From assembly GCA_013002405.1 (NCBI GenBank), contig JABDKA010000160.1:1-36972 (forward strand): a stretch of DNA of 36,972 bases, in the 5' to 3' direction. The position numbers and the translations under genes were made by a program. The DNA is from Sulfitobacter sp. Its GTDB lineage: Bacteria; Pseudomonadota; Alphaproteobacteria; Rhodobacterales; Rhodobacteraceae. This document shows positions 1 to 36,972 of the stretch, piece by piece. The stretch's first letter is position 1. Each line of letters starts with the position of its first letter. The notes under the pieces were generated by a model. It had not been told where the DNA came from. It did no database searches and saw only the letters and a program-made list of their open reading frames with translations.

Positions 1-781
1 TCCCGACGAGCGACGCCTTGCCGAACTTGATCTTTTCCCAGAGCGCCCAGGACAGCGAGGCGGTCGCGGCGGAGATATGGGTCACCGTCAGGGCCATCGC
101 GGCCCCGCCGTCAGCGGCCAGTTGCGAGCCCCCGTTGAAGCCGAACCAGCCGACCCAAAGAAGGGCCGCGCCGATCATGACCATGCCGGGATTGTGGGGC
201 GGTGTTGTCTGGTTCTTGCGGGCGCCCAGCATGATTGCCAGTACCAGCGCCGCAATGCCTGCGGTTTCATGCACCACGATGCCACCGGCGAAATCCTTCA
301 CGCCTGTGTCCCCGAAGATGCCCCCGTCCGCCAGCATCCCGCCGCCCCAGACCCAGTGGACCACCGGCGCATAGCAAAGCAGCATCCACAGCGCCGAGAA
401 AAGCAGCATGAAACCGAAGCTGATGCGCTCAACGTAGGCCCCGACGATGAGGGCCGGAGTAATGATGGCAAAGGTCATCTGGAAGGCGAAGAAAAGCACT
501 TCGGGCAGAGTGCCGCTGAGCGAGTCAGCCGACACTCCGTTCAGGCCGATCTTGCCCAGCCCGCCCCAGATCCCGCTTTCACCCGGGCCGAAGGCGATGG
601 AGTAGCCCACCAGGAACCACAGGACCGACATCAGGCAGGCGATGGCGTAGCAGTGCATGAAAACGCTCAGCACGTTGCGGGCGCGCACGAGGCCGCCGTA
701 GAAAAGGGCAAGACCCGGCAGGGTCATCAGCAGAACAAGGGCAGTCGCGGTTATGATCCACGCGGTATCGGCGGCATTCAT
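1..781 (-). CDS. amtB: Ammonium transporter AmtB, N-terminal 260 residues (cut by window edge)
   Basis: Inner-membrane Amt/Rh/MEP channel that moves ammonium/ammonia into the cell. The gene runs off the left end, so only the N-terminal part is present. Translation from the ATG at 781 gives successive hydrophobic helices and the family hallmarks: FQMTFA (outer phenylalanine gate region), HWVWGGG, DFAGGIVVHETAG with the first pore histidine, and GWFGFNGGS with the inner phenylalanine gate. The pore motif reads VVHETAG where many AmtB proteins have VVHINAG. A CGGAG Shine-Dalgarno lies about ten bases upstream. The upstream neighbour on the same strand is pncC, 143 bp away. The PII gene glnK that often precedes amtB is absent here. 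Control by the NtrBC system encoded a few kb away is likely from family knowledge, but I see no clear binding site in the gap. Confidence 0.95.
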   Translation of the reverse strand, partial: MNAADTAWIITATALVLLMTLPGLALFYGGLVRARNVLSVFMHCYAIACLMSVLWFLVGYSIAFGPGESGIWGGLGKIGLNGVSADSLSGTLPEVLFFAFQMTFAIITPALIVGAYVERISFGFMLLFSALWMLLCYAPVVHWVWGGGMLADGGIFGDTGVKDFAGGIVVHETAGIAALVLAIMLGARKNQTTPPHNPGMVMIGAALLWVGWFGFNGGSQLAADGGAAMALTVTHISAATASLSWALWEKIKFGKASLVG

Positions 782-924
782 CGGGGCTCACTCCGGAGGT
801 TGGTAAAATTGGTCCGGGCACCTTGGCGATCCGCCGCGCATAGGAAAGCGTCAGCCTGCCGATTTCCTGTGCATTTATCGAAGAGATGAAATTTTGGGCA
901 GGTAGCCGCTGCCCCAGATGAAAA

Positions 925-1401
925 TCAGGGCAGAGTCCGAATGACTTCCAGCAATATCTGCAGCGCGTGGTCCCGCGCGGCTGTCCTGACACGTGCACGC
1001 CCCAGTGCGCCGAAGTCCCGCGTTTCTGTCGCGCAGCCATCTGCGGTCGCCACGCCGAAGCAGACCCGGCCTTCCGGCTTGTGCTCCGACCCGCCCGGTC
1101 CGGCAATGCCCGTGATGGACACCGCCACCGCCGCGTCAGAGCGCGCCAGCGTGCCCTGCGCCATCTCGGCGGCGACCTCTTCCGATACGGCACCGTAGGC
1201 AGTGAGCGTCGCCTCCCGCACACCGATCAGTTCCACCTTGGCCGCGTTCGTATAGGTGACAAAGCCGCGGTCCATCATCGCGGATGAGCCTGCGACCTCC
1301 GTCAGGGCGGCAGCGACCATACCGCCGGTGCAGCTTTCCGCACAGGCAATCATGATCCCCTTTTCAATCGCGTTTTCAAGTATTTGTGCGGCTATGCTCA
1401 C
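925..1401 (-). CDS. pncC: CinA C-terminal-domain protein, nicotinamide-nucleotide amidase (PncC type)
   Basis: A 158-residue stand-alone CinA C-terminal domain. Members deamidate nicotinamide mononucleotide to nicotinic acid mononucleotide in NAD recycling. The family core is intact: AESCTGG with the catalytic Ser at residue 23, then GFVTYTNAAK with Tyr50 and Lys55, and the SITGIAGPGG loop. The start is a GTG at 1401, which directly abuts the TAG stop of pgpA with no spacer, so translation is probably coupled to pgpA. The larger CinA proteins also carry an N-terminal MoCF-like domain, absent here, as is normal for PncC. In Rhodobacteraceae this gene commonly sits beside ispDF and pgpA. Function is known for the family and inferred here. 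Confidence 0.9.
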   Translation of the reverse strand: MSIAAQILENAIEKGIMIACAESCTGGMVAAALTEVAGSSAMMDRGFVTYTNAAKVELIGVREATLTAYGAVSEEVAAEMAQGTLARSDAAVAVSITGIAGPGGSEHKPEGRVCFGVATADGCATETRDFGALGRARVRTAARDHALQILLEVIRTLP

Positions 1402-1890
1402 CTAGAGCACCCCGTGATAGAGGGCGGCAAGCGCCAGCACCCCGAGGGCGGCAAAGAGGCCCGCAATCACATCGTCCAGCATCACGCCCAAGGGCCCCTC
1501 GCGCCTGTCCGCCCAACCCACCAGCCAGGGTTTCCGGATGTCGAACAGCCGGAACAACAGGAAGGCGGCGATCCAGCCGGGCCACATGGCAAGGATGGAG
1601 ATCTGCATTGACCAGGCGGCATAGCTGAGGGGAAAGAGGGCGATCCATTGTCCGGCCAATTCATCAATGACGATCTCGGACGGATCGTGGTCCGTCTGGC
1701 CAGCCGTCATTCGTGCCGTGGCCCAAAAGCCCAAGATGCAGGCAAGTGCCGTCCCCAGCAGAAGTGCCGGGAATCCGCCCAGTGTGTGAACCAGCCAGGC
1801 CCAGGGCAGGGCAACGAGTGATCCCCAGGTGCCGGGCGCAGGCCGGATGTAGCCGACGCCCAGAACGGTCGCGATCAGACGCGCCAGCAT
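1402..1890 (-). CDS. pgpA: Phosphatidylglycerophosphatase A
   Basis: Integral-membrane phosphatase that dephosphorylates phosphatidylglycerophosphate to phosphatidylglycerol. At 162 residues it has the usual PgpA length. Recognisable motifs are an N-terminal GxGxxRPAPGTWGS-type stretch, EIVIDELAGQW in the middle, and FRLFDIRKPW followed by the acidic DDVIAG near the C terminus; these acidic residues bind the metal. Three to four hydrophobic segments are visible. The ATG at 1890 overlaps the TGA of ispDF by one base (TGATG), so the two are probably translationally coupled. pncC follows with zero spacing. The three genes form one minus-strand operon. Confidence 0.93.
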   Translation of the reverse strand: MLARLIATVLGVGYIRPAPGTWGSLVALPWAWLVHTLGGFPALLLGTALACILGFWATARMTAGQTDHDPSEIVIDELAGQWIALFPLSYAAWSMQISILAMWPGWIAAFLLFRLFDIRKPWLVGWADRREGPLGVMLDDVIAGLFAALGVLALAALYHGVL

Positions 1891-3023
1891 CAGTTCTTCA
1901 CCAGGGTGGCGGTGGCGAGACAGGCGATCCCTTCGCCCCGCCCGGTAAAGCCAAGCCGTTCAGAAGTCGTCGCCTTGACTGAGACGCGGCCAATCTCAAG
2001 CCCCATGATCTCGGACATGCGCTGGCGCATGGCGTCGGCGTGAGGCCCGATCTTGGGCATCTCACAAATGAGCGTGCAGTCGATGTGGCCGATGGCAAAC
2101 CCCATTTCACCCGCCAGCGCGACGGCGTGGCGCAGAAAGACCTCGCTCCCCGCTCCTTTCCATTGCGGATCGGAGGGCGGGAAGTGCTGGCCGATATCAC
2201 CGCGCGCCAGTCCGCCATAGATCGCATCCGTCACCGTATGCATTCCCACGTCGGCATCGGAATGGCCCACAAGCCCCTGTTCATAAGGTATTCTGACCCC
2301 GCAGAGGATCACGTGATCCCCTGGCCCGAAGGCGTGGACGTCAAAACCGTTGCCTGTGCGAATGTCCATGCGGCTCTCCAATATGCGCGCGGCGCGGGCG
2401 AAATCCTCGGTGCTGGTGATTTTGAGATTATCGGCGCTGCCGGGGGTGATGGCAACGGACAGGCCCGCAGCCCGGGCAACAGCCACGTCATCCGCCGCTG
2501 GTCCGTCGTAGGCGGCGTGCGCGGCGCGGATCGCGGCAAGGTCAAACCCTTGCGGTGTCTGAGCCGCAAACAGCCCTGCGCGGTCCTGCAGGCCTGTGAC
2601 CTTGCCCTCCTCGCCCTGCCAGAGGGCATCGCTGATCGGAAGGCCGGGCGCTGCGGCGTCGGACCTCAGCAGGGCCGCAATGACGCCCGAGATGATCTCC
2701 GCACTCACGCAGCACCGCGCTGCGTCGTGGATCAGCACCTTGCCCTCCTTGGGCAACAGCGCCAGCCCCTTGCGGACCGAATCCGACCGTTCCGCGCCCC
2801 CCTCGGCCACCAGAAGACCGCGATCGCGCAACACCTTGCCCTCCGTCGCCATGTCGTCGGGGTGCAGGACCACCGCGATGCCGGTGACCTCCTGATGCCG
2901 CGCAAAGGCGGCGATGGTGTGGTCTATGACCCGCCGTCCCGCGACCCGCTGCCATTGCTTGGGCACGGGCCCGCCCGCGCGCAGGCCCCGGCCTGCGGCG
3001 ACGATCAGGGCATGGATGTTCAC
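1890..3023 (-). CDS. ispDF: Bifunctional IspD/IspF (MEP cytidylyltransferase / MECDP synthase)
   Basis: Fusion enzyme of the non-mevalonate isoprenoid pathway. IspD joins CTP to methylerythritol phosphate; IspF makes the cyclic diphosphate. The IspD half (about residues 1-220) has the [13 protein letters not shown] nucleotide loop, PKQW and the VLIHDAARC signature. The IspF half (about 223-377) has GNGFDVHAF with the metal-binding Asp-x-His, [23 protein letters not shown] and the C-terminal [15 protein letters not shown]. The fusion is typical of alphaproteobacteria. The start is GTG at 3023, chosen because it gives the conserved N terminus; the Shine-Dalgarno is weak. The gene is divergent from dusB over 180 bp and leads the ispDF-pgpA-pncC run. 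Confidence 0.96.
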
Positions 3024-3102
3024 GGAAGAAGGGCCTTGGTCATGACCCCTGTCTAGGCAAAGGGGGCTGACCGCGCAATCGCCCTCTGCAGCTGCCTAAT
3101 TT

Positions 3103-3192
3103 TTGTGCAACGCACTTCACGACCGCGTTGGGAAACCGCCCGAAACATTGCCCTTTCGTGGCGATCTGCCTACACCCGTGCCAGTTGCACAA
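3103..3192. promoter_or_regulatory. Divergent ispDF/dusB promoter region with a perfect 9-bp inverted repeat
   Basis: TTGTGCAAC at 3103-3111 and its exact reverse complement GTTGCACAA at 3184-3192 are 72 bp apart in the 180-bp gap between the divergent ispDF and dusB genes. Each arm is itself nearly palindromic (TTGYRCAA), which suits two sites for one dimeric regulator. The right arm overlaps the dusB Shine-Dalgarno AAGGA (3191-3195). A weak plus-strand promoter can be drawn as TTGCCC (3148-3153), 17 bp, TACACC (3171-3176). No regulator is identified; this is pattern only. Confidence 0.35.
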
Positions 3193-3203
3193 GGATTAAG
3201 CAT

Positions 3204-4190
3204 GTGAGCGCGGCGGCACTGCCCCTGGACCTGACCCCACCTGTGTTTCTGGCCCCGATGGCCGGAATCACCGATCTGCCTTTCCGCAGGCTGGTGTCCC
3301 GTATCGGGGCCGGGCTGGTCGTGTCCGAGATGGTGGCCAGCCAGGAACTGCTGGCCCGCCGCCCCGGCACCCGTGAAAAGGCGGAACTTGGCCTGGGCGT
3401 GGCGGGGACCGCTGTGCAGATCGCCGGGCGGGAGGCCGCCCCGATGGCCGAGGCGGCGCGGATGATCGCCGATCAAGGCGCGCGGATCATCGACATCAAC
3501 ATGGGCTGTCCTGCCAAGAAGGTCACCAACGGCGCCTCGGGGTCTGCTCTCATGAAGACGCCCGATCACGCCCTGCGGCTGATCGAGGCTGTGGTGAATG
3601 CGGTCGACGTGCCTGTAACGCTTAAAACCAGGCTTGGCTGGGATGAAGAGATGCTGAACGCCCCTATGATCGCACGGCGCGCGGAGGCGGCGGGCATCTG
3701 TTTGATCACCATCCACGGGCGCACGCGCTGCCAGTTCTACAAGGGGCGCGCCAATTGGCGGGCCATCGCGCGGGTAAAGGATGCGGTCAGTATACCCGTG
3801 ATCGCCAACGGGGACATCACCTGCGCACGGGCAGCCCGGACAGCGCTGAGCCATTCCGGAGCGGATGGCGTGATGGTGGGCCGGGGCGCGCAGGGCAAAC
3901 CCTGGTTGCTGGCGGAAATCGCCGCCGACCTCTACCGCACCGAGGTGCCCAAAGTGCCGCAGGGGAAGGCCTTTGCCGATATGGTCGTCGGCCATTACGA
4001 GGACATGCTTGCCTTCTATGGCGAGCCCCTTGGTGCCCGCGTCGCGCGCAAACATCTGGGCTGGTACATGGACACCGCGGCGACCCCCGCAGAGCTCAGG
4101 CGTCTGGTGCTGACTGCCGTCAGCCACCAGCATGTTGTCAAGCTTCTGCCCGCCGCCCTGTCCGAAGACCACGCGAGGCAAACCGCATGA
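3204..4190 (+). CDS. dusB: tRNA-dihydrouridine synthase DusB (NifR3)
   Basis: FMN-dependent enzyme that reduces uridine to dihydrouridine in the tRNA D-loop. In Rhodobacteraceae it is the first gene of the nifR3-ntrB-ntrC operon. The 328-residue product begins with a TIM barrel containing FLAPMAGITDLPFR, then DINMGCPAKK with the catalytic cysteine, TLKTRLGW, ITIHGRTR and GADGVMVGRGAQG for phosphate and FMN binding. The start chosen is GTG at 3204, because AAGGA lies eight bases upstream and it gives the family N terminus. A longer reading from 3105 adds 33 unconserved residues. The stop overlaps the ntrB ATG as ATGA, so ntrB translation is probably coupled. Confidence 0.95.
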   Translation: MSAAALPLDLTPPVFLAPMAGITDLPFRRLVSRIGAGLVVSEMVASQELLARRPGTREKAELGLGVAGTAVQIAGREAAPMAEAARMIADQGARIIDINMGCPAKKVTNGASGSALMKTPDHALRLIEAVVNAVDVPVTLKTRLGWDEEMLNAPMIARRAEAAGICLITIHGRTRCQFYKGRANWRAIARVKDAVSIPVIANGDITCARAARTALSHSGADGVMVGRGAQGKPWLLAEIAADLYRTEVPKVPQGKAFADMVVGHYEDMLAFYGEPLGARVARKHLGWYMDTAATPAELRRLVLTAVSHQHVVKLLPAALSEDHARQTA

Positions 4191-5266
4191 ATTCCGACCG
4201 CCGCATCTGGACCTCCCTTCCAATCCCAACGATCCTGATCGGGCCGGACGATCTGATTGAAGACATTAACCCGGCCGCCGAAGGATTCCTGAATGCCTCT
4301 GTCAAGACGGTGGTCGGCAGCCCGGTTTGGGACACAGTTGCGGTTGATTATCCGCTTGAACCTGCCTTCAGCCGGGCGCGGGAAAGCGAGACCGCGCTTT
4401 TCGTAAACGATGTTGATGTGGGCAGCGGCGCGCGCGCGCCGCAGAAATCCGCCCTTGAAATCGCGCCCCTGTCCGGGATGGCGGGGCACATGCTGATGAT
4501 GATCTCCCCAAGGGAGCTTTCGGGTCGGATGACGCAGAACCATTCGGTGAAATCGGCGGCTAAGTCGGCCATCGGGATGGCCGAAATGCTGGCGCACGAA
4601 ATCAAGAACCCGCTTGCGGGTATCACCGGTGCGGCACAGCTACTTTCCATGAACCTCGGTGCGGAAGAGCTTGAATTAACGGACCTTATCGTCGCCGAAA
4701 GCCGCCGGATCGTGAAACTTCTGGAGCAGGTAGAGCAGTTCGGCAATCTCTCCGAACCGGTCCGCACACCCGTCAACATCCACGACGTGCTGGATCGGGC
4801 CAGACGTTCCGCCCTTCTGGGATTTGGCGCGCAGATGAAGATTGTGGAGGACTACGACCCCTCTCTGCCTTCTGCCTGGGGGGATAAGGACCAGTTGCTT
4901 CAGGTGGTGCTGAACCTGCTCAAGAACGCCTCCGAAGCGGCGGGCAAGACCGGCGGCAAGATAATACTGCACACCTATTTCGAACATTCCTTTTCCATGC
5001 GCCGCGCCGATGGGACGGGCACCTCTCTGCCGTTGCAGATTGAGATTATCGATGACGGGCCCGGCCTGCCGGAGGCGATCAAAGGCGATATCTTTGATCC
5101 ATTCGTATCGGGCCGCGAGAACGGCACCGGCCTCGGCCTCGCCCTCGTCAGCAAGATCATCTCGGAACACGACGGCTGGATTTCGGTCGATTCCGTGCCC
5201 GGCAAAACCGTCTTTCGCATTTCATTGCCGCGCGCACCCACCCCCAAGAAGAACCAGGAGAGCTAA
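4187..5266 (+). CDS. ntrB: Nitrogen regulation sensor histidine kinase NtrB
   Basis: Cytoplasmic kinase/phosphatase that, under PII control, phosphorylates NtrC when nitrogen is scarce. At 359 residues it is family length. It has an N-terminal PAS domain (about 1-115), a HisKA domain with the phosphoacceptor His137 in [12 protein letters not shown], and a HATPase domain with the N box [10 protein letters not shown], then DDGPGLP and the glycine-rich [13 protein letters not shown]. There is no membrane segment, as expected for NtrB and unlike NtrY. The ATG at 4187 overlaps dusB by four bases, and ntrC starts two bases after its stop, so dusB-ntrB-ntrC is a tight operon. Confidence 0.96.
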
Positions 5267-5268
5267 TC

Positions 5269-6639
5269 ATGGATGGCACCGTTCTTGTCGCCGACGACGA
5301 TCGCACGATCCGCACTGTTCTGACCCAGGCCCTGACGCGGGCGGGGTGCAAGGTGCACGCGACCTCCAGCCTGACCACGCTGATGCGCTGGGTCGCCGAG
5401 GGGCGCGGCGACGCGGTGATCACCGATGTGGCCATGCCCGACGGGAACGGGTTGGAAATGCTGCCGAAGATCTCTCAGGATCGCCCGAACCTACCGGTTA
5501 TCGTGATTTCGGCCCAGAACACGATCATGACGGCGATCAAGGCGACCGAGGCCAATGCCTTCGATTACCTGCCCAAACCCTTCGACCTGCCCGACCTGAT
5601 GAAGCGCACCGCCCGCGCCCTGGACAAAAGCGCGCCGCAAAGGGCTGTGGCCCCCGCACCCGCGCGGGGGGATGCGGACCGCGATGACCTGCCACTGGTG
5701 GGACGCACACCGGTAATGCAGGCCCTCTACCGCCTGGTCGCACGCGTGATGAACACCGATTTGCCGGTGCTGATCTGGGGCGAAAGCGGCACGGGCAAAT
5801 CCCTGATCGGCCGCGCGATCCATGATTTTTCGGATCGGCGTACGTTGCCCTTCGTGACCGTGACGGGGGCCGATCTGCAGGACATCGAAGGCCCCGCGCG
5901 GGTTCTGGCGCGGGTGCGGGGCGGCACGCTTCTGATCGATGAAATTGCCGACATCTCGGAAGAGGTACAGGCCCGAATCGCGCGCATGATGGACGCACCG
6001 GGCGAATATACGCCCCGTTTTCTGGCCACCAGCCAATCGGATCTTGCCGCCGCCATGAAGGAAGGGCGCCTGCGGCGCGATCTCTACTATCGCCTGTCGG
6101 GCGCAACGGTGCACGTGCCAGCGCTGCGCGACCGGGTTGAGGATATCGAACTGCTCGCCAGGCACTTCCTGGACCGGGCCGAGGGGGGCACGTCGGGCCG
6201 TGAGCTTTCAGAAGGGGCCAGTCGTGTCTTTACCACCTACCAATGGCCCGGGAACGTGCGCCAGCTGGAACACGCAATGCGTCAGCTGGCCCTGACCAGC
6301 CGCGCGGCAGAGATCAGCCAGGCTGAAGCTGAACAGGTCCTGGGTACCCAGCCCGCGCCCGAGCCGATCCACGCGGAGGCCAACACAGAAAGGCTCGGTG
6401 CCTCCGTTGAACGGCATCTGCGGCGCTATTTCGACCAGCACGGAGGGGAGCTGCCGCCCCCTGGTCTCTACGCACGGATATTGCGCGAGATCGAGGTGCC
6501 GCTGATTGAAATCTCCCTCGCTGCAACGTCAGGCAACCAGGCGAAATGCGCCGATCTGCTGGGGATCAACCGCAATACTTTGCGCAAGAAGATCACCGAA
6601 CTGGATATTGAGGTGACACGGGGGCGCAAAATGATGTAA
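5269..6639 (+). CDS. ntrC: Nitrogen response regulator NtrC, GAFTGA-less type
   Basis: DNA-binding activator of nitrogen genes, 456 residues. The receiver domain (1-120) has the acidic pocket DDD at 9-11, phosphoacceptor Asp53 and Lys103. The AAA+ domain has Walker A GESGTGKS at 171-178 and a Walker B-like [11 protein letters not shown]. The C terminus is a Fis-type helix-turn-helix ([15 protein letters not shown]). Between Walker A and Walker B the protein is about 20 residues shorter than enteric NtrC, and the GAFTGA loop that contacts sigma54 is missing. Rhodobacter capsulatus NtrC is known to lack this loop and to work with the housekeeping sigma70 polymerase, so the same mode is inferred here. 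GAGAG upstream of the ATG serves as ribosome binding site. Confidence 0.96.
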
Positions 6640-6713
6640 AAGCGCCACATAACCGTGGCCATCGTGTCTCATCCAAAGGATGTGTGCGTTCAGGACCACA
6701 AAATATGGCGGTA

Positions 6714-6729
6714 GGTGCATTCGCGCACC
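6714..6729. promoter_or_regulatory. Inverted repeat in the ntrC-ntrY gap
   Basis: GGTGC (6714-6718) and GCACC (6725-6729) form an inverted repeat with a 6-bp spacer, 23 bp before the ntrY GTG, in the only sizeable gap of the ntr cluster (6640-6751). It could be a regulator half-site pair for a separate ntrYX promoter or a small attenuating hairpin. The arms use the GCACC/GGTGC sequence of enteric NtrC sites, but in the opposite relative orientation, so I do not call it an NtrC box. Confidence 0.25.
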
Positions 6730-6751
6730 ACATCATCGGTGAGGGCAACGG

Positions 6752-9001
6752 GTGGCAACCCGGTCACGCAGTATAACTCTGGAGTCCATCGGCCGTCTGC
6801 GGCGCCTGCGCCGTGTTCGGAACCTGTCCACTCTCGGGCTTGTCGTGTTGGGTCCGGTTCTGGCAATGGCCACCTATCTGGTGTTGGGGCCGCTGGGGCA
6901 GGGGGCGGATACTTTCAGCCTGCGGCTTATCCTGCTGACGGACCTTGTCTATGTGTTGGTTGTTGCGGCGCTGGTTCTGGCCCAGGTTGCCCGGCTGATT
7001 GCCGCCCGCCGGGCAAAATCTGCTGGCTCCCGGCTGCACCTGCGGCTCACGGGTGTCTTCGCACTCATGGCCCTGATCCCCACCGTCTCGGTCGCAGTCT
7101 TCGCGGGTCTGACGATCAACGTCGGTCTTGAGGGTTGGTTTTCCGACCGGGTGCGCAGTGTGGTGGGCAACTCGCTCGCCGCGGCGGAGGCTTACGAAAG
7201 CGAACAGCGAGAGGATCTGACGGCTGACGCGCGCACGCTGGCCCGCAGCATTGACCAGGCGCGCAGGCAGGGCATCAACCTCAGCGACAGTGAGCTATTG
7301 GGCGAAGGCCAGCGGCAGATCCAGCGAGGTCTGCGTGAAGCCTATCTTATTGACGGTACGGCACAAATCCGTGCGCGCGGGGATCGGTCCTATTTATTCG
7401 ACTATGAGCCACCAAGCCTGCAGCAACTGAACCGCGCCGCCGAAGAGGGGCTGCTGATCATCGCGGACTGGGGCAACAACGAATACCGCGCGCTGGTGCC
7501 GCTGCAGTCTTTCGTAGACCGCTATCTCTATGTCAGCCGGGATGTGGACGGTGAGATCCTATCGCTACTCGACGACACCAAGGAAACCGTGCGCCTCTAC
7601 CAGCAGCTCGAATCCGAGCGCGGACGCCTGCTCTTCGAATTCGGACTGCTCTACATCGGTTTTGCTGTGATCCTGATCCTGGCCGCTGTCTGGCTGGGAC
7701 TGTGGTTCGCTGAACGTCTGTCCGGCCCCGTCGGACGGCTGACCGGTGCGGCGCAGCAGGTCGGGGCAGGGGATCTCAACGTGCGCGTCCGGGAGGAAGA
7801 GGGCGACGATGAGATCGCCATGCTGGGCCGCTACTTCAACCAGATGACCCGTCAGCTGAAGGGGCAGCGGGAGACGCTTCTCGATAATACGCGCCAGATC
7901 GAAAGGCGGCGCAGGCTCTTTGATTCGGTGCTCAGTTCCGTCACCTCCGGCGTCGTCGGGCTTGACCCCGAAGGCCGTGTGACCTTCGTCAACCGCTCCG
8001 CCATGCGCCTGCTCGACTGGTCGGAAGAGCAGCAATCGGTCGCGCTGTCGGTCGCGGTGCCCGAATTCGGCCCGCTTTTCGAAGCGCTTGCACAGGGACC
8101 GCAGGAGATCATGCAGGGGGAGGTCAAGGTCTCACGCCAGGGGACCATGGAAAACCTGCTGGTGCGGCTGGCTACCCGCCGGGCGGAGGACGGGCGTCTG
8201 GAAGGTTACGTGGTGGCTTTTGACGATGTGACGGACCTGGTCAGCGCCCAGCGGATGGCTGCCTGGGGCGACGTGGCGCGGCGCATCGCCCACGAGATTA
8301 AAAACCCCCTGACCCCGATTCAGCTGTCCGCGGAGCGTATCAAGCGCAAATTCGGCCCAAAGGTGGGTGAGGAGGACAGCGATGCCCTGGAACAGATGAC
8401 GGGTGTGATCATCCGCCAAACCGGTGATCTTCGGCGGATTGTCGATGAGTTTTCCAAGTTCGCCCGCATGCCGGAGCCGGAAACTTCCGTACAGGATTTG
8501 AACCAACTTGTGCGCGATGCGGTTCTGTTACAGCAGACCGGGCAACCGGACGTGGAGATTGCGGTCGATCTGCCGAAGGAGTCGGTGATGGCGCAGATCG
8601 ATGCGACAATGATCTCTCAAGCCCTCACGAACTTGATCAAGAACGCCGGGGAAGCCATTGAAACTCTGCATAGAAAAGGTGCGCCTGAGGGGCACGTGCC
8701 CCGCATCGAGGTGACGATGAAGACCCTCAAACACCAAGCGCGTATCACCATCGCAGACAATGGCATCGGCTTGCCCGAAGACCGGGCGCGGCTGTTTGAG
8801 CCCTACGTAACCACCCGAAGCGAGGGGACGGGCCTGGGCCTGCCCATCGTCAAGAAGATTATCGAAGAGCACGGCGGTACGCTGACGCTCGAAAATGCAC
8901 CCAAATTTGAAAACCAGAGCCATTCCGGCGCGATGGCGGTCATTAAACTGCCTCTCGTGCCCCAGACCCTTGAGACCAACGCGGAGACCGAAAATGAGTG
9001 A
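6752..9001 (+). CDS. ntrY: Transmembrane sensor histidine kinase NtrY
   Basis: Membrane-bound partner of NtrX, linked in alphaproteobacteria to nitrogen, redox and cell-envelope control. It is 749 residues, family length. The N-terminal third holds three or so hydrophobic segments (about residues 25-110), an extracytoplasmic region, and another membrane helix near 290-310, followed by a HAMP domain. A PAS-like region around 390-490 precedes the HisKA box with phosphoacceptor His514 ([12 protein letters not shown]). The HATPase domain ends with ADNGIGLP and GTGLGLPIVKKII. The start is GTG at 6752 with GAGGG six bases upstream. The stop lies inside the start of ntrX (8-bp overlap). Confidence 0.95.
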   Translation: MATRSRSITLESIGRLRRLRRVRNLSTLGLVVLGPVLAMATYLVLGPLGQGADTFSLRLILLTDLVYVLVVAALVLAQVARLIAARRAKSAGSRLHLRLTGVFALMALIPTVSVAVFAGLTINVGLEGWFSDRVRSVVGNSLAAAEAYESEQREDLTADARTLARSIDQARRQGINLSDSELLGEGQRQIQRGLREAYLIDGTAQIRARGDRSYLFDYEPPSLQQLNRAAEEGLLIIADWGNNEYRALVPLQSFVDRYLYVSRDVDGEILSLLDDTKETVRLYQQLESERGRLLFEFGLLYIGFAVILILAAVWLGLWFAERLSGPVGRLTGAAQQVGAGDLNVRVREEEGDDEIAMLGRYFNQMTRQLKGQRETLLDNTRQIERRRRLFDSVLSSVTSGVVGLDPEGRVTFVNRSAMRLLDWSEEQQSVALSVAVPEFGPLFEALAQGPQEIMQGEVKVSRQGTMENLLVRLATRRAEDGRLEGYVVAFDDVTDLVSAQRMAAWGDVARRIAHEIKNPLTPIQLSAERIKRKFGPKVGEEDSDALEQMTGVIIRQTGDLRRIVDEFSKFARMPEPETSVQDLNQLVRDAVLLQQTGQPDVEIAVDLPKESVMAQIDATMISQALTNLIKNAGEAIETLHRKGAPEGHVPRIEVTMKTLKHQARITIADNGIGLPEDRARLFEPYVTTRSEGTGLGLPIVKKIIEEHGGTLTLENAPKFENQSHSGAMAVIKLPLVPQTLETNAETENE

Positions 9002-10406
9002 CATTCTGATTGTGGACGACGAACGCGATATCCGGGAGCTGATCTCGGACATTTTGCAAGATGAAGGCTTTGCCACCCGGCTTGCGGGCAACTCGGATGA
9101 GGCGATGAGCGAGATCAACGCCGAGCCGCCCGCGCTGATGATTCTCGACATCTGGCTGAAGGATAGCCGGATGGACGGCATCGACATCCTCAAGACGGTC
9201 AAGCGGGACAATCCGGATGTTCCGGTGGTGATCATTTCGGGTCACGGCAACATCGAAATCGCGGTCGCCGCGATCAAGCAGGGGGCCTACGATTTCATCG
9301 AAAAACCCTTCAACATCGACCAGCTTCTTGTGGTGATCCGTCGCGCAATGGAAACCTCGCGCCTGCGTCGGGAGAACCAAACCCTCAAGCGCCGCGATGT
9401 GGCAAGCGCCGACATGCTGGGCAATTCCGCCGCCTTCCGTGCTCTGACGGGGCAACTGGACAAGGTCACAAAGTCAAACGGGCGGGTCATGCTGACGGGG
9501 CCCGCGGGCTCCGGCAAGGAGATTGCCGCGCGCTACATCCACGCCAATTCCAACCGCGCCTCGGCCCCTTTCGTGACTGTCAACTGCGCAGGGGTGGAGC
9601 CGGACCGAATGGAAGAGGTCCTCTTCGGCCGCGAAACACCCGATCGTGGGATCGAGCCGGGGCTGCTGGAGCAGGCCCACGGCGGTGTCGTCTATTTCGA
9701 TGAGGTGGCGGACATGCCCTTGGGCACCCAGTCCAAGATCCTGCGGGTGCTGGTCGATCAGCAATTCACCCGTGTGGGCGGCAACGACAAGGTGCGCGTC
9801 GACCTGCGCGTCATCTCCTCCACCAACCGCGACCTCGATGCAGCGATCAAGGCAGAGGCTTTCCGTCAGGAGCTGTTCCATCGTCTCAACGTGGTGCCCA
9901 TCGCCGTGCCTTCGCTTGAGGACCGGCGTGAGGACATTCCGATGCTGGCCGACCATTTCATCGGGGAATTCAACACCTCACAGGGCCTTCCGAAACGGAA
10001 GCTGAGCGATGACGCCGTGGCGCTGTTGCAGACCATGGTCTGGCCCGGCAACGTGCGTCAGCTGAAGAACCTGATTGAAAGGGTGCTGATCCTCGGCGAC
10101 GGGACCGGCCCGATTGAGGCCCGCGAACTGCCGGGTGAAGAGGAGAGCAGTGAAGAGGAGGGCCGCGTCGTCCTTTCCGGTGCCCTTGCCACCCTGCCGC
10201 TGCGAGAGGCGCGCGAGGCTTTCGAGCGGGAGTATCTGCTGACCCAGATCAACCGGTTCGGCGGCAACATTTCCCGCACCGCGAACTTCGTCGGGATGGA
10301 GCGCAGCGCGCTGCACCGCAAGCTCAAGTCACTGGGCGTCGTCACCTCGGCCAAGTCCGGTGTGCGGGTCGCGCGGGTAGATGAGGAAGCGGAGGCAGAG
10401 GGCTGA
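8994..10406 (+). CDS. ntrX: Response regulator NtrX
   Basis: Partner regulator of NtrY, 470 residues from the ATG at 8994, which overlaps the ntrY stop by eight bases. The receiver domain carries DDE at 8-10 and phosphoacceptor Asp52 in LDIWLKDSRMDG. The AAA+ domain has Walker A GPAGSGKE at 169-176 and VVYFDEVADMP. As in other alphaproteobacterial NtrX proteins, the sigma54-contact GAFTGA motif is absent; the stretch after ELFG is replaced by RETPDRGIEPGLLE. The C-terminal Fis-like helix-turn-helix reads TANFVGMERSALHRKLK. A longer in-frame reading from 8895 is an artefact of overlap with ntrY. Confidence 0.95.
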   Translation: MSDILIVDDERDIRELISDILQDEGFATRLAGNSDEAMSEINAEPPALMILDIWLKDSRMDGIDILKTVKRDNPDVPVVIISGHGNIEIAVAAIKQGAYDFIEKPFNIDQLLVVIRRAMETSRLRRENQTLKRRDVASADMLGNSAAFRALTGQLDKVTKSNGRVMLTGPAGSGKEIAARYIHANSNRASAPFVTVNCAGVEPDRMEEVLFGRETPDRGIEPGLLEQAHGGVVYFDEVADMPLGTQSKILRVLVDQQFTRVGGNDKVRVDLRVISSTNRDLDAAIKAEAFRQELFHRLNVVPIAVPSLEDRREDIPMLADHFIGEFNTSQGLPKRKLSDDAVALLQTMVWPGNVRQLKNLIERVLILGDGTGPIEARELPGEEESSEEEGRVVLSGALATLPLREAREAFEREYLLTQINRFGGNISRTANFVGMERSALHRKLKSLGVVTSAKSGVRVARVDEEAEAEG

Positions 10407-10454
10407 TATAGCTGAGTTTCTCGTGCTAAGATCGTGGTATAAGCCGGAAACGTT

Positions 10455-11480
10455 TCAGTCCGTCCCCAGTTCTGCCAGGACATCAACCCCCTGCATTTTC
10501 AGGAAATGCAGGATGTCGATGAAAATCCAGTTCTCCGCCAGCTTGTCGCCCTTGCGGTGATAGATATCCACCACCCGCATGTCGGCGCGGATGTCGTTCG
10601 GAGGTACACCTAGAAATCCATGGGTGTTGGTCAGCGTCAGGTTTGGCCAGCCGAAAAAGCCGCCGAAGGCCCCTTCAGCGATGCGGCACAGATGTCCGTT
10701 GAACACCCGCGACTCCATCCCTTGCCGGAAGGGGCCCTGGTGCTGTTCGATATAGCGGTCGATGGTAAAGGTCGCCCCGATGCCCTCGGGCCCCCACCAG
10801 ATCATATCGTCGTGCCAGTTTTCCTGCAGTTCTTCCTTGGGGGTCTTGGCCCTGGGATCGGCATTGGCTGCGTCGATGCTGTCGATCATCCGGTCGATGA
10901 TGTGCAGCGTCTTGCGGCCTTCTGCGGGGTCTTGCGGGTCCAAAAGCAGGCCATCATGCCCTTTGGGGCCGGGCTGTACCAGGTGGGCTGCCCGCTGGTC
11001 GGGGAAACGCCGGATGCCCGCCTGCGCCATAAAATGCAGAAGATCGCAGAAGAAGGCAGTCTCAACGATCTGCCCGTCCCGGACGCGGTTGAATTCCGCG
11101 TAGCGCAGCATGCTGATCTTGCCGGTCGGCGGGATGCCAAGGAAAGGTGTGTCGAAAAGCCCTAGGAGATGACCCATGGAGGCGGTCCAGATCTGGCTGC
11201 GGTCGGCGGTGCCGTTCTGACCGGCAAAGAAGATATCCTCGCGCCGTTGCAGATGGGAAAAGCTCCGCAGGACCGGTTTCCAGAAGATTTCCGCAACGCC
11301 CGTGGGGCCGGTCTGTGTGTTGAAGGGGTGCACGCCGCGCCAGAGCGCATCTTTGGACATGCGCCGCCCCAGCACTTCTTGGACGGTATCGATCTTTGCT
11401 TCATCCAGATCGTGATAGTGCGCCTGAACGATGCGCTTGGCGTCCTGTAGAAGGTCGGTGAGATTTTGCTGATCTGGCAT
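10455..11480 (-). CDS. Double SnoaL/NTF2-like domain protein
   Basis: A 341-residue protein made of two related SnoaL-like alpha+beta barrel halves. The internal repeat is visible: FLGIPPTGKISM...VETAFFCDLLHFMAQAGI in the first half (near residue 115-160) and FLGVPPNDIRADM...AENWIFIDILHFLKMQGV in the second. SnoaL/NTF2 folds include polyketide cyclases, isomerases and small-molecule binders, so the reaction cannot be deduced. From memory, similar proteins occur near sugar ABC-transporter operons in Rhodobacterales and Rhizobiales, but no transporter is here. The start is the ATG at 11480; an upstream in-frame extension would run into trkA. The gene stands alone, convergent with ntrX and divergent from trkA, and a perfect palindrome 22 bp upstream suggests its own regulator. 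Confidence 0.8.
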   Translation of the reverse strand: MPDQQNLTDLLQDAKRIVQAHYHDLDEAKIDTVQEVLGRRMSKDALWRGVHPFNTQTGPTGVAEIFWKPVLRSFSHLQRREDIFFAGQNGTADRSQIWTASMGHLLGLFDTPFLGIPPTGKISMLRYAEFNRVRDGQIVETAFFCDLLHFMAQAGIRRFPDQRAAHLVQPGPKGHDGLLLDPQDPAEGRKTLHIIDRMIDSIDAANADPRAKTPKEELQENWHDDMIWWGPEGIGATFTIDRYIEQHQGPFRQGMESRVFNGHLCRIAEGAFGGFFGWPNLTLTNTHGFLGVPPNDIRADMRVVDIYHRKGDKLAENWIFIDILHFLKMQGVDVLAELGTD

Positions 11481-11502
11481 CACGCGAGAACCGTTAGTCT
11501 TT

Positions 11503-11516
11503 TGCACACGTGTGCA
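11503..11516. promoter_or_regulatory. Perfect 14-bp palindrome, probable operator of the SnoaL-like gene
   Basis: TGCACACGTGTGCA is perfectly self-complementary and ends 22 bp before the ATG of the minus-strand SnoaL-like gene. Its CG centre and size resemble operators of LacI-family repressors. A repressor bound here would cover the 5' leader or core promoter. No LacI-type gene lies in the window, so the regulator would be encoded elsewhere. Confidence 0.5.
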
Positions 11517-11535
11517 CCAGTGCTTTTCTTGGTGC
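11514..11535. promoter_or_regulatory. Second inverted repeat overlapping the palindrome (GCACCA-N10-TGGTGC)
   Basis: GCACCA (11514-11519) and TGGTGC (11530-11535) are perfect inverted 6-mers with 10 bp between them; the left arm overlaps the end of the 14-bp palindrome. The arms match the half-sites of enteric NtrC boxes, but the spacer is longer than the usual 3-5 bp. It lies in the divergent SnoaL/trkA gap, which otherwise holds a T7 run at 11544-11550 and nothing else I recognise. Confidence 0.3.
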
Positions 11536-11690
11536 TCTGGCGGATTTTTTTGGGGACCGTGGACGATGCTGAACAACTTGCGCTGACGCCACTCCCCCCT
11601 TGCCATGCGTGGCAATCTCGCCTCTAACCTGATCAGAGTGAGAGCCAAAGCGCGCCAGATCGCGCTGTGACAGACCTCGGGGATGCCTTC

Positions 11691-13067
11691 ATGAAAGTAA
11701 TCATTTGCGGCGCAGGGCAGGTAGGCTGGCAGATCGCCAGGCACCTCAGCGGCGAGCGGAATGACGTCACGGTCGTGGACAGCAATGCCGACCTGATCCG
11801 CCGCGCGACGGAAACACTTGATGTGCAGGGGATCGCCGGATTTGCGTCCTATCCGGATGTGCTGGACCGGGCCGGGGCGTCGGATGCAGAGATGATCATC
11901 GCCGCCACCCACTCGGATGAGGTCAACATGGTGACCTGCCAGGTGGCCCATTCGGTTTTTGGCATCAACCGCAAAATCGCGCGCCTGCGCAGCCAGTCCT
12001 ACCTCGATGCGATCTATTCCGATCTCTACCGCCGCGATCACATGCCCATCGATGTGGTGATCAGCCCCGAAAAGGAAGTAGCCGCCGCCGCCCTCCAACG
12101 TCTGTCGGCCCCGGCCTCCTTCGACACAGAGGTTTTCATGGAGGGTGAGGCGCACCTTCTGGGCATCACCATCGAGGAAGAGTGCCCGGTGGTGAACACA
12201 CCCCTGCGCCAGTTGACTGATCTTTTCTCAACTCTGCGGGCGGTCGTGGTGGGTGTGCGCCGCGATGGAACGCTCTTTGTGCCGGAGGCGAAGGACCAGC
12301 TCTTTGTTGGTGATGATTGCTATGTCTTTTGCCATCGGGACGACATTTCCCGCACGATGGAGATCTTCGGCAAGAAGAACACCAAGCAGGAGCGCGTTGT
12401 TCTGGTCGGCGGCGGGAACGTGGGCCTGATGGTGGCCCAGCACCTCGAAGCAGGGCCCCAGCGGATCCGCACCAAGGTGATCGAGATGGATCGCAAGAAA
12501 GCCGAAAAGGCAGCGGAGGCATTGGAACGAACCATCGTACTGAACGGCGATGGTCTGAACGCGGCCCTCCTGGCCGAGGCGGGAATATCGCGCGCCGATG
12601 CGATGCTGGCGGTCACGGACGATGACAAGACCAACATGCTGGCCTGTGTGCGGGCCAAGGCAGAAGGCTGTGACTATGTCATCGCGCTGATCAACGATCC
12701 CACGCTGGTCCCGCTTCTGACACCCCTGGGGATCGACGCCTATATCAATCCGCGTGCCACCACCGTCTCCTCCATCCTGCGGCACATCCGCCACGGACGC
12801 GTGCGGGCGGTCTATTCCATCGGCGATGCGGAGGCGGAGGCGATCGAGGCCGAAGTGCTCTCCACCTCACCCATCGCCGGGCGCAAGATATCCGAGATCG
12901 ACTTTCCCGAAGGCGTTCTGGTCGGCATGCTGCGCAAGGGGGGCAAAGTGATCCGGCCCATGGGGTCCACCAGGATCGACGAAGGCGATGTCATCGCCGT
13001 CTTTGCCATGGCCGAAGACGTGCCGCAGGTCGAACAGCTGCTGCAGGTCTCCATCGACTTTTTCTGA
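11691..13067 (+). CDS. trkA: Trk potassium uptake system, NAD-binding subunit TrkA
   Basis: Peripheral cytoplasmic subunit that gates the TrkH potassium channel in response to nucleotides. The 458-residue length equals that of the classical TrkA. It contains two tandem RCK units, each with a Rossmann nucleotide loop: GAGQVGWQIARHL near residue 8 and VGGGNVGLMVAQHLE near 240. Each is followed by an RCK_C domain, the last one ending in EGDVIAVFAMAEDV. The ATG at 11691 is preferred over the GTG at 11667 because it starts directly at the conserved MKVIICGAGQVG. trkH follows after 20 bp, so the two are an operon. In Rhodobacteraceae this pair commonly follows ntrX. Confidence 0.96.
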   Translation: MKVIICGAGQVGWQIARHLSGERNDVTVVDSNADLIRRATETLDVQGIAGFASYPDVLDRAGASDAEMIIAATHSDEVNMVTCQVAHSVFGINRKIARLRSQSYLDAIYSDLYRRDHMPIDVVISPEKEVAAAALQRLSAPASFDTEVFMEGEAHLLGITIEEECPVVNTPLRQLTDLFSTLRAVVVGVRRDGTLFVPEAKDQLFVGDDCYVFCHRDDISRTMEIFGKKNTKQERVVLVGGGNVGLMVAQHLEAGPQRIRTKVIEMDRKKAEKAAEALERTIVLNGDGLNAALLAEAGISRADAMLAVTDDDKTNMLACVRAKAEGCDYVIALINDPTLVPLLTPLGIDAYINPRATTVSSILRHIRHGRVRAVYSIGDAEAEAIEAEVLSTSPIAGRKISEIDFPEGVLVGMLRKGGKVIRPMGSTRIDEGDVIAVFAMAEDVPQVEQLLQVSIDFF

Positions 13068-13087
13068 TCCCAAGCCGGAGCTTTCCC

Positions 13088-14623
13088 TTGGCGAAACCCC
13101 GAAGCCTCAGCACCCAGTTCCTCAAGCTGCCGCTGTTTCTGCTGATTTTCGGCATCACTTCGGCGTCGATGATCGTGCCTTCGATCTACGCGGTCAGCAC
13201 CCGCGATCTTGAGGCGTCCCGAGCGTTTTTCTACGCAGGCCTGCTGGGGGTCATCGTTTTTGTGATGATTGCCGTGGCCCAGGGGGACCGCAGCCCGCGG
13301 CTGGGCACCCTTGGTCCGCTGCTGTCGCTCTTCGCCGCCTTCGTTTTTCTGCCCGTCTTTCTGGCTTTGCCCTTCATCGAGGCACTGCCGACGACGCGGC
13401 CCATTCACGTCTATTTCGAGATGGTAAGTGCCTTTACCACCACAGGCGCGACCATGTTCCACGACCCCGAAAGGCTTAGCCCAACGCTCCATCTCTGGCG
13501 GGCGCAGGTGGGCTGGATGGGTGGACTGCTGATGTGGATTGCCGCCTCCGCCATTCTGGCACCCCTGCACCTGGGTGGCTTCGAAGTGACCTCTCAGGCT
13601 GAACCGGGGCGGCAGGAGACCAATGTGAACACCACCGTGCCGATCAATCACCGGACCCGGCTGATCCGGATCACGCGCACGCTGGTTCCGATCTATCTGG
13701 GCCTGACGCTGCTCCTGTGGCTCTTGCTGCTGGGCGGGGGGGAGGTGCCCCTGACCGCACTTTGTCACGCGATGTCGGTGATGGCGACCTCCGGCATCTC
13801 GCCCGTGGGCGGGGTCGAGGAGGCGCAGGTTGGCATCTCGGGAGAGATCGTGATGGCGCTTTTCATGCTTTTCGCCCTTTCGCGGCTGACCTTTTCCAAG
13901 GACACGGTGACCGCGACGCAGGGCGGCCTGCGCTCCGATCCGGAATTCCGCATCGGGGCGCTTGTTGTCATCGGGGTGCCGATCATCCTCTTCAGCCGCC
14001 ACTTTCTGGGGGCCTACGACGTGGCCGCGGCCGAAAGCCTTGATCAGGCGATTGCCGCTCTCTGGGGGGCCGTCTTTACCGTCCTGTCGTTTCTGACGAC
14101 CACCGGCTTTGTCTCCGAAAACTGGAGCGACGCGCAGAGCTGGTCGGGCCTCGATACGCCCGGCCTGATCCTTATGGGGCTTGCGCTGATCGGCGGCGGG
14201 GTGGCGACCACGGCGGGCGGCGTCAAGCTTTTGCGGGTCTTCGCGCTTTACCAGAACGGTGTGCGCGAGATGGAGCGGCTGGTCTATCCGAATTCCGTCA
14301 GTGGAGCAGGCGTCGTCGGCCGACGCCTGCAAAGCAACGGGGCCTTCATCGCCTGGATATTCTTCATGCTCTTTGCCATGTCGCTGGCGGGGGTGACTTT
14401 GTTGCTGACATTGACAGGCGCCACCTTCGAAGAGGCGGTGGTTCTTGCCGTTGCAACTCTTTCAACGACCGGGCCGCTGGTTGAATACAGTGCCGAAACG
14501 CCGATCCTGCTGATCGAACTTAGCACCGGGGCAAAGGCGGTTCTCTGTGCTGCGATGGTGCTGGGGCGGCTTGAGACACTGGCCATTATCGCCCTGCTGA
14601 CACCGGACCTTTGGCGGGCCTAA
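13088..14623 (+). CDS. trkH: Trk potassium uptake channel subunit TrkH
   Basis: Polytopic inner-membrane subunit of the Trk system, 511 residues. All four pore-loop repeats with the filter glycine are visible: FTTTGATMF, MATSGISPVGG, LTTTGFVSE and LSTTGPLVE. The flanking hydrophobic segments fit the M1-P-M2 fourfold architecture. The final filter, STTGPL, differs somewhat from the other three. The start is an uncommon TTG at 13088, supported by GGAG seven bases upstream and by the absence of a nearby ATG. A 176-bp gap follows before hfq (14624-14799), in which I see no convincing promoter or terminator. Confidence 0.95.
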   Translation: MAKPRSLSTQFLKLPLFLLIFGITSASMIVPSIYAVSTRDLEASRAFFYAGLLGVIVFVMIAVAQGDRSPRLGTLGPLLSLFAAFVFLPVFLALPFIEALPTTRPIHVYFEMVSAFTTTGATMFHDPERLSPTLHLWRAQVGWMGGLLMWIAASAILAPLHLGGFEVTSQAEPGRQETNVNTTVPINHRTRLIRITRTLVPIYLGLTLLLWLLLLGGGEVPLTALCHAMSVMATSGISPVGGVEEAQVGISGEIVMALFMLFALSRLTFSKDTVTATQGGLRSDPEFRIGALVVIGVPIILFSRHFLGAYDVAAAESLDQAIAALWGAVFTVLSFLTTTGFVSENWSDAQSWSGLDTPGLILMGLALIGGGVATTAGGVKLLRVFALYQNGVREMERLVYPNSVSGAGVVGRRLQSNGAFIAWIFFMLFAMSLAGVTLLLTLTGATFEEAVVLAVATLSTTGPLVEYSAETPILLIELSTGAKAVLCAAMVLGRLETLAIIALLTPDLWRA

Positions 14624-14799
14624 CTGCATGGAAAACAGGCAAATTACCGAAACCTGTGGCGCGCCTGACACTGCTTGGCGTCAATTCTGAGCCGGGCCCT
14701 GCAATTGGGGGTGGAAGTTCCGCCCGCGCCCAGACATACTCTCACTCACAGGGGGGGACCCGTCCGTCGGGTGCCAACAAATAAGAGCGAGAAAAGCCA

Positions 14800-15039
14800 A
14801 TGGCGTCTGACAGACAGAACCTTCAGGATGCGTTCCTGAACCATGTGCGCAAGACCAAGGTACCGGTCACCATTTTCCTGATCAACGGGGTCAAGCTGCA
14901 AGGCGTGATCACCTGGTTTGACAATTTCTGCGTTCTGCTGCGCCGCGATGGCCAGTCCCAGCTTGTCTACAAGCACGCCATTTCGACCATCATGCCCAGC
15001 CAGCCGATCAGCCTCTACGAGGGCGAAGACGCTTCTTGA
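14800..15039 (+). CDS. hfq: RNA chaperone Hfq
   Basis: Hexameric Sm-like protein that pairs small RNAs with mRNAs; 79 residues, the compact alphaproteobacterial form without the long acidic tail of enteric Hfq. The Sm1 region ([20 protein letters not shown], then [11 protein letters not shown]) and the Sm2 motif YKHAISTI are intact. The start is ATG at 14800. The TGA stop overlaps the TTG start of hflX (TTGA), so HflX synthesis is probably coupled to Hfq. The miaA gene that precedes hfq in gammaproteobacteria is absent; here trkH precedes it. Confidence 0.97.
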
Positions 15040-16334
15040 GCAAGGCGCCCTTCCAGATTGATGAGACCGAAGGCCCCCGCGTGACGCGGGCCTGGGTCTT
15101 GCACCCTGATATCCGCTCAGATCCCGACCGCCGCGACCCCGAACCGGCCCTTGCCGAGGCCGTGTCGCTGGCCCGGGCGCTGCCTGCGCTGGACGTGGTG
15201 GGCGCACAGATCGTGCCCCTTCGCAGCGTCGATGCGGGCAAGCTGTTTGGTAAGGGGAAGATTGAGGAGATCAGGGCGCTGATGGAGAAAGAGGAGATCG
15301 AGCTGGTCCTGGTGGACGGCCCGGTCAGCCCAGTCCAGCAGCGCAATCTGGAGAAGGCCTGGAAGGTCAAGCTGCTGGACCGAACCGGGCTGATCCTGGA
15401 GATCTTCTCGGACCGGGCGGCGACCCGCGAAGGCGTTCTGCAGGTCGAAATGGCAGCGCTCAACTACCAGCGCACGCGCCTGGTGCGGGCCTGGACCCAC
15501 CTGGAACGGCAGCGCGGCGGACTTGGGTTTGTCGGGGGTCCCGGTGAGACCCAGATCGAGGCGGACCGACGGGCCATCGACGAACAGCTCGTGCGTCTGC
15601 GTCGGCAACTCGACAAGGTGGTCAAGACGCGCGCCCTGCACCGCGCCGCAAGGGCCAAGGTGCCCTATCCCATCGTGGCGCTGGTGGGCTATACCAACGC
15701 GGGCAAATCGACCCTCTTCAACCGGCTGACGGGGGCGGAGGTGTTGGCCAAAGACATGCTCTTTGCCACGCTCGACCCCACCATGCGCAGCCTCACGCTG
15801 CCCGACGGGCCCGAGATCATCCTCAGCGATACAGTTGGATTTATCTCCGATTTGCCAACCGAACTTGTCGCCGCCTTCCGTGCGACCCTGGAAGAGGTGC
15901 TGGCGGCGGATCTGGTTCTGCACGTGCGGGACATCAGCCACGCGGAAACAGACGAACAGAAGCGTGATGTGATGGAGATCCTCGCTTCACTTGGCGTGGC
16001 CGAGGAGACGCGGATCATCGAGGTTTGGAACAAGATTGACCTCATGCCGCCGGAGGCCGCCGATCCCATCCGCGCCCGGGCCGAGCGGGAGGAGGATGTG
16101 CTGGTCATCTCGGCCATCGAGGGCGAAGGTCTCAAGGCCCTTCAAGCCACCGTGGCCGAAGCGCTGCAGGGTACAGTTCGGCAGTCGGATCTCAAACTCA
16201 GCTTTGCCGAGGGGCGCAAGCGGGCCTGGCTCTTCGATCAGGACTTGGTGCAGCGCGAGCGGCAGACCGATGAGGGTTTCGAGATCACCGTGCGATGGAC
16301 GGCCAAGCAGGAAGCCCAGTACCAGCGGCTTTGA
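15036..16334 (+). CDS. hflX: Ribosome-associated GTPase HflX
   Basis: GTPase that binds the 50S subunit and splits stalled or stressed ribosomes. At 432 residues it has family length. The N-terminal HflX domain includes [12 protein letters not shown] and [12 protein letters not shown] with the coiled linker. The G domain has G1 GYTNAGKST (about residues 217-225), G3 DTVGFI, and G4 NKID, and there is a short C-terminal domain. The TTG start at 15036 overlaps the hfq stop and is the only start giving the complete N terminus. The intergenic stretch 16335-16428 before the next gene has only a weak A/T-rich inverted repeat. Confidence 0.96.
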
Positions 16335-16428
16335 GCGACGCGAATTTACGAGATTTTTGAGCGGAAAGATCGAATTTTCCGGGCACCGGTTCATGTGAAA
16401 GTGCTGACCCCCTTTCCGGAGCCCGCCC

Positions 16429-16830
16429 ATGCCGCACGTCCTTCTCTACCTTGCCACTCTGGTACTTTTTCTGGCTCTCGATTTTCTAGGTCTCAGCTAT
16501 ATCGTGAAGCCGGTCTTCGATGAGGCCATCGGTCCCTTGCTGTTGGAGGATTTCCGCTTTCTCCCCGCCGCGCTTTTTTATGCGTTTTATGTCGCCGTTC
16601 TGATCTGGTTCGTTTCCTGGCCCGCGCTGCGGGATGATAAGCCGACGCCGTGGGTCTTTGGCAACGCGGCCCTTCTGGGGGCGATGGGTTATGGCACCTA
16701 TGAGTTCACTTCCTACGCGGTGATGGCGGACTGGACCCTGCGGATGGTGGTGGTGGATCTGGTCTGGGGCACCTTGCTGACCGCGGTCTCCGCCACGGCC
16801 GGTTTTCTGGTGGCACGGCGGATGATCTAG
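16429..16830 (+). CDS. DUF2177-family membrane protein
   Basis: A 133-residue inner-membrane protein with four predicted hydrophobic segments (about residues 3-25, 45-65, 75-95 and 108-130). The pattern fits the DUF2177 family: an Asp and a Gly-Leu in helix 1 (LDFLGLSYIVKP), FYAFYV in helix 2, GYGTYEFTSYA with a conserved Thr-Tyr-Glu between helices 3 and 4, and DLVWGTLLT. No function is established for the family. ATG at 16429 follows a GGAG eight bases upstream. It lies 94 bp after hflX and is convergent with rluE, so it may be cotranscribed with hflX. Confidence 0.8.
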   Translation: MPHVLLYLATLVLFLALDFLGLSYIVKPVFDEAIGPLLLEDFRFLPAALFYAFYVAVLIWFVSWPALRDDKPTPWVFGNAALLGAMGYGTYEFTSYAVMADWTLRMVVVDLVWGTLLTAVSATAGFLVARRMI

Positions 16831-16876
16831 GCCCTCCTCGGAGTTTTCTGGCGAAGTGAAGGGGCAGGGGAGCGCC

Positions 16877-17440
16877 CTATCTGCCGGCCTCCGTCGACCA
16901 GCGCCAGGCACCCGGCTGCAGACCGCCCAGGTGCCAGTCGCCGATGCTGATGCGGATCAGTCGAAGCGTCGGCAGTCCCACATGGGCTGTCATGCGCCGG
17001 ACCTGTCGGTTGCGGCCTTCGCGGATTGTGATCTCCAGCCAGGCGTCGGGCACAGTCTTGCGGAAGCGCACCGGGGGATCGCGTTCCCAGAGACTTGCGG
17101 GCGGGTCTATCTTTCGGACTTCGGCGGGTTTGGTCGGGCCGTCCTTGAGGGTGACGCCCTTGCGCAGGGCCGCCAATTGCGCATCTGACGGCGTGCCTTC
17201 CACCTGGACGAGGTAGCCTTTTGGTCTCTTGTATTTTGGGTGGGCAATCCTGGCCTGGAGCGCGCCTTGGTCCGTCAGGACCATCAGCCCCTCGCTGTCC
17301 CGGTCAAGACGGCCGGCGGGGTAGAAGCCTGGCTCGTCAATGTAGGCGGAAAGGGTGGGGCGGGGCGACCCTGCGGTGCCCTTGTCGGTGAACTGTGACA
17401 GGACGCCATAGGGCTTGTTGAACAGGATGACCCGGTTCAT
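16877..17440 (-). CDS. rluE: 23S rRNA pseudouridine synthase, RluE type
   Basis: RsuA-family pseudouridine synthase; E. coli RluE modifies U2457 of 23S rRNA in the peptidyl-transferase region. At 187 residues it lacks the N-terminal S4 domain, as RluE does. The catalytic motif is [14 protein letters not shown], with the nucleophilic Asp near residue 47. Other matches to RluE are [13 protein letters not shown] at the start, GVTLKDGPT, and [20 protein letters not shown] with the C-terminal arginines. The ATG at 17440 overlaps the stop of the upstream acylase gene as ATGA, so the two are coupled although functionally unrelated. Confidence 0.93.
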
Positions 17441-19905
17441 GGGGCCGCGGGTAAAAGGGTCGTGACGCCCACGGCAGCGGCCCTGGCCAGATCCACGTCA
17501 AGCGACATGGGGATATATTCCCCCCGCCGCCAAAGCTGGGCCAGATCGTCGTAGTGGCGCGACAGAAAGTGGCCGGACTGACCTGTCGAGGTGACAAAGA
17601 CTGAACTGTCGGGATCGGCGAAGTCATAGACGCCGCGGTAACCCGCCCCGTGGACGTTCTGGAAGGGCTGATCGCCCGTGCCCTTGGTGCGCCCGCGCAG
17701 CAGGGTGTTGTCGCCACCAGATGTGCTTTGACGGATATTGACGAAGTAGCGCAGGACCGGGATCTCTCCCAGCACCTGATGGTCATGGGTGGCCTGATGG
17801 GCGTCGCCCCAGCGCAGGGATTCCAGGTTGTCGCCCCAGGTCTCATTGATCCAGATTAGCGCATCGTCAAGCGCGAGGCGGGCCATGTCCGCGCAGCTTT
17901 CCACTGGCGCGGACTGACGCACGTCGCACCAGGCGGAAGCCCCTTTGACATCCCGGAAAACACGTTCGATGAAAAGTGGCTCGACATGCGTGAACTCGGT
18001 TGCCAGTGGTCCAAGGTCATCCTGAATCAGTCGTGCCTGAAGGCTGCGCAGCCAGGCGGCGTAGATCAGCGGCTCGGGCAGGTGTTCGTTCATCTCCCCC
18101 GACCAGCCTGCAAGAAGCATCAGGGCCCGTTGGCGCTGCCGTTCCGCAGTGCCTTCGGGCGCTGCTTCACCGGTGAACCAGAGCTCCGCGCCGATGAGCG
18201 GCAGCAGCGAACGCGCGGTGAAGCTGACGGTGTCGAGTTGGGCCTCGATAAAGCTGTCGCGCGTGTGGACCTCCCGGTTCTGCATCAGCCGCTGCCAGCG
18301 CTGGACCCGTTGCGTGTCGCCCCAGAGAAAGGAGACATGGTTGGGAAAGGGTCGGTCCACGGTTTTGTTGTTGGTATTGCCCAGGATGCCGCCCGCCGGG
18401 GCCACGAAGGCGGGGTTGGCGGTATAGGGCATCACCCCCTGCCAGCGGTTTGCGGCGATCCATCCCGGGCTGGGCATGCGGCCCTGGCTTTGGTGGGCGG
18501 CATCGCGGCGGGGCATGGCACCGATGGTCTTCAACGCGATCTGATTGCGGTCCACCAATGTGAGGTTCTGGGCAGGCGCGATATAATCCTGCGACGCGGT
18601 AAGGGCCTGGGCGATGGTTTTGGCTTCCATCAGCTTCAGCGCCCCTTGCAATGAGGTGTCGCGTCCCGAAAGGACGGTCCAGTTGACCGTCGCCACGTGT
18701 CCCGGCGGGGTGATGCTGGCAAGATTGTAATGTGTGCCTGGCAAAACCGGACCATTGTCGGTCCAGCGCAACGTCAGTGTGATCGGGTCGGCATCCTTGA
18801 TCGTGATGATCGAAGGGCGGGTTCGGAATTCCTTGAAGCCGTCCGGGGTGCGGTACCGTTCGGGGTTCTCGGTGTTCAATTCTTCGATATAGACGTCCTG
18901 GTCATCCACATAGGCGCTGGTCAGGCCCCAGCCCAGATCGGCGCTGCGCCCGGTCAGGACAGCGGGCATGCCGGGGATGGTACCGCCGATCACGCCGCCC
19001 GATTTCAACTCAAGCCGGGCCAGGTACCAGATGGCCGGGGCGCTGAAGCCCAGGTGCGGGTCATTGGCCAGCAGGGTCCCGCCAGAGGTGGAACGGGAGG
19101 GGGCGGCGGCCCAGGCATTGGAGGCCCCGGCCAGATCAAAGGGCTTGAAGGGAGAAAGCGGGTGCGGATCGAGCGGAATGTTTTCTGCGAAACGGCGGTT
19201 GCCAGGTACGAGCGCAGCGTATTTCGGCAGGGCGGCCACGCCGCTGCCCGGTGCGTCGGGCAGGATGTCGGCCAAACGGTCTGGATCTTCGAGGGCGAGC
19301 GAGGTGCGGGCGCGCTTCACTTCGGCGCTCAGGTGGCCCGATAGCTGCAGACCCATCAGCTTGGTGATGGCAAGGCTGTCGGCGGGGCGCCAGGGGGCCA
19401 TCGGGGCGTTGAAAAGCAGCATCTCAGGCGCGCCGCGGCCCAGGGCCTCACTGTTGATCTGATCAAGCCGGGCATTTACGCCGCGGGCGTAGGCCTCCAG
19501 CTTGGTCTGGGTTGCAACGTCGAGCGCGTCGACCGACTGCACCGCGAGGGTGTAGATGTCGAGGCGGCGCAGTAGCTTGTCGACATCCAGCGTGGCCGGG
19601 CCGAATACTTCGCTCAGGCGGCCCTGGGCGGTGCGGCGCAGGGTCACCATCTGCCACATCCGGTCCTGGGCGTGGGCGAAGCCAAGGCCGTAAAAGACGT
19701 CCAGATCATCCTCTCCGAAGATGTGCGGAACGTTTGCATTGTCGCGCACGATTTCGACCGGGGCGCTCAGCCCGCGCACCTCCACGGTGTCGGTGTAGTC
19801 GGGCAGTGAGCGGGAGGCGAGCCAGTAGACAAGCGCCACGGTCAGAACGCTGAGCGCAATGAGGACGGCGGTGATACGGACCAGCCAGCGAAAGACAAGG
19901 GCCAT
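17437..19905 (-). CDS. Membrane-anchored penicillin-acylase-family hydrolase
   Basis: N-terminal-nucleophile amidohydrolase of the penicillin/AHL acylase family (822 residues). Such precursors cleave themselves into alpha and beta chains. The new N-terminal Ser is probably Ser262 in GASNAW, followed by the family pattern [12 protein letters not shown]. An alpha-chain signature, [24 protein letters not shown], is split here over the 50-90 region. Residues 6-30 form one hydrophobic helix, which suggests export with a membrane anchor. The beta chain has [14 protein letters not shown]-type and [15 protein letters not shown]-like segments usual for the family. The ATG at 19905 is preceded by GGAG six bases upstream. 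The substrate is unknown: acyl-homoserine lactones, beta-lactams or other N-acyl compounds are all possible. Confidence 0.88.
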
Positions 19906-19997
19906 GGAACGCTCCGGCAGCCGTGCGCCGTTTGACCGGCGCGGTTCAGGTGATAGGTAGAGCGGGCATAGCGCAACTGAATGACAAGGAAAAGCCA

Positions 19998-20870
19998 ATG
20001 GCAAAGCTCGCGTTTCTAGGACTTGGGGTCATGGGAGGGCCGATGGCCGGACACCTGCAAAAGGCCGGACATGAGGTGACCGTCTATAATCGTACCGCCT
20101 CCAAGGCGGAAGATTGGGCCGGGAAATACGGCGGTGCACATGCGGCAACCCCGCGCGAGGCCGCTGCGGGGGCGGATTTTGTCATGGCCTGCGTAGGCAA
20201 CGACGACGATCTGCGCTCCGTCTGCCTGGGCGATGACGGCGCCTTTGCGGGCATGGAAAGCGGGGCGGTCTTTGTGGATCACACAACCGTGTCAGCCGCA
20301 GTCACGCGAGAGCTTTACGCAGCGGCGGACGCGGCCCAGATCAGCTTTGTCGATGCACCCATCTCGGGTGGTCAGGCCGGGGCGGAGAATGCGCAGCTTT
20401 CCATCATGTGCGGTGGTGACGCGGGCGCCTTCGACCGGGCCCTGCCGATCATGGAAGTCTATTCCAAGATCTGCCGCCGTATCGGCGAGAGTGGTGCCGG
20501 CCAAATGACCAAGATGTGCAATCAGATTGCCATTGCGGGCCTCGTTCAGGGACTGAGCGAAGCGCTGCATTTCGCGGAGAAGGCAGGGCTGGATGGCCGC
20601 GCGGTGGTGGAGGTGATCAGCCAGGGGGCAGCAGGCTCCTGGCAGATGGCGAACCGCTACGAGACGATGCTGGACGACGAGTTCGAGCATGGTTTTGCGG
20701 TGGACTGGATGCGCAAGGATCTGGGCATCTGTCTTGATACAGGGGACGAGATCGCGGCCAGCCTGCCTGTCACAGCACTTGTCGATCAGTTCTACAAGGA
20801 CGTGCAGAAGCTCGGCGGCGGCCGCTGGGACACCTCAAGCCTGATCAAGCGATTGCGCGCCATGGGATAG
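19998..20870 (+). CDS. NAD(P)-dependent beta-hydroxyacid dehydrogenase (3-hydroxyisobutyrate dehydrogenase family)
   Basis: 290-residue oxidoreductase of the 3-hydroxyisobutyrate / tartronate-semialdehyde / glyoxylate-succinate-semialdehyde reductase family. The Rossmann motif LGLGVMGGPMAGHL begins at residue 6, substrate-binding DAPISGGQAGA is near 120, and the catalytic lysine sits in GAGQMTKMCNQ. YNRT after the second beta strand suggests NADP rather than NAD, because Arg at this place usually binds the 2'-phosphate. ATG at 19998 has AAGGA eight bases upstream; a longer in-frame reading from 19923 lacks support. It stands alone, divergent from the acylase gene, so the substrate cannot be fixed from context. 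Confidence 0.9.
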   Translation: MAKLAFLGLGVMGGPMAGHLQKAGHEVTVYNRTASKAEDWAGKYGGAHAATPREAAAGADFVMACVGNDDDLRSVCLGDDGAFAGMESGAVFVDHTTVSAAVTRELYAAADAAQISFVDAPISGGQAGAENAQLSIMCGGDAGAFDRALPIMEVYSKICRRIGESGAGQMTKMCNQIAIAGLVQGLSEALHFAEKAGLDGRAVVEVISQGAAGSWQMANRYETMLDDEFEHGFAVDWMRKDLGICLDTGDEIAASLPVTALVDQFYKDVQKLGGGRWDTSSLIKRLRAMG

Positions 20871-20908
20871 GGCCCTTCTTTAAGTACGGGATATTTCTAT
20901 GATCAACG

Positions 20909-21022
20909 ACGGCGTTGAAATCTACGATTTCAGGCGCCGTTGGATCCTTCAGCCCTTTCTGAAAGTCCCATGGGTTTCGCGGCGCAGAAGCGCCGCGACC
21001 GGTCGGGGGGGCAGCCCCCCGA
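20909..21022. repeat. Cluster of four inverted-repeat elements in a convergent gap
   Basis: Between the convergent dehydrogenase and SYLF genes lie, in order: a 32-base hairpin at 20909-20940 (inner stem TGAAATC/GATTTCA with loop TAC, outer stem ACGGCG/CGCCGT); the palindrome CCCATGGG at 20967-20974 flanked by GAAA and TTTC; a perfect 8-bp stem CGCGGCGC/GCGCCGCG with loop AGAA at 20978-20997; and a perfect 8-bp stem TCGGGGGG/CCCCCCGA with loop GCAG at 21003-21022. None has a downstream T run. They may act as Rho-independent-like or transcript-stabilising 3' ends for both flanking genes, or be a dispersed intergenic repeat. No credible gene lies in 20871-21078. Confidence 0.7.
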
Positions 21023-21078
21023 TCTCCCCAGATTATATCAGGCAAATTGAAGGCGCTTTGGAGGTGCGCCGCAGCCGA

Positions 21079-21645
21079 TCAGGGGATGATGCGGGTGTAT
21101 TTGGTTCCTTCGAGCGTCGCGCCGAAACGCAGGCCCGCGCGTCCAAAGACCGCAGCCAGAACCGGAGCGAGCGCGGTGGTGGTATCCGCCGCCACGCTGT
21201 CGCCCCTGTCCGAGATCACGTATTCCAGATCCGCGCCCGCGGCCCAGCCGGGCGAGCGCCGGAATTCGCTGAGCGCCGCATCGGTCATGAAAAAGAGCAC
21301 GTGGGCGTACTGCTGCGCGCCGATCTGCAGACCGCCCGAGCCCTTGACCACCGAGTAGTAGTCCACGGTGGTATTGTTGATTACCAGCGCGCCTCGTCCG
21401 TAGGCCCCGCCAAAGCCGAGGCCTGCCTCGGTCACCAGGGGCATGACCAGCATGCCATTTGCCTTATCGGCCAGCTGGACCGTGTTGGGATAGCTGCGAT
21501 ACATCTCATTCAGGGTGGCATTCACCCTTGCGTCGATCAGTTGCGAGCCGCGTCCGCCGACGCCGTTGCCGCATGCGGCCAGTGCTGTCGTGGCGGCCAG
21601 AGCGCCCAAACCGAAAGCACGCCGCGTAAAGGTCGGTTTCATCAT
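21079..21645 (-). CDS. SYLF/YSC84-domain lipoprotein with Tat-type signal
   Basis: 188-residue exported lipoprotein. The N terminus has a twin-arginine motif (TRRAFGLG, residues 7-14), a hydrophobic stretch and a lipobox LAAC with lipidated Cys25. The remainder is a SYLF (YSC84) domain: ANGMLVMPLV, AGLGFGGAYGRGALV, YYSVVKGSGGLQIGAQ, and a C-terminal GLRFGATLEGTKYT. Eukaryotic SYLF domains bind phosphoinositides; in bacteria they are periplasmic or outer-membrane associated and of unproven role. Two adjacent ATGs (21645 and 21642) could start translation; AGG lies about 8-10 bases upstream. It is convergent with the dehydrogenase and divergent from a methyltransferase. Confidence 0.85.
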   Translation of the reverse strand: MMKPTFTRRAFGLGALAATTALAACGNGVGGRGSQLIDARVNATLNEMYRSYPNTVQLADKANGMLVMPLVTEAGLGFGGAYGRGALVINNTTVDYYSVVKGSGGLQIGAQQYAHVLFFMTDAALSEFRRSPGWAAGADLEYVISDRGDSVAADTTTALAPVLAAVFGRAGLRFGATLEGTKYTRIIP

Positions 21646-21773
21646 GATTTTGCCTGTAATTGTTGCCTGTCGCCGGTTTTCCCGGTCTCATCTCTCATCA
21701 TAGGCGTGTTTTTGCGCCTTGTCATGGGGTTTGGTGCAATGGGCGGGTTGTTGCCCTCACAATCGAAAGCCGG

Positions 21774-22418
21774 ATGCTGATGCGTCGCTCGATCATCGAA
21801 GCTTACGAAAAGGCAGCACCGGCCCTGTTGCCCCGTTACAGGGCGATTGACTCCGCGGTCCTGCACTCCCGAGTGTGGCATCATTTTCCTAAGAGGCCTT
21901 CCGAAATCCTGGACATAGGGGCCGGCACAGGGCGCGACGCGGCCTGGTTGTCAGGCTTTGGGCACCGGATCACGGCCCTTGAGCCGTCGGCGGCCTTCCG
22001 CGCGGCAGGGCAGCAGGCGCACCGGGGCAGGGGCGTCACTTGGATCAATGATCATTTGCCGGACCTTGCCAGAGTTCGACACAGACGCTTCGACCTCCTG
22101 CTCATCTGCGCTGTCTGGCACCACCTTGACCCTGCTGAGAGGGCACGCAGTCTGATCGCCCTGCGCGGCACGCTGCGCCCTGGGGGCAGACTGATCCTGT
22201 CGATGCGGCAGGGACCTTCGGCCGCCGATCGCCCGGGCTATCCGCTTTCTGTCAGAGATACGAGTGCGGCGGCGCGTCTGGCGGGCTTCGCGCTCGTTAA
22301 TGCAGTCGCAACACCGGCACGGCAGGAGGCCAATCGCCGGGCAGGGGTGCATTGGACCTGGCTGGTCTTCCGGCCCTGTCAGCCGTTCAGAATCCGTGCT
22401 GCCGCGGGCGCGAAATAG
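21774..22418 (+). CDS. Class I SAM-dependent methyltransferase
   Basis: 214-residue Rossmann-fold methyltransferase. Motif I is ILDIGAGTGRDAAWL (about residues 45-59), the acidic end of strand 2 is in ALEPS, and motif IV is LLLICAVWHHLDP, followed by LRPGGRLILSMR. The target (small molecule, lipid or protein) cannot be read from sequence. Start choice is uncertain: ATG codons at 21774 and 21780 are in frame and both weakly preceded by purine-rich sequence; a reading from 21660 adds unconserved residues. The last 40 bp overlap the 3' end of the convergent hemB, which is unusual in this otherwise tidy region. Confidence 0.82.
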   Translation: MLMRRSIIEAYEKAAPALLPRYRAIDSAVLHSRVWHHFPKRPSEILDIGAGTGRDAAWLSGFGHRITALEPSAAFRAAGQQAHRGRGVTWINDHLPDLARVRHRRFDLLLICAVWHHLDPAERARSLIALRGTLRPGGRLILSMRQGPSAADRPGYPLSVRDTSAAARLAGFALVNAVATPARQEANRRAGVHWTWLVFRPCQPFRIRAAAGAK

Positions 22419-23377
22419 GTCAACACCCCGTCGCAGCCCGCGCGCTTGAAGGCCATCAGGCTTTCCATCATTACCCTTTCTTCGTCGATCCAACCGTTCT
22501 GCGCGGCGGCCTTGATCATCGCGAACTCACCCGAGACCTGATAGGCGAAGGTAGGCGCGCCAAACTGATCCTTCACCCGGCGGCAGATGTCGAGATAGGG
22601 GAGGCCGGGTTTGACCATCACCATGTCCGCCCCTTCCGACAGATCCCGCGCCACCAGGCGCAGCGCCTCGTCCGAGTTGGCAGGATCCATCTGGTAGGTC
22701 TTCTTGTCCCCCGTCAGAGCGCCTGAGGCACCTACCGCGTCGCGAAAGGGGCCGTAAAAGGCCGAGGCGTACTTGGCCGCGTAGCTGAGGATTGAGACGG
22801 CGGAATGGCCCTCCTGCTCCAGGGCGACCCGGATGGCCCCGATCCGGCCGTCCATCATGTCCGAGGGACCGATGATGTCGGCTCCGGCCTCTGCCTGGCT
22901 CAACGCCATCTTGACCAGCGCCTCCACCGTGCGGTCATTGACGATGACGCCATCCTCCACAAAACCGTCGTGACCGTTGATGTTGTAGGTATCAAGGGCC
23001 ACATCGCTCATCACCGCCATGTCGGGAAAGGCATCCTTGATGGCAGCGATGGCACGGTTGGCGGGGTTGTCCGGATCCCAAGCCCCCGCACAATCTTCGG
23101 TTCGGTCCTCGATCCCCGTGTAGGGAAAAACGCAGATGGCCCCGATGCCCAGATCATGGGCTTCGCGCGCGGCCTCAACCACCCGGTCCACGGAGCGTCG
23201 GATCACGCCGGGCATGGACGGCACCGGCTCCTCGATCCCCTCACCGGCGCGCACGAAAATGGGCCAGATCAGATCGCCCACCTCAAGCGCATTCTCGCGC
23301 ACCAGGGCGCGCAGGGCTGGTGTGGCACGGGTGCGGCGCAGGCGGGTGGCGGGGAAGGGAGCGTTGATCGGTTGCAT
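22379..23377 (-). CDS. hemB: Delta-aminolevulinic acid dehydratase (porphobilinogen synthase)
   Basis: Condenses two 5-aminolevulinates to porphobilinogen in tetrapyrrole synthesis; 332 residues from the ATG at 23377, which has GAGG about nine bases upstream. Catalytic lysines appear in SYAAKYASAFYGPFRDA and MVMVKPGLPYLDI. The region that holds three zinc-binding cysteines in the E. coli enzyme reads SDVALDTYNINGHDG here, with Asp/Ala instead, so this is the zinc-independent type known from Rhodobacter and Pseudomonas. The allosteric magnesium residues, including the conserved Arg/Glu near the N terminus, look present. The 3' end overlaps the convergent methyltransferase gene by 40 bp. Confidence 0.96.
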   Translation of the reverse strand: MQPINAPFPATRLRRTRATPALRALVRENALEVGDLIWPIFVRAGEGIEEPVPSMPGVIRRSVDRVVEAAREAHDLGIGAICVFPYTGIEDRTEDCAGAWDPDNPANRAIAAIKDAFPDMAVMSDVALDTYNINGHDGFVEDGVIVNDRTVEALVKMALSQAEAGADIIGPSDMMDGRIGAIRVALEQEGHSAVSILSYAAKYASAFYGPFRDAVGASGALTGDKKTYQMDPANSDEALRLVARDLSEGADMVMVKPGLPYLDICRRVKDQFGAPTFAYQVSGEFAMIKAAAQNGWIDEERVMMESLMAFKRAGCDGVLTYFAPAAARILNG

Positions 23378-23497
23378 GCAAAGAGACCTCAGTTCGAACG
23401 CCCTAATCCGTGGCATGAAAAATCTGATCCCTCAAGGGTAGGAATTGCCGACAAGCTTGGGTATGGCTTGCCGGACAGGCGGACAAGGGACCAAGGT

Positions 23498-24025
23498 TTG
23501 GACTGGTATCAATCTATTTTTGAGCTGATTGACATGCGGTCTTTCTCGAACCTGTGGTTTTGGATTGTGCTGGCTGTCATGTGGTCCACGACCAGCCACT
23601 GGGTGTTGGGTGTCCCCTTCGATATGGTGCTGCGCGCGCGCAGGCACGGCGGCGAGGCCGAGGAAGACCTGGAGGACCTTGTGCGGATCAACGTGAACCG
23701 TCTCCTCTATATCGGGCGGGTTTCGGGTCTTTGGCTGATGGGCTTTGTCTGCTTTGCGCTGACCATGCTGGCGCTCCTGGGGTTCTATTACGGAACCGAA
23801 TTCGCCCAGGCGCTTTTCCTGCTGGCCTTTCCGATGTCGCTGGTCGGCGCACTGAGCCTGTCGACCGCCCGCCTTATCCGCTCCGAGCATGCGACGGGCG
23901 AACTCTTGCGCAAACGTCTGACACGGCACAGGCTTTATACGCAGATCATCGGCATGATTTCGATCTTCGTCACAGCCATCTGGGGCATGTATCAGAACGT
24001 GGCCCTTGGCCCTCTGGGCGCTTGA
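23498..24025 (+). CDS. Conserved Rhodobacteraceae membrane protein upstream of mfd
   Basis: A 175-residue inner-membrane protein with about four hydrophobic helices (near residues 15-35, 68-90, 95-120 and 145-170). A charged cytoplasmic loop carries RARRHGGEAEEDLEDL. The start is most likely TTG at 23498, because AAGGGA lies seven bases upstream and the next in-frame ATG (23534) lacks a ribosome site. The conserved beginning would be MDWYQSIFELIDMRSFSNL. From memory, homologues in Roseobacter genomes carry the label 'component of SufBCD complex', but nothing in the sequence resembles SufB, SufC or SufD, and no suf gene is nearby. It lies 34 bp before mfd, probably in the same operon. Confidence 0.75.
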   Translation: MDWYQSIFELIDMRSFSNLWFWIVLAVMWSTTSHWVLGVPFDMVLRARRHGGEAEEDLEDLVRINVNRLLYIGRVSGLWLMGFVCFALTMLALLGFYYGTEFAQALFLLAFPMSLVGALSLSTARLIRSEHATGELLRKRLTRHRLYTQIIGMISIFVTAIWGMYQNVALGPLGA

Positions 24026-24059
24026 CAGCGGGCCCATCAGGCCCAAGTGGACAGGAATT

Positions 24060-27527
<3,468 letters not shown>

Positions 27528-27537
27528 GGAGGAGCCG

Positions 27538-27831
27538 ATGCGCGCCTTGATCCTGACCGCAATCCTTACAGTCGCCGCCTGTACGGAGCTTCCACCGCCG
27601 CCGCCCCCCGATGTGGTGGGGGTGACCCCCGCGGGTGCTCGGATTTACCAGTTCCGCGTGACCAGTTCCAACGCGCTTGGATGGACGCCGATTTCGGAAG
27701 AGGCCATTGCCTCGCGCGCCGGTGGCATCTGTCCCGGCGGCTATCGGGAAGTGGGCCGCAGCGGAGAGGCAACGCGTCGGATCTCGGGCGTGTTCTACGT
27801 GGATATCGACGTGCAGATCGCCTGTGTCTGA
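27538..27831 (+). CDS. Small proline-rich lipoprotein downstream of mfd
   Basis: 97-residue predicted lipoprotein. A very short signal (residues 1-14) ends in the lipobox VAAC with Cys15. A run of seven prolines broken once (ELPPPPPPD) follows directly after the lipidation site, then a small domain with two cysteines (GGICPGG and the penultimate residue). A strong Shine-Dalgarno AGGAGGAG (27527-27534) starts on the last base of the mfd stop codon, so it is translated from the mfd transcript. I do not recognise a family. The two body cysteines could form a disulfide in the periplasm. Confidence 0.7.
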   Translation: MRALILTAILTVAACTELPPPPPPDVVGVTPAGARIYQFRVTSSNALGWTPISEEAIASRAGGICPGGYREVGRSGEATRRISGVFYVDIDVQIACV

Positions 27832-27921
27832 TCTGTTGCGGATTTGTAAAAGCCTGGACCGATCAGCGCCGCCTGAATTCAATGAAATCAAGCCGCTATG
27901 CGCTATTTGTCAGAAAGTGCC

Positions 27922-29151
27922 CTATTCTGCAGCTTCCGTTTGGGGCAAGTCCCGCTTCATGGTGAGCATCAGGAAGAACCCCACCGACGACATCATCAGA
28001 ATGCCGCCAATCAAATTGCTTACTGTCGCCGGAAAAGACTGTGCGACGGCAGATGCCAGCAGGGCCGCAATGATGGCGGACACCGCACCGATGACCGAGG
28101 CGGCGATGCCCGCGATATGGCCCATCGGCTCCATCGCGATGGCGTTTAGGTTGCCCAGGGTCAAACCGGCCTGGAAGAAGATGCAGAACTGCCAGACCAG
28201 GAAAACAGAAAAGCCGTAGGGCACCATCATCCCCGCCGGATCAAGCGCCAGGATCACACCGCTGATCAGGACCTGCGTGCCCAGCGTTACGGTCACCAGG
28301 CGGCGCATACCGTACTGGATCACCAGGACCGCATTCAGGATCGTGGCGGAGCCCGCGATCAGGGCGATCACGCCGAACCAGTAGGGAAAGGATTCCTCGC
28401 GGTTGAAAGTCTCGGCATAGATGGTCTGGATCATCATGAGGGTCAGAAACAGCATCGCCATGGCGAGGCTCTGCACGATAATGGAAAGCCGCACGCTCGA
28501 ATGACCGAAGATTTCACCGACGGCTGACAGCATCAGCCGGGGGCGCAGTGGACGCCGATATTTGTCCGGCAGGGTCTCGGGCATGCGCATGCCCATCCAG
28601 ACGATCGTGATGATGGCGAAAACGATGAAGGCCACGAAAATTCCCCGCCATCCCGTTCCAAGGATGATCACCGCACCCAGTGCCGGTGCAAAGGCGGGCA
28701 CGATGGTAAAGATCATCATCACAAAGGACACGATGCGCGCCATTTCCCGGCCCGAATAGAGGTCACGGACAATGGCAATCGCCACGACCCTTGGCCCTGC
28801 TGCACCAAGGCCCTGAACCACGCGGGCGGCCAGCATCACCTCAAGGGTCGAACTGGCCCAGGCCACGGCGGCAGCGACGATATAAAGCCCGGAGCCGAAG
28901 AAAAGCACACGCCTGCGGCCGTAGGCATCCGACAGCGGACCTGCGATAAAGGTCCCGACCCCCATGCCCAGAACAAAGGTCGTCAGCACAAGCGACGCGC
29001 GATAAGCGATGCCCGGAGACAACTCTTCCGCGATCTCAGGCAAGGCAGGCAGCATCGCATCGATGGAGAAAGCGATGGTGGCAAACATCATCGCAATCAA
29101 AGCGACAAACTCGGCCCGCCCCATTGGAAAACGTTTAAACTCTGAACTCAA
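27922..29151 (-). CDS. MFS drug-resistance transporter, Bcr/CflA family
   Basis: Twelve-helix major facilitator, 409 residues. Motif A reads GPLSDAYGRRRVLFFG between helices 2 and 3. Helix 4/5 contains ARVVQGLGAAGPRV, similar to the Bcr/CflA antiporter motif, and NLNAIAMEPMGHIAG lies in helix 10-11, again typical of Bcr/CflA proteins. The likely substrate class is drugs or small metabolites, exported by proton antiport. The start is taken as TTG at 29151, with AGGGAG five bases upstream. The next ATG at 29124 also fits but has no ribosome site. An in-frame extension up to an ATG at 29256 is possible but hydrophilic and unlike the family. The 223-bp leader region to 29374 is AT-richer than average. 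Confidence 0.88.
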   Translation of the reverse strand: MSSEFKRFPMGRAEFVALIAMMFATIAFSIDAMLPALPEIAEELSPGIAYRASLVLTTFVLGMGVGTFIAGPLSDAYGRRRVLFFGSGLYIVAAAVAWASSTLEVMLAARVVQGLGAAGPRVVAIAIVRDLYSGREMARIVSFVMMIFTIVPAFAPALGAVIILGTGWRGIFVAFIVFAIITIVWMGMRMPETLPDKYRRPLRPRLMLSAVGEIFGHSSVRLSIIVQSLAMAMLFLTLMMIQTIYAETFNREESFPYWFGVIALIAGSATILNAVLVIQYGMRRLVTVTLGTQVLISGVILALDPAGMMVPYGFSVFLVWQFCIFFQAGLTLGNLNAIAMEPMGHIAGIAASVIGAVSAIIAALLASAVAQSFPATVSNLIGGILMMSSVGFFLMLTMKRDLPQTEAAE

Positions 29152-29374
29152 ATCATGCTCCCTGCGGCGCCAGCTTTGCAATGTGACGCTCTCTGGCGTC
29201 AGATTTAGCGCACGATCGAAGCCGGTACAATCATGAATTGAAACTTTTGAATGCATGTTTTTAGGTCCTGCACATGCTGTAGCTCAAAAACCACGAAAAT
29301 TGGACTTTGACCAATGATGGATCATGATAGACCCCTGCGGAGTGTCTACCACATTGAATACACTAGTCTTTCTT

Positions 29375-29800
29375 TCAGGCTCCGATCCGGAAGGCTCTGC
29401 CGGGTTGCCAAGAGATCGCCGCCGCGCTGGCCCTTTTTCGCGGCAGATAGCGAACTTCGGCGATGTCGGAGAGGTGGTCGAACCGCGCCAAATGCTCTTC
29501 GCCCATCACAAGCGCGGAGACGTTGTAATTTACGATATCCGTCCTCTTTTGCGCCTCTGAGGTCTGGACAATCACCCGGTCGACAAAGCGGCAATGGGTC
29601 AGCATCGCGCGCCGTGCTTCAAAGGGCATCTGGCAGGGCGTTCCTTGCGCACGGGCCAAGGTATCGCTTGCACAGCCGACAATCAATTCATCCCCGAGCC
29701 CACGTATTGAGCGGAGAAACTGAGCGTGGTCCTGATCGAAAAGGTCGAACCGTCCGTAGGTCAGAACGACGCGCGGGTCGGAAAAGACAGGCAGGTTCAC
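29375..29800 (-). CDS. Degenerate cytidylyltransferase-like (nucleotidyltransferase superfamily) protein
   Basis: 141 residues with the fold pattern of TagD-like glycerol-3-phosphate cytidylyltransferases: VVLTYGRFDLF, then a helix, LGDELIVGCASD, PFEARRAML, FVDRVI, and a late EVRYLPR. The catalytic HxGH box reads DQDH here (residues 22-25), so the first histidine and the glycine are lost. The usual C-terminal RTxGISTT signature is replaced by RKRASAAAISW. It is therefore probably inactive as a cytidylyltransferase or has changed function. The start is GTG at 29800, overlapping the stop of a possible 63-codon ORF (GTGA). Codon use is less GC-biased than in the neighbours. It could be a decaying gene. 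Confidence 0.6.
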   Translation of the reverse strand: MNLPVFSDPRVVLTYGRFDLFDQDHAQFLRSIRGLGDELIVGCASDTLARAQGTPCQMPFEARRAMLTHCRFVDRVIVQTSEAQKRTDIVNYNVSALVMGEEHLARFDHLSDIAEVRYLPRKRASAAAISWQPGRAFRIGA

Positions 29801-29988
29801 GTGGGGCTGACCGCCGATTGGCAGGTCCCTGTCTCATTGCGCCAGATCGCCTTGATCCTGTGCTGCGCTGCCCTGCCACCGCACCATAGCGTGATCTGCG
29901 TGTGTGCCTTTTCGAAAAGAAGTATGGTTCCCGGTCCGGCCCAAAGGCCATTGAACACAGGCTCCGCTGTTGTCTGATTTTGTGCCAT
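29797..29988 (-). CDS. Possible small ORF coupled to the nucleotidyltransferase-like gene
   Basis: A 63-codon frame from ATG 29988 to the TGA at 29797, ending in a 4-bp GTGA overlap with the downstream gene, which is how coupled genes in this window are usually arranged. The product begins MAQNQTTAEPVF and has two cysteines; no domain or signal peptide is recognised. A weak AGCGGG lies upstream of the ATG. The same stretch is otherwise part of a 318-bp gap (29801-30118). The remaining part, 29989-30118, shows only an AT-rich patch (GATATATC) and a hairpin at 30084-30101. It may be a real small protein or a chance frame. Confidence 0.3.
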   Translation of the reverse strand: MAQNQTTAEPVFNGLWAGPGTILLFEKAHTQITLWCGGRAAQHRIKAIWRNETGTCQSAVSPT

Positions 29989-30083
29989 TTTACCCGCTCG
30001 ATATATCTTATCGGGATCTGACGCCCCGATTATGCAAGAAGGGTAAGCGAGCCCGGATGTTTTGGCAAAATGTATGTCGTGGA

Positions 30084-30101
30084 GGCCACGGGGCTGTGGC
30101 C
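30084..30101 (-). terminator. Hairpin downstream of the FrnE-like gene, possible terminator
   Basis: GGCCAC (30084-30089) and GTGGCC (30096-30101) form a perfect 6-bp stem with a 6-base loop, 17 bases past the stop of the minus-strand FrnE-like gene. On the minus strand it is followed only by a weak TTTT about ten bases later, so it is at best a poor intrinsic terminator. Confidence 0.3.
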
Positions 30102-30118
30102 AAACTGCCTCAGTCGGG

Positions 30119-30760
30119 TCAGGCCGCCGCCTTCAGTTCGGCAATCACGCTGGCCCAGAGTTCGGGCGGCTGCGCCCCCGGCACGGCATGCTTGTTCGCA
30201 ACGATGAAGGTTGGAACGGAATTGATACCCATCTGGCGGCTGTGGGCATCCCTCTGGCGGATGTTATCGGCATCTACATCCGACTGGAGCAGGCGGGACA
30301 CCACGGCGGCGTCCATCTCGATGCTGTCGGCAATATCGGCGAGCACCTCCGCATCGCCAATGTCACGCGCGTCGACAAAGTAGGCCTGGAAGAGCGCCGA
30401 GACCGCCGCCGTCTGCCGCCCTTCGATCCCCGCCCAGTGGATCAGCCGATGCGCGTCGAGCGTGTTGGGCGTCCGTTTCATCCCTTCGAAGTTGATCTTC
30501 AGTCCGGCCTGCTGAGCCTGTTCGACCACCGGTGCGTAGGCGCGCACGGCACCCTCCTTGCCGCCGAACTTGCCTTCCAGATAGGCCCGCCGGTCCATCC
30601 CCTCGCGCGGCATGTCGGGGTTCAGCTGGAAGGGATGCCATTCAATGACAAAGGGATGGTCGGGGTGGTCGGCCAGCGCGCGGTCCAGATAGGTCTTGCC
30701 GATATAGCACCAGGGGCAGATCGGGTCCGACATGATGTCAAGCTTGATGGCATCGCTCAT
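30119..30760 (-). CDS. DsbA-family oxidoreductase, FrnE-like
   Basis: 213-residue cytoplasmic thioredoxin-fold protein of the FrnE / 2-hydroxychromene-2-carboxylate isomerase group. The active-site box is SDPICPWCYIG, with CPWC at residues 15-18, and the cis-proline loop is in GINSVPTFIV near residue 170. The helical insertion between these is the DsbA/HCCA type. No signal peptide is present. FrnE-like proteins act as disulfide oxidoreductases or as glutathione-dependent isomerases. Here the CxxC is intact, favouring redox chemistry. The ATG at 30760 overlaps the stop of the upstream CoA-ligase gene (ATGA), so they form an operon. GGAAGGAA lies just upstream as ribosome site. Confidence 0.88.
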   Translation of the reverse strand: MSDAIKLDIMSDPICPWCYIGKTYLDRALADHPDHPFVIEWHPFQLNPDMPREGMDRRAYLEGKFGGKEGAVRAYAPVVEQAQQAGLKINFEGMKRTPNTLDAHRLIHWAGIEGRQTAAVSALFQAYFVDARDIGDAEVLADIADSIEMDAAVVSRLLQSDVDADNIRQRDAHSRQMGINSVPTFIVANKHAVPGAQPPELWASVIAELKAAA

Positions 30761-32238
30761 TGCTGTTCCTTCCAAAGCTGCCGCAGGGCACGGCGCTGTA
30801 ATTTTCCGTTTGCCCCGGTGGGCAGGGTCTCAAGGTGGCGGTAGATACGCGGCTGCTTGTAGCGGGCCAGGCGTGCTTTGGCAAAATCGGCCAATTCAGC
30901 CTCATGTATCGGCTCAGGCCCGGTGTAGAAGGCGGCAATAACGGTCACGTCCTCCTTCACCTCCACCTCCGCGCACCCCACCGCCTCGACGCCCTCGTGG
31001 GTCTGCAGGACCGACTCGATCTCCAAAGGAGAGACGCGAAAGCCGCCTGCGTTCATCATATCGTCCGCACGTCCCAGGTAGGTGATCTGCCCCGCCTCAT
31101 CCATCACGCCCTGGTCCCCGGTCAGAAACCAGTCGCCCTGGAACCGCGTCGCCGTGCCTTGCGGATCATCGAGATAGCCAAGCATAAGCCCCGGGTCGCT
31201 GCGGTGGACGGCGATGGTACCGGGCTCGCCCGTCTCAACCGGCCCCTCGGGCCCCAGTATCGCCACCCGGCGGCCCTCCTGCGGCTGGCCCAGCGTGCCC
31301 GCCCGCGCGGGCCTGTCGGGACAGCCCGAGATGAAGGTGGAGCATTCGGACATGCCGTAGGCCTCGTAGATGGCGCACCCCGTGGCCGCCTCAAAGGCCT
31401 CCCGCACCGATTGGGGCAGCTTTTCCCCGGCGCTGAGACCGTGGCGCAGGGCTGGCAGGTCAAGGGGCCCCTTGGTCTTCAGCATCTGGCGGTAAACGCC
31501 CGGTGCGGCAGCAAAAATGCTTGCCCGATGCGTCTTCAGCAGTTCCGGCAGATCTTCCGCTTTCGTGCCCGGTGCCGGGATCAGGGCCGTGGCCCCAAGG
31601 GTCCAGGGATCCATCAGCCCGGTGCCCAGCGTATAGGTCCAGTTGAAGGCCCCCGCATGGAGCAGGCGGTCGGTGGCGGTCAGCCCATACCAGCCCTGAA
31701 ACATCATCCGCCGGGCCAGGATCGCGCGATGGGCGTGCATCACCGCCGAGGGTTTCCCGGAGGTACCCGAGGTAAAGATGATATAGCCCAGCCGCTCGGG
31801 ATCGCCCCGGTGCCAGTCCAGACCGGGCAGGCCTCGCATCGCGCGCAGCGCTTCCAGCGGCAGGATCACGTTGCTCTCGGGACAGGCCACATCCGGATCG
31901 CGCAGGATTGCGCGCGGTTGCAGCGTTTCGATGATCTTCGCCACCTCGGGGGCCGTCAGGGCGGCTGCCGTGGGCACCGGCACCAGGCCCGCTGCCAGTG
32001 CGCCCAGATAGGCGATTGGAAAATCGGGCCTGTTGCCGAGCCGCATCAGGATCACGTCACCGGGGACCAGTCCAATACTCGAAAGTCCTGTCGCAGTGCC
32101 GCGCACCGCCGCCGTGAGGCGGCCATAGGACCAGTCGTCCCTAGACCCACTCTCCAGCACCGACAGCGCCACCTTGTCCTCAGGCGCATCCGCGCTGGTC
32201 AGAACATACTCGGCGAGATTGAATATTTCGTCACCCAT
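30757..32238 (-). CDS. AMP-forming acyl/aryl-CoA ligase
   Basis: 493-residue member of the ANL adenylating superfamily, which activates a carboxylic acid through an acyl-AMP to its CoA thioester. The P-loop-like motif FTSGTSGKPSAVMH is near residues 153-166. YEAYGMSECS is the A5 motif, LTGDQG the A7 Asp motif, GRADDMMNAGGFRVSP the hinge, and TGANGKLQR carries the catalytic C-terminal lysine. The overall look resembles benzoate- or 4-chlorobenzoate-type ligases, but the acid pocket cannot be read by eye. The ATG at 32238 lies 64 bp from the divergent XRE-cupin regulator, which may control it. The FrnE-like gene is coupled downstream. Confidence 0.9.
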   Translation of the reverse strand: MGDEIFNLAEYVLTSADAPEDKVALSVLESGSRDDWSYGRLTAAVRGTATGLSSIGLVPGDVILMRLGNRPDFPIAYLGALAAGLVPVPTAAALTAPEVAKIIETLQPRAILRDPDVACPESNVILPLEALRAMRGLPGLDWHRGDPERLGYIIFTSGTSGKPSAVMHAHRAILARRMMFQGWYGLTATDRLLHAGAFNWTYTLGTGLMDPWTLGATALIPAPGTKAEDLPELLKTHRASIFAAAPGVYRQMLKTKGPLDLPALRHGLSAGEKLPQSVREAFEAATGCAIYEAYGMSECSTFISGCPDRPARAGTLGQPQEGRRVAILGPEGPVETGEPGTIAVHRSDPGLMLGYLDDPQGTATRFQGDWFLTGDQGVMDEAGQITYLGRADDMMNAGGFRVSPLEIESVLQTHEGVEAVGCAEVEVKEDVTVIAAFYTGPEPIHEAELADFAKARLARYKQPRIYRHLETLPTGANGKLQRRALRQLWKEQQ

Positions 32239-32267
32239 AGCCCCGCGCTAGCGCCTCTGCCGCGCCG

Positions 32268-32296
32268 TTGCAAGAAGGGGCGGGCAAAGATATAGC
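32268..32296 (+). promoter_or_regulatory. Putative promoter of the XRE-cupin gene, giving a leaderless mRNA
   Basis: TTGCAA (32268-32273), a 17-bp spacer and TATAGC (32291-32296) match four of six bases in each element of a housekeeping promoter. Transcription would begin near 32303, which is the A of the start ATG. No Shine-Dalgarno precedes that ATG, in line with a leaderless message. A 10-bp palindrome, GCGCTAGCGC (32245-32254), lies upstream, next to the start of the divergent ligase gene. Confidence 0.4.
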
Positions 32297-32302
32297 AGCG
32301 CC

Positions 32303-32926
32303 ATGAATGATGGCACGCCCCGCAACCTCATTGAAATCGCCCGCGAAAGCGGGGGAACAGATACTGTCCCGCCCGTCGATCTTGGCGTGCGCGTGCGCGA
32401 ACTGCGCAAGGCCCGCGACTGGACGCTTGAGCAGGCGGCCAAACAGGCGGGGCTCGCCCGCTCGACCCTGTCGAAGATCGAGAACGGGCAGATGTCGCCC
32501 ACCTACGACGCGCTCAAGAAGCTGGCTGTGGGACTGGAAATTTCCGTGCCGCAACTCTTCACCCCGCCCGCCGCCGAAAAGATCAACGGCCGCATGGCCC
32601 TGACCCGCGCGGGCGAGGGGACGGCCAAGGCCACCACGACCTACGAACACGAGCTTCTGGGCGACCAGCTGCGCAAGAAACAGATGCTGCCCTACCGCGC
32701 CCGCGTCCGGGCCCGTTCGATGGATGAATTTGACGGCTGGGTGCGCCACGACGGGGAGGAATTCCTCTACGTGCTGACGGGCGTCATCACGCTTTTTACG
32801 GAATTCTACGAACCGGTCGAAATGCGCCGGGGCGACAGCGCCTACTACGATGGCACCATGGGCCACAATGTTATCTCGACCAGCGCCGAGGACGCGACGA
32901 TCCTCTGGGTGACCTCGCTGGTCTGA
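32303..32926 (+). CDS. XRE-family transcriptional regulator with C-terminal cupin domain
   Basis: 207-residue regulator. The helix-turn-helix (about 28-82) reads RVRELRKARDWTLEQAA, then AGLARSTLSKIENGQMSP and TYDALKKLAVGLE. A cupin small-barrel domain (about 125-205) contains HDGEEFLYVLTG and RRGDSAYYDGTMGHN, with histidines that could bind metal or ligand. Such XRE-cupin proteins usually sense a small molecule and control an adjacent operon, so the divergent CoA-ligase/FrnE operon is the natural target (inference). The chosen ATG at 32303 has no ribosome binding site but a promoter just upstream. The gap to 33043 holds only a weak inverted repeat. Confidence 0.9.
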   Translation: MNDGTPRNLIEIARESGGTDTVPPVDLGVRVRELRKARDWTLEQAAKQAGLARSTLSKIENGQMSPTYDALKKLAVGLEISVPQLFTPPAAEKINGRMALTRAGEGTAKATTTYEHELLGDQLRKKQMLPYRARVRARSMDEFDGWVRHDGEEFLYVLTGVITLFTEFYEPVEMRRGDSAYYDGTMGHNVISTSAEDATILWVTSLV

Positions 32927-33043
32927 TGTCGCTCCAAAGTAATTTATTGAGAGGAACACTTTGGGGTCTGGGGCAGGGCCCGGTGTCAAATCGCTGACCA
33001 GCAATGCAGGGGCCACAGGTGGCTTTAAGGCCCTTGATGCGCG

Positions 33044-34876
33044 CTAGCCCTCATCCCACCACCAGACTTCCGGCATGAAATTCGGCCCGTCCCCGTAGAT
33101 CGGCAGTACATCCGGGTATTTCATCCGCGCGTCGTGGGCAATGCGGCCCACAGTATATTGCCAGACCGGGATCACGTAGCGCCCTGCCGTCAGAATCCGG
33201 TCCAGCGCGCGCACGGCGGCGCGGAAGTCTTCCTGACTGCGGGCGGTCAGCATGGCGTCGATCATGGCATCGATGGCCGGGTGCCTGGCCCCCATTACAT
33301 TCCGTGATCCCGGCTGATCGGCGGCCTCCGTCCCCCAGTAATAACGCTGTTCGTTGCCGGGCGAGAGCGACAGAGAGCGCCGGAAGGTGGTCATGTCGAA
33401 ATCGAACTCTTCCAGCCTGCGCACGACCTGTGCGCTGTCCACGGGCTCAACCCGCGCGGCAATCCCAAGCCGCTTCAGGGCGCCCACGAACAGATCGGCG
33501 ATTTTTTCGGAACCCTGGATGTCCTGCGCGCTGCCTTTTGAGATGAGGATCGAGAAGCTGAGCGGTTTGCCTTCTCCGTTGCGCATCATGCCATCGTCAC
33601 CGGCACGGTATCCCGCCTCATTCAGCAGCTTCATCGCGGTGCGGATGCCGCGTCGGTTCCGGGCGGAGCCGTCCGAGACGGGCAAGGCATAGCCCTCAAG
33701 CGTGCCCGGCGGCAGATCATCGGCAAGGGGGGCCAGCAGGTCGCGGACCTTGCCGCTGGCGGGGCCGCTTTCCATCGCGAGGGTGGAATTGGAGAAATAG
33801 GAGGTGATCCGGGGCAGGGCGCCGCCGGTAAGTGTTTCATTGATATATTCGAAGTTGAAGGCCTGGATCATCGCCTCCCGCACGCGCCAGTCGTCAAAGG
33901 GCGCGCGGCGTGTGTTCATTACCAGCCCTGTCATGCCAGAGGGTTTCTGATGCGGAAACTCGGACTTGATGATCTCACCCCGCTCGATGGCCGGAAAGTC
34001 GTACTGTGTCTGCCAGGTCTCCGCGTTGAATTCCCGTCCGGCAGAAATCTCGCCCGCCTTGAAGGCCTCGAACAGCACATTGCCGTCGCCGTAGAAATCC
34101 AGCTTGATCCGGTCAAAGTTGTTGGTTCCGCGCCGGAAAGGAATGTTGGCCCCCCAATATTCGGGATTACGCGTAAGCGTCACCTGCCGCCCGGCGTCGA
34201 AATCGGTGACCATGTAGGGCCCTGTCCCGATGGGGATTTCCTGCAGTGGCGCATTGGCGAAATCCTTTGCCTCCCACTGCGCCTTTTTCAGGATGGGGCG
34301 CATGCCCGCCAGAAGGGCCAGTTCCCGGTTTTCCAAGTTGAAGGTGAAACGGACCTTGCGGGGACCTGTCTGTTCGATCCGCTCGATCTGATTGTAGAGG
34401 CCGTGGTAACGGGGATGCCCCTCGGTGCCCAGCAGGCCGTAGGAGAAGATCACGTCCTCCACCGTCACAGGGCTGCCGTCAGAGAATCGGGCATCCGAGC
34501 GGAGCGTGAATTCGACCCATTCTCGGGAATCGGGGGTCTCAACACTCTCGGCCAATAGCCCGTACAAGGTGAAAGGCTCATCCCAGGAACGGCCCATCAG
34601 GCTTTCGTGGGTGAAGAAGCGCAGCTGCCAGGGCACCGTCCCTTTGCGGACATATGGGTTAAGACTGTCAAAGCCGCCGGTGTTGCCCAGGACAATCTCA
34701 CCGCCCTTGGGCGCATCGGGATTCACATAAGGCAAAGACACAAAATCCGGTGGCAGAGCGGGGGTGCCATACATAGATATCCCGTGCTGCGGTTCGGCCG
34801 CAGCGAATCCCCCCGCCGCAAGGAGTGAAGAAAAGGCCGCAAGACGCGCCATACTCAGGAAAAAATCCAAGCCCAT
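33044..34876 (-). CDS. Periplasmic peptide-binding protein of ABC transporter, YejA-like (SBP_bac_5)
   Basis: Extracytoplasmic solute-binding protein of family 5, which captures oligopeptides or similar ligands for an ABC importer. The 610-residue product has a signal peptide (hydrophobic LAAFSSLLAAGGFAAA with cleavage near AAA-EP). The YejA-like opening HGISMYGTPALP is followed by YVNPDAPKGGEIVLGN and GGFDSLNPYV. IGTGPYMVTDFDAGR and a tryptophan-rich C terminus (EVWWWDEG) also fit the family. The start is ambiguous: ATG at 34876 has GGGAT upstream, while ATG at 34852 gives the cleaner signal peptide. The permease and ATPase genes yejBEF that normally follow are missing; downstream lies the convergent XRE gene. 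Confidence 0.88.
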   Translation of the reverse strand: MGLDFFLSMARLAAFSSLLAAGGFAAAEPQHGISMYGTPALPPDFVSLPYVNPDAPKGGEIVLGNTGGFDSLNPYVRKGTVPWQLRFFTHESLMGRSWDEPFTLYGLLAESVETPDSREWVEFTLRSDARFSDGSPVTVEDVIFSYGLLGTEGHPRYHGLYNQIERIEQTGPRKVRFTFNLENRELALLAGMRPILKKAQWEAKDFANAPLQEIPIGTGPYMVTDFDAGRQVTLTRNPEYWGANIPFRRGTNNFDRIKLDFYGDGNVLFEAFKAGEISAGREFNAETWQTQYDFPAIERGEIIKSEFPHQKPSGMTGLVMNTRRAPFDDWRVREAMIQAFNFEYINETLTGGALPRITSYFSNSTLAMESGPASGKVRDLLAPLADDLPPGTLEGYALPVSDGSARNRRGIRTAMKLLNEAGYRAGDDGMMRNGEGKPLSFSILISKGSAQDIQGSEKIADLFVGALKRLGIAARVEPVDSAQVVRRLEEFDFDMTTFRRSLSLSPGNEQRYYWGTEAADQPGSRNVMGARHPAIDAMIDAMLTARSQEDFRAAVRALDRILTAGRYVIPVWQYTVGRIAHDARMKYPDVLPIYGDGPNFMPEVWWWDEG

Positions 34877-34955
34877 ATTCGAAACAATCCCGCTCAGCCC
34901 TTGTTTTATGGGGCCAATGATTACCGGGAGGTCAGGGGCGCTGCAAACTTTTAGC

Positions 34956-34984
34956 TTGGCGTTATCCACATGATATTCTATAAA
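34956..34984 (+). promoter_or_regulatory. Strong-looking sigma70-type promoter with no gene downstream
   Basis: TTGGCG (34956-34961), a 17-bp spacer and TATAAA (34979-34984): four of six and five of six matches with optimal spacing, which is unusually good for this GC-rich sequence. It points rightward, away from the YejA-like gene, toward a hairpin and an intrinsic terminator, with no reading frame between. Predicted transcription start is about 34991. Confidence 0.55.
34962..34970 (+). promoter_or_regulatory. Perfect DnaA box inside the promoter spacer
   Basis: TTATCCACA, identical to the strongest E. coli DnaA boxes, fills the first nine bases of the spacer between the -35 and -10 elements above. 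It is the only one I noticed in the window. DnaA bound here would block RNA polymerase, or the match may be chance. Confidence 0.35.
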
Positions 34985-34990
34985 GAGTGC

Positions 34991-35067
34991 ACTGCTCGAT
35001 AGGTTTCTTGCCTGTATGAAACCTGCCTCAATAACTTAACGCCAGCCTTGTGCTGGCGTTTTTTTTT
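34991..35067 (+). ncRNA. Candidate small RNA, about 77 nt
   Basis: A compact transcription unit in the 303-bp gap between the YejA-like gene and bdhA. It has a promoter (34956-34984), a first stem AGGTTTC/GAAACCT (35001-35007 with 35018-35024, 10-base loop TTGCCTGTAT), an A/T-rich unpaired linker (35025-35037, containing AATAACTT, the kind of site Hfq can bind), and an intrinsic terminator with a nine-T tail. No ATG/GTG frame of useful length lies inside, and no plus-strand gene upstream could need this terminator: the nearest, the XRE gene, ends 2.1 kb earlier with an opposed gene between. I do not recognise the sequence as a known sRNA; the CCUCCUCCC loop of the Rhodobacter CcsR family is absent. 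Hfq dependence is a guess. Confidence 0.6.
35038..35067 (+). terminator. Intrinsic terminator
   Basis: ACGCCAGC (35039-35046), loop CTTGT, GCTGGCGT (35052-35059), then T continuously to 35067: an 8-bp GC-rich stem and nine T, the clearest Rho-independent terminator in the window. The stem can be extended by A35038-T35060. Read from the other strand it lacks a T tail, so it acts on rightward transcripts. Confidence 0.85.
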
Positions 35068-35137
35068 GCCTCCTCGCAAGGCACTTGCAGGTCGGCAGGG
35101 CCCACTGGCGTTTCCTTCCCCGTAATGGCACTACATG

Positions 35138-35149
35138 TTGCAACTGCAG
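35138..35149. promoter_or_regulatory. Possible PhaR-like TGC-rich operator upstream of bdhA
   Basis: TTGC-N4-GCAG at 35138-35149 is one base from CTGC-N4-GCAG, the TGC-rich type of site described for the polyhydroxybutyrate repressor PhaR in Paracoccus and Rhodobacter. The overlapping GTTGCAAC (35137-35144) is itself a palindrome. It lies 30 bp before the bdhA start, in the region where a promoter would be. No clear -35/-10 pair is visible. Confidence 0.3.
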
Positions 35150-35179
35150 CATATCGTTCCAGCGCAAAGGAGACTGCCC

Positions 35180-35965
35180 ATGGCCTATACCATCGACCTT
35201 TCCGGCAAGACCGCCGTTATCACCGGCTCAAATTCCGGCATCGGGCTGGGCATCGCCTGGGAATTTGCGCGGGCGGGTGCCGATGTGGTGCTCAACTCCT
35301 TTACCGACAACGAAGAGGACCACGCGCTGGCACGGGAGATCGCCGATGAAACCGGTGTCACGGCACGTTATCTCCAGGCTGACATGTCCAAATCCGAACA
35401 GTGCCGCCGCCTGATCGAGGAGGCGGGGAAATGTGATATCCTGGTGAACAACGCAGGTATTCAGCATGTGGCCCCGATCCCCGAATTCCCGACCGAGAAG
35501 TGGGATGCGATCATCGCCATCAACCTTTCCTCCGCTTTCCACACCACCGCCGTCGCCTTGCCGATGATGCGCGCGGCGGGCTGGGGCAGGGTCATCAACA
35601 TCGCCTCCGCTCACGGTCTGACCGCTTCGCCTTTCAAGGCGGCCTATATCGCGGCCAAGCACGGCATCGTGGGCCTGACCAAGACCACGGCACTTGAGAC
35701 GGCGAAGGAGCCCATCACCTGCAACGCCATCTGTCCCGGCTATGTTCTGACGCCGCTGGTGGAATCGCAGATCCCCGACACGGCGAAGAAGTACGACATG
35801 ACCGAGGAGGAGGCGAAGGAGAAAGTGATCCTGGACCGCCAGCCCAGCAAGGAGTTCGCCACGGTCGAGCAGTTGGGCGGCACGGCCACCTTCCTCTGCT
35901 CCGCCGCGGCTGATCAGATCACCGGCACGACCATCTCCGTTGATGGCGGCTGGACGGCGCTCTGA
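35180..35965 (+). CDS. bdhA: D-3-hydroxybutyrate dehydrogenase
   Basis: Short-chain dehydrogenase that interconverts D-3-hydroxybutyrate and acetoacetate with NAD, in polyhydroxybutyrate breakdown. 261 residues. TGSNSGIGLGIA is the nucleotide loop, NNAGIQHVAPI carries the substrate-binding Gln, NIASAHGL the catalytic Ser and substrate-binding His, and FKAAYIAAKHG the Lys, catalytic Tyr and catalytic Lys. DGGWTAL gives the C-terminal Trp. These are all residues known for bacterial 3-hydroxybutyrate dehydrogenases, which separates it from general SDRs. The ATG at 35180 has AAAGGAG seven bases upstream. The patatin-like gene begins on the base after its stop, so they are coupled. Confidence 0.95.
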   Translation: MAYTIDLSGKTAVITGSNSGIGLGIAWEFARAGADVVLNSFTDNEEDHALAREIADETGVTARYLQADMSKSEQCRRLIEEAGKCDILVNNAGIQHVAPIPEFPTEKWDAIIAINLSSAFHTTAVALPMMRAAGWGRVINIASAHGLTASPFKAAYIAAKHGIVGLTKTTALETAKEPITCNAICPGYVLTPLVESQIPDTAKKYDMTEEEAKEKVILDRQPSKEFATVEQLGGTATFLCSAAADQITGTTISVDGGWTAL

Positions 35966-36972
35966 GTGGGCAAGAAGCGGATCAACCTGGCCCTCCAGGG
36001 CGGTGGCGCGCACGGGGCCTTTACCTGGGGCGTGCTGGAGAGGCTGCTTGAGGATGAGGACATCGAGGTTTGCGGCATCTCCGGCACCTCCGCAGGGGCG
36101 CTGAACGGCGCCGCACTCAAGGCAGGCTGGGTTCAGAACGGAAGGGAAGGCGCGCGCGAGAACCTGCAATGGCTGTGGGAGATCATTGCGGGCGTGCAGG
36201 ACCCCCGCATGTCGTCCTGGATGACACCCTTCGGGGTTGAGGCGCTGAGCCAGGCGATCGAGTATTCCTGGCCCGTTACGGTTTCCGACATGGTGTCGAA
36301 CCTGACTTCGCCCTACACCTACGGACCTTTCTACCGCAATCCGCTTACCGACATCGTCCGCCGTTTCGACTATGACCGGGTCTGCAATGCTGTGGCACCG
36401 CTGCTTTTCATCTGTGCCACCCGTGTGCGGAACGGCAAGATCCGGGTCTTTTCCGGCGATGAGATCGGGCCGGAGGCGATCATGGCCTCCGCCTGCCTGC
36501 CAACGCTCTTCCAGTCGGTTGAGATCGAGGATGCGGAGACGGGCCGGAAGGAGGCCTTCTGGGACGGTGGCTATACCGGAAACCCTGCGCTTTTCCCGCT
36601 TTTTGACAAAGACCTGCCCGCCGACACGGTGATCGTGAACATCAACCCGCTGGAGCGCGAAGAGATACCCGTCACGCCCAAGCAGATCCAGAACCGCATA
36701 AATGAGATCAGCTTCAACTCAAGCTTGTTGCGGGAACTGCGCGCCATTGAATTTGTACAACGCCTGATGGACGAAGGCACGTTGAGCGAGGAGCGGATGA
36801 GCCGGGTGCGAATCCACATGATCGCCGACGATGAACTGATGGCAAAGCTGTCGGTGGCAACCAAGATGGTGCCAAACGCCGCAGTCATCGGCACGCTACG
36901 GGAAGCCGGGCATGCCGCGGCCGAGGCCTTTCTTTCGGCCCATAAGGACAAGATCGGTGAGCAGAGCAGCGT
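35966..36972 (+). CDS. Patatin-like phospholipase, N-terminal 335 residues (cut by window edge)
   Basis: Serine hydrolase of the patatin family, open at the right end of the window. The oxyanion loop LALQGGGAHGAF is at residues 8-19, the nucleophile elbow GTSAG around 45-49, and the second catalytic residue in the DGGYTGNP motif near 197-204. It therefore has the complete Ser-Asp dyad. It starts with GTG at 35966 directly after the bdhA TGA, with only GGCGG inside bdhA as ribosome site, so translation is probably coupled to bdhA. Patatins hydrolyse lipid acyl esters. Coupling to bdhA suggests a role connected to polyhydroxybutyrate granules or fatty-acid turnover, which is inference. Confidence 0.92.
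   Translation, partial: MGKKRINLALQGGGAHGAFTWGVLERLLEDEDIEVCGISGTSAGALNGAALKAGWVQNGREGARENLQWLWEIIAGVQDPRMSSWMTPFGVEALSQAIEYSWPVTVSDMVSNLTSPYTYGPFYRNPLTDIVRRFDYDRVCNAVAPLLFICATRVRNGKIRVFSGDEIGPEAIMASACLPTLFQSVEIEDAETGRKEAFWDGGYTGNPALFPLFDKDLPADTVIVNINPLEREEIPVTPKQIQNRINEISFNSSLLRELRAIEFVQRLMDEGTLSEERMSRVRIHMIADDELMAKLSVATKMVPNAAVIGTLREAGHAAAEAFLSAHKDKIGEQSS

Follow-up and report, generated by a model that had tools for sequence, protein, structure and literature searches.

StsR of R. sphaeroides is the described small RNA to which the element examined in this study is most readily compared. In the portions of the published texts considered here, StsR (RSs0827) is 72 nt in length, depends on RpoHI/RpoHII, and binds both UpsM and Hfq (PMC8307010); an equation of StsR with RSs2978 was discarded on the basis of this source. 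In R. sphaeroides, UpsM (RSs0682), a small RNA of 206 nt, comes out of the mraZ leader, which is 268 nt long and is described, as a long leader, as exclusive to Rhodobacteraceae; UpsM is processed by RNase E under stress, given Hfq and RpoHI or RpoHII (PMC5089854). This cleavage is promoted by StsR: the pairing opens the RNase E site and affects read-through into the dcw genes (PMC8625941). UpsM, the small RNA of the dcw leader, is the partner or target derived from the mraZ leader, and not the gene considered here. StsR is also described as pairing with the rpoE mRNA from approximately 10 nt after its GTG; the rpoE-chrR pair was not found in the part of the R. sphaeroides sequence searched.

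Two small RNAs of Paracoccus denitrificans, "Intergenic 134" (84 nt) and "Intergenic 60" (80 nt), have been confirmed by RT-PCR and are conserved in Rhodobacteraceae, and the context of Intergenic 134 is shared with a putative small RNA of R. sphaeroides (PMC5107571, in the part of the text available). That the present element corresponds to one of these two is a guess. No match to the element could be drawn from the available part of a paper on small RNAs of Ruegeria pomeroyi (PMC4809877). The available parts of PMC8307010, PMC11354728, PMC8625941, PMC3413700, PMC3688512, and PMC13414033 contained no statement on family-wide conservation of StsR, the main StsR paper (NAR 2021) being outside the scope of this comparison.

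The element was found in a stretch of Sulfitobacter sp. DNA of 36,972 nucleotides, which, taken as a whole, is referred to as the window. Initial annotation of the window had proposed an undescribed small RNA at 34956-35067. We consider this stretch to encode StsR, a small RNA of Rhodobacteraceae that acts in trans and is of the Hfq type, with a probability of roughly 0.86; the homology is proposed from the complementarity to the leader that gives rise to UpsM, which StsR is published to bind, and not from a comparison with the StsR sequence. The term "undescribed" is unlikely to hold, since the element fits StsR of R. sphaeroides and is probably a homologue of it. As far as we have seen, the near-universality in the family and the co-conserved target are new, with no claim of their being unpublished.

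Structure of the putative transcription unit

A promoter, a hairpin, an A/T-rich linker, and a terminator could all be read in the sequence where the initial annotation had located them (Table 1), its -35 box (TTGGCG; 34956-34961) being one base later than the CTTGGC box adopted here. The promoter had been called near-optimal: both boxes are present and conserved, but a match of 9/12 to the sigma-70 consensus (counted by hand) makes this wording generous. It was not listed by a simple pattern scan, which accepts a -10 box only if its last base is T. Neither promoter-like nor terminator-like sites were more common in the window than in shuffled sequences (pattern scan, window in two parts). The evidence for the promoter is its conservation: among 185 distinct relatives (relatedness uncorrected), TTG of the -35 box was conserved at 100, 91, and 95%, respectively, and the spacer columns at 32-78%. 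If transcription starts at 34992, TTG at -35, C-37, T-13, and A-12 agree with the RpoHI/RpoHII promoter positions named in the part of PMC3441632 considered, and T-9 (favoured by RpoHI) and C-14 (favoured by RpoHII) are mostly unmet: A in 78% and T in 43% of the 185 relatives at those columns, respectively. Judged from its sequence, the promoter would match several, but not all, of the RpoHI/RpoHII positions, sigma-70 also being possible; it is partly compatible with the RpoHI/RpoHII dependence of StsR. The conservation of the CAAACTTTTAG block further upstream is unusual for a sigma factor alone and suggests an extra input, possibly an UP element or an activator site.

The terminator (35038-35067), called the best in the window by the initial annotation, has the most GC pairs among the 29 listed, followed by an unbroken T-run. 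The RNA of 34992-35067 was predicted to fold at -23.5 kcal/mol (z of -4.6), and none of 200 shuffled sequences folded equally well. In agreement with the claim that no reading frame is present, 34974-35035 was covered by no ORF of at least 40 aa. A micro-ORF of seven codons from the ATG of the conserved core (MKPASIT, by eye) was rejected: the ATG is missing in relative L195. These features, as read from the sequence, support a free-standing small RNA gene extending from promoter to terminator. By analogy with the StsR literature, Hfq may bind at the linker, and hfq is, as had been noted, encoded in the window.

Table 1. Features of the putative small RNA gene and of genes discussed with it (positions in the window).
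Feature	Position	Strand	Evidence or remark
Divergent family-5 solute-binding protein gene	33044-34876	-	PF00496, 222 bits
Conserved block CAAACTTTTAG upstream of -35 box	34944-34954	+	69-94% per column, 185 distinct relatives
-35 box CTTGGC	34955-34960	+	CTTG conserved at 85/100/91/95%, 185 distinct relatives
-10 box TATAAA	34979-34984	+	TATAA conserved at 98/99/96/92/78%; spacer to TTGGCG, 17 nt
Small RNA (probable StsR homologue), predicted transcript	34991-35065	+	Covariance model hit 34991-35065, 105.5 bits; start assumed at 34991-34992
Single-stranded 5' end ACTGCTCGAT	34991-35000	+	Its CTGCTCG could pair with CGAGCAG of the mraZ leader
Hairpin 1, 7 pairs, loop TTGCCTGTAT	35001-35024	+	RNA fold; pairs invariant in 19 chosen sequences
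Putative target-pairing segment TGCCTGTATGAAACCTGC	35009-35026	+	Complementary to mraZ/dcw leader of own genome, 18 contiguous pairs
Single-stranded linker, A/T-rich, candidate Hfq-binding region	35027-35037	+	Unpaired in predicted fold
Intrinsic terminator with T-run	35038-35067	+	Stem 35038-35060, T-run to 35067
bdhA, 3-hydroxybutyrate dehydrogenase	35180-35965	+	TIGR01963, 360.3 bits (cut-off 307.05)
hfq	14800-15039		PF17209, 115.9 bits; ~20 kb from the small RNA gene

Conservation and genomic context

A DNA search of 60 genomes found the region in 36: all 36 genomes of the genus (its own included) and none of the 24 that represent other families in the class. In Rhodobacteraceae, the searched family, of which the R. 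sphaeroides genome is a member, 384/394 genomes had a match, nearly all of them once, and the proportion was 345/347 among those at least 90% complete. Eight of the ten genomes with no match are less than 90% complete. Assembly gaps are likely in five of the ten (G191, G224, G294, G392, and G393), since these still have the target site (see below) at 17 or 18/19. A pattern search of the ten genomes returned one place only (in G092, with 3 mismatches), which was unlike the element. The genus of a Paracoccus locus showed a match in 120/121 genomes.

The 40-nt core ACTGCTCGATAGGTTTCTTGCCTGTATGAAACCTGCCTCA was exact in 80 of the 82 loci fetched by BLAST, which are mostly best matches, and in 42/44 distinct elements, the exceptions being L195 and L197; a further diverged copy (L261 of genome G088) stands outside these 44. 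Since the 185 relatives include loci fetched by the exact core pattern, core identity is biased in those column counts. In 19 sequences chosen by hand from the 44, seven of the nine pairs of the terminator stem had changes on both sides (compensatory), covariation over the whole structure was reached by none of 500 shuffles, and the pairs of hairpin 1 showed no variation. The initial annotation had named conserved -35 and -10 boxes and stems with compensatory changes as support; the boxes were found to be conserved, and such changes were found in the terminator stem, but not in the invariant hairpin 1. It had also named conservation of the terminator only, or of nothing, as an outcome against a small RNA, and the opposite was observed, with conservation extending far beyond the terminator. 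A chance arrangement of promoter-like and terminator-like sequences, with which the pattern scans taken alone would agree, is refuted by this near-universal and near-invariant conservation and by the covariation of the terminator, and its probability is negligible.

When 385 genomes of the class were searched with the covariance model under strict filters, 11 genomes had a hit: 5 belong to Rhodobacteraceae (103-107 bits), and the other 6 lie outside the family (24-30 bits). The core was absent from all 6 weak hits (120 nt viewed for each), 4 of which resembled terminators. We judged these hits to be due to chance, and the RNA is treated here, from its sequence distribution, as family-restricted. 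The comparison with Rfam that had been suggested gave no family at or above the gathering threshold in the window (Rfam 15); the scores in 34900-35130 were all sub-threshold, among them SorY (RF02651; 17.2 bits) and RyhB (RF00057; 20.1 bits), far below the gathering scores of 111 and 55, respectively, and the likeness is probably one of terminator shape only. A plasmid search found the element in four Paracoccus records, and a phage search found none; in Paracoccus versutus (L422), the element and both neighbour genes are located on pTAV4, a secondary replicon of 1.74 Mb.

Several side observations were made on individual loci. L204 (G344:C15:38103-38172) is a second, diverged copy situated 1.8 kb from the normal one, with 80% identity over 70 nt, and retains CTTGCCTGTA and the terminator. 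MAGs named Neomegalonema (L075, L138, and L146) carry the element; in L146 (titled uncultured Neomegalonema sp.), neither the solute-binding gene nor bdhA is near it, and the mraZ leader of the same genome carries TTTTGAGGCAGGTTTCGTACA. A patatin-like phospholipase gene (PF01734; 35966-36970 of the window) directly follows bdhA, and the order is the same in many relatives.

The divergent gene had been described as YejA-like and peptide-binding. It belongs to the family-5 solute-binding proteins (Table 1), "YejA-like" being a label of the initial annotation, and no NCBIfam model scored above its cut-off. In four partly overlapping groups, counted over loci with enough flank, this gene was just upstream of the element in 29/29, 29/30, 102/108, and 20/21 loci, and bdhA was within 1.7 kb downstream in 30/30, 24/30, 86/103, and 15/21 loci, respectively. 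Such conservation of the neighbours in most loci would be in line with an element that acts in cis on bdhA, as its leader or attenuator, or with one that regulates the divergent gene. However, the element has a strong terminator of its own ahead of bdhA, the distance to bdhA is variable or bdhA is absent, and eight loci (L052, L068, L075, L086, L091, L098, L146, and L183) keep the element with no recognized solute-binding neighbour. Furthermore, the strong complement found for the element belongs to another operon at a different place in the genome, where it lies in the leader of mraZ/dcw. The tie to the divergent gene that had been put forward is unsupported, and a role of either kind is very unlikely.

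Complementarity to the mraZ/dcw leader

A stretch complementary to the loop of hairpin 1 and to its 3' arm connects the element with StsR; it was found ahead of the cell division genes, in the mraZ/dcw leader. In the own genome, it comprised 18 contiguous pairs (18/19) at -247 from the mraZ match. The mraZ leader of R. sphaeroides carries AGCAGGCTTCATACAGGCA, matching the loop and 3' arm at 17/19, and by the coordinates in the available part of the published text this site falls inside UpsM. Within the 2.29 Mb of R. sphaeroides chromosome 1 that was scanned, no site outside the small RNA gene itself matched as well, the next two having 15/19; for 20 shuffled queries against the same 2.29 Mb, the totals were 52 sites of 15, 6 of 16, and none of at least 17.

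The site is conserved along with the structured small RNA: among leaders of at least 300 nt, it was present at 14/19 or more in 39/52. The first sample (R. sphaeroides and the 30 mraZ loci with the highest scores among 61 genomes) contributed 27/30, and the second (23 loci of 24 genomes, mostly picked for weak, double, or missing small RNA matches) 12/22; G078 and G417, with less than 300 nt of leader, were dropped from these counts. Of 1550 shuffled leaders, 13 reached 14/19 and none reached 16. In 30 of the 39 leaders having the first site at 14/19 or more, CGAGCAG, a second complement (to the 5' end of the small RNA), was located 30-80 nt downstream of the first. A contact there is a hypothesis drawn from sequence, since this section of the leader shows conservation of its own. 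Even where the possible second site was absent, the small RNA kept its 5' end unchanged, and the dcw leader therefore explains only part of the conservation.

Pairing was also assessed by duplex energy, with weaker results. With the small RNA and whole leader of the own genome, none of 200 shuffled leaders paired equally well. The R. sphaeroides leader did not stand out in this respect (12/200 shuffles as low), and even a wrong-strand stretch reached -39.2 kcal/mol. Among divergent lineages, the whole leader of G160 gave -33.5 with its own small RNA (1/200 shuffles as low) and -30.6 with the consensus. The corresponding values for G425 were -34.9 (3/200 shuffles) and -33.3, with the reverse on the short site, the sites in short-site comparisons being selected by eye. 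G088 has the diverged small RNA L261 and the mraZ leader L233: its site matched at 11/19, 50/200 shuffles were equally good, and the site tried favoured the consensus small RNA (-20.1) over its own (-15.2). The small RNA core and the leader have both diverged here and retain no convincing pairing, which points to possible loss or rewiring of the pair in this lineage. Evidence for co-variation between small RNA and leader is thin: it is present in G160, and in G425 and G088 it is missing or equivocal. Inspected by eye, with no shuffles, divergent leaders seemed to retain parts of the site: its two ends in G372, its 3' half in G425 and G252, and most of it, interrupted by a gap of one base, in G376 and G159.

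Relation to StsR, proposed mechanism, and significance

The R. sphaeroides genome used is taken to be that of Cereibacter sphaeroides 2.4.1, one of its contigs matching 2.4.1 plasmids at 99.9%. In R. sphaeroides, the element is located on the minus strand of chromosome 1 at about 1,443,993-1,444,072, between the same neighbours, and it measures 72-76 nt, according to which end is taken (the ends being sequence-based). The length of ~72 nt, the complementarity to UpsM/dcw, and the intrinsic terminator are common to the element and StsR of R. sphaeroides; the differences are the other species, the wide distribution found here, and a likeness drawn by description, not sequence. As the StsR identity of the locus rests on description and not on the StsR sequence, the element might instead be a different small RNA, one which likewise pairs with the dcw leader, StsR (RSs0827) being encoded elsewhere. 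No tie of the number 0827 to the locus was found (the only paper retrieved concerned a Ralstonia gene), and ~0.9 Mb of chromosome 1 together with the other replicons was outside the scan. On the other hand, no equally good match to the leader site was present elsewhere in the 2.29 Mb scanned, and the length, the partner, and parts of the promoter all fit StsR. We regard such a distinct small RNA as improbable.

If the locus is the gene of StsR, it would be transcribed from its own promoter, starting at ~34991 and ending at the intrinsic terminator, and would probably be under RpoH-type stress sigma factors. The small RNA would pair with the mraZ/dcw leader, which in R. sphaeroides yields the small RNA UpsM. 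According to the mechanism published for R. sphaeroides, this pairing would refold the leader, expose an RNase E site, and remove UpsM, and dcw read-through would then fall, leading to slower division in stress and stationary phase. Transcription, the sigma factor, and the roles of Hfq, RNase E, and cell division in this organism are proposed by analogy with R. sphaeroides. We also advance, tentatively and with somewhat under an even chance of its being correct, a broader proposal: StsR would be an ancestral, family-wide stress-to-division switch, preserved almost to the letter, that pairs with the dcw leader at the site formed by loop and 3' arm, with CTGCTCG of the unchanged 5' end making a second contact, and has further conserved partners (mRNAs or protein). 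Further partners are proposed because the core of the small RNA varies less than the known target site.

Rhodobacteraceae are abundant in the sea (roseobacters) and include Paracoccus and Rhodobacter. The element is a ready candidate for an Rfam family, and it poses a puzzle in that the 40-nt core, and its 5' end in particular, is kept more strictly than the known dcw target site demands. If the identification with StsR is true, a result from a single phototroph would become testable across hundreds of genera, and one small RNA would couple cell division to stress and to stationary phase across the family.
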